In this document: piece after piece, positions 1 to 64,000 of the stretch
How positions within the stretch are numbered: the stretch's first letter is position 1
Layout of the letters: every line of letters starts with the position of its first letter
Assembly: GCF_001984155.1 (NCBI RefSeq)
Contig: NZ_MTQO01000033.1
Coordinates: forward strand, 62,001-126,000
DNA from: Actinosynnema sp. ALI-1.44
Lineage (GTDB): Bacteria; Actinomycetota; Actinomycetes; Mycobacteriales; Pseudonocardiaceae
Length of the DNA: 64,000 bases
Direction: 5' to 3'
Notes under the pieces: model-generated
The model's input: only the letters and a program-made list of their open reading frames with translations
Databases searched by the model: none
What the model was told of the DNA's origin: nothing
Program-made: the position numbers and the translations under genes

Positions 1-129
1 CCCACCGATCACTTGCCGCCGCATCACCCCCTGCGAGCCCTGCCGCAGGCCCTTGAACCCGACCGGATCGAGCACCTCGCGGTACATCGGCATGACCGTC
101 TCAGCGGGGTCCTCAGTGAGCACCGACAT
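1..129 (-). CDS. Partial hypothetical protein (N-terminus, runs off left edge)
   Basis: On the minus strand an ATG at 129 opens a frame that stays open to base 1 (43 codons). It begins MSVLTEDPAETVMPMYREVL and continues with a Gly/Gln/Arg-rich stretch. The composition looks like real actinobacterial coding sequence, and the frame is divergent from the gene at 290. I do not recognise a family, and there is no clear ribosome binding site before the ATG. The rest of the gene lies outside the window. Confidence 0.4.
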   Translation of the reverse strand, partial: MSVLTEDPAETVMPMYREVLDPVGFKGLRQGSQGVMRRQVIGG

Positions 130-289
130 GCCGCTTGACCTGCGTGGACGTGGTTTCGGCACGCACACAACGACGCGGTTCTTTCACGAGCCATGCCGAG
201 GTGACAACAGCAGGAAATCCCCGTACGGCAAGGTGTCGAAAGTCCGCACGACGATGTGGACGGAAGGACCTTGCCAGGGGGAACGAACG

Positions 290-658
290 ATGGATCACGC
301 ACGCCACAACCTCGACCGCCTCAGAGCGGAGTTCGCGACGAGGCAGGCGGCGATGGCCAAGGCCGTGGCCGACCTCCAGGAGTGGACCCGCTCCGAGGCC
401 GAACGACTGCGTGTGGCCGAAGAACCGGTGCCTCACCAGCAGGTGGCTGACGACGAGCAGCCGGAGTCGTGGATGGTGTCCGGTTACACAACACCCGCGC
501 AGCACAGCACCGGAGGCGGGCTGGACAGGTTGGCGAGCGGCGAACTGTCGTGGCGGGAGGTGTTCTCGGACACCACCACCGACCGGGACGCGAGAGCCAT
601 CCGGGCTTTGTTCGACGAACGGCTCGGCCACGTTCAGCGCATGCGGAACGGCAGGTAG
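290..658 (+). CDS. Hypothetical helical protein next to a WXG-like protein
   Basis: The ATG at 290 is preceded by a purine-rich GGGGGAACG ribosome site. The product is 122 aa. Residues 1-40 form a charged, heptad-like helix (LDRLRAEFATRQAAMAKAV) reminiscent of the short coiled-coil proteins that sit beside WXG100/ESX substrates. The remainder is acidic and looks disordered. It ends 5 bp before the GTG of the WXG-like gene at 663, so the two are almost certainly co-transcribed. No catalytic motif is visible. A role as accessory or partner of the downstream protein is inferred from position only. Confidence 0.6.
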   Translation: MDHARHNLDRLRAEFATRQAAMAKAVADLQEWTRSEAERLRVAEEPVPHQQVADDEQPESWMVSGYTTPAQHSTGGGLDRLASGELSWREVFSDTTTDRDARAIRALFDERLGHVQRMRNGR

Positions 659-662
659 GAAC

Positions 663-1730
663 GTGTCAGGTTTTCGGGTCAACAGCGGGTATCTGCGCGG
701 GTACGCCCGCCAGCTCGAAGCCGACCGCGATCACGGTGTCGCGCAGGTTTCGAACTACAGCAACGCGCACGGCCGCAACTTCGACCGGTTCAGCGGTCTG
801 CTGGAACCGGCCCAGTGGTACGAGTCGATGCTCGTCGACCTCTGGACGCAGATGCTCGACAAGCAGCGGCAGCTGCTGACCGGCACAGTGGACGGTTTGC
901 GGCAGACCGCGGACGAATACGACAGGATCGACCAGTCCACCGCGAGCAGTCTGTCGGCGTTCGGCAACCTCCTCGGTGAGGCCGAATCCGGCGGCGCACC
1001 GGCAGGCGGTGGCGCGGTGGCAGGACCGTTCACGCAGGGCGCGAACGTCGCCATGGCTCCGCCGAAGGACGAGAACCTGGTGCAGGGCGTGTACGAACGC
1101 ATCGAGGCCCTCGTCGGCGAGTTCACCGATCCGATCAAGCAGGTCACCGGGTACGACATCATCGCCGAGTGGACGCCGGTCCTGCTGGGCGACTGGGGAG
1201 CGTTGCGCAGGCACGCCGACGCATGGGACCAGGTCGGCAAGGCGATGGAGGCCATCGAGGCGGACCTCAACCTCGGTATGGGCATCCTCATGCCGGAGTG
1301 GCAGGGCGGCGAGGGCACGGGCGGCGGGGCGCCCGCGTTCGAGCAGCACATGCGCGACCGGGTCATCCTGAGTTGCGCCATGTACAAGGAGATCGCCAAC
1401 CTCAACAAGGAGGGCTTCGACTTCGCGGCGATCAGCTACGAGGCGATCATCACCAACGGCCTGTGGCTGTTGGAGTACTACGGCGTGCGGTTCAGGGCCG
1501 TCGTGAAGAAGGTCGTCAAGGCATTGCGGGAGGTCACCATCAACCCGAAGACGTGGTACGACCTGATCGACGAGCTGGTCTCGATCGTGGATGACTACAT
1601 CGACTTCGTGAAGAACTCCATCAAGGCCTTCGAGATCTGCGTCAAGCAGCTCATCGAGATGATCGAGCTCGGCATCGCCGAGGTGAAGACCATCATGACG
1701 TTGGTCGAGTGGAAGATGAAGGGCAACTGA
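663..1730 (+). CDS. WXG100/ESX-like large helical protein
   Basis: A 355-aa protein starting at GTG 663, 5 bp after the previous stop. Residues 1-110 are long amphipathic helices with a QWYESMLVDLW segment and many Gln/Asp, like the helical-hairpin N-terminus of large ESX (type VII) substrates. A Gly/Ala-rich linker (about 105-125) follows. A second helical region has tryptophan-containing turns (GDWGALRRHADAWDQVGKAM, then PEWQGGEG), i.e. a second WxG-type hairpin. The C-terminal 120 residues are helical and carry a hydrophobic segment (EAIITNGLWLLEYYGVRF). No toxin motif is recognised. By family knowledge such proteins are secreted through an ESX system; no ESX core gene is in the window, so this is an orphan locus. 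Confidence 0.6.
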   Translation: MSGFRVNSGYLRGYARQLEADRDHGVAQVSNYSNAHGRNFDRFSGLLEPAQWYESMLVDLWTQMLDKQRQLLTGTVDGLRQTADEYDRIDQSTASSLSAFGNLLGEAESGGAPAGGGAVAGPFTQGANVAMAPPKDENLVQGVYERIEALVGEFTDPIKQVTGYDIIAEWTPVLLGDWGALRRHADAWDQVGKAMEAIEADLNLGMGILMPEWQGGEGTGGGAPAFEQHMRDRVILSCAMYKEIANLNKEGFDFAAISYEAIITNGLWLLEYYGVRFRAVVKKVVKALREVTINPKTWYDLIDELVSIVDDYIDFVKNSIKAFEICVKQLIEMIELGIAEVKTIMTLVEWKMKGN

Positions 1731-1737
1731 GCACCGG

Positions 1738-2010
1738 GTGATCACCCAGGCGTTGATCGCGGCCGCGACCTCCGTGGTCAGCCTCGGCAGCTCTATCGCC
1801 GTGTTCATCAGCAGCGTGCTCATCGACCTCGGCATGCTGCTGGCCAAGATCGGCAAGAAGCTCGCCAAGCTGCTCAAGGGCCTGTCGAAGTTCGCCAGGA
1901 GGTTCGCGGACAAGTCGGACAACCTCAAGCGAGCAGCCTATGCGGGCGGGCCGCCTGGTGCTCGCGTCCTCCAACTGGCGCCCCCATCGCCCACCCTGGC
2001 GCTGGACTGA
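1738..2010 (+). CDS. Small membrane protein, possibly C-terminally disrupted
   Basis: GTG at 1738, 7 bp after the WXG-like gene, gives 90 aa. Residues 2-35 are a strongly hydrophobic helix (IAAATSVVSLGSSIAVFIS), followed by a Lys/Arg-rich amphipathic helix (KIGKKLAKLLKGLSKFARRF). This resembles the second half of an ESX-type helical protein. The last 25 residues change to Pro/Gly/Ala-rich, low-complexity sequence, which suggests a frameshift or fusion near 1935. It probably belongs to the same operon. Its function is unknown. Confidence 0.45.
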   Translation: MITQALIAAATSVVSLGSSIAVFISSVLIDLGMLLAKIGKKLAKLLKGLSKFARRFADKSDNLKRAAYAGGPPGARVLQLAPPSPTLALD

Positions 2011-2263
2011 GAAACTGCTCGCAAACTCGGCGAACATGCGCAGCGTCGGGTCAACTCGCGGAGTTCGGCGCGGATTTCTCACCGGAATGCGTTCGGTAAA
2101 CCGTACGTATTGATGCCATATTGTCACGATATTCCGGAGCGTGAGAATTGAGCAGGTAAAACTGTCCTGGTCGAGATTGGGGTGCGCCATGAGGTCACGT
2201 TATCAAGATCGGGAGCGCAGGCGGGATACGTGATGGACTGGATTTCGACTGTCGCGTGCTTGA

Positions 2264-2977
2264 TCAGCCAGCGGATCGGGAAGTCGGTGCCGAGTTGCGT
2301 TTCAGTCGTGCGTGTAGCGTCACCAACGACAACGACGTCACTCCGAGGTCGATGAAGTTGGCATGGGTGGACACGGTGGGAACTTTGAGTACAGCGGCCA
2401 CCGCGGCGCCAATCAGCCGTCGCAACTGCTCCGTCTCGTCGCCCTCGCCTGGGCGTTCACGGGATGCTGGCCGGTCACGAGTGGTTTCCAGATCGGGTGT
2501 AATCCGCCACAACGGCTTGGACAGCATGCTGATGCGTCCGTCAACGAGGCAGAAAATCTGAAATGCGTGTAAATCATTTGGCGGCGCGCTGGACGGTATC
2601 GTGCCTGTGAAAGTGTGTGTGAAGCTGCCGCCTGCATCGACGGTGTCCACCTTCGTTGAGCCGAATCGTGCTTCGTAGAAGTTTCCGAAGCGTAGCGCTC
2701 CGCCGACTGCCACGTTCTTTGCAAGGCTTTGCGTGTTGGTGAGAATGAGATCGATCTTGAATTCCTCGTCTGCTCGGATTGACTCGTTTCCGTGGAGTTG
2801 TACCTCGAACTCGTCGAGTGGGTAGCCTTCGAGGAAAGGGGAACATCGCGGGCACAGCTTGATGACCAGGTGTTCTGGGATATCTGGGTAGGTGATTCGG
2901 TGTGTGATGGACCTTCGCGTGCAGTTGAGGCATTCAGTCGACTCGCCGGAGCGTATAATTTCGTCTCTCGGCGTCAT
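2264..2977 (-). CDS. Unknown protein with C-terminal carrier-protein (PCP/ACP) domain, frameshifted
   Basis: 237 aa from ATG 2977. Residues 17-45 contain two Cys pairs (CLNC and CPRC), a likely zinc ribbon. Residues 55-160 look like a beta-rich domain. Residues 185-225 match a carrier domain, with FIDLGVTSLSLVTLHARLK carrying the phosphopantetheine Ser in LGxxSL. The frame then stops early (SAPTSRSAG). Reading on in the next frame from about 2297 gives TQLGTDFPIRWLIKHATVEI, the expected helix III/IV of a carrier domain, and stays open to about 2130. One base appears to be missing near 2297. The disruption could be real decay or a sequencing error. Fusion of a zinc ribbon and beta domain to a carrier domain is unusual. 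The partner enzymes are not obvious nearby. Confidence 0.6.
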   Translation of the reverse strand: MTPRDEIIRSGESTECLNCTRRSITHRITYPDIPEHLVIKLCPRCSPFLEGYPLDEFEVQLHGNESIRADEEFKIDLILTNTQSLAKNVAVGGALRFGNFYEARFGSTKVDTVDAGGSFTHTFTGTIPSSAPPNDLHAFQIFCLVDGRISMLSKPLWRITPDLETTRDRPASRERPGEGDETEQLRRLIGAAVAAVLKVPTVSTHANFIDLGVTSLSLVTLHARLKRNSAPTSRSAG

Positions 2978-3143
2978 CGAGTCGAAATGTAGGTATTCGA
3001 TACCCGCCGTCTCGGTCAGCCTCTGAATGAAACTCCTGCGCCGCGTTGAACCGATCGTCGGCCGTTTTCTTTGAGTTCTCCGCCGTGTTGCGAACGCTAT
3101 GGAGGAGTTTCAACGCGTGTGCATCGGGAAGGTGGTCGATCAA
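2934..3143 (-). CDS. Possible short protein upstream of the carrier-domain gene
   Basis: An open frame of 69 codons starting at TTG 3143 (or further upstream) encodes HLPDAHALKLLHSVRNTAEN and a further charged helix. It overlaps the start of the 2264-2977 gene by 44 bp in another frame. The composition is protein-like rather than the Arg/Pro/Gly-rich pattern of GC-rich shadow frames. It may be a separate small protein or the displaced N-terminus of the neighbouring gene after a frameshift. It is weakly supported. Confidence 0.3.
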   Translation of the reverse strand: MIDHLPDAHALKLLHSVRNTAENSKKTADDRFNAAQEFHSEADRDGGYRIPTFRLDDAERRNYTLRRVD

Positions 3144-3145
3144 CA

Positions 3146-3262
3146 GTGCTGACCGTGCCCTACGAGGAGAGTTCGATACCGTCCGGGCTCGACAGTCTCA
3201 TCGAGCGGTGTGCGGGCGCCGGACTTCGTGATGTGGCCTACGTCGAGTTTCGGAATACGTGA
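3146..3262 (+). CDS. Small ORF translationally coupled to the next gene
   Basis: GTG 3146 lies 7-12 bases after a GGGAAGGTGG ribosome site and opens 38 codons (core LDSLIERCAGAGLRDVAYVE). Its TGA overlaps the GTG start of the next gene (GTGA at 3259-3262). The peptide looks like the truncated C-terminus of a larger domain, but the tight coupling suggests the junction is functional. No family is recognised. Confidence 0.4.
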   Translation: MLTVPYEESSIPSGLDSLIERCAGAGLRDVAYVEFRNT

Positions 3263-3588
3263 AGATCAACACCGGTATCCTGGTCTTCTTCCCCAAAGGC
3301 CATCTGCTTCACCAGGGACCGGTGCCCAACCGGCAACTGGTCGACGACCCGGACTTCGCGAGCGCGCGGCTGGAAGTGATGTCCGGCTGCGAGTACTTCG
3401 TCCCGGACCGCAGCAGAGTGTTGCACGGCAAGCGGTACGGCATCGCGGCGATCAACGTCATCGCCAGGGCGCCGCGGCCGGGGGAGGTCCTTGACATCCA
3501 CAGAGGACAGATAATTTCCTGGTTCCACCTTTCCGGACCGCTCGTCAGTCAGGCCGTCCACCCGTTGCCGGGCGCGAGTTCGGGGTGA
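3259..3588 (+). CDS. Hypothetical 109-aa protein
   Basis: GTG 3259 overlaps the preceding small ORF by 4 bp, and the TGA overlaps the following GTG (3585), so it is embedded in an operon running to about 6025. The protein has alternating hydrophobic/polar strands (INTGILVFFPKGHLLHQGPV, GKRYGIAAINVIARAP, GQIISWFHLSGPL). This suggests a small all-beta fold, possibly cupin- or double-psi-like, but no metal-binding motif is clear. Function unknown. Confidence 0.5.
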   Translation: MKINTGILVFFPKGHLLHQGPVPNRQLVDDPDFASARLEVMSGCEYFVPDRSRVLHGKRYGIAAINVIARAPRPGEVLDIHRGQIISWFHLSGPLVSQAVHPLPGASSG

Positions 3589-4729
3589 GCACGATGATCG
3601 AGCCGGTTCCTCGGACGGGCGACGACGTCGCTCGCGTGCGAGCTGGTCTGGCTGCGGTGGGGTACCAGGAATCGGCGGTTCGTGATCTGCTCGCGGTGCC
3701 CGCACCGGCGCCCTTGCCGTCCGTGGGGCACCCGCGAAGCCTCGCCCGTGCCGCCAACAGTCCGCCTGGCCCGCTTCGGACACTGACGCGTTTGCTGCTC
3801 CTCGGCGTAACCGTGGACGCGGCGGAGCTGAAGCACGATCCGACGCTGACCCGCGCACTGCTCGGCGCGGGCCTCGTGGCTGTCTCGGCAGGGCGGCTCC
3901 GCCCGCTGGTCAGGGTGACTCCATTCCACGATCTGCTGCTCGCCGGCGACCTGCGCAACGAGGACGCGGCGGAGGTGGCGGCCGAAGCAGTGGAGAACCC
4001 TCATGGCCCGACCGAGATCCTCGCACAACTGGTCCCGCGTGAACGGATCCGGCGCGGTCTCGACATCGGCACAGGTGTGGAGTGCACGCGATCCAGCTCG
4101 CCATGCATTCGGACTCCGTCCTCGGTGTCGACGTCTCACCGCGTGCCGTCGGGTTCGCCAGGTTCAACGCCGAGCTCAACGCGCTCCCCCACGTGCGATT
4201 CGGACTGTCGGACGACGCGCTTCGTTGGAACGCGGACAAGGACTCCGACGAACTTGAGCGGACCGCTGCCACTTGGCTCGACTTCTACCGCCGAAACCGC
4301 ATGAGCGAGATCGCGTACGGCATCGTCGTCTTCACCCCCGCGAACGGGATGCGTCCCTGGGTGCACACCGAATACATCTCGGTGTCCGGTCAACGGCCCG
4401 ATCGCGGTCAGATCCGCGACATCGTCGCTGCCCTCCATCGCAAGCACCGCGGGGACGAGGTCACGCGACCAAGGCTCCACCCCGACCACGAGATCATGTC
4501 GGTGAGCACCGTCGTCGCCGACCGTCGCGTCGTCCGCGAACAGCTGCTCCGCTCCACGCGCGGGCTTCGGTTCGCTGCTCCCTGCGGCCCGCGGTTGCTC
4601 GACCTGATCACGACTGGGCAGTGGCCGGCCGCGGCCCGAGACGCTGACGGGGCACTGGCGATCATGGTTCGCCGGATGTCGGAAATCGGGTTGCTCACCA
4701 CGGAAGGAGGCGGTATCGGTGATCGGTAA
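3585..4729 (+). pseudogene. SAM-dependent methyltransferase (DUF7059-type N-domain), frameshifted
   Basis: GTG 3585 opens a frame matching the N-terminal helical domain of actinobacterial class I methyltransferases, up to motif I (RRGLDIGTGVE). The frame then goes wrong. From 4082 a second frame continues HAIQLAMHSDSVLGVDVSPR, exactly the rest of motif I and motif II. Restoring one G near 4077 (GTGGAGTG for GTGGGAGTG) joins them as DIGTGVGVHAIQLA. The second half also lacks the NPP[FY] motif expected about 20-30 residues after VRFGLSD, and jumps to the C-terminal WLDFYRRNRMSEIAYGIVVF. It therefore carries both a frameshift and an internal deletion in the substrate and catalytic region. It is probably non-functional. 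Confidence 0.6.
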
Positions 4730-5408
4730 TGACGCGGCCCGTCCCGGCGAATCGGACGTCGACCTCGAGCAACGGCTTGGCACCAGAAGTGCCCTGTACA
4801 CGCTGTGGAACCCCCATGGCAGGCCCGTCACGGTTTCATGGGACGACAGCAACATCATCACGGCGGACAAGCAGACGCGAGCCAGGCTCGTCCAGGTCCA
4901 CTTGGTGATTCACTCCCTGCTACGAGGACAGCACATCGAGGCGATGGACCGTCTGTCCACCATGAGCGGCCTGATGGCCGCCTTCACCGCGCTGCGCTCC
5001 TTCACACTGGTCAGCGAGGCACTGTGGGACGCGGCCGAAGCGACTTGGCGTGATGTCCTCGATGTCGCTCGAACCTCGCTGGACGGGATGGTGGCACGCC
5101 TACCGAGTGCCGCGGTGAAGCAGGTGCTGACTGGAGCCGACGCCATGTCCGGTGCCGCGTGGCAGAACATCGCAGATGGTGGTCGCGACACGGTCCTGGA
5201 CTGCGTGGCCGGGACAGCGGCGACGTTGTCGCCCAACGAGAGAAACGGACTCGGCGGATTCGGCGCCGCCGTCTACAGCACCACCTTGCGGGCGGCGTTC
5301 GGCCGCGCAGACGAACCGCAGACGAAAGAGCACGCAGCCCTGCTCGCAGCGATGGCCCTCGGGAAGACGGTGACACATCGCGACGGACGACTCTTGGTTG
5401 ACAGTTGA
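4719..5408 (+). CDS. Hypothetical protein, 229 aa
   Basis: GTG 4719 overlaps the end of the methyltransferase frame by 11 bp, so it belongs to the same operon. The protein is mostly alpha-helical with no signal peptide. It contains an iron-, heme- or lipid-independent-looking helical core (SGLMAAFTALRSFTLVSEAL, WDAAEATWRDVLDVARTSLD). No family is recognised. It is followed by the broken 2OG oxygenase, and its position suggests a biosynthetic role that cannot be specified. Confidence 0.5.
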   Translation: MIGNDAARPGESDVDLEQRLGTRSALYTLWNPHGRPVTVSWDDSNIITADKQTRARLVQVHLVIHSLLRGQHIEAMDRLSTMSGLMAAFTALRSFTLVSEALWDAAEATWRDVLDVARTSLDGMVARLPSAAVKQVLTGADAMSGAAWQNIADGGRDTVLDCVAGTAATLSPNERNGLGGFGAAVYSTTLRAAFGRADEPQTKEHAALLAAMALGKTVTHRDGRLLVDS

Positions 5409-5490
5409 CGTCGCGCGGTGGTGCTCAGTGCTTGCCGCGAGTACGCCGCGCTGTGCCGTGAAAAGGAGTTCGGATGGCTGTTCTCGTCAG

Positions 5491-6025
5491 ATGACTGATC
5501 TGCTGGGCGAAACCAGGCGCTCACACGTACTCGACTTGATCAATTCGCCCACGCCCGATGGGAGCGGTCCGATGTGCTCGGTCGGACGACCGCTGGGCGA
5601 ATGTGGCAATTGGCCAGTTCCGCCATGCATCGACAGCCCGAGATGGTGAGCCTGGCGACGCTGATGGCCAGTGTTGTCTACGAGGAGATCGACTGTTGCC
5701 CGAACCCGACCGGCTCGTGCCGCAGGTATTTCCCGTAAGAATGGAAGGAAATGTCGAGGATCCGCCGGTTCAACTGCCGCACAGGGATGGCGCCGACAGT
5801 CGGCATCCGCTGGTGACTTCCGTCTACTACGCCCAAATCGACGGTGCCGTCGGCGGGGAGCTTGTCCTCCATGACGACGATGGCCGACCCACTGAGCGGA
5901 TACAACCGGCCGAGGATCACCTGGTGGTGGTCGATGGACGTCAGACCCACTCGGTCGAGCCGCTCACCGCGGGCAGGAGACTGGCTGTTGTCACCAATTT
6001 CTACCTACCTGCCGGCGACAGGTGA
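5491..6025 (+). pseudogene. 2OG-Fe(II) oxygenase (prolyl-4-hydroxylase-like), two frameshifts
   Basis: The C-terminal frame (about 5700-6025) encodes a clear double-stranded beta-helix dioxygenase. It has an HxD iron motif in PHRDGADSRHPLVTSVYYA, a GGELVLHDDDG strand, the distal His in VDGRQTHSVEPL, and the 2OG-binding Arg in RRLAVVTNFY. The N-terminal part appears in two other frames: MTDLLGETRRSHVLDLI from ATG 5491, and MWQLASSAMHRQPEMVSLAT around 5600-5690. Frame changes are therefore needed near 5570 and 5700. The catalytic residues are intact but the coding sequence is split. The gene directly precedes the extra aspartyl-tRNA synthetase. Confidence 0.55.
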
Positions 6026-6233
6026 CGTGTCCCGACGCTGCCCGGTCCCGGTAATCGGGGCCGCCGCGTCGCCTCGGCGATGCACCGAATCGACAACGGC
6101 TCCTCGTCCGCACAGGCATGTCGGCCGATGTCCTCCAGCGGCCGCAGTGGCCTGGGGTGTCTGCGGTAAGCTGCTGTACGGCCTCCTGGCCAGTGGCGAT
6201 GGCCCGAGCTTCACATCATGATCTGGATGGACG

Positions 6234-7991
6234 ATGCACCGTTATCGGTCTCACACTTGCGGCGAACTTCGAGTCACGGACGTCGGATCCGACGTCCGGT
6301 TGTCAGGGTGGCTGCACAACCGTCGAGATCTTGGCGGTGTTCTGTTCCTGGATCTCCGCGACAATTCCGGGATCGTCCAGCTGATCGTGCGTTCGGATTC
6401 GCCCGCGTACGAGGAGTTGGGCTCTCTTTCCAAGGAAACGGTTCTTCGAGCGGATGGACAGGTCCTGCGCCGTGACCCGGGAAATGTCAACCCGGAGCTG
6501 CCGACCGGTGAAATCGAGGTTCAGGTCGCCGAGATCGAGGTACTCGGCGCGGCCGACCCGCTGCCATTCAGCGTCTTCCCGGAAGACAAGGTCAACGAGG
6601 AAACGCGGCTGACCTATCGCTTCTTGGATTTGCGGCGCAGCAGATTGCACCGCAACATCCTGTTGCGGTCGGCGGTGATTCGCAGCATCCGGGAGAAGAT
6701 GACGGCCCAGGGATTCGTCGACATGCAGACGCCAATTCTTTCGGCGCCGAGTCCAGAAGGCGCTCGTGACTTCCTGGTACCTTCTCGGCTGCACCCGGGC
6801 AAGTTCTACGCACTGCCGCAGGCGCCTCAGCAATTCAAGCAGTTGTTGATGGTCTCCGGGTTCGATCGGTACTTCCAGATCGCGCCGTGCTTCCGTGACG
6901 AGGACAGCCGGGCGGACCGGTCCCCAGGCGAGTTCTACCAGCTCGACGTCGAGATGAGCTTCGCCGAGCAGGAGGACGTCTTCCAGGTCATCGAAGCGGT
7001 CATGACCGAGCTTTTCCGCGAGTTCGCCCCCGGTAAAGAGGTGACGTCACCCTTTCCTCGCATCACATATCGCGATGCGATGGCCCGCTATGGTACCGAC
7101 AAGCCCGATCTGCGCGCTGCACTCGAACTGGTGGACGTTTCCGACATCTTCCGCGACAGCGAGTTCCGTGCTTTCGCCGGGAAGCACGTCACCGCGCTTC
7201 CCGTTCCCGACTGCTCGGGCCAGCCCCGCTCCTTCTTCGACCAGCTGCAGGCTTTCGCGGTCGACCGAGGGGCTCAAGGCCTCGCATGGGTCCGGCTCGA
7301 CGACAGTGGCAAGCTGACCGGTCCGATCGCCAAATTCCTCACCGACGACGACGTCCGGCAACTCGTCGCTGAGGCCAAGGCCGAGCCCGGCACCGCGATC
7401 TTCTTCGGCGCAGGCGGCGAGTCCGAGGTCGCCAAGATCATGAGCGACGTCCGAGTCGAGGCAGCCAAACGGGTCGGCCGCTTCGAAGAGGACGTGTTCC
7501 GGTTCTGCTGGATCGTCGACTTCCCGATGTACGAACAGGCGGACGACGGCACGATCGACTTCAGCCACAACCCCTTCTCGATGCCACAGAACGGCCTCGA
7601 GGCCCTGCGGACCCAGAATCCGCTCGACATCCTCGCGTGGCAGTACGACATCGTCTGCAACGGCACCGAACTCTCGTCCGGCGCAGTCCGCAACCACAGC
7701 CCGGAAATCATGTACGAAGCGTTCAGGATCGCCGGCTACTCCAAGGAAGAAGTCGACGAGCAGTTCGGCGGAATGATCCGGGCCTTCCACTATGGCGCGC
7801 CACCACACGCCGGTATCGCCCCGGGCGTCGACCGCATCGTGATGTTGCTCGCGGGCGAACCCAACATTCGTGAGACGATCGCGTTTCCGTTGAACCAGAA
7901 CGCCCAGGATCTGCTGATGGGCGCGCCGAACGTCGTCGACGACGCCCGGCTCAAAGAACTGAACCTCGGGATCCGCAAGCAACAGCGTTGA
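6234..7991 (+). CDS. aspS: Aspartyl-tRNA synthetase, foreign-type second copy
   Basis: Full-length (585 aa) bacterial-type class IIb AspRS that ligates Asp to tRNA in the cytosol. The N-terminal OB fold starts MHRYRSHTCGELRVTDVG and includes GGVLFLDLRDNSGIVQLIV. Motif 2 is FRDEDSRADRSPGEFYQLDV (about residues 219-238), a GAD-type insertion occupies roughly 285-415, and motif 3 is GIAPGVDRIVMLLAGEPN (about 527). The N-terminal wording is closer to proteobacterial AspRS than to the usual actinobacterial form (which typically begins MLRTHxAG), which suggests horizontal acquisition. It is intact among decayed genes and is not next to housekeeping genes. A second AspRS could serve self-resistance to an AspRS inhibitor or tRNA-dependent biosynthesis, but it could also be the only copy. 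Confidence 0.9.
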   Translation: MHRYRSHTCGELRVTDVGSDVRLSGWLHNRRDLGGVLFLDLRDNSGIVQLIVRSDSPAYEELGSLSKETVLRADGQVLRRDPGNVNPELPTGEIEVQVAEIEVLGAADPLPFSVFPEDKVNEETRLTYRFLDLRRSRLHRNILLRSAVIRSIREKMTAQGFVDMQTPILSAPSPEGARDFLVPSRLHPGKFYALPQAPQQFKQLLMVSGFDRYFQIAPCFRDEDSRADRSPGEFYQLDVEMSFAEQEDVFQVIEAVMTELFREFAPGKEVTSPFPRITYRDAMARYGTDKPDLRAALELVDVSDIFRDSEFRAFAGKHVTALPVPDCSGQPRSFFDQLQAFAVDRGAQGLAWVRLDDSGKLTGPIAKFLTDDDVRQLVAEAKAEPGTAIFFGAGGESEVAKIMSDVRVEAAKRVGRFEEDVFRFCWIVDFPMYEQADDGTIDFSHNPFSMPQNGLEALRTQNPLDILAWQYDIVCNGTELSSGAVRNHSPEIMYEAFRIAGYSKEEVDEQFGGMIRAFHYGAPPHAGIAPGVDRIVMLLAGEPNIRETIAFPLNQNAQDLLMGAPNVVDDARLKELNLGIRKQQR

Positions 7992-8007
7992 TGACTTGTT
8001 CGGACGT

Positions 8008-8057
8008 CGTGGCGGTAGCGGCTGAACGGCGGCAGCGCCATCATCCCTACCGCCACG
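8008..8057 (+). terminator. Stem-loop after the AspRS gene
   Basis: Perfect 11-bp inverted repeat CGTGGCGGTAG (8008-8018) / CTACCGCCACG (8047-8057), with a 28-nt loop that itself contains a smaller GC-rich hairpin. It starts 17 bp after the AspRS stop. There is no U-tract, as is common for actinobacterial terminators. Confidence 0.6.
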
Positions 8058-8099
8058 CGGCGGACGGACCCGCCTGCGCTGCGGCACGCCGGATGGTCG

Positions 8100-8426
8100 T
8101 CAGGTGCTCGTCGGGAGTTCTGCGAGGACGTGACTGATGGCGTCTTTCAACTGGTGCCCGAACTCGACGAACGCGCTGTCTGCTGGGTGGTACAGGTGAA
8201 GTGAGACAGCTCCACTCGGCTGGCCCGCGGCCTCCACGACGAGACCGCGGACAGCCGAAGGTGGCCTTCGGACTCTCGTCGACGTTCGGGCTGCGGACAA
8301 TCGCAGTCGGGGTGGGACACCGTCCGTGTATGCGAACACTGTTTGGTACGGCAGGCCGGCCGTGAAGCCGTTCGTGCCAGCGGCGGCCCTGCTCGCGACC
8401 GAGATGGGAATGTCTCTCGCAGCCAT
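8100..8426 (-). CDS. Possible hypothetical protein (108 aa)
   Basis: ATG 8426 on the minus strand opens MAARDIPISVASRAAAG and ends with a well-formed amphipathic tail (FGHQLKDAISHVLAELPTST). The frame is also open upstream to 8663, overlapping the PAS domain gene on the other strand. The pattern resembles the C-terminal domain of a regulator, but no HTH is visible. This is a weak call. Confidence 0.3.
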   Translation of the reverse strand: MAARDIPISVASRAAAGTNGFTAGLPYQTVFAYTDGVPPRLRLSAARTSTRVRRPPSAVRGLVVEAAGQPSGAVSLHLYHPADSAFVEFGHQLKDAISHVLAELPTST

Positions 8427-8511
8427 CGCCGACACGACGAGCTGCCGGGTGCGATGCGGTTGTGGGTGTCGCCGTGCACTGCGGAGGTAGAGTTGACAGT
8501 ACGGCTTTGGC

Positions 8512-9008
8512 ATGAAGTACTCCATCACGTTCGACGACGTTTCGATTGCCATGTATGTGACAGATCGGCGAGGTCGAATATTGGAAGGTAATCCGGAGCT
8601 TCTCAGATTGCTTGGTGTCGATATCAACGGTGTTCGCGGTCGGCGGATGGCAGATTTTCTCATATGCGACGATTCCGCGCTGGTCGACTCCTTGACAGTT
8701 GGCTTCGGCGGACAGGGTTCCTGAGGTGTGTTGATGAGGCGTTGACCAAAGTCGCTGTGACGACATTGCCACTTTCGGATAGCTGTGACGAGGCCTCGGT
8801 GCTGGGGGTCGTGTCTCCCGTTACAGGCAATCGTGCCGCAGCGGATCGCCCGATCCTCACCGACAGGGAAGCGCGCCTCCTTGAGTTGCGAGCCTTCGGT
8901 GCGACCAACGCGGAAATAGCAAGACGGCTCAGCCTCACGTCACGAGGGCTTGACTACAACATTCGGCAACTGGCGAAGAAAATTGGCTGCCCGGCGAGTT
9001 CCAGTGCG
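8512..9008 (+). pseudogene. PAS-LuxR regulator (PimM-like), frameshifted
   Basis: ATG 8512 encodes a PAS domain (SITFDDVSIAMYVTDRRGRI, LEGNPELLRLLGVDINGV) that stops at 8724. From about 8724 the frame two bases over continues the PAS end (AVTTLPLSDS, VLGVVSPVTG) and a GerE/LuxR helix-turn-helix (LTDREARLLELRAFGATNAE, IARRLSLTSRGLDYNIRQLA). This is the PAS + HTH architecture of pathway-specific activators of antibiotic clusters. One frameshift near 8700-8735 separates sensor from DNA-binding domain. The HTH frame runs without a stop into a luciferase-like monooxygenase, so the regulator has also lost its natural C-terminus. Confidence 0.6.
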
Positions 9009-9950
9009 ATGGTCGCGGCCAATTCCCTGCCCTTGCGGGAAGTTCGAGACCGAATCCAGGTGGCCAGGGCGGCTGGGACGAACGAACTGTGGCTGGAACA
9101 GCTGCCGCAGGAACGGGACAGCTCGATCCTGGCGGCGGAATTCCTGCACACCGCACCGAGCGCCCGAGTCGGTACCGCGATTTTGCCGATGTACCTGCGC
9201 CATCCGGTGGCCACCGCGCAGCTGGCCGCCACCATGGCCGAGCTGTCCGACGGTCGGTTCATGTTGGGGCTGGGCCTGAGCAACCCATTCGTCAATGACT
9301 ACATGCTGGGCTGCGCCCAGGGGCCGCCGCTGTGTGTGGTGCGAGAGTACGCGACCATCGTGCGGACGTTGTTGCGGGAAGGCAGCGTCGAGTTCGAGGG
9401 AAAGCATTTCACCGCGCGGATCCGGTACGACGCGCCACTGGAGCATGACGTGCCCGTCTACCTCGCCGGAATGCGCGCGAAGATGATCAGACTGGCGGTG
9501 GAACTCGGCGACGGGCTGCTGCTGTGGTTGTGCTCGTCGCGTTACGTGCGGGACACCGTGGTCCCAGCAGTCAGGCAGGCCTGTGCGGAGTTCGGGAAGT
9601 CCTCGGCGGACTTCCCGATCCGCGCGGTCGTCCTGGTTCGGTCCGATGAGGACCGCGCACAGGCGAAGGTCAACCTTTAATCGTACGCGATGATCCCTTA
9701 TTACCAGCGCTACTTCGCCGCCCAGGGATTCACGCACGCCGACTACGCCCGTGGCATCTCCGACCGCCTGCTCGACGAGATCATGGTGATCGGAGACGCC
9801 CCGCGGATCGAGGAAGGCCTGGACGCCTACACCGCTGCCGGATGCACACCGATCTTGTGCCCAGCCACCACAACACCGGCCGGGTTCGACCGCATCCTCA
9901 CGGCTGCAGGACGGCGGGCAGACGCCCGTAACCCACGCCGAGCGAGGTAG
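9009..9950 (+). pseudogene. Luciferase-like (F420/FMN) monooxygenase with in-frame stop
   Basis: From ATG 9009 the frame encodes a TIM-barrel luciferase-like protein: AILPMYLRHPVATAQLAATM, AELSDGRFMLGLGLSNPF, and EFEGKHFTARIRYDAPLEHD. A TAA at 9678-9680 interrupts it. The same frame continues as SYAMIPYYQRYFAAQGFTHA and ends normally at 9950 after an IVIGDAP-type cofactor loop (MVIGDAPRIEEGLDAYTAAG). It therefore carries a nonsense mutation about 70% along. The first 40 or so residues of a typical luciferase-like protein are missing and replaced by the fused LuxR HTH, which indicates a recombination junction near 9010. Confidence 0.65.
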
Positions 9951-9959
9951 TACGCGATC

Positions 9960-10345
9960 GCGCTGCCGATGATGCCGCCAAGTAGAGGCTTCCGAGGCCC
10001 GCGACACCCGATCACCTCGGCGAGTACGGTGTTGGTTGTAGTGCCGCTGGTACTCGGCGAGGGCCTGTCGGGCGTGTGCCTCGTTGAGGATAAGAATGTG
10101 GTCGCAGACTTCGTTGCGGAGGGTTCTGATGACCCGTTCGTGTCGCGGTCGCGGAGTGGGAATCGAAGTGCATCCAGGTCTCCACTGACATCGGCTGTGA
10201 GGTTGCGCGCCTGTTGTGTCAACTGTTTCCACGTAAGCCCGGCTCGGCGCGGAGCAGGACCGATGCCTGCTGTGTTCAGGATCTCCCACACCGTCGATGC
10301 GGCGATCTTGTGGCCGAGACGGCCCAGTTCGCGCGACACCCTCTA
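9960..10345 (-). pseudogene. Integrase-core transposase remnant
   Basis: Two minus-strand frames contain pieces of one transposase. About 10230-10339 reads MSRELGRLGHKIAASTVWEI (the region preceding the DDE core). About 9965-10145 reads ERVIRTLRNEVCDHILILNE followed by AEYQRHYNQHR, the C-terminal end of the rve core. The catalytic core between them is mostly deleted and the frames differ. This is a dead insertion sequence that abuts the broken monooxygenase. No terminal repeats could be assigned. Confidence 0.65.
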
Positions 10346-10500
10346 CTACCTGATTCCTCCGCTGCGCGACGGGGAATCCGCGCGACCGCGCGTCAACCAG
10401 ATCGACCTGTGTCGGAGCGCGGACATGTCGGTGCGCAGGAGGTCCCGGTACCGGCTGTCGGTCCACGCTCGTTCGGTGATCGCTCGTTCGATGTCGACAG

Positions 10501-11175
10501 TCATGGTGTCCGCCGCCCGTTTCCGGTGATGGCCGCGCACACGTCGGCGGCCACCGACCATAGTCCTAAGTGGTCTGTCGCGATGGTCGTACACTCCGCT
10601 CCCTGCTCCCGAGCACGGTTGGCCATGGGGGCGAAGGGAGAGCGGTCGCCGCAGAGGATGTAGCGGCTTGGTGGTCGCTCGTCGTCGTTCTCGGCCGACG
10701 GCAGTGGTTCCTCGTGGGTGCTCATGCCGATCGGCCGCAGCCGGGAAACCACGTAGGGGTCGGTGAATCCGAGGACGTCGAGCCCGAACGGAGGTACGGT
10801 CCTCCCGGCCGGGTCGTGGGACACCGCCGCGTCGGTGAACAGCGGTCGGATCATCGGCATCAGGTCGAACGCGGACTCGCCGGGCGAGGGAAGGAATGCG
10901 TCGAGGTAGATCGCTTCGAGGACCTGTCGCGGACGCGCGTCCGCGACACCGGCGACAACCATGCCCCCGTAGCTGTGGCCGACGAGGATCGCCTGGTCGT
11001 CGAGCAGTCGGCCGACTTCGTCGATGTGCCGCAGCAAGCCGTGGTCCGCGGCGTCGTCCGGGCCGGTGAGCGTGGGTGCGACAACGGTGTGTCCTTGTTC
11101 GGACAGCCGTGCCGCGATCCGGTCCCACACCCAGCCGCCGCACCACGATCCGTGCACCACGACGTAACGGCTCAT
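10501..11175 (-). CDS. Alpha/beta hydrolase
   Basis: 224 aa from ATG 11175. It begins with the oxyanion region (VVVHGSWCGGWVWDRIAARL) and carries the nucleophile elbow GHSYGG (Ser about residue 82) and a C-terminal TDHLGLWS supplying the catalytic His. This is the fold of small esterase, methylesterase (MES/hydroxynitrile-lyase-like) or salicylate-esterase-type hydrolases. The start overlaps the stop of the RidA-like gene by one base (TGATG), so the two form one operon. That operon is divergent from the TetR gene at 11737, which probably controls it. The substrate is unknown. Confidence 0.8.
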   Translation of the reverse strand: MSRYVVVHGSWCGGWVWDRIAARLSEQGHTVVAPTLTGPDDAADHGLLRHIDEVGRLLDDQAILVGHSYGGMVVAGVADARPRQVLEAIYLDAFLPSPGESAFDLMPMIRPLFTDAAVSHDPAGRTVPPFGLDVLGFTDPYVVSRLRPIGMSTHEEPLPSAENDDERPPSRYILCGDRSPFAPMANRAREQGAECTTIATDHLGLWSVAADVCAAITGNGRRTP

Positions 11176-11573
11176 CAGGCGGGCACCTTCGCGACGATGT
11201 CGACCTCGACCAGTACGTCGGGGTCGAACAGCGCGGCGACCCCGACCAGGGTGCTCGCCGGAGCGGCGGACACCCCTTGGCGCAGTGCCGAGAAGAGCCC
11301 GGCGATCAGCTGGGGGCGGTGGTCCACGACGTACACGGTTTCCTTGATGATGTGCTCGCGTCCGCAGCCGACGGCCGCGAGCGCGGTGTCGAGGTTCTGG
11401 GCGATCCGCTGCATCTGGGTCAGGTGGTCCGTTCCACACAGGTTCCCGTGCTCGTCCCAGGCGACCTGTCCGGAAAGGAAGACGAGGTCGGCGCCGCGGA
11501 CGAGCACGACGGGGGTGAAGGCCCCGGGAACGTGGAACAGACCCGCGGGCGTCAGGTACTCGGGATCGGTCAT
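11175..11573 (-). CDS. RidA/YjgF-family protein lacking the catalytic Arg
   Basis: 132 aa trimeric RidA-type fold: GADLVFLSGQVAWDEHGNLC, TQMQRIAQNLDTALAAVG, and the C-terminal VEVDIVAKV. In archetypal RidA imine deaminases the substrate-carboxylate Arg sits in a P-A-R-T/S motif; here the sequence is PASTLVGVAA, so that Arg is Ser. This places it in the Rid subfamilies associated with specialised pathways rather than 2-aminoacrylate detoxification. It is the first gene of the operon with the alpha/beta hydrolase. Confidence 0.8.
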   Translation of the reverse strand: MTDPEYLTPAGLFHVPGAFTPVVLVRGADLVFLSGQVAWDEHGNLCGTDHLTQMQRIAQNLDTALAAVGCGREHIIKETVYVVDHRPQLIAGLFSALRQGVSAAPASTLVGVAALFDPDVLVEVDIVAKVPA

Positions 11574-11736
11574 GGCCGCACCGCCGCACGCTCGGGCGTT
11601 TCCGGGCCCGCTCCGCTGATCACGACATCGGTGTCCACAGTCGCCTCCTCGAATTCTCGAACAACGTTCATTTAATAGTCGCCAGTATCCTGAGCAACCG
11701 CGAGGCTGTCAAACACGCTGCTAAAATCGCCCGAAC

Positions 11737-12384
11737 ATGACCGCGCACCAGCCCCGCACCCGAGGACGGCCGCCAGCCGCCGACCAGGCCCATGTCACCG
11801 CCGCCGCACTCCGCCTGCTCGACGAAGTGGGCCTTGACGGGCTCACCATGCGCAAACTGGCCACCGCGGTCGGAGTCCAAGTGGGCACGCTCTACGGCTA
11901 CTTCCCCACCAAGCGGGCGTTGCTGACCGCCATGGCCGAGGCGATGCTCAGCGGCTGCCGTGACGCGGCCGAAGGAATCGCTCAACCGCGTGAACGGGTA
12001 TGGGCCCTCGCAAGAAGCCTGCGCACAGCTCTCCTGTCCTATCGCGACGGAGCTCGGGTCTACGCGGGCACGCACGCCATCGGACCGAACACCCTGGGAT
12101 TCGCCGAAGCCCTCAACGGCGCCCTACGGGAGACCGGGCTCGACGCCGCGGCGGCGATGCGGACCGCGCTCCTGATCCTGCACTTCGCGACAGGCCACAC
12201 CCTCGAGGAACAAGCGGCGATCCAGTCCGGCCCGGACCTACCCGCCGGCATCGAGCACCTGCACAAGGCGATCCGGGACGGCGAATACCCACATCTCGCC
12301 GAAGCCCGAGATCACCTGACGGGAACGGATCTGACCGAACTCTTCGAACAGGGCCTGCGACTGCTCACCGCCAAGCTGCCCTGA
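11737..12384 (+). CDS. TetR-family regulator
   Basis: 215 aa. The N-terminal HTH is LTMRKLATAVGVQVGTLYGY with the family signature FPTKRALL after it. The C-terminal domain resembles the TetR_C class (HAIGPNTLGFAEALNGALRE). It is transcribed divergently from the RidA/hydrolase operon across a 163-bp gap that holds a short GAAC-N3-GTTC inverted repeat near 11660. By position it is the likely repressor of that operon and of itself. Confidence 0.85.
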   Translation: MTAHQPRTRGRPPAADQAHVTAAALRLLDEVGLDGLTMRKLATAVGVQVGTLYGYFPTKRALLTAMAEAMLSGCRDAAEGIAQPRERVWALARSLRTALLSYRDGARVYAGTHAIGPNTLGFAEALNGALRETGLDAAAAMRTALLILHFATGHTLEEQAAIQSGPDLPAGIEHLHKAIRDGEYPHLAEARDHLTGTDLTELFEQGLRLLTAKLP

Positions 12385-12394
12385 TGGTCAACCG

Positions 12395-12739
12395 TCACGG
12401 TGTCCTCTTGTTCCCGCCATGGACTCCCCAGATGGCATCGTGCTTAATTGGCGGACGAATGACTGTAGCGACGCCCTCGGGCGGGTGGTAGTTGGGGAAG
12501 GTGTTGTCGAGCGAGATGTTGTCGGTGTCGGTGAAGACGTGGTTATTCGCGCGGAAGTCTTCGAGGTCCGCCTCGTAGCGCTGGCCCTTGCTGCCGTCCG
12601 GTCTGACTACGACGTACAGCCTCTTGTCATCCTCCGTTTCCCCGTTCTCGTGCGAGATCATCAGCGGCCATGCGGACACCTCGTGGTCCCGTCCGCCGGA
12701 TTCTTGGCGGATCTCCGCGCGGACCTGGTCGGCGGTCAT
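12395..12739 (-). CDS. Hypothetical protein, possible phage-derived
   Basis: 114 aa on the minus strand, convergent with the TetR gene. It is acidic and has beta-like strands (KRLYVVVRPDGSKGQRYEAD, NHVFTDTDNISLDN). No family is recognised. The frame immediately upstream (12740-12890) is a terminase-small-subunit-like shard, so this may be neighbouring prophage sequence rather than a host gene. Confidence 0.4.
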   Translation of the reverse strand: MTADQVRAEIRQESGGRDHEVSAWPLMISHENGETEDDKRLYVVVRPDGSKGQRYEADLEDFRANNHVFTDTDNISLDNTFPNYHPPEGVATVIRPPIKHDAIWGVHGGNKRTP

Positions 12740-12890
12740 CCTGGTCGGCGAAGTGCAGTGTGAACCTGGCGAACTGCCAGTCGGACGGCTCGTAGAACTG
12801 CGACTGCGCCGAGTGCTTCAGCGACTCGTAGAAGTCGACGATCAGCGGATGTGGCTCGTCAAGGCCGAGCTCGGGCACGTCGACCGGTCC
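12740..12890 (-). pseudogene. Phage terminase small-subunit-like fragment
   Basis: A minus-strand frame reads GLDEPHPLIVDFYESLKHSA and QSQFYEPSDWQFARFTLHFA. This matches the middle of actinophage/prophage small terminase subunits, which typically carry SGQxxFYxPSDWxxA. The start is lost in the oppositely oriented amidohydrolase shard, and the C-terminus is replaced by a different frame at 12740. The fragment is about 50 codons long. Confidence 0.4.
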
Positions 12891-12894
12891 CACC

Positions 12895-13197
12895 GTGGAC
12901 GCGCACACCGGGCAGGCGTGCGGATCGTCTACGGCACCGACCTGCTCGGTGGCATGCACCGCCACCAGAACGAGGAGTTCCGCATCCGCGCTGAGATCCA
13001 GGGCCCCGCTCGACGTCATCCGCTCGGCGACCAGCGCCGCAGCCGACCTGCTGGGCATGTCCGGTGAGATCGGCACTCTGCGCACCGGCGCGGTGGCCGA
13101 CCTAGTGGTCGTGGACGGCGACCCGCTGACCGATGTCACGACCCTCGCAGACCCGACACGAATCCGTCACGCCGTGCAGTCCGGCCTCTCGGTGTGA
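12895..13197 (+). pseudogene. Amidohydrolase C-terminal fragment, frameshifted
   Basis: Frame one (about 12900-13005) reads AGVRIVYGTDLLGGMHRHQN, the barrel strand carrying the metal-binding Asp of metal-dependent amidohydrolases. The C-terminal composite domain (AAADLLGMSGEIGTLRTGAV, ADLVVVDGDPLTD) follows in another frame and ends at 13197. A frameshift near 13008 and loss of the N-terminal two thirds mark it as a relic. It is comparable in family to the intact amidohydrolase at 31562. Confidence 0.6.
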
Positions 13198-13376
13198 ATC
13201 CCAGCTCAGCCGACTACTGCCTTGTAAATTGAGTATGGTCTGGGTCATTAGTGTCGGGTCACGGCAGCGTTGGACAGCGCTGACTGCTACCGATGGTCGC
13301 GTGCTGCGGCCCCACGGGAACTGGTTGCCATGTGATGAGGCTGGTTCTGCGCAGAGTGCGGGAAGGGGTTTGACGG

Positions 13377-14837
13377 GTGCCTGGGTTGTTCGTCAATTAC
13401 CGGACTGGTGACGGGGATTGGGCAGCCGCCTTGGTCAGCCGGGAGTTGAGCACCCGATTCGGCGCCGACCAGGTCTTTTATGCCAGCCAGTCGATCCGGT
13501 TGGGCGAAGAGTTCCCGCAGGAGATATTGGCGCGCCTGCAGCGGTGTGAGGTGTTGTTGGCGATGATCGGCCCTCGTTGGATCACTGCCGTGGATCGCGA
13601 GGGCGTTCGTCGACTGGACAAGCCCGACGACTGGGTGCGCCGCGAGATCAACGAAGCGTTCTGCCTCGGCATCCGCGTCATTCCCGTGCTACTTGACGGT
13701 ATTGGCCCGCTTCGCGAGACAGACCTACCCGATTGCCTCGCTCCGGTGGCCCGCTGCCAGTACCTGCGCATGCACCACCGAAGCGGCGACCTCGACCTCA
13801 CCAGGTTGGTGGACGAACTTCTCAATGTCGCACCTTCGTTGGCCACGCCCACGGGCGCGGCCCTACCGACGCGACACCGTACGACCGAGCGCGTACATCT
13901 GCCTGATCCGGGAGTTCCGCATCCGCCCGCCCGACGGCCTCGTGGAGCTGACGGTGAACTGCGGAGCATGGTCACGGAACTCCGCCAGGCACTGGCCGAT
14001 TCTTCCGGTCAGATCGCCGTCCACGACTTGGTCCATGTCACGGCAACACAGGCACTCGACGCGCTCGGCGACGCCCGGTATCCGGCCATCACACGTCATA
14101 TGGAGGACAGCGACCTCCCAGCGGCTCTGGAGGAACGACTCACCTCATACGAGCGGGACATGGCGCCACTGCTGCGATTGGTTGCCGTCGGCGTCTGTTC
14201 CGGCGCTCGTGAACACGACGATCTCTGGATCGCCATCGCGAACCGGGTACTGAACCGGCGGGACACGCCGCCACCATCGGACGCACAGGAGGCACGGGTA
14301 GCGGCCGAGGCTTATCCCGCATTGCTGCTGGTCTACACGGTCGGTGTCGCCGGGATGGCCGCGGCTCGGGAAGATCTCGTGTATCGGCTGCTCTGTCAGA
14401 CCACGACCAGTGGAACGAATGGCAGGCCGGTACCGGTGATTCGAGCGCTCGCGCTGCGGCACGTGATCGATCCTCGAAATGGCGCGGCTTTGCCAAAATG
14501 GCGCGGCGCGTCCCCTGGTCAGGCGTTGAGCGCGCACCTACGTGACGTGCTCGACCCGGTGTTTTTCAACGTTCTTCACGACCGCGAGTTTGAATTGTCC
14601 TTTGAGGACTACGAGTACGTGCGTAGTCTGCTGGAGTTGCACGAAGGGCCGTTCTCCTCGCTGGGAACATTCGCTGAGCAATTGGCGAAGGGCAGCACCG
14701 CCGTGCATCAGCGTAATGTTGTGCGATTGGCGCCGAACTCCGCACTCCTCCAGCATGGGGCGTTCGGCGGTAACTCCGATCGGGTCGCTGAGGTGTGGTG
14801 CGAGTTGCGGCATTCTGTTCGTGCACGTTATCCCTGA
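13377..14837 (+). CDS. TIR-domain protein with uncharacterised C-terminal domain
   Basis: 486 aa from GTG 13377. Residues 1-150 form a bacterial TIR domain: GLFVNYRTGDGDWAAALVSR, a VFYASQSIRLGEEFP box, CEVLLAMIGPRW, DWVRREINEAF and VIPVLLDGI. Residues 190-486 are a helical region I do not recognise. It has no transmembrane segment, NB-ARC, SIR2 or STAND motif. TIR proteins of this class act as NAD-consuming effectors or signalling scaffolds, often in antiphage defence. Here the gene stands alone, between phage/amidohydrolase shards and a convergent operon. The effector role is inferred from the family. Confidence 0.8.
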   Translation: MPGLFVNYRTGDGDWAAALVSRELSTRFGADQVFYASQSIRLGEEFPQEILARLQRCEVLLAMIGPRWITAVDREGVRRLDKPDDWVRREINEAFCLGIRVIPVLLDGIGPLRETDLPDCLAPVARCQYLRMHHRSGDLDLTRLVDELLNVAPSLATPTGAALPTRHRTTERVHLPDPGVPHPPARRPRGADGELRSMVTELRQALADSSGQIAVHDLVHVTATQALDALGDARYPAITRHMEDSDLPAALEERLTSYERDMAPLLRLVAVGVCSGAREHDDLWIAIANRVLNRRDTPPPSDAQEARVAAEAYPALLLVYTVGVAGMAAAREDLVYRLLCQTTTSGTNGRPVPVIRALALRHVIDPRNGAALPKWRGASPGQALSAHLRDVLDPVFFNVLHDREFELSFEDYEYVRSLLELHEGPFSSLGTFAEQLAKGSTAVHQRNVVRLAPNSALLQHGAFGGNSDRVAEVWCELRHSVRARYP

Positions 14838-14849
14838 CCCTTGACTTGT

Positions 14850-17504
14850 CTAGTATGCCAAGCTGTGGGAGCCCCCGGCGGAGATGGCGGTTATGCCGTC
14901 GGCGGCCTCTGGTGGTACGGATATCTGACCGTCGAAGTCGGCTCCCCAAGCAACGATGGAACCGTCCGCCTTCAACGCCAAACTGTGTAAGACGCCTGCG
15001 GAGATGGCGGTTACGCCACTGGCGGCCTGCGGCGGCACGGATATCTGACCGTATTGGTTGTATCCCCAGGCAATGATGGAACCGTCCGCCTTCAACGCCA
15101 AACTGTGTGGGCCTTCGGCTGATATGGCGGTTACGCCGCTGGCGGCCTGTGGTGGCACGGACACTTGGCCTTCGTCGTTGTTTCCCCAGGCGATGACTGA
15201 TCCGTCCGCCTTCAGTGCCAAACTGTGGTTGCCGCCTGCGTCGATGGCGGCTACGTCGCTGGCGGCCTGTGGTGGCACGGACACTTGGCCTTCGTCGTTG
15301 TTTCCCCAGGCGATGACTGAACCGTCCGCTTTCAATGCCAGACTGTGCCAGGGTCCTGCGGATATGGCGGTCACGCCGCTGGCGGCCTGTGGTGGCACGG
15401 ACACCTGACCAAAGACGTTGTTCCCCCAGGCGATGACTGATCCGTCCGCCTTCAGTGCCAAACTGTGGTTGCCGCCTGCGTCGATGGCGGTTACACCGCT
15501 GGTGGCCTCCGGCGGTACCGATGATTGACCATCGGATTCGTATCCCCAGGCGATGACTGATCCGTCCGCCTTCAGTGCCACGCTATGGTTGCCGCCTGCG
15601 TCGATGGCGGTCACACCGCTGGTGGCCTCCGGCGGTACCGATGTCACACCATTGGCTTTGTTTCCCCATGCTTTGACTTCTCCTTTTGTGACGGTGATGT
15701 TTTGGGAGAGGTTTGCGGTGTTGGTGCCGATGGCGATGGCGAGAGTGACGGTGTATGTGCCTGGCGTGAGGAAGGTGTGGCGGAACTGGGCAGTGTGACT
15801 GGTGGTTTCAGGAACGGCCTGACCTGGCCTGGTGATGGTCCAGATCCACGTGTCGGGGTTTGCGGTGACGTCGGCGCTGAAACGCACTCTTTCCCCGACC
15901 ACGGGGGTGGGGCGCTGAATGTCAAGGTGGGTGATACGTGGGGGTGTACCTGCCGGGTCCACGATCACCCTGGTCTCGGTGATCGACGGTTGTCCTCCTG
16001 CGGCGAGGACGGCAGCGGCGCGGACGCGGAAAGTGCCGGGCCGGGACCAGCGATGGCGAACGGAAGTACCAGTGGCCTCGGCCCCGTCGCCGAACCACCA
16101 GCGGGTTCCGGCGAGGCTGGTTGCCGGTCGGACGACAAGGGCCAACTCGAACTCGTCACCGACGTACCCGTAGCCACGCGGTTTGACCACAATAGACACG
16201 GTCGGCGCGGGAGACGGCAGCTTCTCGGCGGGTGGCGTCCGGGTGGATCCATCCGTCCGTCGTGGAGTTTCCGATACTGGCTTTCGTTCAATGCCAGTCA
16301 GAACCGCCAATCCCGGAATGGTGGAGTCATGGTTGGGCTGGGACGGTCCGTCGCCATCCTGGACGTCGGAGACGCCGCTGTCGGTGCGTGGTTGGTTGTG
16401 TTTCGTAATGGTCCGGACGCTGCCTGCCAGGTCGAGCACTCCGGCCCGGTTGCTGTTCGGGTCGTTGAAGAAGACGATGCCGTCGCGGGTCAGAAGTTCG
16501 AACCGGCCCGGCTGGTCGAAAAGCTGTCGTTGAGCGACGACGCGCGTGGTGGCGAGGTCGATGATCGTGACTTGTCCGGTGGAGTAGTTGGGCACGACGG
16601 CATGCTCGGACGCTTCGACCGGTGCACCCAGATCATCGCCAGGCGCTCCGATGGTGACCGGTGTGCCGCAGGAAGTGGTGTCGAAAGCGCACACGTTGAA
16701 GGTACCGCGAGTGCCGATCGCGAGCAGGAGTCTCGAGCGATCGGGAGAGCCGCTGACGGCCAGCGTGTCACTGGGCTGGATGTTCGGCTGGGCGGTCCGG
16801 GTGACGGTGCCGGTGTCCGGGTCGAGGAGTTCGGCGATGCCACGGGCCGGGTCGACCAACGCTGGCTGGTGGAGCGTGACGGTCAGGCGAGGGGCGCCGG
16901 TCCCCGTGGCTGAGGGGCGGGTTCGCCGCTGTCGTCCGGTCAGCCAGGCCAGTTCGCCGGTGTGGTGATCGATCGTCCACAGGCGATCGCGGTCATCCAC
17001 GGCGAGACCGTCCGCGGCGATGTGGGCGGCCAGGAGTTGTGGTGTATCCCGTGGTGCCAGGGTGTGGGGATCGGCTGCGGCGACCGTTCCGCTGTGGGTA
17101 TCCACCGCGTAGAGCGTGTTGGGTGCCACGGCAAGAGCAAGATTGTCGCTCGCCGCGGGGAGCAAGGATGCCGGTGAGGAGATTTGTTCGGTGGTGCCGT
17201 CGATGCGTTGCAGTGTGCCGGTGGCGTGGTTGAGGACATACGCGTTAGTGCCATGCTGGGTGATGCTCAGGGGACTGCCTGGTGCGGCGACCTGTGCCTG
17301 GCTGACCACCTCCCCCGTCATGCCGTCCACGAGTGTGGCTTGCCCGGTCTGGACTGAGGCCAGCCACGCGGTACCGGGATGCATTCGCACGTGGGAGGCG
17401 CGATGCCCGTGGCCTGTGGCCAGAAGCACCGTGGCGGCCACAGCGACGACAGCGAGGGTGGCGAGGATGCGGATGTACCGCGTCCGCGGATTCCGGTGCT
17501 TCAT
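14850..17504 (-). CDS. Membrane-anchored extracellular protein: beta-propeller, PKD and RCC1 repeats
   Basis: 884 aa from ATG 17504, which overlaps the stop of the transglutaminase-like gene (ATGA). Residues 8-30 are a signal anchor (ILATLAVVAVAATVLLATG). Residues 40-395 look like a YVTN/NHL-style propeller of short repeats. A Pro/Thr linker leads to one or two PKD-like domains (RWWFGDGAEATGTSVRHRWS, TPGTYTVTLAIAIG). Residues about 610-884 are seven 40-aa RCC1 repeats with consensus VIAWGxNxxGQVSVPPQAAS and a following GVTAIxAGxxHSLALKADGS. Seven repeats would close a second propeller. It is the last gene of the MoxR-DUF58-transglutaminase operon and is therefore a candidate cargo or substrate of that membrane system. 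Confidence 0.85.
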   Translation of the reverse strand: MKHRNPRTRYIRILATLAVVAVAATVLLATGHGHRASHVRMHPGTAWLASVQTGQATLVDGMTGEVVSQAQVAAPGSPLSITQHGTNAYVLNHATGTLQRIDGTTEQISSPASLLPAASDNLALAVAPNTLYAVDTHSGTVAAADPHTLAPRDTPQLLAAHIAADGLAVDDRDRLWTIDHHTGELAWLTGRQRRTRPSATGTGAPRLTVTLHQPALVDPARGIAELLDPDTGTVTRTAQPNIQPSDTLAVSGSPDRSRLLLAIGTRGTFNVCAFDTTSCGTPVTIGAPGDDLGAPVEASEHAVVPNYSTGQVTIIDLATTRVVAQRQLFDQPGRFELLTRDGIVFFNDPNSNRAGVLDLAGSVRTITKHNQPRTDSGVSDVQDGDGPSQPNHDSTIPGLAVLTGIERKPVSETPRRTDGSTRTPPAEKLPSPAPTVSIVVKPRGYGYVGDEFELALVVRPATSLAGTRWWFGDGAEATGTSVRHRWSRPGTFRVRAAAVLAAGGQPSITETRVIVDPAGTPPRITHLDIQRPTPVVGERVRFSADVTANPDTWIWTITRPGQAVPETTSHTAQFRHTFLTPGTYTVTLAIAIGTNTANLSQNITVTKGEVKAWGNKANGVTSVPPEATSGVTAIDAGGNHSVALKADGSVIAWGYESDGQSSVPPEATSGVTAIDAGGNHSLALKADGSVIAWGNNVFGQVSVPPQAASGVTAISAGPWHSLALKADGSVIAWGNNDEGQVSVPPQAASDVAAIDAGGNHSLALKADGSVIAWGNNDEGQVSVPPQAASGVTAISAEGPHSLALKADGSIIAWGYNQYGQISVPPQAASGVTAISAGVLHSLALKADGSIVAWGADFDGQISVPPEAADGITAISAGGSHSLAY
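14858..15690 (-). repeat. Seven tandem 120-bp units encoding RCC1 repeats
   Basis: The coding sequence for the RCC1 domain is a visible tandem DNA repeat with a 120-bp period. GGTTGCCGCCTGCGTCGATG, for example, recurs near 15230, 15470 and 15590. The internal units are the most alike at the DNA level, which suggests recent unit duplication or gene conversion. Confidence 0.85.
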
Positions 17505-19786
17505 CGGTACCGTCCCATTTCCAGGCTCTGCCGGGCCCGTCGCCGTTGACGCTCGGCCAGCCAACTGGTCCACAGTGGACGCGGGTGCACCGCGGCACGG
17601 AGCCGGGTGACCGACACGCGTCGGGGGTAAAGCATGGTGCGCAGTTGGTCCACCAGGTGCCAGGCCCGTTCGGCTTCACGTTGACCGAGGTGCTCGGGTG
17701 CGAAGACAGCCGTCGTGACCAGTGGCGCGATGGCCGCGATCGGATGCGTGGCGGTGCCCAGCGTCATGCGGACGTGGTCGATCACTTCCCGCGCGGTCAG
17801 CGAGACGGGCAGTGCGATGCCGCGTTCTGTCAGACGATCGACCAGTTCATGCCACGCGCCAAGCACACATGTCGCATGGTCGGAAGCGTGGCGTCTGTGT
17901 CTGCGGCGTCCCGCTTTCACGGCCGTGATTGCTCCGGCAGTGAGCACGATCAGCACCGCCACCGCGATCAGGGCGCTCACCGAGTCGTGCAGGATGCCGG
18001 TCCAGCCGAAACCGGACTGGTTGTCGCGTGGAGCTTGTGACGAGGCGGTGGGTCCCGGGTTTCCCGACTGGGCAGCGGGTTGTGAGGTGGACTGCGGCGG
18101 TACCACGCGGGGGATCTCGGGTGGCGGCACCGGCGGGGGTGGGCTGCTGTCGCTGGTGTCCGTGGGTTCGAACGGTACCCATCCGTAGCCTGTGAAGTGC
18201 ACCTCGGGCCAGGCGTGGGCATCGGCGGTCGTGACGTTGTATGCGCCGCCGTGGAAGTTGCGCAGGCGGTAGCCGACCGCGACTCTGGCTGGGAAACCCA
18301 ATGAACGGGCGAGCACGGTGAACGCCGTCGCGTGCTGTTCGGCGTACCCCGTGCTCTTACCGGTGAGCAGGCGGATGATGGCAGCGTAGGAATGCCCCGG
18401 TGGTGACCCGGACAGGTTGTAGGGAAGGGAATGCAGGTAGCGTTCCAGCGCTGTCAGTTTGCTGTACGGGGTGGGACGGGCGGCCACGAGTCGGTTGGCC
18501 AATTCAGGTAACAGCACCGGGGGATTGGCGGACAGCGTCCGGGCGTATGCGTGTTCCGGTGTGATGGTGCTGGGCGATGCCAGTGGCAACCCGCCGTCGC
18601 GGCTGCTGATCTGACCGGCGAGGTCGTAGCGCAGTCCACGTACGACGGACGCGGTGCTGACCACAACGCCCGCGGTTGCGTTGAAGCCGAACTGTCCTGT
18701 GTGCTGGGCAGCGGTCAGCCGGGACGGCCAGCCGAGGACCGGCAGGTGCGGTCCGGCGAAATCCATCAGCTCAATGCGGGCCGTTACCGGCTGGGCGTTG
18801 TGCAGGGCAGGATCGACGGCGAGATGGCTTCCCGCCACGTGGTAGGTCTCCATTGAGGTCCATGTGGTGCCGTCGAAGACATCCAGCACTGTGGTCCGTA
18901 CTCGGTCGACGAGCGTGGCAGCCTCCTGGTCGATCCGCACGGCGAACAAGGTGCGAGGAGGGCGCTCGGTCAGTTGGGGTTTCAGCCGGGCAAGGGGAGT
19001 GATGGTGTCGGTGAACGTGATCGGGGGCAGGTAGAGCGTGCGAGGGTCGAAGCGCGGCCGGCCGGAACTCAGCGGCAGGGCGTGCGCGCCGACGATGCCG
19101 ACCAGTGCGCTGACCGCTACCGCCAGGCCTGCGGCGATGACGGTGCGTATCGGCCGGGATCGTTGCCGGCCGATACGCACCTTGTCGCTGTTGTTGATCC
19201 GGTGAGCGCGGACCGCGATCAGACACAAGGCAGCGGTCAAGAACACCACGGTGGCGGTGGTGTGCCCGCCACGTTGGTTGCCAACCACCACCAGGGCGAA
19301 CAGGAACGCCCCCAGCGGCGGGGGCACGGGTGCCAGGATGCCCTTGGTTCGAAGAGTGAGCGTGACCGCCAAGAACACTGCCACCCATGCCACCAGTATC
19401 GGCATCACCAACAGGTCGCCCCACACGTCAGCGGGCACCGCCACGGTGATCATGCGGTGCCATCCGTTGCGCGAACCGGCGAGGATCGCGGAGCCGGTCT
19501 GGGCGGTCGGCAGCCCGTTCTCGACGGTGTCGCCAAACGCTCCGTACGTGGCGACAAGGCCACATCCCGCAACCGCCAGCAGCAGAGTGGACCAGGTACG
19601 CCAGCGGCGCGCGGCGGCCACGGTGGCTGTCACACCAGCGGCGAGGCAAGCCAGACCCAGCACTGGCAGGTAGTCGAGGGTGGCGAAGAACCCGCTGTAC
19701 AGCAGGCAGCCAGCCGCGGCCGCCGCCACCACCAGCGCTACCTCAGCCAGCGCCATGCCCGAGAGTCTTCGCGACGTCACGGTCAT
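17501..19786 (-). CDS. Transglutaminase-like membrane protein (TgpA type) with Cys-to-Ala active site
   Basis: 761 aa from ATG 19786, overlapping the DUF58 stop (ATGA). The N-terminus has about six transmembrane helices (ALVVAAAAAGCLLYSGFFAT and onward). An extracytoplasmic domain follows, with the transglutaminase core STGYAEQHATAFTVLARSLG, then FPARVAVGYRLR and ADAHAWPEVHFTGYGWVPFE. A Pro-rich linker, another transmembrane helix (SALIAVAVLIVLTAGAITAV) and a cytosolic tail with DUF4129-like character come next. The usual motif is G-Y-C-E-Q-F-A; here it is GYAEQHA, so the catalytic Cys (about residue 482) is Ala, although the catalytic His and the downstream acidic residue appear kept. It is probably enzymatically dead or a binding protein. 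Confidence 0.85.
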   Translation of the reverse strand: MTVTSRRLSGMALAEVALVVAAAAAGCLLYSGFFATLDYLPVLGLACLAAGVTATVAAARRWRTWSTLLLAVAGCGLVATYGAFGDTVENGLPTAQTGSAILAGSRNGWHRMITVAVPADVWGDLLVMPILVAWVAVFLAVTLTLRTKGILAPVPPPLGAFLFALVVVGNQRGGHTTATVVFLTAALCLIAVRAHRINNSDKVRIGRQRSRPIRTVIAAGLAVAVSALVGIVGAHALPLSSGRPRFDPRTLYLPPITFTDTITPLARLKPQLTERPPRTLFAVRIDQEAATLVDRVRTTVLDVFDGTTWTSMETYHVAGSHLAVDPALHNAQPVTARIELMDFAGPHLPVLGWPSRLTAAQHTGQFGFNATAGVVVSTASVVRGLRYDLAGQISSRDGGLPLASPSTITPEHAYARTLSANPPVLLPELANRLVAARPTPYSKLTALERYLHSLPYNLSGSPPGHSYAAIIRLLTGKSTGYAEQHATAFTVLARSLGFPARVAVGYRLRNFHGGAYNVTTADAHAWPEVHFTGYGWVPFEPTDTSDSSPPPPVPPPEIPRVVPPQSTSQPAAQSGNPGPTASSQAPRDNQSGFGWTGILHDSVSALIAVAVLIVLTAGAITAVKAGRRRHRRHASDHATCVLGAWHELVDRLTERGIALPVSLTAREVIDHVRMTLGTATHPIAAIAPLVTTAVFAPEHLGQREAERAWHLVDQLRTMLYPRRVSVTRLRAAVHPRPLWTSWLAERQRRRARQSLEMGRYR

Positions 19787-20949
19787 CGCAACACCAACTG
19801 GTTCCACGATGCGGCGAACTGCGCGCTGGTCGGTGCGGCGACCGCGAGCACACCGCGCGGCCTGACCGTCGGGCCGGACTCCGGCGTGATGATCTGCGCC
19901 AGGCTGACCGAAAGAAACCGGGGACGTAGCAAGGTCAGCAGTTCCGCCTGTTGGGCGTTCACTCGGCCGGTGACCACCACCAGCGCGACGCCCTGGCCGA
20001 CGGAGACCACATCCCGGACCGTGTCGGAAAGGACCGCAAGGCCTCGGTTCGCACCACTGTCTACAGCGGATAGGTATTCCAGCGCGGCGGTGAGCTCACC
20101 TCGCCATTCCCGTCCCGTTCCCAGACTGCCCACTCCGGACTCACCGGTCGCCCGCAGCTGTGCGAGGAGGTTCGCGCGTTCAGCGGCCACACAGAATGAG
20201 GCGGCCACGCGCACCGCGTCCTCGAACGCGGCCCCGGTGTACGGTGCGGTGCTGGTGTCGAGCACGACCAGCTGCCGCGGTTCGTCGGGCACCACCAGGT
20301 GGCGAGCCAGCACCGTGCCAGTGCGAGCCGTCGCCCCCCAGTGAATCAGTCGCCAGTCGTCCCCGGGCACGTACTCACGCAAGCTGTGGAAAGCCACCCC
20401 GCCCGGCGGTGCGCTGCTGGCCGTTGGTCCTTCCGAGTCCTGAGAACCACCGGATACGACAGGGACGAGGAGATGAACGCGCGGGTAGACGTGCATGACC
20501 AACGGCTCGCCACACGCATGGCCACGGCGCAGCAGCCGGAGCGGATCCGACTGGCCCAACTCCAGCGGCGGAATCAGATGACGGCCACGCCGAGCCGTCG
20601 GCAGCGGGTAGCCCACCGTACAGCTGTGGCCACGGGCCAGCGCCGGTATCCGTACTGTGGTGCGGCTCCCACTGACGGTTTCGGTGACCAGCAACGGCGG
20701 GGTCTGGCGTCGGCCCGCGTTGGTCACGGTCAACACCGCCTGGGCAACGCTGCCTTCGAACACGCGCCGAGGACTGATCTCCCGGCTCGCGGTCAACCGG
20801 AGCCGGGTCAGCATCCAGGCCGTCGCGGTCAGCAGGCAGGCCAGAGCGGTGAAACCCAGCGTGACCAGTTCCGGGTAACCCGCCCACATCCCGGCAAGCA
20901 CCAATGCGGCCGCGGCACACACCATCGCTACCCCGCTTCTGGTCACCAC
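19783..20949 (-). CDS. DUF58 family membrane protein
   Basis: 388 aa from GTG 20949, 3 bp after the MoxR stop. It has two N-terminal transmembrane helices (MVCAAAALVLAGMWAGYPEL; TLGFTALACLLTATAWML) and then a beta domain. The DUF58 signature is SLREYVPGDDWRLIHWGATA, followed by a vWA-like fold (RQLVVLDTSTAPYTGAAFED). DUF58 proteins are consistently co-encoded with MoxR ATPases and transglutaminase-like proteins and are thought to act with them in envelope protein maturation. The gene overlaps the transglutaminase-like gene downstream. Confidence 0.9.
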   Translation of the reverse strand: MVTRSGVAMVCAAAALVLAGMWAGYPELVTLGFTALACLLTATAWMLTRLRLTASREISPRRVFEGSVAQAVLTVTNAGRRQTPPLLVTETVSGSRTTVRIPALARGHSCTVGYPLPTARRGRHLIPPLELGQSDPLRLLRRGHACGEPLVMHVYPRVHLLVPVVSGGSQDSEGPTASSAPPGGVAFHSLREYVPGDDWRLIHWGATARTGTVLARHLVVPDEPRQLVVLDTSTAPYTGAAFEDAVRVAASFCVAAERANLLAQLRATGESGVGSLGTGREWRGELTAALEYLSAVDSGANRGLAVLSDTVRDVVSVGQGVALVVVTGRVNAQQAELLTLLRPRFLSVSLAQIITPESGPTVRPRGVLAVAAPTSAQFAASWNQLVLR

Positions 20950-20952
20950 ACC

Positions 20953-21909
20953 TCACCGTCCTACCGGCACCGGCGCGGTTCCCGTGACATCCGCCAGGAT
21001 CGACTCGGGCGTCCGTTGCTGAATCCGTGCCTCCGGCGTGAGCAGCAACCGGTGATTCAACACCGGACTGGCCACTGCCTTGACGTCATCCGCTGTCACG
21101 AAGGATCTCCCCGCGGACATCGCGTAAGCCTGTGCCGCCGCGACCAGCGCCATACCGCCACGGGGGCTGACTCCCAGTTCGACGTCGGGATGTGTCCGGG
21201 TGGCCCGCGCCAGCACGGCGATGTATTCCCGGATGCTGTCCGCGACCTGCTGCTCCCGCACGGCCCGGATCATCTGGCGTAGATCGTCGACTTCCATCAC
21301 GGATTGAAGTTCCTCGGCACGTCGCCGTGTGACCCCGTATTCCAGGATGCTCACTTCGTCGGCCAGGTCGTCCGGGTAGCCGATGCCGATCCGCATCATG
21401 AACCGGTCCAATTGGGCTTCCGGGAGTGCGTAGGTGCCGTGGTGTTCGATGGGGTTCTGGGTGGCGATACACAGAAATGGCTGCGGCACGGGCGTCGGGC
21501 GGCCGTCCACCGTGACCTGTCTTTCCGCCATCACCTCAAGCAACGCCGACTGGGTCTTCGGTGAGGCGCGGTTGATCTCGTCCGCCAGCAGGATGTTGGT
21601 GAACACCGGGCCTTGTCGGAATTCGAATTTCGCCCGGCCCTGGTCGTACACCTGGACGCCGGTCACATCGGACGGCAGCAGGTCAGGGGTGAACTGGATC
21701 CGCTTCACCTCCGCGCCCGCGATCGATCGTGAGATCGCCTTGGCCAGTGACGTCTTCGCGACGCCGGGAACGTCCTCGATCAACAGGTGCCCTTCGGCGA
21801 GCAGACATACCAGCGCCAGCCGCACTACCTCCGACTTCCCGCGGATGAAGTCCTCGACGTTCGCGCACAGCGCTTCGAATTGCCGCTGGAAAATGATCGC
21901 ATCGGACAC
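20953..21909 (-). CDS. MoxR-family AAA+ ATPase
   Basis: 318 aa if GTG 21909 is used. I prefer this start because AGGGGGAGAT lies directly upstream (21911-21922) and VSDAIIFQRQFEALCANVED is where the family begins; ATGs at 21927 and 21954 are alternatives. Walker A is EDVPGVAKTSLAKAI, Walker B ILLADEINRASPKTQSALLE, sensor ATQNPIEHHGTYALPEAQLD, with a C-terminal lid domain (GVSPRGGMALVAAAQAYAMS). It is the first gene of the four-gene minus-strand operon, and acts as a chaperone-like ATPase probably working with the DUF58 protein. Confidence 0.9.
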   Translation of the reverse strand: MSDAIIFQRQFEALCANVEDFIRGKSEVVRLALVCLLAEGHLLIEDVPGVAKTSLAKAISRSIAGAEVKRIQFTPDLLPSDVTGVQVYDQGRAKFEFRQGPVFTNILLADEINRASPKTQSALLEVMAERQVTVDGRPTPVPQPFLCIATQNPIEHHGTYALPEAQLDRFMMRIGIGYPDDLADEVSILEYGVTRRRAEELQSVMEVDDLRQMIRAVREQQVADSIREYIAVLARATRTHPDVELGVSPRGGMALVAAAQAYAMSAGRSFVTADDVKAVASPVLNHRLLLTPEARIQQRTPESILADVTGTAPVPVGR

Positions 21910-22027
21910 TCCATCTCCCCCTGACATCCGAATCGGCAATGTCGAGGCTGTCATCGACGGGCGCGGGTAGCAAGCGAGCAACTAGGGGATCGGCGTGCGG
22001 AGCGCGGCATTCAGCCGGGGAAGCACT

Positions 22028-22153
22028 TCACGCACGGAGCGGTCGCGCAGTCGCTCTTCTCCATGGGCCTATGGTCGAGTTGGCCGACGCCGCGGTGACT
22101 GATGCTGTGAGCAAGACGATGAGCGCGGCTATGAGCGGTATGAGTTTTTTCAT
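22028..22153 (-). CDS. Small secreted peptide
   Basis: ATG 22153 is preceded by a strong GGGAGGATC ribosome site. The 41-aa product has a textbook signal peptide (MKKLIPLIAALIVLLTASVT, then AASA) and a short mature part of about 17 residues beginning NSTIGPWRRATARP. It sits between the MoxR operon and the first DUF2690-like gene. It may be a complete small exported peptide or a secreted protein truncated soon after its signal. Confidence 0.5.
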   Translation of the reverse strand: MKKLIPLIAALIVLLTASVTAASANSTIGPWRRATARPLRA

Positions 22154-22419
22154 GATCCTCCCTGTCGCCTGTCTGCATGCCAATTAGTCTGCTTCGTCAT
22201 CCGTGCAACTACCAGGCGTCGCCTGTCGGCAGCCACATCAGGCGACAGGCGCCCGCTGTACCCGGACAACCTCACCAACACACGCTGGAAGCATCAACCG
22301 AATCGACGTTGACACGAGGCTCTCCCGAACAGTCCGAGCGTCGGTGCAGATGTCGGCGCGAGGGAAGAACACCGTTCGATGACACCAAAGCGATCGTCAC
22401 GGCAGCGAAGTAGGCAGGT

Positions 22420-22938
22420 ATGAAAACGAGATCCCTGTTCAAAGCGATAAGTCCGGCCATCGTGCTCATCATCATTCAGTTGACGTCCGCGTCCGCCGCA
22501 GCGGAGGACCGGGACAGGTCACTCAGCGCACCGGCTCCACTGGTCGGCTGTACGTGGGACGGGTGTGCGGGCAAGGATCCCGACCCGATGGGCTGCCAAC
22601 CCGGCCGGATGCTGCTCCAGCAGGTAACCAGCCAGGCCGAAGGCAGTTATACGGAACTGAACTACTTCTACTCTCCCACGTGCCGTTCGGCCTGGGCTGA
22701 GCTCGTGGTGACAGGCAACGATCATTTCGTGTGGTACCTGACCAACTGGCGCGAACCGCAGTTCGGCGGGCCGACCACCGCGCACGAGGTCGAGGTGCTT
22801 GACATCGGCGTGCGGTACCGCACCGCGATGTGGAGCTGGAACGACTCGGTCAAAGGGTGCTTCTCGGGCCTGCACGGCGACCCGGATCCACAAGGGACGG
22901 GCGACGGCCTCTCAGGCAGTTGCACCCGCTGGTTCTGA
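22420..22938 (+). CDS. Secreted DUF2690-like protein
   Basis: 172 aa. The signal peptide has core SPAIVLIIIQLTSASAAAED. The mature protein has the Cys-rich start typical of DUF2690 (GCTWDGCAGKDPDPMGCQPG) and the later YSPTCRSAWAEL motif, with two further cysteines near the end (GCFSG, GSCTRWF). Four to six cysteines suggest disulfides. Function unknown. It lies 17 bp upstream of a large secreted protein and is the first of three such paralogues in this window. Confidence 0.7.
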   Translation: MKTRSLFKAISPAIVLIIIQLTSASAAAEDRDRSLSAPAPLVGCTWDGCAGKDPDPMGCQPGRMLLQQVTSQAEGSYTELNYFYSPTCRSAWAELVVTGNDHFVWYLTNWREPQFGGPTTAHEVEVLDIGVRYRTAMWSWNDSVKGCFSGLHGDPDPQGTGDGLSGSCTRWF

Positions 22939-22955
22939 CCAGGAACGGAGAACTC

Positions 22956-25727
22956 ATGCATCCCCGCACCATCGTGGCAACGGCTTTGATCGCGTTGTGC
23001 GGCCTGGTTTCACCAGTCCAGTCGGCGGCCGAGCCCGCGAAACCCCCGGCGGGCGGTCAAGTCAAGTTCGCACAGCCAGACGAGGTACTCGACAAGGATT
23101 GGCGGCGGTCGACTGACGTGCTCGTGACCGGCGTCGGCGATGCCGGAGGCTTTCACGTGTTCGCCGCCAGAGAACGCGACGCGTACCAGTGGTCGGCGCT
23201 GGCCACGTTGCACATTCCCGCGTTGGACCTGGGCTTGTGGACCGGTCACACGTGTGTGACCGGGTCGGGTCGTTACGCCGTTGCCGTGTTCGCCCCGTCG
23301 ATGGCGACCAACAAACCCAAGCTGATGCGCGCGGGTGCCATCGCCGCGGTCATCGACATCGACAAGGGGACGGCGCGCATGGTGACGAGCCGCGTTGCCC
23401 TGGTGTACTTCTCCCCGGCCTGCGGGCCAGGCGACACCGCATTGCTCACCAGGTCGATCGGTGCGGACGAGCAGGAGACCGAACTGATCCGAGTGGACGC
23501 TGCCGAGGCCAAGGTGGTGTCCACGAGGAAGATCGCCGCGCAGTTGACCACACCTGTCCCGGCACCGGACGGCGACTACGGAATCGCTGGGGGTGCCCTT
23601 GTCCGCGTCGACCACGCCGGGAAGCTGGCGGAGGTCGCCAAGCCGACCGGACAGCCATACGCGCTCAACGCGACCAGCAACGGTATCGATCTGCTGTCCG
23701 TCTCCGGCACACGGGCTGTGGCGCAGCGTTTTTCCGATGGGCACCTTGCGGTTCTCGGTGACGCGCCCGTGCACGCGTTGCAGCTCTTCGGTTTGTCCGG
23801 TGGCCGGTCGCTGATTGTCGGTGAAACGAGTCGCATCCAGGCGGCGCCGGGACTGCGGAAGCTGGCTCGCTCGCAGCGAGTGCGTGCCGCCTCCACCAAC
23901 GGCCATCTGCTCGCGACGAGCGTTCTGCCGGACCAAATCGCGTACGCAGTCAAGGCAGGAGTCGCACCGTCGGAGGTCGGCACGGCGGGCCGTGTCGGCA
24001 TCACAGCGGAGGCAACGCACAGTGGCCGCGTCATGACGGGCAAGGTCGAGGTGACCAAGAGTGCCGCTGTGAACCCTCTCGACGCCGTCGTCGGTCCGCA
24101 GGCCCGTAACTACACGACTCCAACATGCGCCGTGCTACGCAACGACATCAGGAGACAAGTGCTACAACCGACCGCGGCGATGGTCGAGTGGGCGGCCGAC
24201 CGCGCTGTGAAGCGCACGCTCACTGTGCAGCGGCCAGCGAACTACCTCAAGACCGGGCTGCCCGCATACACACCACAAGGCATGTTCCCGCTACCAGCGC
24301 TGTACGGCGGGGGCACCGTACCCGCACAGGTCGAACTCGCCATCCTGGCGCAGGAAAGCAACTTCAGGCAGGCCACGTGGCGTGCCCGGCCAGGCGACGG
24401 CGGCAACCCGCTGATCGGGGACTACTACGGCAACGAAGCTGGTGACGGCCTGATCAACTACGACAACGCCGACTGTGGCTACGGCCTGTCCCAAGTCACC
24501 GACGGCATGCGTGTCGGCCAGACCCGGTTCACCGCGACCCAGCAGGCGGTACTCACCACCGACTACACGGCGAACATCGCGGCCGGTCTGCAGATCCTGG
24601 CGAGCAAGTGGAACGAGTTGGGAAACGCGAGGATGCTGGTCAACGGCGGTGACTCCCAGTACGTGGTCAACTGGTTCCTCGCGGTGTGGACCTACAACAG
24701 CGGGTTTTACCCCAACCGCGGCGACGGCAGCCCATGGGGTGTCGGCTGGTACAACAATCCAGCCAACCCGCGGTATCCCGCCAACCGCACGCCGTTCCTC
24801 CGAAACAGCTATGAAGACGCCGCTCGTCCGGGTGAGTGGTCCTATCCGGAGAAGATCATGGGCTGGGCGGAGACACCTCAGATCACCTATTTCGGCAACA
24901 GTTCCTATCCTCCTGTCAAGACGCTGAGCACGCCCGGTTTCATGGACCTCCCCCCGCGGACACAGTTCTGCGGACAGGTGAACCACTGCGATCCGGCGGC
25001 TGCCAACCCGTGTCCGGCGGAGACCTCGGTCTGTTGGTGGAACGGCACAACCACATGGTCGAACTGCCAGCTCAACTGCGGAACCGAGAACGTCACCTAC
25101 GGCGCTCAGGACGCCGAGCCACCCATGGTCCGCCAGTACCAACCAGAATGCAGGGGAGCATGGTCGGGCGCGATCGTCGTCGACGACCTTCCCGATTCGA
25201 CGGTGAACATCGTCGATTGTCCCGGCGAACGCCGCATGGGCAAATTCACCTTGCGGCTCGGCGGAAACATCGACCCGTACTACTACGACGCCCAGGTCGA
25301 CCTGCACCAGCTCGGCGCGGCGTACATGGGGCACATGTGGTTCACCCACAGCTACAGCGACGTCCGCTCGACTGTCGACCCCCGCAGGTACTTTTACCAG
25401 CACAGGCAAGTGGTCGGGACGTGGACACCCGACCTGCCGGACTTCCCCGGCACCCGCTACCGGATCCTGGTACACCTGCCCGACCACGGCGGCACATCGA
25501 CCGTCACCTACGTCGTTTTCCCAGGCGTTGACGGACAGGGAGTCGTGCACAACCCGCGCTCGTTCACGATCAGCCAGGACACCGGCGGCAAGAACGAGTG
25601 GGTGGTCTTGGGCGAGGTCCCGCTGTACCGGGGCGCGCGGGTGTCGATGAGCAACCTGGTCCCGGACACGAACGCCGACGGCAGCAAGAACCTCGCCTTC
25701 GACGCCATGGCATTCGTCGCCATGTGA
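22956..25727 (+). CDS. Large secreted protein with lysozyme-like and golvesin-like domains
   Basis: 923 aa from ATG 22956, with AGGAACGGAG upstream and a signal peptide (TIVATALIALCGLVSPVQSA). Residues 30-370 appear to be repeated beta strands (propeller-like). Residues about 440-570 resemble a lytic-transglycosylase/lysozyme fold: VELAILAQESNFRQATWRAR with Glu, then a GYGLSQVTDGM loop and ANIAAGLQILASKWNELG. A Cys-rich stretch follows (CGQVNHCDPAAANPCPAETS). The last 150 residues resemble the golvesin C-terminal beta domain (TSTVTYVVFPGV). A cell-wall-directed role is inferred. It shares an operon with the DUF2690-like gene. Confidence 0.65.
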   Translation: MHPRTIVATALIALCGLVSPVQSAAEPAKPPAGGQVKFAQPDEVLDKDWRRSTDVLVTGVGDAGGFHVFAARERDAYQWSALATLHIPALDLGLWTGHTCVTGSGRYAVAVFAPSMATNKPKLMRAGAIAAVIDIDKGTARMVTSRVALVYFSPACGPGDTALLTRSIGADEQETELIRVDAAEAKVVSTRKIAAQLTTPVPAPDGDYGIAGGALVRVDHAGKLAEVAKPTGQPYALNATSNGIDLLSVSGTRAVAQRFSDGHLAVLGDAPVHALQLFGLSGGRSLIVGETSRIQAAPGLRKLARSQRVRAASTNGHLLATSVLPDQIAYAVKAGVAPSEVGTAGRVGITAEATHSGRVMTGKVEVTKSAAVNPLDAVVGPQARNYTTPTCAVLRNDIRRQVLQPTAAMVEWAADRAVKRTLTVQRPANYLKTGLPAYTPQGMFPLPALYGGGTVPAQVELAILAQESNFRQATWRARPGDGGNPLIGDYYGNEAGDGLINYDNADCGYGLSQVTDGMRVGQTRFTATQQAVLTTDYTANIAAGLQILASKWNELGNARMLVNGGDSQYVVNWFLAVWTYNSGFYPNRGDGSPWGVGWYNNPANPRYPANRTPFLRNSYEDAARPGEWSYPEKIMGWAETPQITYFGNSSYPPVKTLSTPGFMDLPPRTQFCGQVNHCDPAAANPCPAETSVCWWNGTTTWSNCQLNCGTENVTYGAQDAEPPMVRQYQPECRGAWSGAIVVDDLPDSTVNIVDCPGERRMGKFTLRLGGNIDPYYYDAQVDLHQLGAAYMGHMWFTHSYSDVRSTVDPRRYFYQHRQVVGTWTPDLPDFPGTRYRILVHLPDHGGTSTVTYVVFPGVDGQGVVHNPRSFTISQDTGGKNEWVVLGEVPLYRGARVSMSNLVPDTNADGSKNLAFDAMAFVAM

Positions 25728-25802
25728 CAGCCGGGGGTCTGCCGGACCGTTCAACCTGGATCGGGACTGTTCAAGATCGGTGACTGAAGAGGAGATTGAT
25801 CA

Positions 25803-26249
25803 ATGGCGTTCAAGTACGTACGAGTATCGCTGGCCACTCTCGCCGTCTTCTTCGGAGGACTGGTTGCGCCGGCTGCCGCAACGGCGAGCCAACCGCAGGG
25901 CAGCGCCGAGATCACGGCGGCATGTCACGGCTCGTCCTGCAACCATAAGGACCCGGCGGCGACGGGTTGCGCCGGGGACGGGCGAACCGTTTCGGAGTTC
26001 ATCTATCGCGGCTATCGGGTCGAGCACAGGTACTCGCCTGCGTGTGCCGCCATGTGGACACGTAAGACCTATGTGAGTGGCAGCGCTTGGTCATTTTATG
26101 GCGCACACGAAGCTATCACTGGAAACGGGATAGAACGAAACCGATACAGTTATTCAGGGGGGTGGACATCGATGTGGTCCTACTTCTTGATCAATCGATC
26201 ATGTGGTGTGTCGAATACCGGGACCCACTGCGGGGAGTGGGTGGGATGA
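25803..26249 (+). CDS. Secreted DUF2690-like protein
   Basis: 148 aa, ATG 25803 with an AAGAGGAG ribosome site. The signal peptide contains LATLAVFFGGLVAPAAATAS. The mature region keeps the family pattern ACHGSSCNHKDPAATGCAGD and RYSPACAAMWTR, with two late cysteines (RSCGVSNTGTHCGEW). It is the second DUF2690-like paralogue and follows the large secreted protein on the same strand. Confidence 0.7.
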   Translation: MAFKYVRVSLATLAVFFGGLVAPAAATASQPQGSAEITAACHGSSCNHKDPAATGCAGDGRTVSEFIYRGYRVEHRYSPACAAMWTRKTYVSGSAWSFYGAHEAITGNGIERNRYSYSGGWTSMWSYFLINRSCGVSNTGTHCGEWVG

Positions 26250-26344
26250 GGCTGAAAGGGCGACGGACCTCCTGGGTGCCAACAAGTATGAGAGTTGTTC
26301 TGGCGGCTCGATAACTCGGAACCAGGGACGACCTCAACCGCGCG

Positions 26345-26505
26345 CGGTTGAGGTCGACGAGTTCATCACCGGGCTGGCCCCGACGGGTACGACGCCGTGC
26401 TCGGTGCTGTCCGCGGGCCAGCGGCAGCGGATCGCGATCGCCCGTGCCGTTCTATTGACGCACTCGGTGTGCTGCTCGACGAACCGCTCTCCGGTGTGCC
26501 TGCGA
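26345..26505 (+). pseudogene. ABC transporter ATPase fragment
   Basis: One frame reads EFITGLAPTG, then LSAGQRQRIAIARAVL, which is the ABC signature motif. A second frame carries ALGVLLDEPLSG, the Walker B and D-loop, about 20 bases on. Only about 50 codons survive, in two frames. No transporter membrane domain is nearby. Confidence 0.55.
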
Positions 26506-27064
26506 AGCCTTCGGTGCCGACCACATCGTGCCAGGTGGCGACTTCCCTGTTCTGCTGTCGATCGAGTCCTGTAAGCGGACGTTCGAGTACAAGAGACTCA
26601 CCAAATGAGACACGCTTGTAACCGCTCACCCAAGGATTACGGGCACGTCGCTAGTCATTCTACCTTGATCATTTCTAGTTCAGAGATTCGAGTCCACACA
26701 CTCCGTCGAACAGGTCACCGGCCGCCGAGACCGCACGTTCCGATGGTGGGTTACCGAGAACCCCTCCGCGTTCGTCGATCATTGGCTGATCATACTCTCT
26801 GTGAGTCCTGGTTTCGCAGTATTGATCTATCCTCGCGCTCACCTGACGATGGTGACAGGAAGCCCGGAAGCTACCGATCATATCCGCTCAGCGGCAGATG
26901 AGGCTGTTTGACTGTGGTCGGAATCAGCGGGTGCCAACTGCGTCCGCTGGATCGCCACGACATGATTCAATTCCGGCTGGATTCGCCCCAGCCCCGCAGC
27001 CGGTCGGTCGAGGTGACAATATGCCGCCGGGGTCGCTTCCGTCACGGCCCCGGTGTTCGGCCAC
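26506..27064. other. Gene-poor stretch
   Basis: Between the ABC fragment and the GntR gene I see no frame with protein-like composition and no convincing stem-loop or promoter. Its GC content is locally lower than the flanks. Confidence 0.4.
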
Positions 27065-27754
27065 TCACTCGGCCCGGTTGGATTGATCGGGCGCGCCGCT
27101 GATCAGCAGCTGGGCGGTGTGTGCGATGTGGTCGCGCAGCAGTTCCTGCGCGTGGTCAGCGTCGCGCGCGAGAACGGCGTCGAGCAGCGCTCGATGCTCG
27201 GCGGCGACGTCGCGGCCGGGTTCGTTGCCCAAAGACACCGACCACTGCCGGTACAGTTCGGCCTCCTGCCGCAACGACCGCGCCATGTCGAGCAGCCGCT
27301 GGTTACCGCACCCGGCCAGCAGTGCGTGGTGGAAGGCCGCGTGTGCCTGCGACCACTCGTCGGACAGGCGGTCCGAATCCGCCGGGTCGCGGTAGGGCGT
27401 GCGTTCCAGAACGTGGTGCGCGGCAACGGCATCGGCCTCCCAGCGCGTGTCGCCTTCCCGCACCGAGAGCCCCAGTACCAGTGCTTCGATCTCCGCCCGC
27501 GCTTGCGTCAGCTCGGCCAGATCCTGATGGGACAGCGGCCGCACCGAGTAGCCCTGACGCGGCCTGGCCACCACCAGCCCTTCGGCGACCAGTCTCGTCA
27601 GCGCCTCGCGGGTAGCGCCGACGCTCACTTTGTAGCGGTCGGCCAGGTCCGGGAACTTGAGCCGCCCGCCCGGCACCAGCCGACCCGCGAGGATGTCGGA
27701 GCGCAACGCCTGGTGGATGCCGTCCGTACGAGTCGCCCCGCCGCCCTTGGTCAT
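27065..27754 (-). CDS. GntR-family (FadR/FCD) regulator
   Basis: 229 aa from ATG 27754. The N-terminal winged HTH is LKFPDLADRYKVSVGATREA, then LTRLVAEGLVVARPRQGYSV. The C-terminal FCD helical domain has the metal/ligand residues D-x3-H and H-x3-H patterns (AHAAFHHALLAG; DAVLARDADHAQELLRDHIA). It is transcribed divergently from the FAH-family gene. A perfect 16-bp palindrome lies between them. It is probably the ligand-responsive repressor of the catabolic genes at 27996-31440. Confidence 0.85.
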   Translation of the reverse strand: MTKGGGATRTDGIHQALRSDILAGRLVPGGRLKFPDLADRYKVSVGATREALTRLVAEGLVVARPRQGYSVRPLSHQDLAELTQARAEIEALVLGLSVREGDTRWEADAVAAHHVLERTPYRDPADSDRLSDEWSQAHAAFHHALLAGCGNQRLLDMARSLRQEAELYRQWSVSLGNEPGRDVAAEHRALLDAVLARDADHAQELLRDHIAHTAQLLISGAPDQSNRAE

Positions 27755-27787
27755 GCTGCACACCGTAGCACTTTACGAATCCCTCTT

Positions 27788-27803
27788 GAACTTTCGAAAG
27801 TTC
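27788..27803. promoter_or_regulatory. Perfect 16-bp palindrome, likely GntR operator
   Basis: GAACTTTCGAAAGTTC is a perfect palindrome 34 bp upstream of the GntR start and about 190 bp before the FAH gene. Its size and position fit a FadR-subfamily operator. Confidence 0.6.
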
Positions 27804-27995
27804 GGGGTTAGTTTCGAATCTATCCTCCCAAGATCCACTAGTTACGCGAGGAGCCATCGATGCCCGCGAACGACCTTCGACGCCCGACCGTTCTCCGCCT
27901 ACACCGACTACCGGTCGGCGGCCACGCACAGCGACCTGGTGGCGATGCGATGAACGTGCAGTGGCGCGTGTTCCCGTCAACGGAAAGGTAAGATC

Positions 27996-28853
27996 ATGAG
28001 ACTGGCCAATGTGGATGGACGAGCGGTGCTGCTGACCGCCGACGACACCGGAATCGACGTCGAAACGGCGTCAGGCGGCAAGTTCGGCCCAGGCCTCGCG
28101 TCTGTCTACGAGAACTGGGACGGGTTCCGGGCGTGGGCCGAACAGCCGCCCGCCGGACCCGGCGTCGTCTTCACCCGTGCGCAGCTGGGCTCGCCGTCAC
28201 CGGCCCCGCGGCAGATCGTCGCGATCGGCCTGAACTACGACGCCCACACCGCCGAGTCCGGTTTCGACGCACCGGGCGGACTTCCCCCGACGTTCACCAA
28301 GTTCGTCTCCGCGCTGACCGGCCCCGACGCGGAGGTCGTGCTGCCGGCCGGTGGCGACGTGGACTGGGAGGTGGAACTCGTCGCCGTCATCGGCCGGACC
28401 GCCAGCCACATCGCGGAATCCGAGGCGTGGGATCACGTCGCCGGGGTGACGATCGGGCAGGACCTCTCCGAGCGCGTCTCGCAACTGGCCGGTCCCGCCC
28501 CGCAGTTCAGCCTGGGAAAGTCGTTCCCGAACTTCGCGCCGGTCGGGCCGTGGCTGGTCACGCCGGACGAACTGGCGAACCAGGACGACCTGGCGCTCGG
28601 CTGCTCGGTCGACGGCGAGACGGTGCAGGACGGCCGCACCCGTGAGCTGATCTTCCCGGTCGCCAGGCTGGTTTCCGAGCTGTCGCGGACCATCACCTTG
28701 TTTCCGGGCGACCTCATCTTCACCGGGACCCCCGCGGGCGTGGGCATGGGCCGCACGCCGAAACGATTCCTGCGGCCCGGTGAACAGCTCGTCAGCTGGA
28801 TCGAAGGCATCGGTGAGATGCGCCAGACATTCGTTGCCGCACGGGAGGACTGA
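27996..28853 (+). CDS. Fumarylacetoacetate hydrolase (FAH) family protein
   Basis: 285 aa. It has the FAH core: RQIVAIGLNYDAHTAESGFD, TFTKFVSALTGPDAEVVLPA, DWEVELVAVIGRTASHIAES (metal-binding Glu residues), GQDLSERVSQL, KSFPNFAPVGPWLVTPDEL, and PGDLIFTGTPAGVGMGRTP. The family cleaves or decarboxylates beta-diketo/2-oxo acids in aromatic ring degradation using a divalent metal. It is the first gene of the operon controlled by the divergent GntR, with the extradiol dioxygenase following after 1 bp. Confidence 0.85.
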   Translation: MRLANVDGRAVLLTADDTGIDVETASGGKFGPGLASVYENWDGFRAWAEQPPAGPGVVFTRAQLGSPSPAPRQIVAIGLNYDAHTAESGFDAPGGLPPTFTKFVSALTGPDAEVVLPAGGDVDWEVELVAVIGRTASHIAESEAWDHVAGVTIGQDLSERVSQLAGPAPQFSLGKSFPNFAPVGPWLVTPDELANQDDLALGCSVDGETVQDGRTRELIFPVARLVSELSRTITLFPGDLIFTGTPAGVGMGRTPKRFLRPGEQLVSWIEGIGEMRQTFVAARED

Positions 28854-28854
28854 C

Positions 28855-29778
28855 ATGGGCATGCACCGCCTTACCCGGGTCACGATGGGCGTCCCGAACG
28901 TCGCGGAAACCATCGCCTACTACGCCGATTTCGGCCTCACCCACCTCGGTGACGGGGCCTTCAGCACTCTCGAAGGCGGCGAGCAGTTGCGGGTCCGGCA
29001 CGCCCCTCACCGCCAGTTGCTCGAACTCGGGGTGGGGGTCGACGATGTCGACGACGTCGCGCGAACCGCGTCGCGGCTGGACCGCCTCGGCGTAGCTGGC
29101 GGCACGGACGGCACCGCGGTCACCGCGATCGAGCCGGTTTCGGGCTTCACCGTCCGCGTCGAGATCGCGCCGAGGATCGTGCAGCAGCCCGTCCCGGCCA
29201 CCCCCTACAACGGGCCCGGCCGCATCGAGCGGTTCGGCCGCGCGCCCGGAGTGCTGCGCGCCGACCCGATCCGGCCCAAGAAACTCGGGCACTGCGTGGT
29301 GGGCACGACCGATCTCGAAGCCACCATGAGGTTCTTCACCGAGGGACTCGGCTTCAAGGTCAGTGACTACATCGGGGACAAAGGCGCCTTCATGCGCTGC
29401 TCGGTCGATCACCACAACGTGCTGGCGCTCGCGGCGCCGGTGAACTTCCTGCACCACACGTCCTGGCAGGTCGACGACATCGACGACGTCGGACGCGGTG
29501 CCGCGGCGATGCTGGCGGGCAATCCCGACCGGCACGTCTGGGGCCTCGGCAGGCACCACGCGGGATCCAACTTCTTCTGGTACCTCAAGGATCCGGCGGG
29601 GAACTTCAGCGAGTACTACGCCGACATGGACTGCATCCCCGAGGACGAGATCTGGACCCCGGAGGTCTTCGAGGGCGTACAGGGCCTGTTCAGCTGGGGC
29701 CCGCCACCGCCACCGTCGTTCCTGGAGCCGGACGACCTCGCCGCGCTGATGACCGGACAGCACGCTCCCTCCCGGTGA
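28855..29778 (+). CDS. VOC-type extradiol ring-cleavage dioxygenase
   Basis: 307 aa with two VOC modules, start ATG 28855. The Fe(II) ligands are visible: His146 in KKLGHCVVGTTDLEATMRFF, His200/201 in NFLHHTSWQVDDIDDV and Glu253 in GNFSEYYADMD. This is the two-His-one-Glu set of type I extradiol dioxygenases that open catechol-type rings. With the FAH-family hydrolase directly upstream, this is a typical meta-cleavage pairing. Confidence 0.85.
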   Translation: MGMHRLTRVTMGVPNVAETIAYYADFGLTHLGDGAFSTLEGGEQLRVRHAPHRQLLELGVGVDDVDDVARTASRLDRLGVAGGTDGTAVTAIEPVSGFTVRVEIAPRIVQQPVPATPYNGPGRIERFGRAPGVLRADPIRPKKLGHCVVGTTDLEATMRFFTEGLGFKVSDYIGDKGAFMRCSVDHHNVLALAAPVNFLHHTSWQVDDIDDVGRGAAAMLAGNPDRHVWGLGRHHAGSNFFWYLKDPAGNFSEYYADMDCIPEDEIWTPEVFEGVQGLFSWGPPPPPSFLEPDDLAALMTGQHAPSR

Positions 29779-29906
29779 CCGCGGCCTGGCCGGGAGACTG
29801 TCGCTTGTGGACGGTAACAGCCGGCCGGTGAGATGACCCTTCGCCGGACATCGAGAAAAGACTCCCCGCGCCGGAAATCCCGCGCCTGATCGGAAAAGGA
29901 GAAGTT

Positions 29907-30422
29907 GTGTCAGTGGAATTGTACGTCCCCCAGATCCCGGACAACCTGAACATCCGGTTCGTCGAAAACCGCATCGTCATCAATCGTCCGGCACAGGAGG
30001 TGTACGACTGGGTGACCACCTGGTCGAACCTGCCGAAGTGGCTGCCGATGGCCATCGGTACCGAGGTGCGGCACGGCACGGAGGGCGTCCCCGCCGAAAT
30101 GGGCGACGTGCTGCTCGAAACCATCCAGCCGGAGCTGAACGAGAAGCCGAAGCTCTACACCGTGGTGGCGCGGGTCCCCGGCAAGCTGTGGACGGTGGTC
30201 GGCAGGGACGTGCTCGACGACGGCTCCCTGGCCCCGGCGATGCACGCGATCGCCACCTTCACCACATTCGACCTCGGTGACGGGACGACCCTGTTCTGTC
30301 GGCTGTTCGAGCGGCTGATCCCGGCCGCCGAGCCGCCCGGCCCGCACCCGGTCGAAGACCCGGCCCGAATCCAGCCCGGCCTGGAACTGATCAAGGCACA
30401 CGTCGAGGGCACAGCCGGATAA
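29907..30422 (+). CDS. SRPBCC/polyketide cyclase-like protein
   Basis: 171 aa from GTG 29907, with GGAAAAGGAGAAG upstream. The N-terminus reads FVENRIVINRPAQEVYDWVT, then TWSNLPKWLP, the helix-grip START/SRPBCC pattern for binding hydrophobic ligands, ending in a long C-terminal helix. It lies 128 bp after the dioxygenase on the same strand, so it is probably part of the same catabolic unit. It could bind or cyclise a substrate; activity is unknown. Confidence 0.7.
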   Translation: MSVELYVPQIPDNLNIRFVENRIVINRPAQEVYDWVTTWSNLPKWLPMAIGTEVRHGTEGVPAEMGDVLLETIQPELNEKPKLYTVVARVPGKLWTVVGRDVLDDGSLAPAMHAIATFTTFDLGDGTTLFCRLFERLIPAAEPPGPHPVEDPARIQPGLELIKAHVEGTAG

Positions 30423-30494
30423 CCTCGGCTATTGGCCGGCTTGCGCAAGCGGCAACTACCGCGCAGGGAGACCGGGGGCGACGCGCTCATCGTG

Positions 30495-31440
30495 CAGGGC
30501 CCCAGGGCAGCCGACCTCGGTCCGGCCCGTGCGCGGAGACGGCAGCATCGATCTCACCGCCAGCGTCGCGGGCACCCACATCATCGAGCACGGCGGCCGG
30601 CTCCTCGCGCTCCAAGAGACCAACCTGCCCTACGAGGTCACGCCCGAACTCGACACTGTCGGCCCGTTCGACTTCCACGGCAAGCTCACCTCGGCGATGA
30701 CCGCGCACCCGAAGCAGGACCCGGCGACCGGCGAGTTGCACTTCTTCAGCTATTCGCCGTTCCCGCCGCACCTGACCTACTACGTCGCCTCGCCCGAGGG
30801 CCACATCACTCGCAGCCAGGTGGTCGACGGCAGCGGCCCGAGCCTGATGCACGACTTCGCCATCACCGCGACCAAAGCCGTGTTCCTCGACCTGCCAGTC
30901 GTCGCCGTACGTGACCTGGATCCCGGTCAGCCAGCGCGCCCTGCTGCACGTCACCAACGCCTACGACACGCCGGACGGCAAGATCGTCCTCGAAGGACCC
31001 GCCTACGACCAGGCGTCCTGGGCGACCTCGTGGAAGTGGTGGATCGGCGCGCCCGGCTACCCGGTCGCCCCGGTCAGCGGGGCCCCAGCATCAACGGCGA
31101 CCGCACCGGCCTGCCCTCCGCGATCAGTTACTCGGTGGCCTTCCCAGGATCGGGGCTCGACGAGTTCGCCATCGTCAAACTGAACACGACCACCGGCGAG
31201 CGGCACCTGCACCTGCCGGGGCCCGACCGGCATGCCGGGGAAGCCGTCTTCGTCCCCGCCGCAGGCGCCACCGGCGAGGACGACGGCTACCTGCTGACGA
31301 TCGTCAGCGACTTGCGCGCCAACGCATCCCAACTACTCGTCCTCGACGCACACGACCTGAGCACCACCGCCACGGTCGAGCTGCCCCGGTCACCAGCTCA
31401 CCCCGAGCACACCACCGCCCTGACGGCGCCGGTATCCCGC
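30495..31440 (+). pseudogene. Carotenoid-cleavage-type oxygenase, frameshifted and truncated
   Basis: Fragments of an RPE65/lignostilbene-dioxygenase-like propeller in two frames. About 30529-30910 reads FDFHGKLTSAMTAHPKQDPA and SLMHDFAITATKAVFLDLPV (two of the four iron His). About 30911-31080 shifts frame: LLHVTNAYDTPDGKIVLEGP (third His). From about 31080 the first frame resumes: LPSAISYSVAFPGSGLDEFA and DDGYLLTIVSDLRANASQLL. The N-terminal 100 or so residues and the last His-bearing strand are missing. At least two frameshifts plus truncation make it non-functional. Confidence 0.7.
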
Positions 31441-31561
31441 ACCGTGCGGGCAACGCCACCCTCGTTAACCCGCCGCACGAACTCCCGCTCCACCGGCTTC
31501 GGCGACGCATCCCATCCTCCCCAGAACGATCGCCTCCAACAAACCGGAAACACCTTTCGCG

Positions 31562-32785
31562 TTACAGTCCCGGTCGGGTGGCTTGCGAAGGCTGACGGGC
31601 CCGTTCGATGCGTTGGCCGTTTCGCCAGATGGCGGTGATGTCGCGGGTGTTGGTGATGGTGCTGGTGGGGTCGCCGTCGACGAGGAGTAGGTCGGCGCGG
31701 AGTCCGGGTGCGATGCGGCCGCGGTCGGCGAGGGTGAATCGGTCGGCTGGTGCGCTGGTGGCGGCGGCGAGGGCTTCGATGGGGGTGAGACCGGCGCGGA
31801 CGAGTAGTTCGAGTTCGAGGTGGAGGGTGGCGCCGTGGGCGGTGTCCGGGTTGGAGGCGTCGCTGCCGGCGAGGATGGTGACACCGGCGTCGCGGAGCAG
31901 GCTGAGGGTGTGATGGGGTATGTCGAGGTTGTAGCGGGCCTCGGGGTTGAGGGGGATGGCGCCGAAGCTGAGCATCTGTCGGGACGTGTCGTCGAGGTAG
32001 GGCTCGATGCGGTGGTCGGTAAGCAGTTCCGACGCGTGCGGCCGGCCGAACAGCCCGTCGAGAACGGCGAGGGTGGGGATCACCGCAGTGTCGTGCTCGG
32101 CCAGGAGGTGCGGCAGGTCTGGGTCGGCTGGGCGGTCGACGAACAGGTGACCGAGCACGTCGACACCGGCGTGGACGGCCTTGACGGCGTCGGAGGCGTT
32201 GAGGACATGGGCAATGGTGAGCCGGTCACGTGCATGAGCGTGATCGACGAGTGCGGTCATGGTGACTTCGCCCAGCATGGGCAGGGGTGTTCCGGTCGTT
32301 GAACCGTCGTCGATGAGGATCTTGATGTAGTCGGAGCCTTCCGACAGTCGGGCGTCGATGAACGCCTCGGCGTGAGCGGGTTCGGTCAGGGTGGGGAACG
32401 GCGGTAGGTAGCCCATCTCGACGAGGTACCAGCCGTAGCCCCCGGGCACAGTCGCCGCCGTGCCGGCAGTTCTGACGTCGGCCATGGTGGGCGTGCGGTC
32501 GGCTTGCCGGCGCAGGGTGTTGATCGCTGCTGGGTCTGCCATCAGGTCCAACACGGTCGTCACCCCGAAGACCGCTGCCTGTTCCAGGTTTCCCGGGAAG
32601 ACGTGAGCGTGGGCGTCGATGAGGCCGGGCAGCAGGGTCCGTCCCCGGCCGTCGACGATCTCGGCGTCCTCCGCGACCGGCGACGGCTGGGTCGCGACCG
32701 TGACGATCAGCCCGTTCTCGAAGGTCACGTGGGCGTGGGGGAGGACCGTGTCGCCGGTGAACACCCTCACATCGCGGATCGACAC
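31562..32785 (-). CDS. Metal-dependent amidohydrolase
   Basis: 407 aa from GTG 32785 ([20 protein letters not shown]); ATG 32806 is an alternative but lies inside the palindrome. Motifs are [15 protein letters not shown] (metal HxH), [11 protein letters not shown] (bridging Lys position), [20 protein letters not shown] (His), [20 protein letters not shown] (Asp), and the composite-domain end [20 protein letters not shown]. This matches imidazolonepropionase/prolidase-like amidohydrolases. It is divergent from a TetR gene that shares the operator. The substrate is unknown. Confidence 0.85.
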
Positions 32786-32800
32786 TCTCGAACCGTAATC

Positions 32801-32818
32801 ATACATACGTGTATGTAT
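32801..32818. promoter_or_regulatory. Perfect inverted repeat, likely TetR operator
   Basis: ATACATAC-GT-GTATGTAT: 8-bp arms with a 2-bp spacer, in the gap between the amidohydrolase and the TetR gene. It overlaps a TATGAT-like -10 element for the amidohydrolase on the minus strand, so binding would block its transcription. Confidence 0.7.
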
Positions 32819-32832
32819 ACCATAATGGAGGT

Positions 32833-33447
32833 GTGCGACGATCAGCCGAAGAGGCAGCCCAGACACGCCGAGCCCTGCTCGAGGCCGCGCTGGAGGTATT
32901 CGCCGAACGCGGATTCGCGTCGGCCACCCTGGTCGGCATCGCGGCGCGGGCCGGCCTGACCCGCGGCGCGGTGTATCACCACTTCACCGACAAGGCCGAG
33001 CTCTACCTGGCCACGATCGCCGAGAACTGGGGCGCCGCGGCCGCCCCAGTCTGGGCTCACCTCGAGGACACCGATGCCGATCCTCAGGAGCGGATTCGCC
33101 GGTTTCTCGTGGCGTTCTTCACCGCCTTCGAGAAGAACTTCGCCCTGCGCACCACGTTTGCGATGTCGATGCAGGGCAGTGAGCTTCCCGAGCTTCAGGT
33201 CGGGCTGAAGGACAAGCGGCGGGTCATGGACGCCTGGGCTGAACAGCTCGCCGCCTTGCTGAGGGCGGCCGGCGTGGACCGCCACGGTGAAGTGGTGCCG
33301 CCGGAGACCGGCGCGATCGCGATCATCGCCGCGGTCAACGGTGTCGCCGCCACCTGGCTGGCCTGCCCCGACCTGTTCTCGCCCGCGCACCAAGCCGAGG
33401 CGCTCGCCCAGGCGATCCTGCACGGGGTACTCGCGCGCAAGGAGTGA
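32833..33447 (+). CDS. TetR-family regulator
   Basis: 204 aa from GTG 32833 (VRRSAEEAAQTRRALLEAAL); an in-frame GTG at 32809 would add 8 residues but lies in the palindrome. The HTH is SATLVGIAARAGLTRGAVYH with HFTDKAELYLA. The C-terminal half resembles the TtgR/AcrR-type ligand domain (LRTTFAMSMQGSELPELQVG). It is divergent from the amidohydrolase and probably represses it and itself. Confidence 0.85.
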   Translation: MRRSAEEAAQTRRALLEAALEVFAERGFASATLVGIAARAGLTRGAVYHHFTDKAELYLATIAENWGAAAAPVWAHLEDTDADPQERIRRFLVAFFTAFEKNFALRTTFAMSMQGSELPELQVGLKDKRRVMDAWAEQLAALLRAAGVDRHGEVVPPETGAIAIIAAVNGVAATWLACPDLFSPAHQAEALAQAILHGVLARKE

Positions 33448-33803
33448 CGTCCGCGACTCCGGGCCGTCATGACGCGGAAGGCGAAGCAAGGAACTGACCA
33501 AGATCCCCGTACCTCTCGCCCGCCGGTGGTGGTTTGGCTCCACTCGGACTTCGTGATGTGGCCCCCACTCCGCTGGTCGTGACCGACGGGCGCACTCTGA
33601 TTTGGCCTCATCTCGTCCGGCTCTCTTCGCCCCTCAGCCGTCAGCTATAGCTGGAGGTCGCACGCACCAGGATTCGCAGCTGGGCGTCGCGTTCTGGTTG
33701 CAGGTGCGCAGCGGAGATGATGCCGAGGGTGAGCTCGTCAAGCCTGCGACAGGTGGGCCGACGTGCATTGAACCTCGGCCCACATGGCGATTATCCTCCC
33801 TGG
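33448..33803. other. Intergenic stretch, no gene seen
   Basis: Convergent gap between the TetR gene and the XRE gene. No protein-like frame and no clear terminator hairpin was found by eye. Confidence 0.4.
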
Positions 33804-34619
33804 CTAACAGGTTGGAATGCTGAGCGGCGGCGTGTCGCCTGGCACCTTCGGCAGATCGGTGTACAGGTCGGGAATCCACCAGCCATCCGAGGTTCTGTTC
33901 CACACCGTCGATGATTGCTTGGTTGTCGGGTCAGTCACCTCTCGACGGCGACGATCCTGGCAGACGATCGGCACGGCAGAACCCTCGTCATAAAACACGC
34001 GGTCTGTGTCCTTTGGGATATCAGGGCTCCTGAATCTGAATACACCCAGCGGGCGCTTATGTTCGGCGGAGTAGGTGCCAACGACTTTGGCGTACCACAC
34101 CCGTGGCTCAAAGGGCCACCAGTCGGCGGCATGGGAAACCACACCGTAAACGAGGCCGAGAGCGAGGATGCCCGCGCCAATCGAGTAAGCAACTCTATGT
34201 CGCCTGAATGATGTCTGACGCGGTGGAGGATCTCCCAGCGGCTCGTCGTCACTAGGCCTGACGTCGGGTGCCGCTTGTTCGCTGGTGTCACCCTCGCCGG
34301 TCGGCGGCTTCCCGTTCGTGCGAAGCCGTCGTCGATGCGCTGCTTCCGCCTTCTTGTATGTGCTTTCGAGCTCCTGCAGATCGACAGGTACTTCTCGACC
34401 TTCCTTCTGGGCGAGGTCGATGGCCTTCGTAGCCAGGACCCAGGCGTCTTCAGTGACTCTCTCGCCGTTGATATATCGATTCACGACGCTTTTGCTAAAT
34501 CCTAGATCACGTGCAGCCTGCCGGTTCGAGCGGCCGGTCGCCGCGATTATGCTTCCCAGAGCCTCTGCCCACCGTTGTATAGCTGCGTGATCATCGTCAA
34601 TGAACCGCGAAGTGTGCAT
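33804..34619 (-). CDS. Membrane-anchored XRE/HTH protein
   Basis: 271 aa from ATG 34619, with GGAGGGAC upstream. Residues 10-75 hold a helix-turn-helix (RQAARDLGFSKSVVNRYING, ERVTEDAWVLATKAI). A Lys/Arg-rich linker and a Pro/Asp region follow, then one transmembrane helix (VAYSIGAGILALGLVYGVVS). The extracytoplasmic domain is about 95 aa (WWPFEPRVWYAKVVGTYSAE; two Cys). The layout, with a cytoplasmic DNA-binding domain and an external sensor, suggests a one-component signal transducer. It is divergent from the L,D-transpeptidase-like gene. Confidence 0.75.
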   Translation of the reverse strand: MHTSRFIDDDHAAIQRWAEALGSIIAATGRSNRQAARDLGFSKSVVNRYINGERVTEDAWVLATKAIDLAQKEGREVPVDLQELESTYKKAEAAHRRRLRTNGKPPTGEGDTSEQAAPDVRPSDDEPLGDPPPRQTSFRRHRVAYSIGAGILALGLVYGVVSHAADWWPFEPRVWYAKVVGTYSAEHKRPLGVFRFRSPDIPKDTDRVFYDEGSAVPIVCQDRRRREVTDPTTKQSSTVWNRTSDGWWIPDLYTDLPKVPGDTPPLSIPTC

Positions 34620-34853
34620 AGCCACAGTCCCTCCGGTGTCCCCGGGGACAGCTGTCAACGCAGGTAGGCGACTTGCTGTCCCCGTTGTGGCTCCGTTGAA
34701 CACTTAAGCCTAGCGCCTGCTGGTTCGGGCTGCGCAGACTGTTTAGCGATCACACTTTCGCATCCCCCGGGGGCCGGGCTGGTAGTTGCCTCGCCCTCTG
34801 CAAGTTCGTGATCTTAGGAAGTACGCAAACCGACGACACATGGAGGCGCAAGA

Positions 34854-35486
34854 ATGATACAAAAAGTCGGGGCGATCATCAGTGCGCTTTGCGCTGGGCT
34901 GCTGGCTATGACACTGCTAGTGGGGTTTGGCTCGACCGCTGCCGCGAATCCCGGCGGCCCGGAAGCTACTGCGGCCGGCGTGAAGCGCACCGGGTTCTTC
35001 GTCTTCGAGAAGAACAAGGCCAACCCGTCGAACTCGCGGTTGGCATGGCAGGAATGGACGATGGTCGGCGACCGGCCTCCGCGCAAGACACTCGAACTGC
35101 GCTGGCGTGCCGGGTCGGGGAACGGCTCCACGGACTCGTGCGCTTCGAACGCTGGGTGGCTGCCAAACGGTACGTATGGCGGCACCTATATGACCGGCTT
35201 TGATGGCGACATCAACGGCATCGTGTTCCAACTCGACAACAAGAAGTGCGGTCGCAACGGAACTGAACGAAGCGCGCTGTTCATTCATAGCGAGATGATG
35301 CCAAACGGCAAGCAGAACTCGAACGTTGAATCGGAGCGCTGGGACGGGCCGATTGACTACTTCTCGGAAGGGTGTGTGAAGCTCAAGCCAGCTGACATCA
35401 AGCAAGCCGCCAAGCGGTATCGCGCGTTCTACGGCGGCAGTGCCGACCAAAGGAAGAGCAAACTCCTCGTCGTGACGAACGGCTGA
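34854..35486 (+). CDS. Secreted L,D-transpeptidase-like protein
   Basis: 210 aa with a signal peptide (IISALCAGLLAMTLLVGFGS, TAAANP). The C-terminal half has a YkuD-like signature: RSALFIHSEMMPNG, then DYFSEGCVKLKPADIKQA, giving the His and the S-x-G-C nucleophile motif (Cys about residue 177). L,D-transpeptidases cross-link peptidoglycan or attach proteins to it outside the membrane. The protein is small and lacks obvious wall-binding repeats. A DUF2690-like gene follows after 36 bp. Confidence 0.7.
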   Translation: MIQKVGAIISALCAGLLAMTLLVGFGSTAAANPGGPEATAAGVKRTGFFVFEKNKANPSNSRLAWQEWTMVGDRPPRKTLELRWRAGSGNGSTDSCASNAGWLPNGTYGGTYMTGFDGDINGIVFQLDNKKCGRNGTERSALFIHSEMMPNGKQNSNVESERWDGPIDYFSEGCVKLKPADIKQAAKRYRAFYGGSADQRKSKLLVVTNG

Positions 35487-35521
35487 CGAAGGCGGCGATT
35501 CGCAAAGGAGTGGAGCGCAGC

Positions 35522-36007
35522 ATGATAGACAGGGATATGACCGTGCACAAGGCCTCAGTCACCTTGCTCGTTGGTGCGGCATTCATGGTCGGTCTTCCGT
35601 TTGCCACTGCGTCCGCAGCTGAAGCAACGCGGACCGCGGTTAACGCCGCCGCCTCTGCGTCGCAGGCATCAGCGGCGGTGAACTGCAGGGACAAGTCCTG
35701 CTCGAACAAGAACCCCCACGCCACCAAGTGCGACAGGGATGCTCGCACCCTTGACAAGGTGACGCCGGGTGGAGGTGGTCCTCGGATCGAACTCCGGTAC
35801 TCAAAGAAGTGCAAAGCTGCTTGGGCGCGCATGGAGAAGGCGGCGGGATGGCCATTTCGCCTGGAGATCAGGCACGGCCCATTTCACAACGCGCATGGTT
35901 CCCCGAACTACAGGGCATACACCAAGATGACCGGCGTGTCCGAGACGTACCGAGCGTGCGTCAAGCAGTATTCCAGCGATAGCTGGACGTGTACAGGCTG
36001 GCATTAG
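35522..36007 (+). CDS. Secreted DUF2690-like protein
   Basis: About 161 aa from ATG 35522 (AAAGGAG upstream; ATG 35537 is equally possible). The signal peptide includes ASVTLLVGAAFMVGLPFATA. The mature part carries NCRDKSCSNKNPHATKCDRD and RYSKKCKAAWARM, the DUF2690 pattern, plus two late Cys (YRACVKQYSSDSWTCTGWH). It is the third paralogue and probably in an operon with the L,D-transpeptidase-like gene. A strong terminator follows. Confidence 0.7.
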   Translation: MIDRDMTVHKASVTLLVGAAFMVGLPFATASAAEATRTAVNAAASASQASAAVNCRDKSCSNKNPHATKCDRDARTLDKVTPGGGGPRIELRYSKKCKAAWARMEKAAGWPFRLEIRHGPFHNAHGSPNYRAYTKMTGVSETYRACVKQYSSDSWTCTGWH

Positions 36008-36015
36008 GCACTAAC

Positions 36016-36052
36016 GACACACGGGGATGCTTCGTAAGCACCCCCGTGTGTC
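36016..36052 (+). terminator. Strong hairpin terminator
   Basis: Perfect 11-bp arms GACACACGGGG / CCCCGTGTGTC, extended inward by TGCTT/AAGCA. It lies 9 bp after the DUF2690-like stop codon. Confidence 0.8.
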
Positions 36053-36296
36053 AGCGTGTCACAAGGTCGCGGCACTGATGGACGAGGGCTTCCAGGGTCA
36101 TATCGGCAAAGAGGGGCTGGGTGACGTCAGCCCTGCTAGGTGAAGGGTAGCTGCCGCAACGCATCCCAGGCCCGGTGATGTGATCCGCAGCGGTGTTCGA
36201 ACCGGCATTGCCCGGCCGCACGGGTAGGCTCGCTCACCAGAAGGGTGCTCCTGAACTCGCACGGACATGACCCTCAGCAAGCCATATCCTTGCAGT

Positions 36297-36359
36297 TCAG
36301 AGCACCTTCTCCGTTCGCAACACCCACTCAACCCGAAATGGGATGAAAGCAGCGGGCTA
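36297..36359. repeat. 63-bp inverted repeat, left copy
   Basis: Starts TCAGAGCACCTTCTCCGTTC and ends AAAGCAGCGGGCTA. Its reverse complement recurs at 41390-41452 with 62 of 63 positions identical; the mismatch is in CTCCG versus CTTCG. The sequence looks like the end of an insertion element. The two copies bracket the LuxR regulator and subtilase. Confidence 0.85.
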
Positions 36360-36429
36360 GCCAGTAGGCCAATTCCGTCGCAGTGCGGACGCCGCCAGCG
36401 AGGCTGAACCTGTGAAGCGACGGGACAAC

Positions 36430-37401
36430 TCATTCGGCGGCGACAGGTCGTTCCGCCCGGCCGATGGCGACACCGGCCTGGAACCGGGTGGCCGCGTGCA
36501 GCGACTGCATCAGCTCCTGGATGCGTCGCTGGACCGTGCGCAGCCCGACGCCGAGATGCCGGGCCACGGCCTGGTCGCCGAGACCCGCCGCCAGCAACGC
36601 GACCAGCGTCTCGTCGTTGCTGGCCGGTTCCGGCTCCGCCGAGATGGTGAGCGGCAGCGCCTGCGCCCACACGGCCTCGAACAGGCTCGACAGCCCGTCG
36701 AGCAGCGCGCCCTGCCGCACGACGAGCATCCCCTCGTTCAGCGGCTGCCCGGTACGGGCCGGCAGCATCGCCAGCTCCCGGTCGACCAGCAGCAGCCGCA
36801 GCGGCACCTCGTCGATCGCCCGAGCCTCCTCACCGGCGAGGATCGGTTCCCGCAGCTGCGACGGGGTCTGCTGCTCCATCGCCGCGCGGCCGTAGATCGC
36901 CCGCACCCGCACGCCCCTGGCCAGCCCGTCCATCTCCGGTGGCCACGGCGCGTAGTCCTCGGGGTCGTCGTCGCCGGTGTCGGAGTACGGCGGCGTCTCG
37001 AACACCCGGAGTTCGGTCTTCGCGGACATGCTGAGCAGCCGGAACCGGCCGATGGCCTCGTCGCCGGGAACCATTTCGACCGGCAGGTCCCGCGCTGGCC
37101 GGGGCGCGGCGGCGTACACGTCGGCCAGCGTCCCGATCCGGGCCCGTGCCCGGTCCAGCCGGTGCTCGAACTGGGCGGCGAGACCGCGCAGGGCGAGGTC
37201 AGGGGGGATCGCCGCGTACGCGCCCGTCTCGTCAGGGCCGCGCACCAAGCCCTTCGCGGCCAGCGACCCCAACGTCGCGTCGACCCGCCCGGCAAGGTCG
37301 GGCAGCGCCACCCGTAACTCGTCGGGCGTACCGGCGGGCCACCGCATCAGGTGGTCGTAGAGCGCCTCTTCGTCGGCGTCGATCCCTAGCACATCCAACA
37401 T
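36430..37401 (-). CDS. LuxR-type regulator with TrmB-like N-terminus
   Basis: 323 aa from ATG 37401. Residues 10-65 are a winged-helix/TrmB-like segment (ALYDHLMRWPAGTPDELRVA, LATLGSLAAKGLVRGPDETG-like). A sugar-binding-like middle domain follows. The C-terminal LuxR HTH is DETLVALLAAGLGDQAVARH, then LGVGLRTVQRRIQELMQSL. This class is common beside actinobacterial subtilases and RiPP genes. It is divergent from the large subtilase and is its likely regulator. Both lie inside the 63-bp inverted repeats. Confidence 0.8.
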   Translation of the reverse strand: MLDVLGIDADEEALYDHLMRWPAGTPDELRVALPDLAGRVDATLGSLAAKGLVRGPDETGAYAAIPPDLALRGLAAQFEHRLDRARARIGTLADVYAAAPRPARDLPVEMVPGDEAIGRFRLLSMSAKTELRVFETPPYSDTGDDDPEDYAPWPPEMDGLARGVRVRAIYGRAAMEQQTPSQLREPILAGEEARAIDEVPLRLLLVDRELAMLPARTGQPLNEGMLVVRQGALLDGLSSLFEAVWAQALPLTISAEPEPASNDETLVALLAAGLGDQAVARHLGVGLRTVQRRIQELMQSLHAATRFQAGVAIGRAERPVAAE

Positions 37402-37520
37402 GGACACATCGTATGGCGGGATGCCGACACTGGCGGCAAACCGCCCGCTTGCGCTCTTTACCCGGATCTCACAGATTCGCATGATCGGGTCCGAGGACAA
37501 CCTGGGTGGAAGGCGGCACG

Positions 37521-40500
37521 ATGTTCGGCTCCGGAAAGAGATCACGTTGGCTCGGATCGGCGACGGCGGCGCTGCTCGCGCTGCCACTCGTGGTGATTCC
37601 ACCGGCGGCAGGCGCGACGCCACCGACCACTACTCCCGCGCTCTTCACACAGGTGACGCTGGTGACGGGCGATGTCGTCAGCTATTCGCCGAACGCAGTG
37701 CAGATCTCCAAGCCGCGGCCCGGCGTGCGGTACGACTCGTACCGCGGCCCCGACGGCTGGCACGTCCTGCCGAGTGACGCGGCCAAGGCCGTGATCAACG
37801 GTCAGGTCGACAAGACCCTGTTCAATGTCACCTATTTGGTGGACAACGGTTACGCCGACGCCAAGCGCACCAGCCTGCCGGTCATCGTCGACTACGACGG
37901 CAAGGCCGCAGCCCGTTCGGCTGACCGCGTCGCCGCCACCGATGCACTGCCTGCCAGCAAAGCCACGCGGGCGTTGCCGAGCATCGACGCGGTCGCACTC
38001 GACGTCGACAAGGCGACCGCCGCCCAGCTTTGGCAGGCCGTGGTCGTAGCGCCGTCCACACAGCAGCGCGGTCAGGGGACCCAGCGATTACTGCTCGACC
38101 GCCGCTACTCAGTCGACCTCGCGGAGAGCGTCGCGCAGATCAAGGCGCCCGCCGCGTGGGCAGCCGGATTCGACGGCACCGGCGTACGGGTCGGCGTGCT
38201 CGACACCGGCGTCGACGCGACGCACCCGGACCTCGTCGGCAAGATCGCCGAGTCGGCGAGTTTCGTCGGGAGTGAGCCGGACGCGATCGACCGGCACGGG
38301 CACGGCACGCATGTCGCGTCCACGATCGCCGGCAGCGGCGCGGCCGCAGGCGGTGTCGAGAAGGGCGCCGCACCCGGCACCCAACTGGTGATCGGCAAGG
38401 TCCTCAGCGGGAGCGGCGTCGGCTACGAGTCGGAGATCATCGCCGGCATGGAGTGGGCCGCGGGCCGCTCGAAGATCGTCAGCATGAGCCTAGGCGGGCC
38501 CGCGCCGTCGGGCGCCGACCCGATGTCCGACGCGGTAACGAACCTGACCGCCAGCACCGGCGCCCTGTTCGTGATCGCGGCAGGCAACTCCGGCCCCGCC
38601 GTCGGCACGATCGGCTCGCCCGGCACCTCGCCCTCGGCGCTGACCGTCGGCGCGGTGGACAAGCAGGAGCAGGTCGCGTCGTTCTCCAGCCGCGGCCCGG
38701 TGGCCGATGGCTCGGTGAAGCCGGAGATCGTCGCACCCGGCGTGAACATCGTCGCCGCACGGGCCGCCGGCACGACGATGGGTGCCCCGGTCAACGACAA
38801 ATACACGGCGGCCAGTGGCACCTCGATGGCCACCCCGCACGTCGCAGGCGCGGCCGCCGTACTCGCCCAGCGGCACCCGGACTGGACCGCGAACCGCCTG
38901 AAGGCCGCGCTCATCGCGTCCACAAAGGACCTCGGCAAGCCGGTCAACGACCAGGGCGCCGGCCAGGTGGACGTCAAGGCCGCCATCGACGAGACGGTCA
39001 CCGCGACCCCGGCGACCGTCGGCTTCGGCGTGCTGGAACCCGGCGCCGGGGCACAGACGGCCATGCTTACCTACCGCAACGACGGCACCGCCGACGTCAC
39101 GCTCAACCTCACCACCCGGCTCACCGACCCGACCGGTAAGGCCGCGCCAGACGGAACGCTCGGGCTCGGCACACGGTCGGTGACCGTGAAGGCCGGCAGT
39201 CAAGCCGAAGTGCCGGTCCAGCTGACTCCCGGCAAGGCAGGTCGCGGCAGCTTCCAGGGGCTTGTCACCGCGGTCTCGGCCGACGGCTCGGTCAAGGTGC
39301 ACACGCCGGTCGGGTTCTCCAACGGCGAGGTCACCAACACGGTGAACTTCACGGTGCTCGGCTTCGACGGCAAGCCGCTGCCCCGCGACGCGATCCTCTG
39401 GATTCTCCCGGTCGATCGCAAGGGCGCCGACCTGCAGAGCTACATCATCAACGGGGGTGGCACGTTGCGGCTGCCGACCGGCCGCTACTACATCGCGCTC
39501 AACTTCTACACCGACGAAGGCCCTGGCCTGCTCGAAACCAACGCCATGGTGGTCAAGCCGGACGTGTTGATCGACGGTGCGAGTCACCAGGTCCTCGACC
39601 TCAGCACAACCAGGCCGGTGACAGTGAAGACCGACGAGCCGGGCACGGAGTCCGCGGTCATCGGGGTCGCCAACCGCACCACGTCCGACGGTGCCTTCTG
39701 GTCGTTTCACCACACGGCGGGCGTGTGGGACAACAACCTCTACATCAACCCGGTCCCGACGGTCACGGCCGGCAAGTTCGATTTCCAGTACACGACCACG
39801 GTCACCCGCAGCCAGCTCGACGTGGCGGTGAACGGTGTCGCCGTGCACCCGGACTACCTCGCGGCCTACGGCGGCGGGCACGACTGGATCGCCCCGAAGA
39901 AACTGAAGATGTTCGAGGGCAGGCGCCAGCTCGGCATCGTCTACGTCGGCGGTGGCACGGCCGAGGAATTCGCCGCCGCCGGTGACGTACGCGGCAAGCT
40001 GGTTCTGGTGCAGGCCAACGACATGCTGACCGGCGCGGGCATCGAGGCGGCCCGGCGCGCAGCCGCGGCAGGTGCGGCCGGCCTGCTGTTGTTCGACAAG
40101 GTGCGGGCCACACGGCGCTCCGACGGCGACTCCAATGAACTGATCCCGGTCGGCTACCTCACCCACCCTGAGGGTGTGGCGCTGGTGGCGGCGCTGAAGA
40201 ACGGCAAAGGCAACGCCGACGTGCTCGGCAACCCGATCAGCCCGTACGCCTACCACTTGGCTTACGTCGAACGGGGACAGGTGCCGGCGAACCTGACCTA
40301 CACCGTGCACACCGGGCACCTGGCGCGCGTCGACTCGACCTATCACGCGACCACGGAAGGCATGTACGCCGCCAGTTTCCAGCGTGGCGGCGTCCCGGAG
40401 CTGATGCTCGTCGAGCCGCTGATGGCCCCGTCGAAACGAGCCGAGTACTACGGGCCGATTACCGACCGCACGCCGTGGACCCGTTTCACGTCAACGGATG

Positions 40501-41303
40501 TAGCCGGCCAGTGGGAGATCATGTCGGCACGGCCGGCCGAGCTGCGACGCGGCTCGCGTCAGTCGGATGACTGGTACACCACGCCGATGCGCTACGGGCA
40601 GGGCGAGTTCTTCAACATGCCTGCCTTGCCGGCGCCATACCTGGCGTCCCGGATGGGCGACAGCGTGTACGTGTTCCCGTTGCTGCAGGACGGCAACAAC
40701 CACGTCACCGCGATGATCCCGAACACCGCGGTGCTGAAGACCGGGCTGAGCAGGGACGGCAAACCCGTGACCGGGATCGGCGGTGCGCCGGTGACCAGGT
40801 TCGACGTGCCTGCCGACAGTGGTCGTTACCGGCTGGACCTCGGCTACGCGCCAGGCGGGGACTACAAGGTCGACACCGCCTGGGAGTTCACATCGGCACC
40901 CGCCGCCGGTACTGCCGCCAAGGGCTTCGCGTGCTGGGACGATACCGGAGAGGTGCCGGCGGACAAGTCGTGCCAGGCGCTGCCGACGATCTCGGTGGAC
41001 TACGACCTGAACCTGCCCGCGACCAACACGGCAGCCGCCCCGGGCCTCGGCCTGATCAAGTTCCGGCCGCACCACGTCGGTGACATCAAGACGAAGGTCA
41101 CCAGCGCGAAGCTGTCGGTGTCCTACGACGGCGGCAAGTCGTGGCTTCGCGGCACCCAGATCCCGATCGGGGACGGCTGGCAGCAGGGTCTGGTGCCGCA
41201 CCTGCGGCCGGGCGGCACGGTGTCGCTGCGGGTCGAGGCGATGGACAAGGCGGGCAACAAGGTGACGCAGACGATCACCAACGCGTACCGCCTGGCCAAG
41301 TAG
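37521..41303 (+). CDS. Large secreted S8 subtilase with PA domain
   Basis: 1260 aa from ATG 37521, with GGTGGAAGGCGG upstream. The signal peptide is LGSATAALLALPLVVIPPAA. A propeptide (about 45-190) is followed by the S8 catalytic domain with Asp in VRVGVLDTGVDATHPDL, His in DRHGHGTHVASTIAG, Asn in FVIAAGNSGPAVG and Ser in AASGTSMATPHVAG. The C-terminal 750 residues contain beta-sandwich modules and a PA-like domain (GKLVLVQANDMLTGAGIEAA), ending in a domain with one Cys pair. It is an extracellular protease, possibly maturing secreted peptides or foraging. The gene is closed by a strong terminator. Confidence 0.9.
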   Translation: MFGSGKRSRWLGSATAALLALPLVVIPPAAGATPPTTTPALFTQVTLVTGDVVSYSPNAVQISKPRPGVRYDSYRGPDGWHVLPSDAAKAVINGQVDKTLFNVTYLVDNGYADAKRTSLPVIVDYDGKAAARSADRVAATDALPASKATRALPSIDAVALDVDKATAAQLWQAVVVAPSTQQRGQGTQRLLLDRRYSVDLAESVAQIKAPAAWAAGFDGTGVRVGVLDTGVDATHPDLVGKIAESASFVGSEPDAIDRHGHGTHVASTIAGSGAAAGGVEKGAAPGTQLVIGKVLSGSGVGYESEIIAGMEWAAGRSKIVSMSLGGPAPSGADPMSDAVTNLTASTGALFVIAAGNSGPAVGTIGSPGTSPSALTVGAVDKQEQVASFSSRGPVADGSVKPEIVAPGVNIVAARAAGTTMGAPVNDKYTAASGTSMATPHVAGAAAVLAQRHPDWTANRLKAALIASTKDLGKPVNDQGAGQVDVKAAIDETVTATPATVGFGVLEPGAGAQTAMLTYRNDGTADVTLNLTTRLTDPTGKAAPDGTLGLGTRSVTVKAGSQAEVPVQLTPGKAGRGSFQGLVTAVSADGSVKVHTPVGFSNGEVTNTVNFTVLGFDGKPLPRDAILWILPVDRKGADLQSYIINGGGTLRLPTGRYYIALNFYTDEGPGLLETNAMVVKPDVLIDGASHQVLDLSTTRPVTVKTDEPGTESAVIGVANRTTSDGAFWSFHHTAGVWDNNLYINPVPTVTAGKFDFQYTTTVTRSQLDVAVNGVAVHPDYLAAYGGGHDWIAPKKLKMFEGRRQLGIVYVGGGTAEEFAAAGDVRGKLVLVQANDMLTGAGIEAARRAAAAGAAGLLLFDKVRATRRSDGDSNELIPVGYLTHPEGVALVAALKNGKGNADVLGNPISPYAYHLAYVERGQVPANLTYTVHTGHLARVDSTYHATTEGMYAASFQRGGVPELMLVEPLMAPSKRAEYYGPITDRTPWTRFTSTDVAGQWEIMSARPAELRRGSRQSDDWYTTPMRYGQGEFFNMPALPAPYLASRMGDSVYVFPLLQDGNNHVTAMIPNTAVLKTGLSRDGKPVTGIGGAPVTRFDVPADSGRYRLDLGYAPGGDYKVDTAWEFTSAPAAGTAAKGFACWDDTGEVPADKSCQALPTISVDYDLNLPATNTAAAPGLGLIKFRPHHVGDIKTKVTSAKLSVSYDGGKSWLRGTQIPIGDGWQQGLVPHLRPGGTVSLRVEAMDKAGNKVTQTITNAYRLAK

Positions 41304-41306
41304 CCA

Positions 41307-41343
41307 CTTGTCAGGTCCCCGGGGACTCCGGGGACCTGACAAG
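41307..41343 (+). terminator. Strong hairpin terminator after subtilase
   Basis: Perfect 14-bp arms CTTGTCAGGTCCCC (41307-41320) and GGGGACCTGACAAG (41330-41343) with a 9-nt loop, 3 bp after the subtilase stop. Confidence 0.85.
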
Positions 41344-41389
41344 GTTGCGAAGATCTCGTTCGCCGAGCGATGAATGGCGGCCCTTCCGG

Positions 41390-41452
41390 TAGCCCGCTGC
41401 TTTCATCCCATTTCGGGTTGAGTGGGTGTTGCGAACGAAGAAGGTGCTCTGA
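41390..41452. repeat. 63-bp inverted repeat, right copy
   Basis: Reverse complement of 36297-36359 with one mismatch. It lies 46 bp after the subtilase terminator and runs directly into an IS701-type transposase remnant on the plus strand. Confidence 0.85.
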
Positions 41453-41735
41453 GACTTGACCACTATCAAGTCCGAGGCTACGCGGCGTGGTACCGGCACA
41501 TCACACTGTCCATGGCCGCCGCGGCGTTTCTGGTGATCATCCGAGACGCCGCGAAAAGGGGGCTCCACGTCCAGTGGCAGTCACACGCTGATTCCTCTAT
41601 CCGCCAACGAGATCCGTCGCTTATGGAACCGGATCACGGCACCTGTTATCCATACGATTGGTCATGTCGTGCGCTGGTCGAACTGGCGACGAACAAGCCA
41701 GACCTGTCGTTGCAGTACTCAGCCGCAACCGAGCC
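41430..41735 (+). pseudogene. IS701-family transposase C-terminal remnant
   Basis: About 41455-41560 reads LDHYQVRGYAAWYRHITLSM, AAAAFLVIIRDAAKRG. After a frame change near 41575 the sequence continues LIPLSANEIRRLWNRITAPV, then HTIGHVVRWSNWRR. These are the conserved C-terminal blocks of IS701-type DDE transposases. The catalytic N-terminal part is absent. Confidence 0.7.
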
Positions 41736-41896
41736 CCGAGCTGGCTTCACAGTCTCACGACGGTTGATCTCCGCGGTCAGGGCTTTGGCGTGCAGGTCGA
41801 CGGCGAGGTCCCGGAGGTGTTCCATACCGGGGAGGTGGCGGCGAGGGTGAGTCATGCTCAGAGTCGTGCCGTCGCCCTCGCAGGGCGTGGGCGCGG

Positions 41897-42619
41897 CTAC
41901 GACGTCTGGCAGAAGCCGATCTCGGCTCCTTGAGGATCCGCGATGACGGAGAAGTCGCCACTATCGCCGGGGAACGACTCCTGTCGGACCAGGACGTGGG
42001 CGCCGAGGTCGTTGGCCTTGGTCCGGATGCGGTCGAGGTCCTCGACAAGGACGAAGGCAAGCCATCGTGACGGGTCCTGCCCGGCCGGGACCATGTCCGC
42101 GGCCATCGTGCCGTCGGTAAGGCGGAAACCGCCCGATGAACCGTCGGAGTTCAAGATTGCCGTCCACGGCAGGACCTTCTGGTAGAAGGCGACGGAAGCG
42201 GTCGGGTCGGCGGTGTGGAGCCGATCCCAGACGAAGGTCCCGATCTTGGGGCCGTTCGTCACCGGACGCGGACCAGTGACCACGAACACCGCCTTGTTGA
42301 CGGTGTCCAGGACTGGGGCGAGCAAGCCGTGACCAGGTGCGTCGATTGGCTCGCCGTCGTCCGTGGTCACGATCCCGCCGTGCTCCTTCGCGCCTGTGAG
42401 GGTGGCCGTGACGTCGTCAACGGCGACGTATCCGCTCCAATGGGGCGGCACGTGCGGTTTCACCGCGCTGACACCGCCAATGACGGTGTCACCGGCCCGG
42501 AACAACTTGCCGGTCGGCGTGTCGACCGCGGTCCATCCGAACAGTTCGCCGTAGAACATCGCCGCGGCGGCGACGTCGGGAACCCGGAGTTCGTGATACA
42601 CAAATCGACCTTTGGACAT
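41897..42619 (-). CDS. VOC (glyoxalase/bleomycin-resistance) family protein
   Basis: 240 aa with two VOC modules: VYHELRVPDVAAAAMFYGEL with FGWTAVD, and IGTFVWDRLHTADPTASVAF with YQKVLPWT. The second module ends FSVIADPQGAEIGFCQ. This duplicated form is common in actinobacterial CFP32-like hydroxylase/antigen proteins. Metal ligands are not fully conserved, so a binding role is possible. It may share a transcript with the NAD(P)-binding protein upstream (54-bp gap). Confidence 0.8.
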   Translation of the reverse strand: MSKGRFVYHELRVPDVAAAAMFYGELFGWTAVDTPTGKLFRAGDTVIGGVSAVKPHVPPHWSGYVAVDDVTATLTGAKEHGGIVTTDDGEPIDAPGHGLLAPVLDTVNKAVFVVTGPRPVTNGPKIGTFVWDRLHTADPTASVAFYQKVLPWTAILNSDGSSGGFRLTDGTMAADMVPAGQDPSRWLAFVLVEDLDRIRTKANDLGAHVLVRQESFPGDSGDFSVIADPQGAEIGFCQTS

Positions 42620-42673
42620 GGCGATCTCCTCTTTGGTTGATGATCAGTGGTGTCGGGTGCGACAGCCCCGGTA

Positions 42674-43276
42674 TCAGGTGTTCTTTCGTGGGCCGCCCAC
42701 GCCCAGTGAGCGGCGGACGTAGCGGGGGTCTTCGGCGACGTCGAGTAGTGCCATCGCGTAGTCGGCTCGGGTGAGCCGCCAGTCACCGCCGGAGGCGTTG
42801 GCTTCGAAGTCAATGTGGACACGGCCAGCAGCGGGCTTGTCCACCAGCATGGTGCCGCGCACGATGCTCCAGTCCAGTGCGCTGGTTTCGAGCATGCCCT
42901 CGGCGCGAGCGAGATCCGCGTACTCGCAGCGGAACCTCATCCACGCCAGGCCGACCATCAGCCGTGGGCGGGTGGCTACCACGGAGCGACTGCTGGTCAT
43001 GACCAACCGCCGCACGCCCTCTTCGCTCATCACTTCGACAAGCGCCGCGGCGATCGCGCTGCAGCCCACCGCGGAGATCACCGCTTCCTGCCCGCGCACC
43101 GCCTGCCGCAGCGCGGCGACGTCGGTCGCGTCGCCAGTCAGCGCGCGTGCTCCCGCGAATGACTTGGCTGCTGTGGGACGTCGCGAGAACGCGGTGATCT
43201 CATGCTTACGGGCGAGCCCCTGCTCCACGACGTGGGTGCCCGTACGCCCCGCCGCGCCAATGACGAGCACTTTCAT
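42674..43276 (-). CDS. NAD(P)-binding oxidoreductase (NmrA/SDR-like)
   Basis: 200 aa from ATG 43276. The Rossmann start is MKVLVIGAAGRTGTHVVEQG with the GxxGxxG motif; TGDATDVAALRQAVRGQEAV and RLVMTSSRSV follow. The fold matches the atypical SDR family of NAD(P)H-binding reductases (YwnB/BVR-B-like). It is divergent from the MarR gene across a region with two inverted repeats and is therefore probably MarR-controlled. Confidence 0.85.
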   Translation of the reverse strand: MKVLVIGAAGRTGTHVVEQGLARKHEITAFSRRPTAAKSFAGARALTGDATDVAALRQAVRGQEAVISAVGCSAIAAALVEVMSEEGVRRLVMTSSRSVVATRPRLMVGLAWMRFRCEYADLARAEGMLETSALDWSIVRGTMLVDKPAAGRVHIDFEANASGGDWRLTRADYAMALLDVAEDPRYVRRSLGVGGPRKNT

Positions 43277-43333
43277 CGTGCGCCCCCGAGGTGCTCGGAT
43301 GATCTCATCGACGTCCCCTTCCATCTACACTCA

Positions 43334-43394
43334 TGCAGTAGCTGCACAACCAGTTCATCTGCATCAACACAGTATCTGCCTCCATGCAGATACT
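43334..43394. promoter_or_regulatory. Two inverted repeats, likely MarR operators
   Basis: AGTATCTGC (43371-43379) and GCAGATACT (43386-43394) form perfect 9-bp arms with a 6-bp spacer. A second, shorter repeat TGCAG-TAG-CTGCA lies at 43334-43346. Both are in the gap between the NAD(P)-binding protein and MarR. Confidence 0.65.
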
Positions 43395-43418
43395 ATATCA
43401 AGTGGAGTCGCTTAGCTC

Positions 43419-43892
43419 ATGGCACCCCAGACCTCCCCTGACGCCGACGGCGCCTACCGCCGCTACCTCGACGCCGTCGGCCTCTACGGCCTGGCAGTCT
43501 CCGACGTTGCCGGACTACACGCCACCGACTGGTACGCACTGAGCATCCTGGCCATGGCCGGATCCCTCACACCGGGAGAACTCGCCGAACGAACCAACCT
43601 CACCACCGGAGCCACGACCCGCCTCATCGACCGACTGGAGAAAGGAGGTCACGTCCGCCGCGTTCAGCACCCCACCGACCGGCGAAGCGTCCTGGTGAAG
43701 CCAACCAACAAACTCAACATCGACACCCTCGTCGGACCGGCACGCAGCCACATCGGCAACGTTCTCGACCGCTACAACGCCGAAGAACAGGCCATCCTCT
43801 TCGACTACTTCACCCACGCCGCCCCGGCTTTCCACCAAGCCGCAGCCGAGATACGACGCACCCGAGACACGCGCAACACCCGGGGCAGCTAG
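43419..43892 (+). CDS. MarR-family regulator
   Basis: 157 aa. The winged HTH is SLTPGELAERTNLTTGATTR, LIDRLEKGGHVRRVQHPTDR with the D-R-R wing. It is divergent from the oxidoreductase/VOC genes, with matching palindromes between them. It is probably an autorepressor sensing a small molecule. Confidence 0.85.
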   Translation: MAPQTSPDADGAYRRYLDAVGLYGLAVSDVAGLHATDWYALSILAMAGSLTPGELAERTNLTTGATTRLIDRLEKGGHVRRVQHPTDRRSVLVKPTNKLNIDTLVGPARSHIGNVLDRYNAEEQAILFDYFTHAAPAFHQAAAEIRRTRDTRNTRGS

Positions 43893-44099
43893 ATCCGCAA
43901 CGGTGTGTCGGTGTGCACCGTGCTAGGCGTGACTGGAGGCGGCGGTGACCGCCGCCCAGCCGAAGCGCTCGTACGCCCGCCAGGCGCCCTGATGAACGAC
44001 TGGGTGACGGCCACGGCAAGATCCACGTCGCACCGGCAACGGCTGACGTTCGCTTTAGCGTCGATCGTGGGGCTGTTCGCTCTGACCGTGATGGCCCTG

Positions 44100-44215
44100 G
44101 TCGTTGAGGTCGCGACGAGCGGTCGCACACCATCCCCGTCCTGCTCCACCTCGCCAAGGCGATCGGCGTCCCGATCCACGAACTCGTTGATGACCAGCCC
44201 GAAACGCCTTCGCCA
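44100..44215 (+). pseudogene. Possible XRE regulator fragment
   Basis: A frame reads HTIPVLLHLAKAIGVPIHEL and VDDQPE, the last helix of XRE-type HTH proteins. The recognition helices before it are not in an open frame. This is a small relic upstream of RiPP locus A. Confidence 0.3.
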
Positions 44216-44453
44216 TGTCCACAAGGGATTGGGAAAAGCGGGTCCGCTCTGGTCGCTTGGAGATCCGTGACAGGTCAGTCGTCGCACAGACGATCAAGCA
44301 CCGGGCTGGCTCCTGGCCGAAGACGGCCACTACACGGGTATGGCCTACCATTGGAGTTGGGCTGTGACAATAAGTCGGACTCGGGAATGTTTCCCGTGTT
44401 CTTTGGGGGCACGATCCCATGCGTCGCCGACGCGGTTGCACAATCATCTCCGT

Positions 44454-44603
44454 ATGACACGAGCTGCGGAATTCACCGAGCGGACCCCCGCATCCACCAC
44501 CCTTGATGACCCGTACCTGTTCGAGCGGGTCGAGTTCGTCACGGAGGAGGAGCCGGCTCCGGCGAGCCTCGTCTACCCGATGCCGTGTGGTGGATGTGGA
44601 TGA
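44454..44603 (+). CDS. RiPP precursor peptide, C-terminal PMPCGGCG
   Basis: 49 aa from ATG 44454. The leader is acidic and aromatic (TTLDDPYLFERVEFVTEEEP), followed by APASLV and a core ending YPMPCGGCG. Its TGA (44601-44603) overlaps the ATG of the MNIO gene (44600), so the peptide and enzyme are translationally coupled. Small acidic leaders with Cys-containing C-termini next to an MNIO/DUF692 enzyme and partner are the hallmark of MNIO-modified RiPPs. The two Cys in CGGC are the likely modified or metal-binding residues. The ribosome site is weak; a longer in-frame start exists upstream but looks unlikely. Confidence 0.75.
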   Translation: MTRAAEFTERTPASTTLDDPYLFERVEFVTEEEPAPASLVYPMPCGGCG

Positions 44604-45436
44604 TTCGTGCTGGACAGCCCTGGCTCGGTGTCGGGCTGGGCTACCGCCAGGATCTCCACGACGCGATTTTCGCGCGGTCCGGCTCGATCGACTGCCTGGA
44701 AGTCATCTCTGAGCAGTATCTCGCCGCAGCGCCGGCGCAACGAGAGCGACTTCGTGTTCTTCGCGAGCGGTTCCCGGTGGTGCCACACGGAATCGAGCTG
44801 TCGATCGGGACGGCGGGACCGCTCGACCTTCAGTACCTTGACGATCTCGCGCGGTTGGTCGTGGCCATGGACGCGCCTTGGTGCAGTGACCACCTGTCCT
44901 TCACCCGGGCAGGCGACCTGGCGATCGGTCAGCTCACCCCGTTGGTCCGAACTCGCGAGCACGCCACAGCTGTGGCCGTCAAGGCAGCTCAGGTTCAACG
45001 ACATGTCGGTGTGCCGTTCCTGCTCGAGAACATCACCTACTACCTGGACTTCCCGGCCGAGCTCTCCGAGGCGGAGTTCATCACCGAAGTCGTCGAGCAG
45101 GCCGACTGCGGTCTGTTGCTCGATCTGACGAACGTCTTCGTCAACTCGGTCAACCACCACTTCGACCCGGTCGAGTTTGTTGCCGCGATTCCGCTCGAAC
45201 GCGTTGTTCAGCTCCACCTGGCTGGCGGGCAGTGGTCCGGGGACACGCTGGTGGACACCCACTCCGCTCCCGTACCCGAACAGGTGTGGCAGTTGCTGGA
45301 CCACGTGGCCGACCGGCTGTCCTCGTTGCGGTGCGTGATCCTTGAACGGGACCAGGAATTCCCGGACGAGTTCGACGAGCTGCTGGCCGACCTGACGCGC
45401 GCGCGTCAAACGTTCGACCTGGTGCGCGGCGGATGA
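44600..45436 (+). CDS. MNIO family (DUF692) multinuclear iron oxidase
   Basis: 278 aa from ATG 44600 (ATGA overlap with the precursor). It is a TIM barrel with the metal-binding positions of the family all visible: CLEVISEQY, VPHGIELSIG, APWCSDHLSF, PFLLENITYYL, GLLLDLTNVFVNSVNHH, VVQLHLAGGQ, VDTHSAPVPEQVW and CVILERDQEFP. Family members (MbnB, TglH, ChrH and others) use two or three iron ions and O2 to oxidise Cys or Asp in a precursor peptide. The adjacent partner gene and the Cys-ended precursor fit that chemistry. The predicted substrate is one or both Cys of the PCGGCG tail. Confidence 0.9.
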   Translation: MIRAGQPWLGVGLGYRQDLHDAIFARSGSIDCLEVISEQYLAAAPAQRERLRVLRERFPVVPHGIELSIGTAGPLDLQYLDDLARLVVAMDAPWCSDHLSFTRAGDLAIGQLTPLVRTREHATAVAVKAAQVQRHVGVPFLLENITYYLDFPAELSEAEFITEVVEQADCGLLLDLTNVFVNSVNHHFDPVEFVAAIPLERVVQLHLAGGQWSGDTLVDTHSAPVPEQVWQLLDHVADRLSSLRCVILERDQEFPDEFDELLADLTRARQTFDLVRGG

Positions 45437-46176
45437 CAGACGACGGCTTCCAGCGAGCACTCGCCGAACTGCTGACTGTCCCCGGGACGCGACGCATGCT
45501 GGATGACGCCGCGGACGGGTTCGCCGCACGATTCGCACTGACAGCAGACGAACTTGGTCTGCTGCTCGGCACCAACAGGTCGCGACTGGACCTGACCGCG
45601 CGGTCGATCGTCGGCAAACGCCTCGACTTCGTCCGCAGGGCGCTGCCCGCCACGATGAGCGCCCTGCCGGCCAGGTCGCACCAGGGGTTGTTCGCCGACT
45701 TCATCGGCCGCTGCCCGCCTGTCGAGCCTGCCGAGCACGGGGCACGACCGATCGGCGAAGCGCGGCGGTTCGCGGACTACTTGCGTGACTGCGGTCCGGC
45801 CGGTGTCCCGCTGGCCGCAGACCTGGCTGAGTACGAGGTACTCCGTGCGGAGGCTCAGTTCGGTCAGCCCACGAGCTCGGACAGACTTCTTGGCGGCCAC
45901 GTTCGACTGGGCCACTTCACCTTTGACGTGATCACTCTGTATGACGGCTGGCGTCGCGCCGGCCGGGTGCAGGCCGAACCAACGCCACGCCCGACGTGGC
46001 TCGCGGTGGTACGTGCCAGCGAGAGTTCCGCGCTGGCTTGCTTCCGATTGGGCGAGCGGGCGTACGCGGTCCTGGATCGGCTGGGTCGCGGGGAGTTTGC
46101 GCCGGACAGTGAGGTCGAGCGTGCGGTGCTACGGCTGGCGCAACAGGAAGGTTGGCTGACGGATGCGGGGTGTTAG
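45433..46176 (+). CDS. MNIO partner protein (precursor-recognition candidate)
   Basis: 247 aa, ATGA overlap with the MNIO gene; its TAG abuts the ATG of the next gene. It is helical in the N-terminal half (FQRALAELLTVPGTRRMLDD, ALTADELGLLLGTNRSRLDL) and mixed in the C-terminal half (PTWLAVVRASESSALACFRL, ending in a winged-helix-like LRLAQQEGWLTD). Position and size match the MbnC/TglI-type partners that bind the leader peptide and present it to the MNIO enzyme, although sequence similarity in this class is low. The C-terminal segment looks like a PqqD/RRE-type winged helix. Confidence 0.65.
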   Translation: MTDDGFQRALAELLTVPGTRRMLDDAADGFAARFALTADELGLLLGTNRSRLDLTARSIVGKRLDFVRRALPATMSALPARSHQGLFADFIGRCPPVEPAEHGARPIGEARRFADYLRDCGPAGVPLAADLAEYEVLRAEAQFGQPTSSDRLLGGHVRLGHFTFDVITLYDGWRRAGRVQAEPTPRPTWLAVVRASESSALACFRLGERAYAVLDRLGRGEFAPDSEVERAVLRLAQQEGWLTDAGC

Positions 46177-48090
46177 ATGCGTGTCTGTGCGGTGGTGAAG
46201 TACCCACCGATCCAAGGTGGGGTCAGTGCGAACGCCTACTGGATGGCCCGGTCGTTGGCCGAGTCGGGGCATCGGGTGGATGTGGTCACCAACGCCGGTG
46301 AGGTCGAGGACGCTTACCGGATCTTCTTGGGCGAACAGGACCTGGCGCGATTGGAGGCGTCCTTCCCGAACGGTGGACAGGTGCGGGTGATCACCTCCGG
46401 CAGGTTCGAAGGGTCTCGTGCGGCGGTGCCCGCCAGCGACTCGTACGTCACGAAACTGGCCGGGTTGGCGATGGAGACGGTCCGTGCCCACGACGCCGAT
46501 GTCCTGTTCTCCAACTACTTCGAGCCCTACGGGATCAGTGCCCACCTGGCCTCGACCTGGACGGGCGTACCGCACGTCACGAAGCACGCGGGCAGTGACC
46601 GTGTTCGTCTGATGGACCACCCGGAACTCGGGTTGGTGTACCGCGAGGTGGTGCGCGCGGCGCGCTTGGTCATCGGTGACCCGGACCTGGCCGGGCTGGG
46701 CGTCGACACTGAACGCATCGCCGAGTTCCCACCCGTGTACCTGCCTGCCGAGTTCACCCCCAACGGTCCGGTGGCCGATCTCGACGCGATGACCGCCGCG
46801 TGGTCGGGCTCGCCGTTCGTTCGAGCCCCGGCGTCGTTCGATCCTGGCAACGCCACCATCGGCATCTACGGCAAACTCGGCGCCGCAAAGGGAACCTATG
46901 ACCTGGTGGCCGCGTTGGCCCGGCTACGGCGCCGTGGCGTGCGCTTCAACTTCCTCGCTGTGGCCGGCGGCGGGGAGCGAGGCTCGTTCCTGCGGGCGGT
47001 GGATCAGGCAGGCCTGACCGATGTGACGTGGACGTTGCCGTTCGTGCCGCACTGGAGAGTGCCCGAGATCCTGCGGGCCTGCACAGCTGTGTGCGTGCTG
47101 GAACGGGATTTCCCGGTGGAGATCCATCGACCGTCACTGCCCTACGAGGTCCTTGCCTGTGGGACGTGTGCCGTGGTGTCGGCTGCTGTGGCACGTACCC
47201 AACCTGCTCTTCCGTGGGCATCCGTCGCCCGTGTGGTTGACGATCCTCGTGACATCGACGCCTTGGCCGCAGTGCTCGACGACGTCATCAGCGATCCGGC
47301 CAGGGCCGCTGCGTTGGGGAGTCGCGGCGCCGACGTGCTGCCACGTCCTGATCCCGCTGAGTTCAGCGCTACCTACGAGGCCTTGTTCGATACGGCACGC
47401 ACGGCCCCCACACGAACCGAATCGGGCCTCAGCGTCGACAGATTGCGCGATCTGGTGCGGCGCCACATGCCGGTGACCGTGCAGCAGCTACCCGCGCAGG
47501 TGGAACTGGCGATCACCGAGAGCGCCCGCGGTCAACGACTGGCCGGGAAGGCGGCAATCGCGGTCGCTTCGGCTGTGCTCGATCGCGTCGACGCGTGGGA
47601 AACGGTCACGTTGCGCGAGGTCGTTCGGTTCGAGCAACACCGACTGTGGCTCGCTGTCGATGCCGAACCGGAAGGTCGGCCAGTGTTTCCCCATCAGCAC
47701 CACGCGGTCGATGGCGAGGCCGCAACCGCGTCGTCACGGCCTGTCCGGAGCAACTGGCTGAGATTCGAAGAGTTCGCAGTCGATGTGGTGCGCGCCCAGC
47801 ACGCGATCACCAACACCCTGCCGTTGCCGCCGCAACCAGACCAGCCCGTGCTGCTGATGTTCCACAAACGCCGGAGTCTCAAAGGCCGGGCCTATCGGAT
47901 CAACCGGCACACGCACGAACTCATCGACCTGTGCGACGGGATTCGCACAGTTGCCGAGATCTGCGATGTCGTTGGCCGACGGAACAACCTTCCGGTCGCC
48001 AAGGTCCGGGACCAACTGCACACGCTGGCCGCCACCGGTGTCATCAGCCCGCTCACCACCAACGGTCGCCGACGAGGGGAGCCAGAGTGA
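46177..48090 (+). CDS. Glycosyltransferase (GT4-like) fused to a PqqD/RRE domain
   Basis: 637 aa, ATG directly after the previous stop. Residues 1-410 are a GT-B glycosyltransferase: VKYPPIQGGVSANAYWMARS, GVPHVTKHAGSDRVRLMDHP, TIGIYGKLGAAKGTYDLVAA, and an E-rich donor-site region (LERDFPVEIHRPSLPYEVLA with CGT). A middle region of unknown fold follows. Residues about 560-630 are a PqqD-like domain (YRINRHTHELIDLCDGIRTV, AEICDVVGRRNN). PqqD/RRE domains bind RiPP leader peptides. A glycosyltransferase carrying its own RRE would be a peptide-directed glycosyltransferase, presumably acting on the PCGGCG precursor. Confidence 0.8.
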   Translation: MRVCAVVKYPPIQGGVSANAYWMARSLAESGHRVDVVTNAGEVEDAYRIFLGEQDLARLEASFPNGGQVRVITSGRFEGSRAAVPASDSYVTKLAGLAMETVRAHDADVLFSNYFEPYGISAHLASTWTGVPHVTKHAGSDRVRLMDHPELGLVYREVVRAARLVIGDPDLAGLGVDTERIAEFPPVYLPAEFTPNGPVADLDAMTAAWSGSPFVRAPASFDPGNATIGIYGKLGAAKGTYDLVAALARLRRRGVRFNFLAVAGGGERGSFLRAVDQAGLTDVTWTLPFVPHWRVPEILRACTAVCVLERDFPVEIHRPSLPYEVLACGTCAVVSAAVARTQPALPWASVARVVDDPRDIDALAAVLDDVISDPARAAALGSRGADVLPRPDPAEFSATYEALFDTARTAPTRTESGLSVDRLRDLVRRHMPVTVQQLPAQVELAITESARGQRLAGKAAIAVASAVLDRVDAWETVTLREVVRFEQHRLWLAVDAEPEGRPVFPHQHHAVDGEAATASSRPVRSNWLRFEEFAVDVVRAQHAITNTLPLPPQPDQPVLLMFHKRRSLKGRAYRINRHTHELIDLCDGIRTVAEICDVVGRRNNLPVAKVRDQLHTLAATGVISPLTTNGRRRGEPE

Positions 48091-49115
48091 TCAGCGGCCC
48101 CACAGGCATCGTGTGGGACGTCACGTACGCGTGCCCGCTTCGATGCACCCACTGCTATTCGGAGTCCGGACGGCGCCCGGCCCGGCAACTGACGCCCGGC
48201 GAGATGATCGAAGTCGCCGACGCGCTCATCTCCCTCGGGCCGAAAGCGGTGGCGATCACGGGCGGCGAACCCCTGCTGATCCGAACGCTGCCCGATGTCG
48301 TCCGCAGGTTCCGGGCCGCGGGCATGGGCGTAACCGTCTACACTGGAGGGTGGTTGCTCGATCGGACTGCCGCCGTCGATCTGCTCACCACGTGTACGCG
48401 CGTCAACGTCAGCATCGACGGTGCGACAGCCGAAGTCAATGATCGTATCCGCGGCCGCGCGGGCGCTTTCGACCGGGCGATGGACGCACTCGCCACACTG
48501 GACACCACCTATCGTGAGTTACGCGGCCTGGACATGGCGTTGGCCAGGTTAGGCATCGAGGTCACCGTCGTGCGCAGCAACTTCCTCCAACTCGGGGAGA
48601 TCTGCGGGACGCTCGCGCGCGGGATTCCCAACCTGCGGTCTGTTGCCATGAGTGCGGCCATACCGACCGGACTTGCCAGCCGCACCGGTTTCGTCGAGCA
48701 CGAACTGCTGACGAACGAGCATTTCGAGGAACTGGTCAGTCCGGAGTTCGCCGACCGTCTCCGTGCCTGCGCGCCACCGGGAGTACGGGTGGCCGTCACG
48801 GACAACCGCTTCCTGCGCAACGATCCCGCGTCCCTGGCTGCCGGGACAGTCCCGATGATGCAGGTGGAGCCGGACGGTGCGGTGCGCGCCATGGCCATCT
48901 ACGAAGGAACCATTGGCAATCTGCTCACCGACGACCCCGCGGAACTCTGGAATCGATGCGTCGAACGGTGGAGCGATCCGTTCGTGGTGCGCACGCTGTC
49001 GGCGGCAGGCACCATGGAATCGTGGGCCGCGGCCGCCCGCCGGATCGACTACCGCTTCGGCACGGACGAGGACCGTGCCCGTATCGACCGCAGGCCTGCC
49101 TATCTGCCCCACTGA
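48087..49115 (+). CDS. Radical SAM enzyme of the RiPP cluster
   Basis: 342 aa from GTG 48087 (GTGA overlap, GAGGGGAGCC upstream). The radical SAM motif CxxxCxxC is in VWDVTYACPLRCTHCYSESG, with SAM-binding AVAITGGEPLLIRTL. The C-terminal region (250-342) has no Cys-rich SPASM cluster, although it does have the usual MMQVEPDGAVRAMAIYEGTI strand where a SPASM domain would begin. It is the last gene of locus A. It could install a carbon-centred modification (crosslink, epimerisation or methylthiolation-like step) on the same peptide. Confidence 0.85.
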   Translation: MISGPTGIVWDVTYACPLRCTHCYSESGRRPARQLTPGEMIEVADALISLGPKAVAITGGEPLLIRTLPDVVRRFRAAGMGVTVYTGGWLLDRTAAVDLLTTCTRVNVSIDGATAEVNDRIRGRAGAFDRAMDALATLDTTYRELRGLDMALARLGIEVTVVRSNFLQLGEICGTLARGIPNLRSVAMSAAIPTGLASRTGFVEHELLTNEHFEELVSPEFADRLRACAPPGVRVAVTDNRFLRNDPASLAAGTVPMMQVEPDGAVRAMAIYEGTIGNLLTDDPAELWNRCVERWSDPFVVRTLSAAGTMESWAAAARRIDYRFGTDEDRARIDRRPAYLPH

Positions 49116-49292
49116 GTCCTCGCGGTGGCTCGCGCTCGTGCTCTTCGTGCTGGCGGCAGTTTCCCGATCGCCCGAGCGCGCTGCCTCTTCGGGACCCGAA
49201 CTGGGCATTCGATCGGTGTGTCCACACCACCTGCCGCGTCGGCCGATAGCCTCGAATGGCATGGGCTGCTCAGGTTTGGGGGTGGGTGAAAA

Positions 49293-50147
49293 TTGTTTCC
49301 GGCAAACGGAAAACTGCGCTTTGAGCTCCTTGGTGTCCTGCGGGCCTCACGTGACGGCGTCCACTTCAACATAGGTCCTCCGCAGCAACGTGTCGTGCTG
49401 GGAGTGCTTCTGATGCATGCCGGCCGACCGCTCAGCCGGGAACAGATCATCGAGGCGGTATGGGGTTCGGCGGCGCCTTCCTACGCGGTGAACCTGGTTC
49501 AGAAGTACGTGTCCGGGATCCGCCGGAGCCTGGAGCCGGACCGATCCGGTCCTGCCGGGCCGAGCCTGCTGACCTGGACCGACGCCGGCTACTTGCTGTC
49601 CACGCGTTCCGCCAGCCTGGACCTGGCGGAATTCGACAGTGGCGTGGAGCGGGCCGCTGCAGCCAGGGCCACCGGCGACCTCGAAACGGCGGCGAGGGCG
49701 ATTCGCGGCGCGTTGTCGTTGTGGCGCGGGCCTTTCTGCGACGGCCTGACCAATCCGTTTCTCGCGGCGCACCGGGAGCTCCTCGCCGAACGACGGATCA
49801 GTCTGCTCGAGGATCGGATCGAGATCGATCTGGCTTTCGGGGCGGGCAGTGAGGTGGTCGCCGAGCTACGCGCCTTGGTCGCCGCGCATCCGTTGCGCGA
49901 ACGGCTGCGCGGGTCACTCATGATCGCGCTGTACAGATCGGAGCGCCAAGCCGAGGCTCTGGCCGAGTTCCACGAAGCTCACCGGTACCTGCGCGACGAG
50001 CTGGGTATTGCGCCGGGCACCAGGCTCCATCACCTGTACCAACAGATCCTCAGTTCCGACGCGGACCTCGTCGCGTCATCGGTTCCTCGAACGCCACTGC
50101 CCCGCTACCCGCGTGTTCCCGGTGGCGACACGAAGTGGATCGACTGA
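49293..50147 (+). CDS. SARP-family pathway regulator
   Basis: 284 aa, probably from TTG 49293 (GGGGGTGGGTGA upstream). The N-terminal OmpR-like winged helix is QQRVVLGVLLMHAGRPLSRE, QIIEAVWGSAAPSYAVNLVQ, KYVSGIRRSLEP. The C-terminal bacterial transcriptional activation domain is LDLAEFDSGVERAAAARATG ... LRERLRGSLMIALYRSERQA. SARPs activate antibiotic and peptide biosynthesis by binding short direct repeats. It lies between RiPP locus A and locus B and is the prime candidate activator of both. Confidence 0.85.
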   Translation: MFPANGKLRFELLGVLRASRDGVHFNIGPPQQRVVLGVLLMHAGRPLSREQIIEAVWGSAAPSYAVNLVQKYVSGIRRSLEPDRSGPAGPSLLTWTDAGYLLSTRSASLDLAEFDSGVERAAAARATGDLETAARAIRGALSLWRGPFCDGLTNPFLAAHRELLAERRISLLEDRIEIDLAFGAGSEVVAELRALVAAHPLRERLRGSLMIALYRSERQAEALAEFHEAHRYLRDELGIAPGTRLHHLYQQILSSDADLVASSVPRTPLPRYPRVPGGDTKWID

Positions 50148-50235
50148 CCTACTGTCCGGTGCCCCGCCTACGCCGCATCCACGACCTCAGACATCCTGGG
50201 CAGGCGGGCACATGCACGTTCGAAGGCATCGTCGT

Positions 50236-50643
50236 CTACCTTGCTCGCGCTGATCGGACCAGGTCGGTGATGGGCCAGGTCGGCAGGCCCGTGTCACCGA
50301 CGGCGGATCGGTCCCGTGCGGGCTCCGGACGTTGACTCCACTCGGGATCGACCTGCCGAGCTTTTCGCACGAGTTCCGACCGTCGCCGACAGCCGAGCTT
50401 GCCGCGGATGTTCTCGAGGTGACGGTTCACCGTGCGCACGGTGATTCCCAGTTCCTCGGCGATCTCCCGGTTGTCGTACGCCCTCCCGACGCAGGTCAGC
50501 ACTTCCCGTTCCCGCCGGGTGAGCGCAGGGGCGCGAGTGTCGGCAGGCGGCGGGGAATCGTCCGACTGCACCAGTTCGAGCACCTGCCGTCGAACCCGCT
50601 GGCACGCGTCGACTTCCACCGAACCGAGAACTCTGTCGAACAT
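50236..50643 (-). CDS. LuxR-type HTH regulator, short
   Basis: 135 aa from ATG 50643, with GGAGGAAG upstream. It is essentially one GerE domain (ALTRREREVLTCVGRAYDNR, EIAEELGITVRTVNRHLENI) with short flanks and no receiver or sensor domain. It is divergent from the small peptide gene at 50921 across a 277-bp gap containing direct repeats. It is a likely local regulator of locus B. Confidence 0.8.
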   Translation of the reverse strand: MFDRVLGSVEVDACQRVRRQVLELVQSDDSPPPADTRAPALTRREREVLTCVGRAYDNREIAEELGITVRTVNRHLENIRGKLGCRRRSELVRKARQVDPEWSQRPEPARDRSAVGDTGLPTWPITDLVRSARAR

Positions 50644-50722
50644 GTCTTCCTCCCGACGAACGTTGATCCGTAGATACCGCGACACCGTGCGCTACGGGGA
50701 CCCCACTCATAGTCGCAGCGGA

Positions 50723-50770
50723 GCTGGAGTTGGGGCTGGAACAAGCGCTGGAACGAGCGCTGGAACCTCG
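50723..50770 (+). promoter_or_regulatory. Four direct repeats at 12-bp spacing
   Basis: GCTGGA recurs at 50723, 50735, 50747 and 50759, exactly 12 bp apart. The last three units are nearly complete 12-mers (GCTGGAACAAGC, GCTGGAACGAGC, GCTGGAACCTCG). The array lies in the promoter gap 150 bp before the small peptide gene. Regular direct repeats are the form of SARP and other tandem-binding activator sites. Confidence 0.5.
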
Positions 50771-50920
50771 GCCGCTCGCTCGAGAACCACCGAAGACAAC
50801 CGCGAAATGGGTTTTCTTGGACCTGGTTCGGTTGTCGGCAGCAGGTGGAGAATTGGTCAGGCGGGTCCAGGAAACCCGCGGACCCGGCGCCGCCGGTGAT
50901 CCTGTGGTAACGAGAAGGGG

Positions 50921-51016
50921 ATGGCAATGAAGAAGATGAAGAAGGTCGTCGTTCGCAAGACCGGCTCCGTCCGCCTGACCAGCCCGTGCAATACCTACGG
51001 AGCGCTCGCTTTCTGA
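50921..51016 (+). CDS. Small basic peptide, candidate RiPP precursor
   Basis: ATG 50921 or, better spaced from GAGAAGGGG, ATG 50927, gives 29-31 aa. The peptide starts MKKMKKVVVRKTGSVRLTSP and ends CNTYGALAF. It is strongly basic at the N-terminus and hydrophobic at the C-terminus with one Cys and one Tyr, like a short leader plus a core of about ten residues. It is followed by a 15-bp hairpin and then a PqqD-M50 protease gene. A small peptide, an RRE-containing membrane protease and a hairpin between them is a typical RiPP arrangement. It is too short for standard gene finders. Confidence 0.65.
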   Translation: MAMKKMKKVVVRKTGSVRLTSPCNTYGALAF

Positions 51017-51045
51017 TCGGTTTCCCAAGCCGGCACAAAGGAAGT

Positions 51046-51081
51046 CGGCGGCACCCGTGGATCTCGCCACGGGTGCCGCCG
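51046..51081 (+). terminator. 15-bp hairpin between precursor and protease (attenuator-like)
   Basis: Perfect arms CGGCGGCACCCGTGG / CCACGGGTGCCGCCG with a 6-nt loop, 30 bp after the small peptide stop and 28 bp before the protease start. Such partial terminators or stabilisers let precursor transcripts exceed enzyme transcripts. Confidence 0.75.
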
Positions 51082-51109
51082 TTCCCGGAGAGACAGCAGT
51101 GGAGCAGCC

Positions 51110-52339
51110 ATGTCCCGGACACACCTTTCCTTCCACCGGCTCACCGTTGTGGACGAGGGCGACGAGGTCGTGATCGGACGGCCGGACACCGACTCGTACG
51201 CGGTCTTTCCCCAGTCAGCCGGCGAACTGCTCGTCAAACTCTGTGACGGCATGAGCATCTCCGAGGCGGCCGACTGGTACGAGGCCCGTGAGGGAGAACC
51301 GGTCGACATGGACGACTTCGTCGACACCCTCACGGAACTCGGCTTCCTGCGGGACAGCCCGGACAACACCGAGCAACCGGCCCCGGCTGCCACACCGGTA
51401 CGTCTCGTCTGGCTCGGCAGGGCACTCTTCGCCCCAGCGGCAATGGCGTGCTACGTCGCTCTCGCAGTGTGCTGTGCCTGGGTCCTCATCACGGTTCCGC
51501 AGGTCCGTCCACAACCCTTGAACCTGTTCTTCACCGACTCACTGCTGGTGATCGAGGTGATCCTGCTGATCGGCGGGACTGTCGGAATGGGCATTCACGA
51601 AGGGTTCCATGTACTTGCCGGTCGGCGGCTCGGCATGCCGAGCAGGCTCAGCATCGGGGCCCGCCTGTACTTCGTCGTCTTCGAGACGACCCTGCAGGGT
51701 CTGCTCGGCGTTCCTCGCAGGAAGCGTTATCTGCCCTTCCTCGCAGGCATGCTGGCCGACGGCGTGTTGTTCTGCGCTCTCACCCTGATCGCCGCGCTCC
51801 TGCACGATCCCTCGCAGGTGCTGCCCTGGTCCGGACGACTGGCGCTCGCGCTCGCGTTTCTGACGATGCTGCGGTTCGCCTGGCAGTTCTACTTCTTCCT
51901 CAGAACCGACCTCTACTATGTCGTCACCACCGCACTGGGTTGTCAGGATCTGCACGGGGCTACCCGCGCGTACCTGCACAACCGGCTGCGCCGTTTCGTG
52001 TTCCGTCGATGGTCCGAAGTGGACGAGACAGCGTGGACGGAGCGCGACAGACGATTCGTCCCCGTGTACGGACCACTGATGATCGGCGGGGTGGTGGTGC
52101 TGCTCGGCATGGCGGCCGTTGCGATGCTGCCTGCCGCGCTGAAGGCGCTCGACATGCTCGCCGAAGGCCTGTTCGGCAGCGGTGCGGTAGCACGGGTCTT
52201 GGACGCGGTCGCCTTCCTGATCCTGGGGTTCGCCCCGGTCACGGTCGCGCTCGGCATCCACGTCCGGGCGTGGCTGCGCCGTCTCAACCGAAGGCGGTCG
52301 AACTCCGCACAGGGCCTGGCACAGAAGGGAAATCCATGA
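51110..52339 (+). CDS. PqqD-M50 membrane metalloprotease
   Basis: 409 aa. Residues 1-85 are a PqqD/RRE-like domain (VVIGRPDTDSYAVFPQSAGE, LLVKLCDGMSISEAADWYEA, ELGFLRD). Residues 100-409 are a polytopic membrane domain with the site-2-type zinc motif HEGFH in VGMGIHEGFHVLAGRRLGMP and further helices (LAGMLADGVLFCALTLIAAL, MIGGVVVLLGMAAVAMLPAA). Members of this class (YydH-like) process and export RiPPs. The fused RRE suggests direct recognition of the small basic peptide encoded upstream. The stop overlaps the ATG of the TPR gene. Confidence 0.85.
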   Translation: MSRTHLSFHRLTVVDEGDEVVIGRPDTDSYAVFPQSAGELLVKLCDGMSISEAADWYEAREGEPVDMDDFVDTLTELGFLRDSPDNTEQPAPAATPVRLVWLGRALFAPAAMACYVALAVCCAWVLITVPQVRPQPLNLFFTDSLLVIEVILLIGGTVGMGIHEGFHVLAGRRLGMPSRLSIGARLYFVVFETTLQGLLGVPRRKRYLPFLAGMLADGVLFCALTLIAALLHDPSQVLPWSGRLALALAFLTMLRFAWQFYFFLRTDLYYVVTTALGCQDLHGATRAYLHNRLRRFVFRRWSEVDETAWTERDRRFVPVYGPLMIGGVVVLLGMAAVAMLPAALKALDMLAEGLFGSGAVARVLDAVAFLILGFAPVTVALGIHVRAWLRRLNRRRSNSAQGLAQKGNP

Positions 52340-54435
52340 ACACCTCGACCAAACACGTTTGGGTCACCGGCGAGTGTGCGGCGGTTCGCCTGCAGGCGAT
52401 GGCGGCCTTGCCACCGGCAGACGTCTCGGTGAGCTGCCACCGGCTGCTGCGGGGTCCGTACACCGGCGTGAGTTCGGTACTCGCCGACCTGGTGCCGCGC
52501 ATCCAGCGGCAGTGGCCGGACCTGGTGTGGGCGCACAGGTTCGCGATCCTGACTGTGGCGCCTCAGCTTGAGGACGTGATCGGCCCGGTAGAGAAGAACC
52601 TGACCATGTCGTCGACCGGGGAGGAGCGCACGCGCTACCAGGGCGGTCTTGGCAGGCGCGCCTCGCACGGAGTCACCGAACTGCTTGTCTCCTATGCCGT
52701 CCGGCGGGACCAGGGACCGCTCGTCCTGAACTTCGATGCCGTCGACGCGGCCGACTTCACCGACCAGGAGTTTTTGGCGATCCTGCTTCGCCGGGCCGCT
52801 CCTGATCAGGTCCACGTGCGGATTGGCGCGGCGCCGAGCACGCTGCCAGACGAGCTGGTTTCCGCGCTACAGGCGCACACCGACCCCAAGCACGTGCCCG
52901 GTGCGGAACCGCCGCCGGTACGCGGCGACGACGAATTGCTGCATGCCTTCATCGAATCAGGCGGCACCAGCGACGATCCCGCCGAGCGCGACGCCTGGTT
53001 GCGCGCGGACGCCGGACGCCGCGCGGCACTGCACGACGCGCAGGCTGACAGGCTCATACGGACAGGGGACTTCGGTCATCGGCTTGGCGCTGTTCCATAC
53101 CACCTCGAACACGGCAGCGACCCCGGCGGAGCCGGTGTCGCCGCGTTCGAGGTCGCGGTGAACCACTGCATCGGAAACGGGCTCTACGAGGCGGCCCGTG
53201 AGCTGGCCACCCGGGCGTGTGCGATCACCGACCCGGTGCGCCAGCACCGGGAGTACTGCCTGTTCGTGGCGAAAATGGCGTTGAGTATCAGTCCCACGGA
53301 GCCGGATCAGGCGGAGAAGATGCTCAACGACCTCCGCAGGCGTTATCCGTATCCGAAAGTGCACATGTCGACCAGCTACTCGATTGCCATGCTGTACACC
53401 AAGTTCTATCCGCCCGCGCGCAGGGACCACGCTGTGGCCAAGGCGTTCGCGCAGAACGGGATCGCCATCGCGTCGAGCACGCCGAACCCACAGGATCGGG
53501 CGTTCTACACGGCTTTCCACCGTAACGGCTTGGCCCTCATCGAGCTCAACACGGGTAACCTCACCGAAGCGCTTCGACTGGTCACCTCCGGGATCGAGCT
53601 GTTGGAACAGGAGTTGCCCGCGGACAAACACCAGCTGCATCACTCGGTGCTGTTCCACAACAGGGCACGCCTGCACCAGGCACTCGGTATGTTCGACGAA
53701 GCAAAGCGCGACTTCGACCGCGCGATCGAGCTCGACCCGAACTTCTCCGAATACCTGTACGACCGCGGCAGCCTCGCCCGGTTGCGCGGCGACGCCGACG
53801 CGGCCATCGCGGACTACGAGAAGGCGATGAGCCTGAGTGCTCCGTATCCGGAGGCGTATTACAGCCGCGGCGACACCCGGGCGAGCAACGGCGACACCAC
53901 GGGCGCGCTCGCCGACTTCGACTACGTGCTCGAGCTCGAGCCGGATCACGTCGACGCGCTGATCAACCGGGCCGCGCTGCTGCTCGAATCCGGCGACGTG
54001 GACCGGGCGGCGGCAGATGTCCAGCGCGGTCTCGGGCTCGCACCCGACAGCGCACATCTGCTGTGTGCCCAAGGTCTGATCGCACTGGAGACCGGTGATC
54101 ACCCAGCTGCCAGGACCTCCTTCCAGGCCGCGCTCGCCGTAGATCCGGCCATGCACGCCGCCTTGGTCAACCACGCCGTACTCGACTACGAGGAGGGCGA
54201 CTTCGACGCCGCGGTCGAGAAGCTCACCGGCGCGCTGGACCACGTAAACGATGACCCCGACCTGTGGTTCAACCGTGGTGTCGCGCACCAGGCCGCTGAG
54301 CGGTACGCGGCGGCGATTGACGACTACACCGCCGCGCTGGCCCTGCCGGGCGCCGACCGCGCGGAGTTGCAGCGGCAAAGCGACCTTTGCCGGACGGCCA
54401 TGGGCACGCCGCTCACCCCGGCAGGCACCCAATGA
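52336..54435 (+). CDS. TPR protein
   Basis: 699 aa from ATG 52336 (ATGA overlap). Residues 1-230 are a mixed alpha/beta domain I do not recognise (LLVSYAVRRDQGPLVLNFDA, DFTDQEFLAILLRRA). From about 280 on it is a tetratricopeptide superhelix. The clearest repeats are LFHNRARLHQALGMFDEAKR, DFDRAIELDPNFSEYLYDRG, AYYSRGDTRASNGDTTGALA and ADFDYVLELEPDHVDALINR. It is probably a scaffold or regulator for the protease or NRPS complex, inferred from its place in the operon. Confidence 0.75.
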   Translation: MNTSTKHVWVTGECAAVRLQAMAALPPADVSVSCHRLLRGPYTGVSSVLADLVPRIQRQWPDLVWAHRFAILTVAPQLEDVIGPVEKNLTMSSTGEERTRYQGGLGRRASHGVTELLVSYAVRRDQGPLVLNFDAVDAADFTDQEFLAILLRRAAPDQVHVRIGAAPSTLPDELVSALQAHTDPKHVPGAEPPPVRGDDELLHAFIESGGTSDDPAERDAWLRADAGRRAALHDAQADRLIRTGDFGHRLGAVPYHLEHGSDPGGAGVAAFEVAVNHCIGNGLYEAARELATRACAITDPVRQHREYCLFVAKMALSISPTEPDQAEKMLNDLRRRYPYPKVHMSTSYSIAMLYTKFYPPARRDHAVAKAFAQNGIAIASSTPNPQDRAFYTAFHRNGLALIELNTGNLTEALRLVTSGIELLEQELPADKHQLHHSVLFHNRARLHQALGMFDEAKRDFDRAIELDPNFSEYLYDRGSLARLRGDADAAIADYEKAMSLSAPYPEAYYSRGDTRASNGDTTGALADFDYVLELEPDHVDALINRAALLLESGDVDRAAADVQRGLGLAPDSAHLLCAQGLIALETGDHPAARTSFQAALAVDPAMHAALVNHAVLDYEEGDFDAAVEKLTGALDHVNDDPDLWFNRGVAHQAAERYAAAIDDYTAALALPGADRAELQRQSDLCRTAMGTPLTPAGTQ

Positions 54436-54938
54436 CCGTCGACGCACGGCGATTCCGTGACGCCCTGGCCCGGGTGCCGACCTCGGTCGCGGTGGTGACC
54501 ACCGTGACCGGGGACCGGCACCCGTACGGGGTAACTATCGGTTCGCTGTGCTCGCTTTCCCTCGATCCCCAGCTCGTGATGTTCTCCCTGGACCGACGCA
54601 GCCGGTCACATGCCGTGTTCGCGGAAACCACCCGGTTCGTGGTGAACGTGTTGAGCGAGGGCCAGGCTCCGCTTGCCCGCCGGTTCGCCACCAGCGGGGT
54701 CGACCGGTTCGCCGATGGAGCTGCCATCACCCGCGGCGCATACGGGCTGCCGATCATCCCTGACGCGCTAGTGACAGTTCTGTGCACGCGCTACCGGGTG
54801 ATGCGCGCCGGCGACCACGGCATCGTCGTGGGTCTGGTGCACGAGGCCGAACTGCGGCAGGGGCATCCGCTGTTGTACTGCGACCGCAGCTACCGCGGTC
54901 TGACCGACCGTCGGCACAACGCGGTGCCGGCTCCGTAG
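54432..54938 (+). CDS. Flavin reductase domain protein
   Basis: 168 aa from ATG 54432 (ATGA overlap). The flavin_reduct fold is VPTSVAVVTTVTGDRHPYGV, TIGSLCSLSLDPQLVMFSLD, FVVNVLSEGQAPLARRFA, and the C-terminal GIVVGLVHEAELRQGHPLLY with CDRSYRGL. Such proteins supply reduced FMN/FAD to a two-component monooxygenase, or act directly as a flavin oxidoreductase. No monooxygenase gene follows in this operon, so it may oxidise or reduce the NRPS product itself or serve an enzyme elsewhere. Confidence 0.85.
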   Translation: MTVDARRFRDALARVPTSVAVVTTVTGDRHPYGVTIGSLCSLSLDPQLVMFSLDRRSRSHAVFAETTRFVVNVLSEGQAPLARRFATSGVDRFADGAAITRGAYGLPIIPDALVTVLCTRYRVMRAGDHGIVVGLVHEAELRQGHPLLYCDRSYRGLTDRRHNAVPAP

Positions 54939-54952
54939 GAGGTGCTACTGAC

Positions 54953-55189
54953 ATGGGAGTGGGTCGCCGCCAGGATGACAGCACGATCAGGCAGGTGATC
55001 GCCGACGTTCTCGGTGTGGAGTCGGTGTCGATGTCCGACAATCCGTTCGATCTCGGGCTGACCTCCATTCAGGCCATCCGGATCTGCGCGCGGATCCGGC
55101 ATGACCTCAGCCTCGATCCGGCGCCCGAATGCCTGCTGGGCAGTGCGACGGTCGCCGGTTTCGTCGCGACCGTGCGGGGACGTGGATGA
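54953..55189 (+). CDS. Stand-alone carrier protein (PCP/ACP)
   Basis: 78 aa from ATG 54953, with TAGGAGGTG upstream. The phosphopantetheine site is NPFDLGLTSIQAIRICARIR (Ser about residue 38), with helix ATVAGFVATV at the C-terminus. It is expected to be loaded by the adenylation protein whose ATG overlaps its stop (ATGA) and to donate the first residue to the condensation domain of the NRPS. Confidence 0.85.
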   Translation: MGVGRRQDDSTIRQVIADVLGVESVSMSDNPFDLGLTSIQAIRICARIRHDLSLDPAPECLLGSATVAGFVATVRGRG

Positions 55190-56616
55190 ACGGCACCGGA
55201 ACTGTTCACGGCGCAGTGGCGCGGCAGGCACGACTGCGGCCACAAGCGACGGCGGTCGTGTGCGGTGCCGATCGCGTTAGCTACGCCGAACTGGACCGGC
55301 GCGCCGACGCCTACGCGGCGGAGCTCATCAGTTCCGGCGTGCGGCCCGGCGGCATGGTGCCGGTTCTGCTGCCCAGGTCGGTGGACCTGGTCGTGGCACT
55401 GCTCGCCGTCCTCAAATGCGGGGCGGCCTATGCGGTGCCGGACCTCCGCTGGCCGCACGTACGGGTCCAGGACGTGATCGACCAGCTGGACCCGCCGCTG
55501 GTGATCACACGCCCACCGATGTGGGATCCCGGCCGGGTTGACCACATCAGGCCGGCACCCGACGACGAGGACGCGGCGGCGACGGTCTTCTTCACCTCCG
55601 GCACGACCGGTCGCGCGAAAGGTGTCATCTCCCCGCACCGCGCCACCATGCGGCTGTTCGCGCAACCGTCTGTGCGGTTGCCGATCGGCCGGACGATGCC
55701 GCAGGTCGCGCCCGGCTGTTGGGACGCCTTCAGCCTGGAGTTGTGGGGAATGCTGGCCACGGGCGGCACATCGGTCATCGTCGAGACCGATTTTCTGCTG
55801 CCACAGCACCTGCGCGCGCTGACCGTTGACACCATCTTTCTCACCTCGGCGTTGTTCGAGGTGGCCGTGGACGAGGACATCGACTGTTTCGCCGGCATCG
55901 CAACGGTCCTGACCGGCGGAGAGCGGATGTCGCAGGACCACGCGCGGCGATTCCTCCGGCGGTTCCCGACCTCGACTCTGATCAACTGCTACGGCCCGGT
56001 GGAGACGTGCGTGTTCGTGACCGCGCACCGTGTTCGTCCCGAGGACTGCGCCGCCGCCGGGGGCGTACCGGTCGGCCTCCCGATGCCGCATACGGAGGTG
56101 CATGTTCTCACCCGGACCGGCATGGCCGCCGTCGGTGCGATCGGCGAAATCGGTGTGTCCGGGCACGGCTTGGCGCTGGGGTACCTGAACGCACCCGCTC
56201 TGACACGAGAACGGTTCGTCACCGTGGAGGTGGACGGACTGCCACGCCGGGTGTACCGAACCGGTGACCTCGGCCAGGTGACCGACCAGGGGGTGCTGCA
56301 TTTCAGGGGGCGGCTGGACCGGCAGGTCAAGATCGCGGGCCACCGGGTCGAACCGGCGGAGCTGGAGGCGGTGTCGATGAGCGTGCCCGGCGTACGCACC
56401 TCTCGGGTGATGCCGGTGCTGGCGGAAGGCGGCGGTCGGAATGGGCTGGCACTGTACTACACGGCGGATCCCGGTGCACCGGCTCCGGCGGCGCTGCGCA
56501 GGTATCTGGCGTCGCGGCTGCCGTCCTACCTCGTGCCGCACACCGTCCGCCGGATCGACGCCTTCCCTTTCAGCGCGACAGGCAAGATCGACACCGAAGC
56601 ACTGCTGGAGCTCTGA
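55186..56616 (+). CDS. Stand-alone NRPS adenylation protein
   Basis: 476 aa, ATGA overlap with the carrier gene. Core motifs are all present: A3 VFFTSGTTGRAKGVI, A4 CWDAFSLELWG (with the amino-group-binding Asp), A5 INCYGPVETCVFV, A7 YRTGDLGQV, A8 GRLDRQVKIAGHRVEPAELE and A10 PFSATGKID with the catalytic Lys. The Asp in A4 supports an alpha-amino acid substrate; I cannot name the side chain by eye. It should charge the neighbouring carrier protein and provide the first residue of the product. Confidence 0.9.
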   Translation: MNGTGTVHGAVARQARLRPQATAVVCGADRVSYAELDRRADAYAAELISSGVRPGGMVPVLLPRSVDLVVALLAVLKCGAAYAVPDLRWPHVRVQDVIDQLDPPLVITRPPMWDPGRVDHIRPAPDDEDAAATVFFTSGTTGRAKGVISPHRATMRLFAQPSVRLPIGRTMPQVAPGCWDAFSLELWGMLATGGTSVIVETDFLLPQHLRALTVDTIFLTSALFEVAVDEDIDCFAGIATVLTGGERMSQDHARRFLRRFPTSTLINCYGPVETCVFVTAHRVRPEDCAAAGGVPVGLPMPHTEVHVLTRTGMAAVGAIGEIGVSGHGLALGYLNAPALTRERFVTVEVDGLPRRVYRTGDLGQVTDQGVLHFRGRLDRQVKIAGHRVEPAELEAVSMSVPGVRTSRVMPVLAEGGGRNGLALYYTADPGAPAPAALRRYLASRLPSYLVPHTVRRIDAFPFSATGKIDTEALLEL

Positions 56617-59600
56617 TGCACTACCCCATGTCGGCCGAACAGGAGGGCATCTGGCTCAGCGACCAACTTCAGGAGAAAGCCTCACGTTTCGTCGTGCCCT
56701 GGGTGCACCGGTTGCGTGGCAGGGTCGACTCCGCTGCGCTGACGTATGCGCTGTCCGCCGTCGTCCGGCGGCACGAGCCGCTGCGCAGCAGACTCACGGT
56801 CCTGGCTGGGCGCCCGGTTCAGGTGGTGTGCGCCGCAGAGCCGGTCCGGCTACGGATCATGGACGTGGGCGAGGCGGACCTGGACGCGGTGTTGCATCAG
56901 GTTGTGCGACAACCGCTTCCGCTCGACCGGTCGCCTCTGCTGCATGCGACGTTGCTGCGCGTCGGTGCCGAGGAGGCCGTACTCTGTCTCGCCATCCACC
57001 ACGCGGTGCTCGACGGCTGGTCGCTCGGCTTACTCAACCACGAGATCAGCGAGTACTACGCGGAGGCGGTCGGCGCGGCTCCGGCACGGGTCCCGCACAT
57101 CGCCTTGCGGTACGGAGAGCACACGCGCCGCGCTGTCGTCACAAGCCGTGACCTCCAGTTCTGGCGCGCGACCCTGCACGGTGTTCCGGCGCAGACGACG
57201 GTGCCGCCGGACCGGCAACGGCCAGCCACACTGGGTGTGGCGGGTGGCTGGGTTCCCGTTGTGATGGACGGACGGATCGGCGCCGTTGTACGCCGGTTCG
57301 CGCGGCAGGCCAGAGTAACGCCGTTCGCGGTGCTGATGAGTGCTCTCTCGGTTCTGGTGGGGAGGTTGAGCGGGCAGCAGGACACAGTCATCGGGACTCC
57401 CGTGTCTCGCAGGGACACCACCGAACTGGAGCCGCTGATCGCGTGTCTCACCGATGTCATGCCGGTACGGGCCCGTCCGGCGCCGGAGACATCTTTCGCC
57501 GAGTTCGTCGCGTCCGTCGCGCAGGCTGTGCGGGACATGATCGCTCATCGGCACGTGTCCTATCGCGATCTGGTGCGCGAGTGCGTTGCCGACTGGTCAT
57601 TGAGCGGGTCACCGCTTTTCCAGATCGTGTTGACGCTCGACGACGCTCCGCCGTCCGGCCTCGTGCTCCCCGGGGTGACCGCTGAGCAGTTGCCGGTGCA
57701 CAACGGGACAGCCAAGTACGACCTGTTCCTTGACCTGGCAGCCGTCGCGGGCGGGTTCTCCGGTGGGCTGGAGTACTCGACCGAGCTGTTTGACCGCTCG
57801 ACCGCCGAGCGGTTCGTCTCGCGGTGGCAGACCGTGCTGGTCGCCGCGCTGGCCGAGCCGCGGCAGCCGATCGGCGATCTCGACATTCTCCTTGTAGGCG
57901 AACGTGTCCAGCTTGGCTGGTGGTCCACGACTCGACCGGCTGTGGTGCGACCGCTGGCGCACGAGGCGTTCCTCGATCAGGCACGTGCCGCGCCGGACCG
58001 CGTGGCCGTCATCGATGATCGCCGCAGCCTCTCGTACGGTGAACTGGCAGCACGGTCTGATGCGCTCGCCGCACGGTTGGGACCGGGACCGCCAGGGCGA
58101 CGCGTCGCGGTCCTGTTGCGACGTTCAGCAGAACTACCGCTCGCGATGCTCGCGATCATGAGGGCAGGTGCGTGTTGTGTGGTCATTGACCCTGACCTCC
58201 CGGCCGAGCGGATCGCGTTCATGCTGGGGGACAGCGGGGCGACAACCGTGATCACCCGCCAATCGAAGGCCATTGCGCACGGACCGTGGCGACTGGTACT
58301 GATCGACGACCCCACCGACGGGACGACCCATCCGCCCGAGATCAGCCCCGAGGACCTCGCTTACGTGGTCTACACCTCCGGTTCGACAGGGCTGCCCAAA
58401 GGGGTCGCCATGCCGCACAGGTCGTTGGCGAACCTCGTCGCGTGGCAGGTGCGTACCTCCGGCTGCGGTGCGGGCACGCGGACGATGCAGGCCGCCACCC
58501 CGGGCTTCGACGTTGTCTTTCAGGAAGTCTTCGCCACGTGGGCGGCTGGTGGCACGCTGGTCGTCGCGGAGGGGCGGCGGGACGCGGAACGACTGCTCGA
58601 CCTGGTCGAGCGCCATCGGGTGAACCGCGTCTTCCTCGGCTTCTTCGCGCTGCAACAGGTCGCCGAATACGCGGTTGCGACGAACCGTGCGGTGCCCAGC
58701 CTCCGCGAGGTGATCAGTTCGGGAGAACAGGTGCACGTCACCCCGGCGATTCGGGTGTTCTTCCAGCGTATCGGCGCCTCGCTGGAAAACCAGTACGGGC
58801 CTTCCGAGACACATGTGGTGACCGCCGAGCGGCTCGCCGGCCCACCGGCGTCCTGGCCGACGCGGCCACCGATCGGTCGACCCGTCGACGGCGCCGAAGT
58901 GCGAGTGCTGGACGATCGGCTCCGTCCGCAGCCTGCCGGGGTCATCGGTGAGATCTACGTCGCCGGCGTGCCGGTCGCTGACGGCTACATCGGCCATCCT
59001 GAGCTGACCAGGGAACGGTTCGAGCGCCATGCCGATGTGCCGCTGTACCGGACGGGGGACCTCGGCAGGCTGCTGCCTGACGGACGGATCGAGTTCGTCG
59101 GCCGGACCGACCACCAGGTCAAGGTCCGCGGCTTCCGGGTGGAACTCGGTGAGGTCGAATCGGTGCTCAAGGAGATCGCGGGCATTCGTGACGCCGTGGT
59201 CGTCGCGCACGACGGCGCACTCGTCGCGTACTACATCGGTGACCACGAACCCCAGCGGCTGCGGGAAGCCATGGCGCGCCGCCTTCCTGGCCACGCGGTG
59301 CCGTTCCAGTTCGTTGCGGTCGACCACTTCCCGCTGACCACGAGCGGAAAGCCCGACAGGGCCGCACTCCGCCCTGTCCCGGCCAGGCGGTCCCACACTA
59401 CGGTCCTTTCACCGCGGCAACAACGGATCGCCGACATCTGGGCGGAGCTTCTTGGTGTCGATGATGTTGGCGCCGATGACGACTTCTTCGCTCTCGGCGG
59501 GAACTCGCTGTCGGCAACGCGTGTCGCATTGCGACTGCGTGCCGAGCTAGCGGCGCCCATTCCGGTCGCCGCGATCTTCACCCACTCGACGGTCGCCCGC

Positions 59601-60758
59601 CTGACAACGCTGATCTCCGGAGGCCAGGACACAGCACACGTGGCGGTGCGCGAACTGGCCGACGACATCGGGCCGGTGCCGTCGAACGCTGTCATCGAAC
59701 CGCGCGAAGTCCTGCTGACCGGTTCCACCGGCTTCCTTGGCGGATATCTGCTCCGCGAGCTCCTCACCCGTACCGAGGCGAGGGTGCACTGTCTGGTTCG
59801 CGGGGCGGGCCCGCACGTCAACATGATCCGGCTTGGCCTGTGGGAATCCAGCTGGGAAAACAGGGTCGTCGTGCACCGCGGCGACCTCGCGCGGCCGTTG
59901 CTCGGCCTGTCCACGGCCACGTTCGACGAGCTCGCGAGCACCGTCGACGTCATCTACCACGCCGGAGCCGTCGTCAACCTCACGTGGCCGTTCGAGCGCC
60001 TCATGAAGTCCAATGTGGATGGTACGGAAGAGGTACTGAGGCTGGCCGCGCACCGCAGGACTGTGCCCGTGCACCACGTGTCAACCGCGGGCGTGCACGT
60101 CGGTCCCGGCCGAGTGTGCGCGTCGGATCCGCTGCCGCCCATGGAGAAGCTGGACAATGGGTACGCGCTGAGCAAGTGGCAAGCCGAGCAGTTGCTCGCA
60201 CAAGCCCGCGCGCGTGGCCTTCCGGTGTCGGTCTACCGGCCGACGAGGATCGCGCCGGACTCGACCTCGGGTGCCTGCGGTCACAAGGACTTCCTGTGGC
60301 TGGTGCTCAAGGCGTGCGTGCAGGCCGCCGCCGCACCGGCAGGCGTCGGCCTCGCGTTCGACCTTGTCGCCGTGGACTATGTCAGCGCCGCGATCGTCGG
60401 GCTGTCACGCCGGGAACCTGGGACATACCACCTCGCGAGCGAACGGCTCGTCCGGTTGACGGCTCTGGTGGACGAGCTTCGGGCCATCGGGTACCAGATT
60501 ACGGACGTCGCATCGGCCGACTGGCTGCAGATGGTCGCCGCCGACCCGGCCAACGCGGCCTTCCCGCTGCTGGGTCTGCTGAGCACCGAGCTCACGTCGG
60601 CGGGCTCGGAAGGCACTGTGCTGGTGAGCGCCCACGAGACCCGCATGGCGCTTCGGGGGACAGGGATCGAGCCGCTCCCATTCGGCCGGGCAGGACTTCG
60701 GGCCGCCGTGTCCTACCTTCAGCGAACCGAATTCCTTCCTCCCGTCACAAGTACCTGA
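56616..60758 (+). CDS. NRPS module C-A-T-reductase
   Basis: 1380 aa; the ATG shares a base with the preceding stop (TGATG). The condensation domain (1-430) has the active-site CLAIHHAVLDGWSLGLL. The adenylation domain (about 440-925) has YVVYTSGSTGLPKGV, TPGFDVVFQEVFATW, ENQYGPSETHVV, YRTGDLGRL, GRTDHQVKVRGFRVELGEVE and TTSGKPDRA. The T domain is DDFFALGGNSLSATRVALRL (Ser about residue 965). The terminal thioester reductase (1020-1380) has the NAD(P) site LLTGSTGFLGGYLLRELLTR, catalytic Tyr/Lys in NGYALSKWQAEQLL and STAGVHV. Reductive release gives a dipeptide aldehyde, which could cyclise to an imine/pyrazinone or be reduced to an alcohol. Confidence 0.92.
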   Translation: MHYPMSAEQEGIWLSDQLQEKASRFVVPWVHRLRGRVDSAALTYALSAVVRRHEPLRSRLTVLAGRPVQVVCAAEPVRLRIMDVGEADLDAVLHQVVRQPLPLDRSPLLHATLLRVGAEEAVLCLAIHHAVLDGWSLGLLNHEISEYYAEAVGAAPARVPHIALRYGEHTRRAVVTSRDLQFWRATLHGVPAQTTVPPDRQRPATLGVAGGWVPVVMDGRIGAVVRRFARQARVTPFAVLMSALSVLVGRLSGQQDTVIGTPVSRRDTTELEPLIACLTDVMPVRARPAPETSFAEFVASVAQAVRDMIAHRHVSYRDLVRECVADWSLSGSPLFQIVLTLDDAPPSGLVLPGVTAEQLPVHNGTAKYDLFLDLAAVAGGFSGGLEYSTELFDRSTAERFVSRWQTVLVAALAEPRQPIGDLDILLVGERVQLGWWSTTRPAVVRPLAHEAFLDQARAAPDRVAVIDDRRSLSYGELAARSDALAARLGPGPPGRRVAVLLRRSAELPLAMLAIMRAGACCVVIDPDLPAERIAFMLGDSGATTVITRQSKAIAHGPWRLVLIDDPTDGTTHPPEISPEDLAYVVYTSGSTGLPKGVAMPHRSLANLVAWQVRTSGCGAGTRTMQAATPGFDVVFQEVFATWAAGGTLVVAEGRRDAERLLDLVERHRVNRVFLGFFALQQVAEYAVATNRAVPSLREVISSGEQVHVTPAIRVFFQRIGASLENQYGPSETHVVTAERLAGPPASWPTRPPIGRPVDGAEVRVLDDRLRPQPAGVIGEIYVAGVPVADGYIGHPELTRERFERHADVPLYRTGDLGRLLPDGRIEFVGRTDHQVKVRGFRVELGEVESVLKEIAGIRDAVVVAHDGALVAYYIGDHEPQRLREAMARRLPGHAVPFQFVAVDHFPLTTSGKPDRAALRPVPARRSHTTVLSPRQQRIADIWAELLGVDDVGADDDFFALGGNSLSATRVALRLRAELAAPIPVAAIFTHSTVARLTTLISGGQDTAHVAVRELADDIGPVPSNAVIEPREVLLTGSTGFLGGYLLRELLTRTEARVHCLVRGAGPHVNMIRLGLWESSWENRVVVHRGDLARPLLGLSTATFDELASTVDVIYHAGAVVNLTWPFERLMKSNVDGTEEVLRLAAHRRTVPVHHVSTAGVHVGPGRVCASDPLPPMEKLDNGYALSKWQAEQLLAQARARGLPVSVYRPTRIAPDSTSGACGHKDFLWLVLKACVQAAAAPAGVGLAFDLVAVDYVSAAIVGLSRREPGTYHLASERLVRLTALVDELRAIGYQITDVASADWLQMVAADPANAAFPLLGLLSTELTSAGSEGTVLVSAHETRMALRGTGIEPLPFGRAGLRAAVSYLQRTEFLPPVTST

Positions 60759-60779
60759 CCGCGGCCCTTCGGTCCATCG

Positions 60780-60985
60780 CGAACGATGTGTCAGCTTGGA
60801 TAGCGCGGCGAACCGGAATCGGTCTGGTGGCTCGTAGCGGAATTGGCCAGTCAGCTGTCGGCGGAGCACGGCGTTCTCATGCCGCAGCACGAGAAGCTCC
60901 GCGTCCTTCTCCGTCTCCCCGTGGAGCAGCACCGACGCGGCGGACAGCAAGTTCCAAGTCGCCTTGTACAGCAAAGACAGGTCTC
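60780..60985 (-). pseudogene. Integrase-type transposase N-terminal remnant
   Basis: Minus-strand frame reading LLYKATWNLLSAASVLLHGE, KDAELLVLRHENAVLRRQLT and FRYEPPDRFRFAALSKL. This is the conserved start of the actinobacterial integrase-core transposases, of the same general family as the remnant at 9960-10345. The DDE core is missing. It overlaps the C-terminal end of the DUF6192 relic. Confidence 0.65.
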
Positions 60986-61777
60986 GACCGCCGTTTCCAA
61001 CCGGTGGCCGCGCAACGTCGGCAACACCCGGCCGACCGACGCCACGAACACCGCGCACGCCCCGACCAGGTCCACGAACTCCCCGGCGTGGGCGAGGGTT
61101 TCCAGCACCGGGGGTGCGTTGCCGGACGAATCTCACCGGCCTGGTGGGAATGATCGATCTGGGCCCGGTTGACGACGTAGCGGGCGATCTGGTCGGTCAT
61201 CGCCCGGCTGGCCACCTCCGGGCGGCGGCGCAGGAAGTCGGTCGCCACCACCGCCGCGACCTCGTCATCGGCGGCCAGGTCGTGAACCTTGTTGATCTTG
61301 TCCTGGGGTGTTTCCGGGGTGTCGACCGTCCAGCCCACCACCCGTTTCGCCGCGTCCGGGGTCCAGCGGTGCTCGCCGGTGCGGTCGTTGCGCGGTGGGT
61401 CCGCGATCCGCCGGACCCGCTCGTTCGGATCGGGAATCGAGGCCCAGGATCCGGAACACGGTGAACGCGACACCGCGATGATGGCGGCGGATCTTCTTGT
61501 CCGGCCACCGGGCCGACACCCAGCGGTAGTCCTTCACCGTCGCGGGTGAGAGCCCGATGTCCTCAGCGAACCACCCCAACGTCTCCGACACGCCCATCAC
61601 CTCGTCACCGGGACTGCTGTGCCCGCCGTGACCACGCAGCGGCTCGATCTCCAGCGCCGCGTCGCCCACCCGGAACTGGCTGACCGTCTTCAGCTCGACC
61701 GCTTCCCGGCTCTCGGCGACCAACTGGTCATAGCGACGCTGCGTCACGTTCCCGATCTTCGTCGGCACGGTGATCAC
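60986..61777 (-). pseudogene. DUF6192-family protein, frameshifted
   Basis: ATG 61777 begins MITVPTKIGNVTQRRYDQLV and continues through FRVGDAALEIEPLRGHGGHS and VKDYRWVSARWPDKKI. Near 61440 the frame changes to IPDPNERVRRIADPPRNDRT, RWTPDAAKRVVGWTVDTPET and VVATDFLRRRPEVASRAMTD. Near 61110 it changes again to VLETLAHAGEFVDLVGACAV. Together they make a DUF6192-type actinobacterial protein of unknown function, broken twice and interrupted at its 3' end by transposase sequence. Confidence 0.6.
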
Positions 61778-62818
61778 TCCCTGCTGGGCCAGGGCACGGC
61801 GCGTCTACGCCGACTCGAACCCCGACGCTGGCCCGGCCAGCGTCGAACCCGACCCGCCGGTGGCAAAAGCCGCCATTCAAGGCCTGATTCTCGCAGGTCA
61901 GAGCCGATCTTCAAGGGGATCGCGAGCCGTACGGGTTACCGTCACGGTGACGGTAGAACGAACGGCTACACGCCTGCGCCGACCGCCGATGCTCCACACC
62001 CTGTGTGCTGGAACCTGCCCACCACACACGTGTAACCCAACCGCACCTACAGCCACTCGATCCAGATACCGAGGCCGTATGGGGGTATAGCGTGCTGGCA
62101 TGTTCGGATGGCTGGCACCCAACCGGAAGGGCTACTGCGCTTAACCGGGCAACGAGTTCCTCTTGTGGGTTCTGAGCTGGGCCGTTACGTCCTTAACATA
62201 TGTGTGCGATGTGGGCGTCGAAGCCGTGATCTTCCTTCTGAAGATCACCCGTTCGGACGATCATTCTTCGGGTCAAGGGTGGCTGCTTCGCGGTGGGCAA
62301 CTCCCGTTCGTGCACAGCGTGTGATTATGAACTGGCAAATCAACTAGACAAGATTATCTAGCAGTACGCCAGGCGCTGGACCCAGCGCCACCTCGACCTC
62401 GTGGCGTTGATGGCTCCAAGAGCCACTCGGCTGCGGTGTCACCAGATGCAACGTCTTCGATGGTCGAAACACGTCGACGCTGGTCACAACTGGCGGGGTG
62501 TCGTCCTCGATGGCGTCGTCATTGGCCAGCGCCTCATTTACAACGCGGCCGTCGCGTCTGCATTGAGTCCAATCATACTTCGAACTTGATCACGCGGTGA
62601 CTGGGCACGCGACCCGCTATCTCAAGATCACACTGCGCTAATGTTGTATTGAGTAGACCAAATGGATTACCCCGAAGAGCGGTACAGCACTACGGCGGGC
62701 GGCGAGACCCTGTATTCGAGACCGTCTCACAGAGGCTGGATATCGAGATCATCTTTGTGGTGTCTCCTGTGTCTAGCGTGAGCCGGATTGGGAAGGTCGG
62801 AGAAATTGGAGAACTAGC
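61778..62818. other. Gene-poor kilobase
   Basis: No frame here has convincing protein composition. It contains a perfect palindrome at 61937-61955 (TACCGTCA-CGG-TGACGGTA). Local GC content is lower toward 62550-62800. No terminator, tRNA or IS end could be assigned by eye. Confidence 0.4.
61937..61955. repeat. Short perfect inverted repeat
   Basis: TACCGTCA-CGG-TGACGGTA: 8-bp arms around CGG, about 160 bp upstream of the DUF6192 relic start. It could be an operator or a recombinase site; nothing decides between them. Confidence 0.45.
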
Positions 62819-63358
62819 GTGAAACGATGGAAGCATCGCATCTTCGTGGCTGGGTTAGTCGTGCTAATGGCAAGTTCGGGGACAGTGTCCGCACCTACGG
62901 TAGCCGCCAGCAACGCGCGTACAACCGCCGCTACGGCAACATCGATATCGACGACGGGAGACGTTTTGCGTCTCGCACGAAAAAAAGAACATCACCCAAT
63001 CGGATCCCAGGGGACGTGGGTCACCGATAAAATAGGCGAGGGTGTTACCAGCTGTCCAATGCATAGATTTTGCGTATGGACAGGCGGTGAATACACTGGG
63101 CACGGATTGTCGATCGGTGGTATCTGGGATCGCTGCGAAGGTTGGAGCTGGCAGGGCACTGTTTGGGAGAACAGTGTTCGTTCTCTAAAGAACAATGCTA
63201 CCGGAGGAGTTTCTGTCTGGAACCGTCGACCTGTCAGCGGGGAGCACTATGAATGGCTCTACGACCTGGTGCCCGGCGCGTACTCTGGAAACTTTCCGCC
63301 GGGCAAATACGCCGACCTGATGGTCTACGATCCGAGCTATACCTGCAACATTCCCTAG
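62819..63358 (+). CDS. Secreted peptidase-inhibitor I36-like protein
   Basis: 179 aa from GTG 62819. The signal peptide is HRIFVAGLVVLMASSGTVSA. The mature C-terminal 100 residues match the beta/gamma-crystallin-like I36 family: GVTSCPMHRFCVWTGGEYTG, WDRCEGWSWQGTVWENSVRS and LKNNATGGVSVWNRR, with three or four Cys. I36 members (SMPI-like) inhibit metalloproteases, but the fold is also used by other small secreted actinobacterial proteins. It stands alone next to a transposon-type gene. Confidence 0.75.
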   Translation: MKRWKHRIFVAGLVVLMASSGTVSAPTVAASNARTTAATATSISTTGDVLRLARKKEHHPIGSQGTWVTDKIGEGVTSCPMHRFCVWTGGEYTGHGLSIGGIWDRCEGWSWQGTVWENSVRSLKNNATGGVSVWNRRPVSGEHYEWLYDLVPGAYSGNFPPGKYADLMVYDPSYTCNIP

Positions 63359-63378
63359 GCAAATCGAGCCAGACAACC

Positions 63379-64000
63379 TCATTGACCGTTCGAACGGCTA
63401 ATTTCGCGGCTGGTATCAGCTTCAGCAGCCACCGGTAGCCCGGTTTCCGGGAGAAGTTGGGTCTCCAGGTCAGCGACTCGTTTGTCGAGGAACCGGGTGT
63501 TGTTCCGGGCTCCTTGCAGTCGTTCCTGAAGTCGCCTGTTGTCCTGCGTGAGCTGGCGGAACTTCTGTTTGAGGGTGGTGTTCTCGGTGACGATGCGTTG
63601 GATGCCGTCCTCAGGCAGGTCCTGCTCCAAGTCGCGAATCTTGCCCAAGTGCTGGCCGATAGTGGTGCGTTGCAAGGAGATCTCGTCGTTCGCGCGTCGG
63701 AGGGCGTCCTCGGCGTTGAGCGCCCGTTCCCGCCAGGACGCCGCGATTCCCGCGGCGTGCTCGGCCTGGTCCTGGACGCGTTGCCCTCTGGCTGCGGTGG
63801 CGGCCTCGTCCACAAGTTGGCGGGCAGCGGGATTCTGGTAGAGAAAGGTCCGGGAAACGTCGGCCCCGCGTGCGACGGCGGCGACGGTGATCTTCGCGCG
63901 TTCCTGTTGCATCCGGCGCAGAGTGTCGCGGATGCGGTCGAGCATCTTCTCGACAGCGCTCCGGCGGGCGTCGAGGGCAGCTGCGGTGCGGGTGGTGGCA
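63379..64000 (-). CDS. DUF6262 transposon-associated protein (partial, runs off right edge)
   Basis: The minus-strand frame is open to the window edge; an ATG at 63945 exists, but the reading TTRTAAALDARRSAVEKMLD continues upstream, so the true start lies outside. Residues after that read AKITVAAVARGADVSRTFLY, QNPAARQLVDEA, an HTH-like N-terminus. A long coiled coil follows (LNAEDALRRANDEISLQRTT, LKQKFRQLTQDNRRLQERLQ). DUF6262/TnpC-like proteins accompany the two tyrosine recombinases of Tn554-type elements, so a mobile element probably continues to the right. Confidence 0.75.
   Translation of the reverse strand, partial: ATTRTAAALDARRSAVEKMLDRIRDTLRRMQQERAKITVAAVARGADVSRTFLYQNPAARQLVDEAATAARGQRVQDQAEHAAGIAASWRERALNAEDALRRANDEISLQRTTIGQHLGKIRDLEQDLPEDGIQRIVTENTTLKQKFRQLTQDNRRLQERLQGARNNTRFLDKRVADLETQLLPETGLPVAAEADTSREISRSNGQ

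Follow-up and report, generated by a model that had tools for sequence, protein, structure and literature searches.

The five-gene operon described here, from Actinosynnema sp. ALI-1.44, probably directs the making of a RiPP of an MNIO-plus-glycosyltransferase type, in which cysteines of a peptide are predicted to be oxidized and a sugar then added. It lies in a stretch of 64,000 nucleotides that was analyzed as a whole, hereafter the window, and consists of five intact open reading frames, each of which overlaps or abuts the next (Table 1). The anatomy of a RiPP system can be recognized in the sequence and in predicted structure: a gene-encoded precursor with a leader, RRE-type modules, and modifying enzymes encoded next to it. 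The ATG of the MNIO gene overlaps the TGA of the precursor gene (ATGA), the start of the partner gene overlaps the MNIO stop, the glycosyltransferase (GT) gene abuts the partner gene, and the radical SAM gene has a GTG start overlapping the GT stop. The short peptide ending in PMPCGGCG that the original prediction had seen overlapping the MNIO gene is present, with its frame intact.

Table 1. Genes of the operon at 44454-49115 of the window
Feature	Position	Strand	Remarks
Precursor peptide, 49 aa	44454..44603	+	Leader DPYLFERVEF, core ...YPMPCGGCG; leader common to Nocardia, Sorangium and Asanoa peptides
MNIO (PF05114) oxidative enzyme, 278 aa	44600..45436	+	PF05114 match, nine TglH iron ligands
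MNIO partner protein, TglI/NGO1945-like, 247 aa	45433..46176	+	Helical domain and shortened winged-helix (RRE-like) domain
Glycosyltransferase (GT), 637 aa	46177..48090	+	Residues 1-411 GT-B (GT4-like); at the C-terminal side, up to about 626, a module homologous to the partner
Radical SAM enzyme, 342 aa	48087..49115	+	One CxxxCxxC cluster; accessory, outside conserved core

The operon is preceded by a MarR-like gene (157 aa, labeled by eye) and followed by a SARP-type regulator, in a genome of 11.7 Mb in 54 contigs that holds one other MNIO in different surroundings. This second MNIO (L038 6757-7551, G000:C44) adjoins two proteins that, by eye, may be of the TIGR04222 type treated in the accessible part of PMC12452194. 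Elsewhere in the window, a membrane protein without a Pfam or NCBIfam match (51110-52339) shows, again by eye, an HExxH-like motif and, N-terminally, a stretch resembling a peptide-recognition domain; it lies ahead of a TPR protein and may be part of a separate peptide system. A row of flavin-reductase-like, carrier-protein-like, AMP-ligase-like and long NRPS-like genes, all labeled by eye, occupies 54432-60758.

As judged from sequence comparison, the conserved unit is four genes, encoding the peptide, the MNIO, the partner and the GT, and their order is identical in six loci (three Nocardia, Sorangium, and two Asanoa). To place the GT among its relatives, an alignment of the window GT with that of Nocardioides aequoreus was run as peptide patterns against genome contigs, yielding 79 loci, a sample that is biased because the family was gathered with two patterns from two GTs. 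When a full-length GT is defined as 570 aa or more, 37 loci qualify, the window included, and 34 of these have an MNIO. In 32 it is on the strand of the GT and no more than 5 kb away; in L064 and L065 the MNIO is 5.1 kb from the GT, in L046 and L071 the GT sits at a contig edge, and L059 has a full-length GT with at least 8.5 kb of flank and no MNIO. Among 30 loci with a short, tail-less GT (the split GT of L062 being set aside), an MNIO is found in six on either strand (L090, L091, L093, L094, L098, and L099) and in one on the same strand. Fisher tests on loci that are related to one another and were drawn by GT patterns give p 1e-12 for 32/37 versus 1/30 and 1.2e-9 for 34/37 versus 6/30. The tie between GT and MNIO in a RiPP-type operon, as originally proposed, is borne out by this recurrence.

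MNIOs linked to such GTs occur in Actinomycetota, Myxococcota, Acidobacteriota, Chloroflexota, Pseudomonadota and a Bacillota MAG. They group together on a tree of 68 rows, 33 of them GT-linked, which was built by a quick method with four rows lacking the motif skipped: five label changes are needed, against a shuffled mean of 22.8, and none of 500 shuffles was as low. Within Nocardia, the GT is present in 5 of 150 genomes, four of which correspond to loci already in the set, the fifth being L139. The search of plasmids returned a single GT match, a distant Agrobacterium GT. In four candidate-phyla MAGs (L090, L091, L093, and L094), the MNIO lies just downstream of the short GT on the opposite strand. 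Many MNIO-GT loci also contain asparagine-synthase-like genes (L048, L053, L055, L056, L058, L060, L061, L063, L064, L065, L067, and L078), and one in L061 looks fused to a methyltransferase.

A conserved precursor, whose absence from homologous loci had been named as a ground for abandoning the original prediction, was found: peptides of Nocardia, Sorangium and Asanoa share the leader motif P[YF]L[FL]ExV ahead of variable, Cys-rich cores (for example PCCSCGGCCMCYA). Directly upstream of the MNIO in N. colli, N. altamirensis and L139, the peptides read ...[MIK]DPYLFERV[EQA]L...MGVLPCCSCG[GA]CC[MR]CYA, the Sorangium peptide reads NPFLFERV...WCACAGRCNCFCGNCAACSISPN, and the two Asanoa peptides combine PFLLE[TI]V with multi-Cys tails. 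In a six-frame search of 1.68 Mb, comprising the window and the fetched loci with some overlapping copies, the leader motif with a Cys pair after it was confined to peptides beside these MNIOs, save one match in L048 that looks like a stretch of the MNIO there; the peptide is therefore not a chance reading frame. The CGGCG ending itself, which had been proposed for searching out related loci, was not supported and was dropped as a family marker, since relatives carry other Cys patterns, PCCSCG[GA]CCxCYA and longer.

Other GT-MNIO loci have leaders of their own (FELEQLE, VEFRIQDLV, FELRAMKP, IVEWTI, and others) ahead of Cys-rich ends. A precursor rule, requiring a called gene of at most 130 aa with at least three Cys near the C-terminus on the same strand within 3.5 kb of the MNIO, was satisfied in 26 of 35 loci, with doubtful matches in L052, L054 and L081, and by nothing in the 169.8 kb of these loci lying farther than 7 kb away. 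As another control, 503.5 kb from loci where no MNIO was called yielded three matches (L095, L111, and L123), so the rule is not specific to MNIO. Nine loci fail it: the window and L067 have two Cys each, suitable frames in L053, L064 and L065 are uncalled, and L072, L073, L074 and L079 gave no clear precursor near the MNIO under the rule, L073 having, close to the MNIO start, a 41-aa frame that contains two Cys. In a Thermoanaerobaculia MAG (L057 11104-18913), two GT copies flank one MNIO and the rule picks out twelve precursor-like small genes, many of which combine CxGCxGC cores with a leader ending of the DxSGG type. Genes for a short GT, a radical SAM enzyme and an asparagine-synthase-like protein occur with no MNIO call in two loci, where L095 3610-3759 and L123 4979-5134 encode small peptides with the endings CLQCSGCHGCR and CNQCSSCHGCRG; here radical SAM chemistry may possibly stand in for the MNIO of an MNIO-GT system. 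The window core is the smallest among those compared and may be reduced, as it has two Cys versus five to seven in its nearest relatives.

The MNIO is assigned by PF05114 (278 bits against a gathering score of 25, E 7.2e-83), and its metal site is intact, all nine ligands of the TglH tri-iron site, as given in the accessible text of PMC10880893, aligning to identical residues (H63, H98, E143, D175, N178, H206, D219, H221, and E249). Its best NCBIfam model is that of the bufferin maturase (NF050167, 236 bits), and Cys-rich cores adjoin the MNIO, both of which would fit a thiooxazole metal-binding peptide system with the GT as a minor decoration or acting on something else. Captophorins, bufferins and oxazolin, like the present loci, combine an MNIO and a partner with adjoining Cys-containing peptides, captophorins being described in the part of PMC12668002 consulted as MNIO, PME1 and Cys-rich peptides. 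Such a system is nonetheless unlikely here, as the MNIO score stays under the curated cut-off of 310, the partner has no match to DUF2063 (PME1), no signal peptide is seen by eye on the window precursor, and the GT, an addition, has a tail homologous to the partner module and is accompanied by an MNIO in nearly every full-length-GT locus (34/37). Methanobactin differs in that the MbnB model gives 41.8 bits, below its curated 325, and MbnC is absent from the matches of the scanned window proteins up to E 0.1; aminopyruvatide (ApyHI) is alike in that the ApyH model matches the MNIO (119 bits, below the curated 400) and the ApyI model matches the GT tail (20 bits, E 2.9e-4, residues 474-622, below the cut-off of 200), and unlike in that the window precursor ends in Gly, not Asp.

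The partner matches no Pfam family up to E 0.1, DUF2063 (PF09836) included, and only weakly the models of HvfC and actinodefensin-associated protein B; its architecture is a helical N-domain followed by a winged-helix (RRE-like) domain, shortened in the window protein. It is found in its own genome alone among 150 searched; the other 149, relatives that include seven from the same genus, lack a match, and the plasmid search returned none either. The GT domain is supported by PF00534 (E 4.3e-11) and by a GT-B fold in a high-confidence structure model. The original description of a GT-B enzyme with a C-terminal PqqD domain stands for the GT-B part and for a tail of peptide-binding type, but not for PqqD alone, which scores below cut-off (E 0.0037): homology of the tail extends to the entire MNIO partner (hhalign 99.8%, E 1.5e-28), helical and winged-helix-like parts alike. 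RREs fused to glycosyltransferases are mentioned in the accessible part of PMC12710340, although of another Pfam family, PF00535. Homology of the docking modules, as judged from sequence, does not prove that partner and GT bind the same peptide.

The fold closest to the partner is the TglHI chain of the pearlin pathway (3-thiaglutamate), and the nearest fold to the GT domain is that of BshA and MshA. The latter enzymes make the sugar part of low-molecular-weight thiols. Given also that the window core is just PCGGCG at the very C-terminus, the peptide could be conceived as a pearlin-like carrier, used to assemble a small thiol-sugar molecule that is later cut off. This reading is quite unlikely, since no gene for tRNA-dependent Cys addition, a feature of pearlin, or for other tRNA-dependent amino-acid addition was detected among the eight window proteins scanned, the Cys stretches in cores of the closest relatives span 10 to 25 residues, and the BshA/MshA resemblance, at 16-19% identity, is that of the general GT4 fold. 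In the accessible text of PMC10880893, TglHI shares with the window an MNIO with the nine iron ligands and a partner with a helical N-domain and an RRE C-domain; the window operon differs in having a GT and a core that carries its own Cys.

In another conceivable reading, the GT tail is a scaffold and the GT domain has lost sugar transfer. The first acidic residue of the classical GT4 E-x7-E pattern is, by eye, apparently out of its usual place in the window GT, which would suit an inactive enzyme. Loss of activity is very unlikely all the same, for twenty alignment columns, including K233, K238 and E324, are invariant over 34 sequences, and the GT-B model is of high confidence. That the whole cluster is a decayed copy, no longer productive after losing most core cysteines (two versus six in each of the three Nocardia peptides) and with its partner missing from all other relatives searched, is highly improbable in view of its five intact frames, tight overlaps and nine retained metal ligands.

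The fifth gene stands apart. The exact five-gene set had been put forward as a possible class, which does not agree with the Nocardia, Sorangium and Asanoa loci, all of four genes without a significant radical SAM match; by tblastn, none of the other full-length-GT loci showed a homologue of this enzyme, with no match at E 1e-3 in L046-L085, and the best match in L139 has an E of 0.076. The enzyme was accordingly dropped as a core member. It is a radical SAM protein by PF04055 (E 1e-21) and its CxxxCxxC motif, with no docking domain detected. Its tail is SPASM-like by eye (EPDGxxRA...G) without cysteines; only C16, C20 and C23 are invariant cysteines across four aligned sequences, so the pattern of auxiliary-cluster cysteines in the C-terminal domain is missing.

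Relatives with 41-56% identity occur in 3 of 295 other genomes of the class and 6 of 396 other genomes of the order, and at E 1e-3 nothing in the fetched flanks of these nine, of which that of L130 is only 9.4 kb, matches the MNIO, the partner, the GT or the precursor. In L129 the relative lies beside a LanC-like/kinase protein, an S9 peptidase, three small Cys peptides, the one scanned matching the ALQxL class IV lanthipeptide model, and two transporter-like genes labeled by eye. By similarity to L129, L148 has the same gene set, L130 and L149 look partly similar, and L153 has an adjoining small Cys peptide. The lanthipeptide-type clusters of L129 (12760-13217) and L148 (8166-8294), with radical SAM relatives and paired transporter-like genes, apparently represent a separate tailoring combination. 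Four of the nine relative loci (L131, L150, L151, and L152) have no RiPP neighbors by eye, which weakens the assignment of the enzyme to RiPP chemistry. We hold with moderate confidence that it is a peptide-modifying enzyme recruited locally, its source apparently being another type of peptide cluster, as at least two relatives lie in lanthipeptide-type clusters.

A partner of the same structural type is found in the PME-type 2 MNIO clusters of PMC12452194, the accessible part of which names a Plesiocystis pacifica partner 276 long. An MNIO-GT locus of P. pacifica is L060, where the gene caller gives 308, and the two may be the same protein despite these lengths; the word 'glycosyl' is absent from the main text of that paper. 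The MNIO products tabulated in the part of PMC12452194 consulted are oxidized Cys, Asp, Asn or Phe residues. Glycocins, the S-glycosylated bacteriocins, would have a sugar on Cys in common with the present proposal. Their glycosyltransferases belong to another fold class than the GT-B enzyme here. The term 'MNIO' is absent from the accessible text of PMC12457901 on glycocins, and an MNIO-GT peptide is not described in the portions consulted of PMC7794033, PMC12707348, PMC8776678, PMC8719888, PMC13174530 and PMC8888699. No MNIO-GT peptide family or glycosylated MNIO product was found in the titles, abstracts and passages of the open literature consulted. Since the four core genes recur together in several phyla, they point to a little-described natural product family, with novelty regarded as provisional.

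For a RiPP operon of the MNIO-plus-glycosyltransferase type, the following sequence of events is envisaged. The partner would take hold of the leader (DPYLFERV) with its winged-helix domain and present the C-terminal PCGGCG to the MNIO for oxidation of one or both Cys. The GT would then bind the same leader by means of the partner module that it carries itself and transfer a sugar to the core, perhaps to sulfur, either a Cys thiol or the sulfur of the oxidized group, and the radical SAM enzyme may add a further, strain-specific change. We infer leader docking by the partner and the GT tail because they are homologous to known MNIO partners; cysteine oxidation, sugar transfer and the radical SAM change are predicted from knowledge of the families, and the site of glycosylation and any function of the product, the metallophore-like role of the original prediction included, would likewise be putative. 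Sulfur is favored as the acceptor because Cys is the sole residue common to all 30 cores compared and nine of them have no Ser, Thr or Tyr between the first and last Cys, a comparison of sequences that would still admit an acceptor outside that stretch.

Tentatively, one may go further and suppose that at least six phyla share a family of MNIO peptides with S-glycosylation, where oxidized cysteines would bear a sugar and the GT would use a built-in partner module on the same leader, and to which the window would add a radical SAM step from a lanthipeptide-type cluster; this fuller picture is possible but somewhat doubtful. The question now defined is whether the sugar sits on sulfur. A GT that carries the docking module of an MNIO partner offers a simple marker for finding such clusters, and the operon offers a direct case of one leader that would serve two unrelated enzymes.
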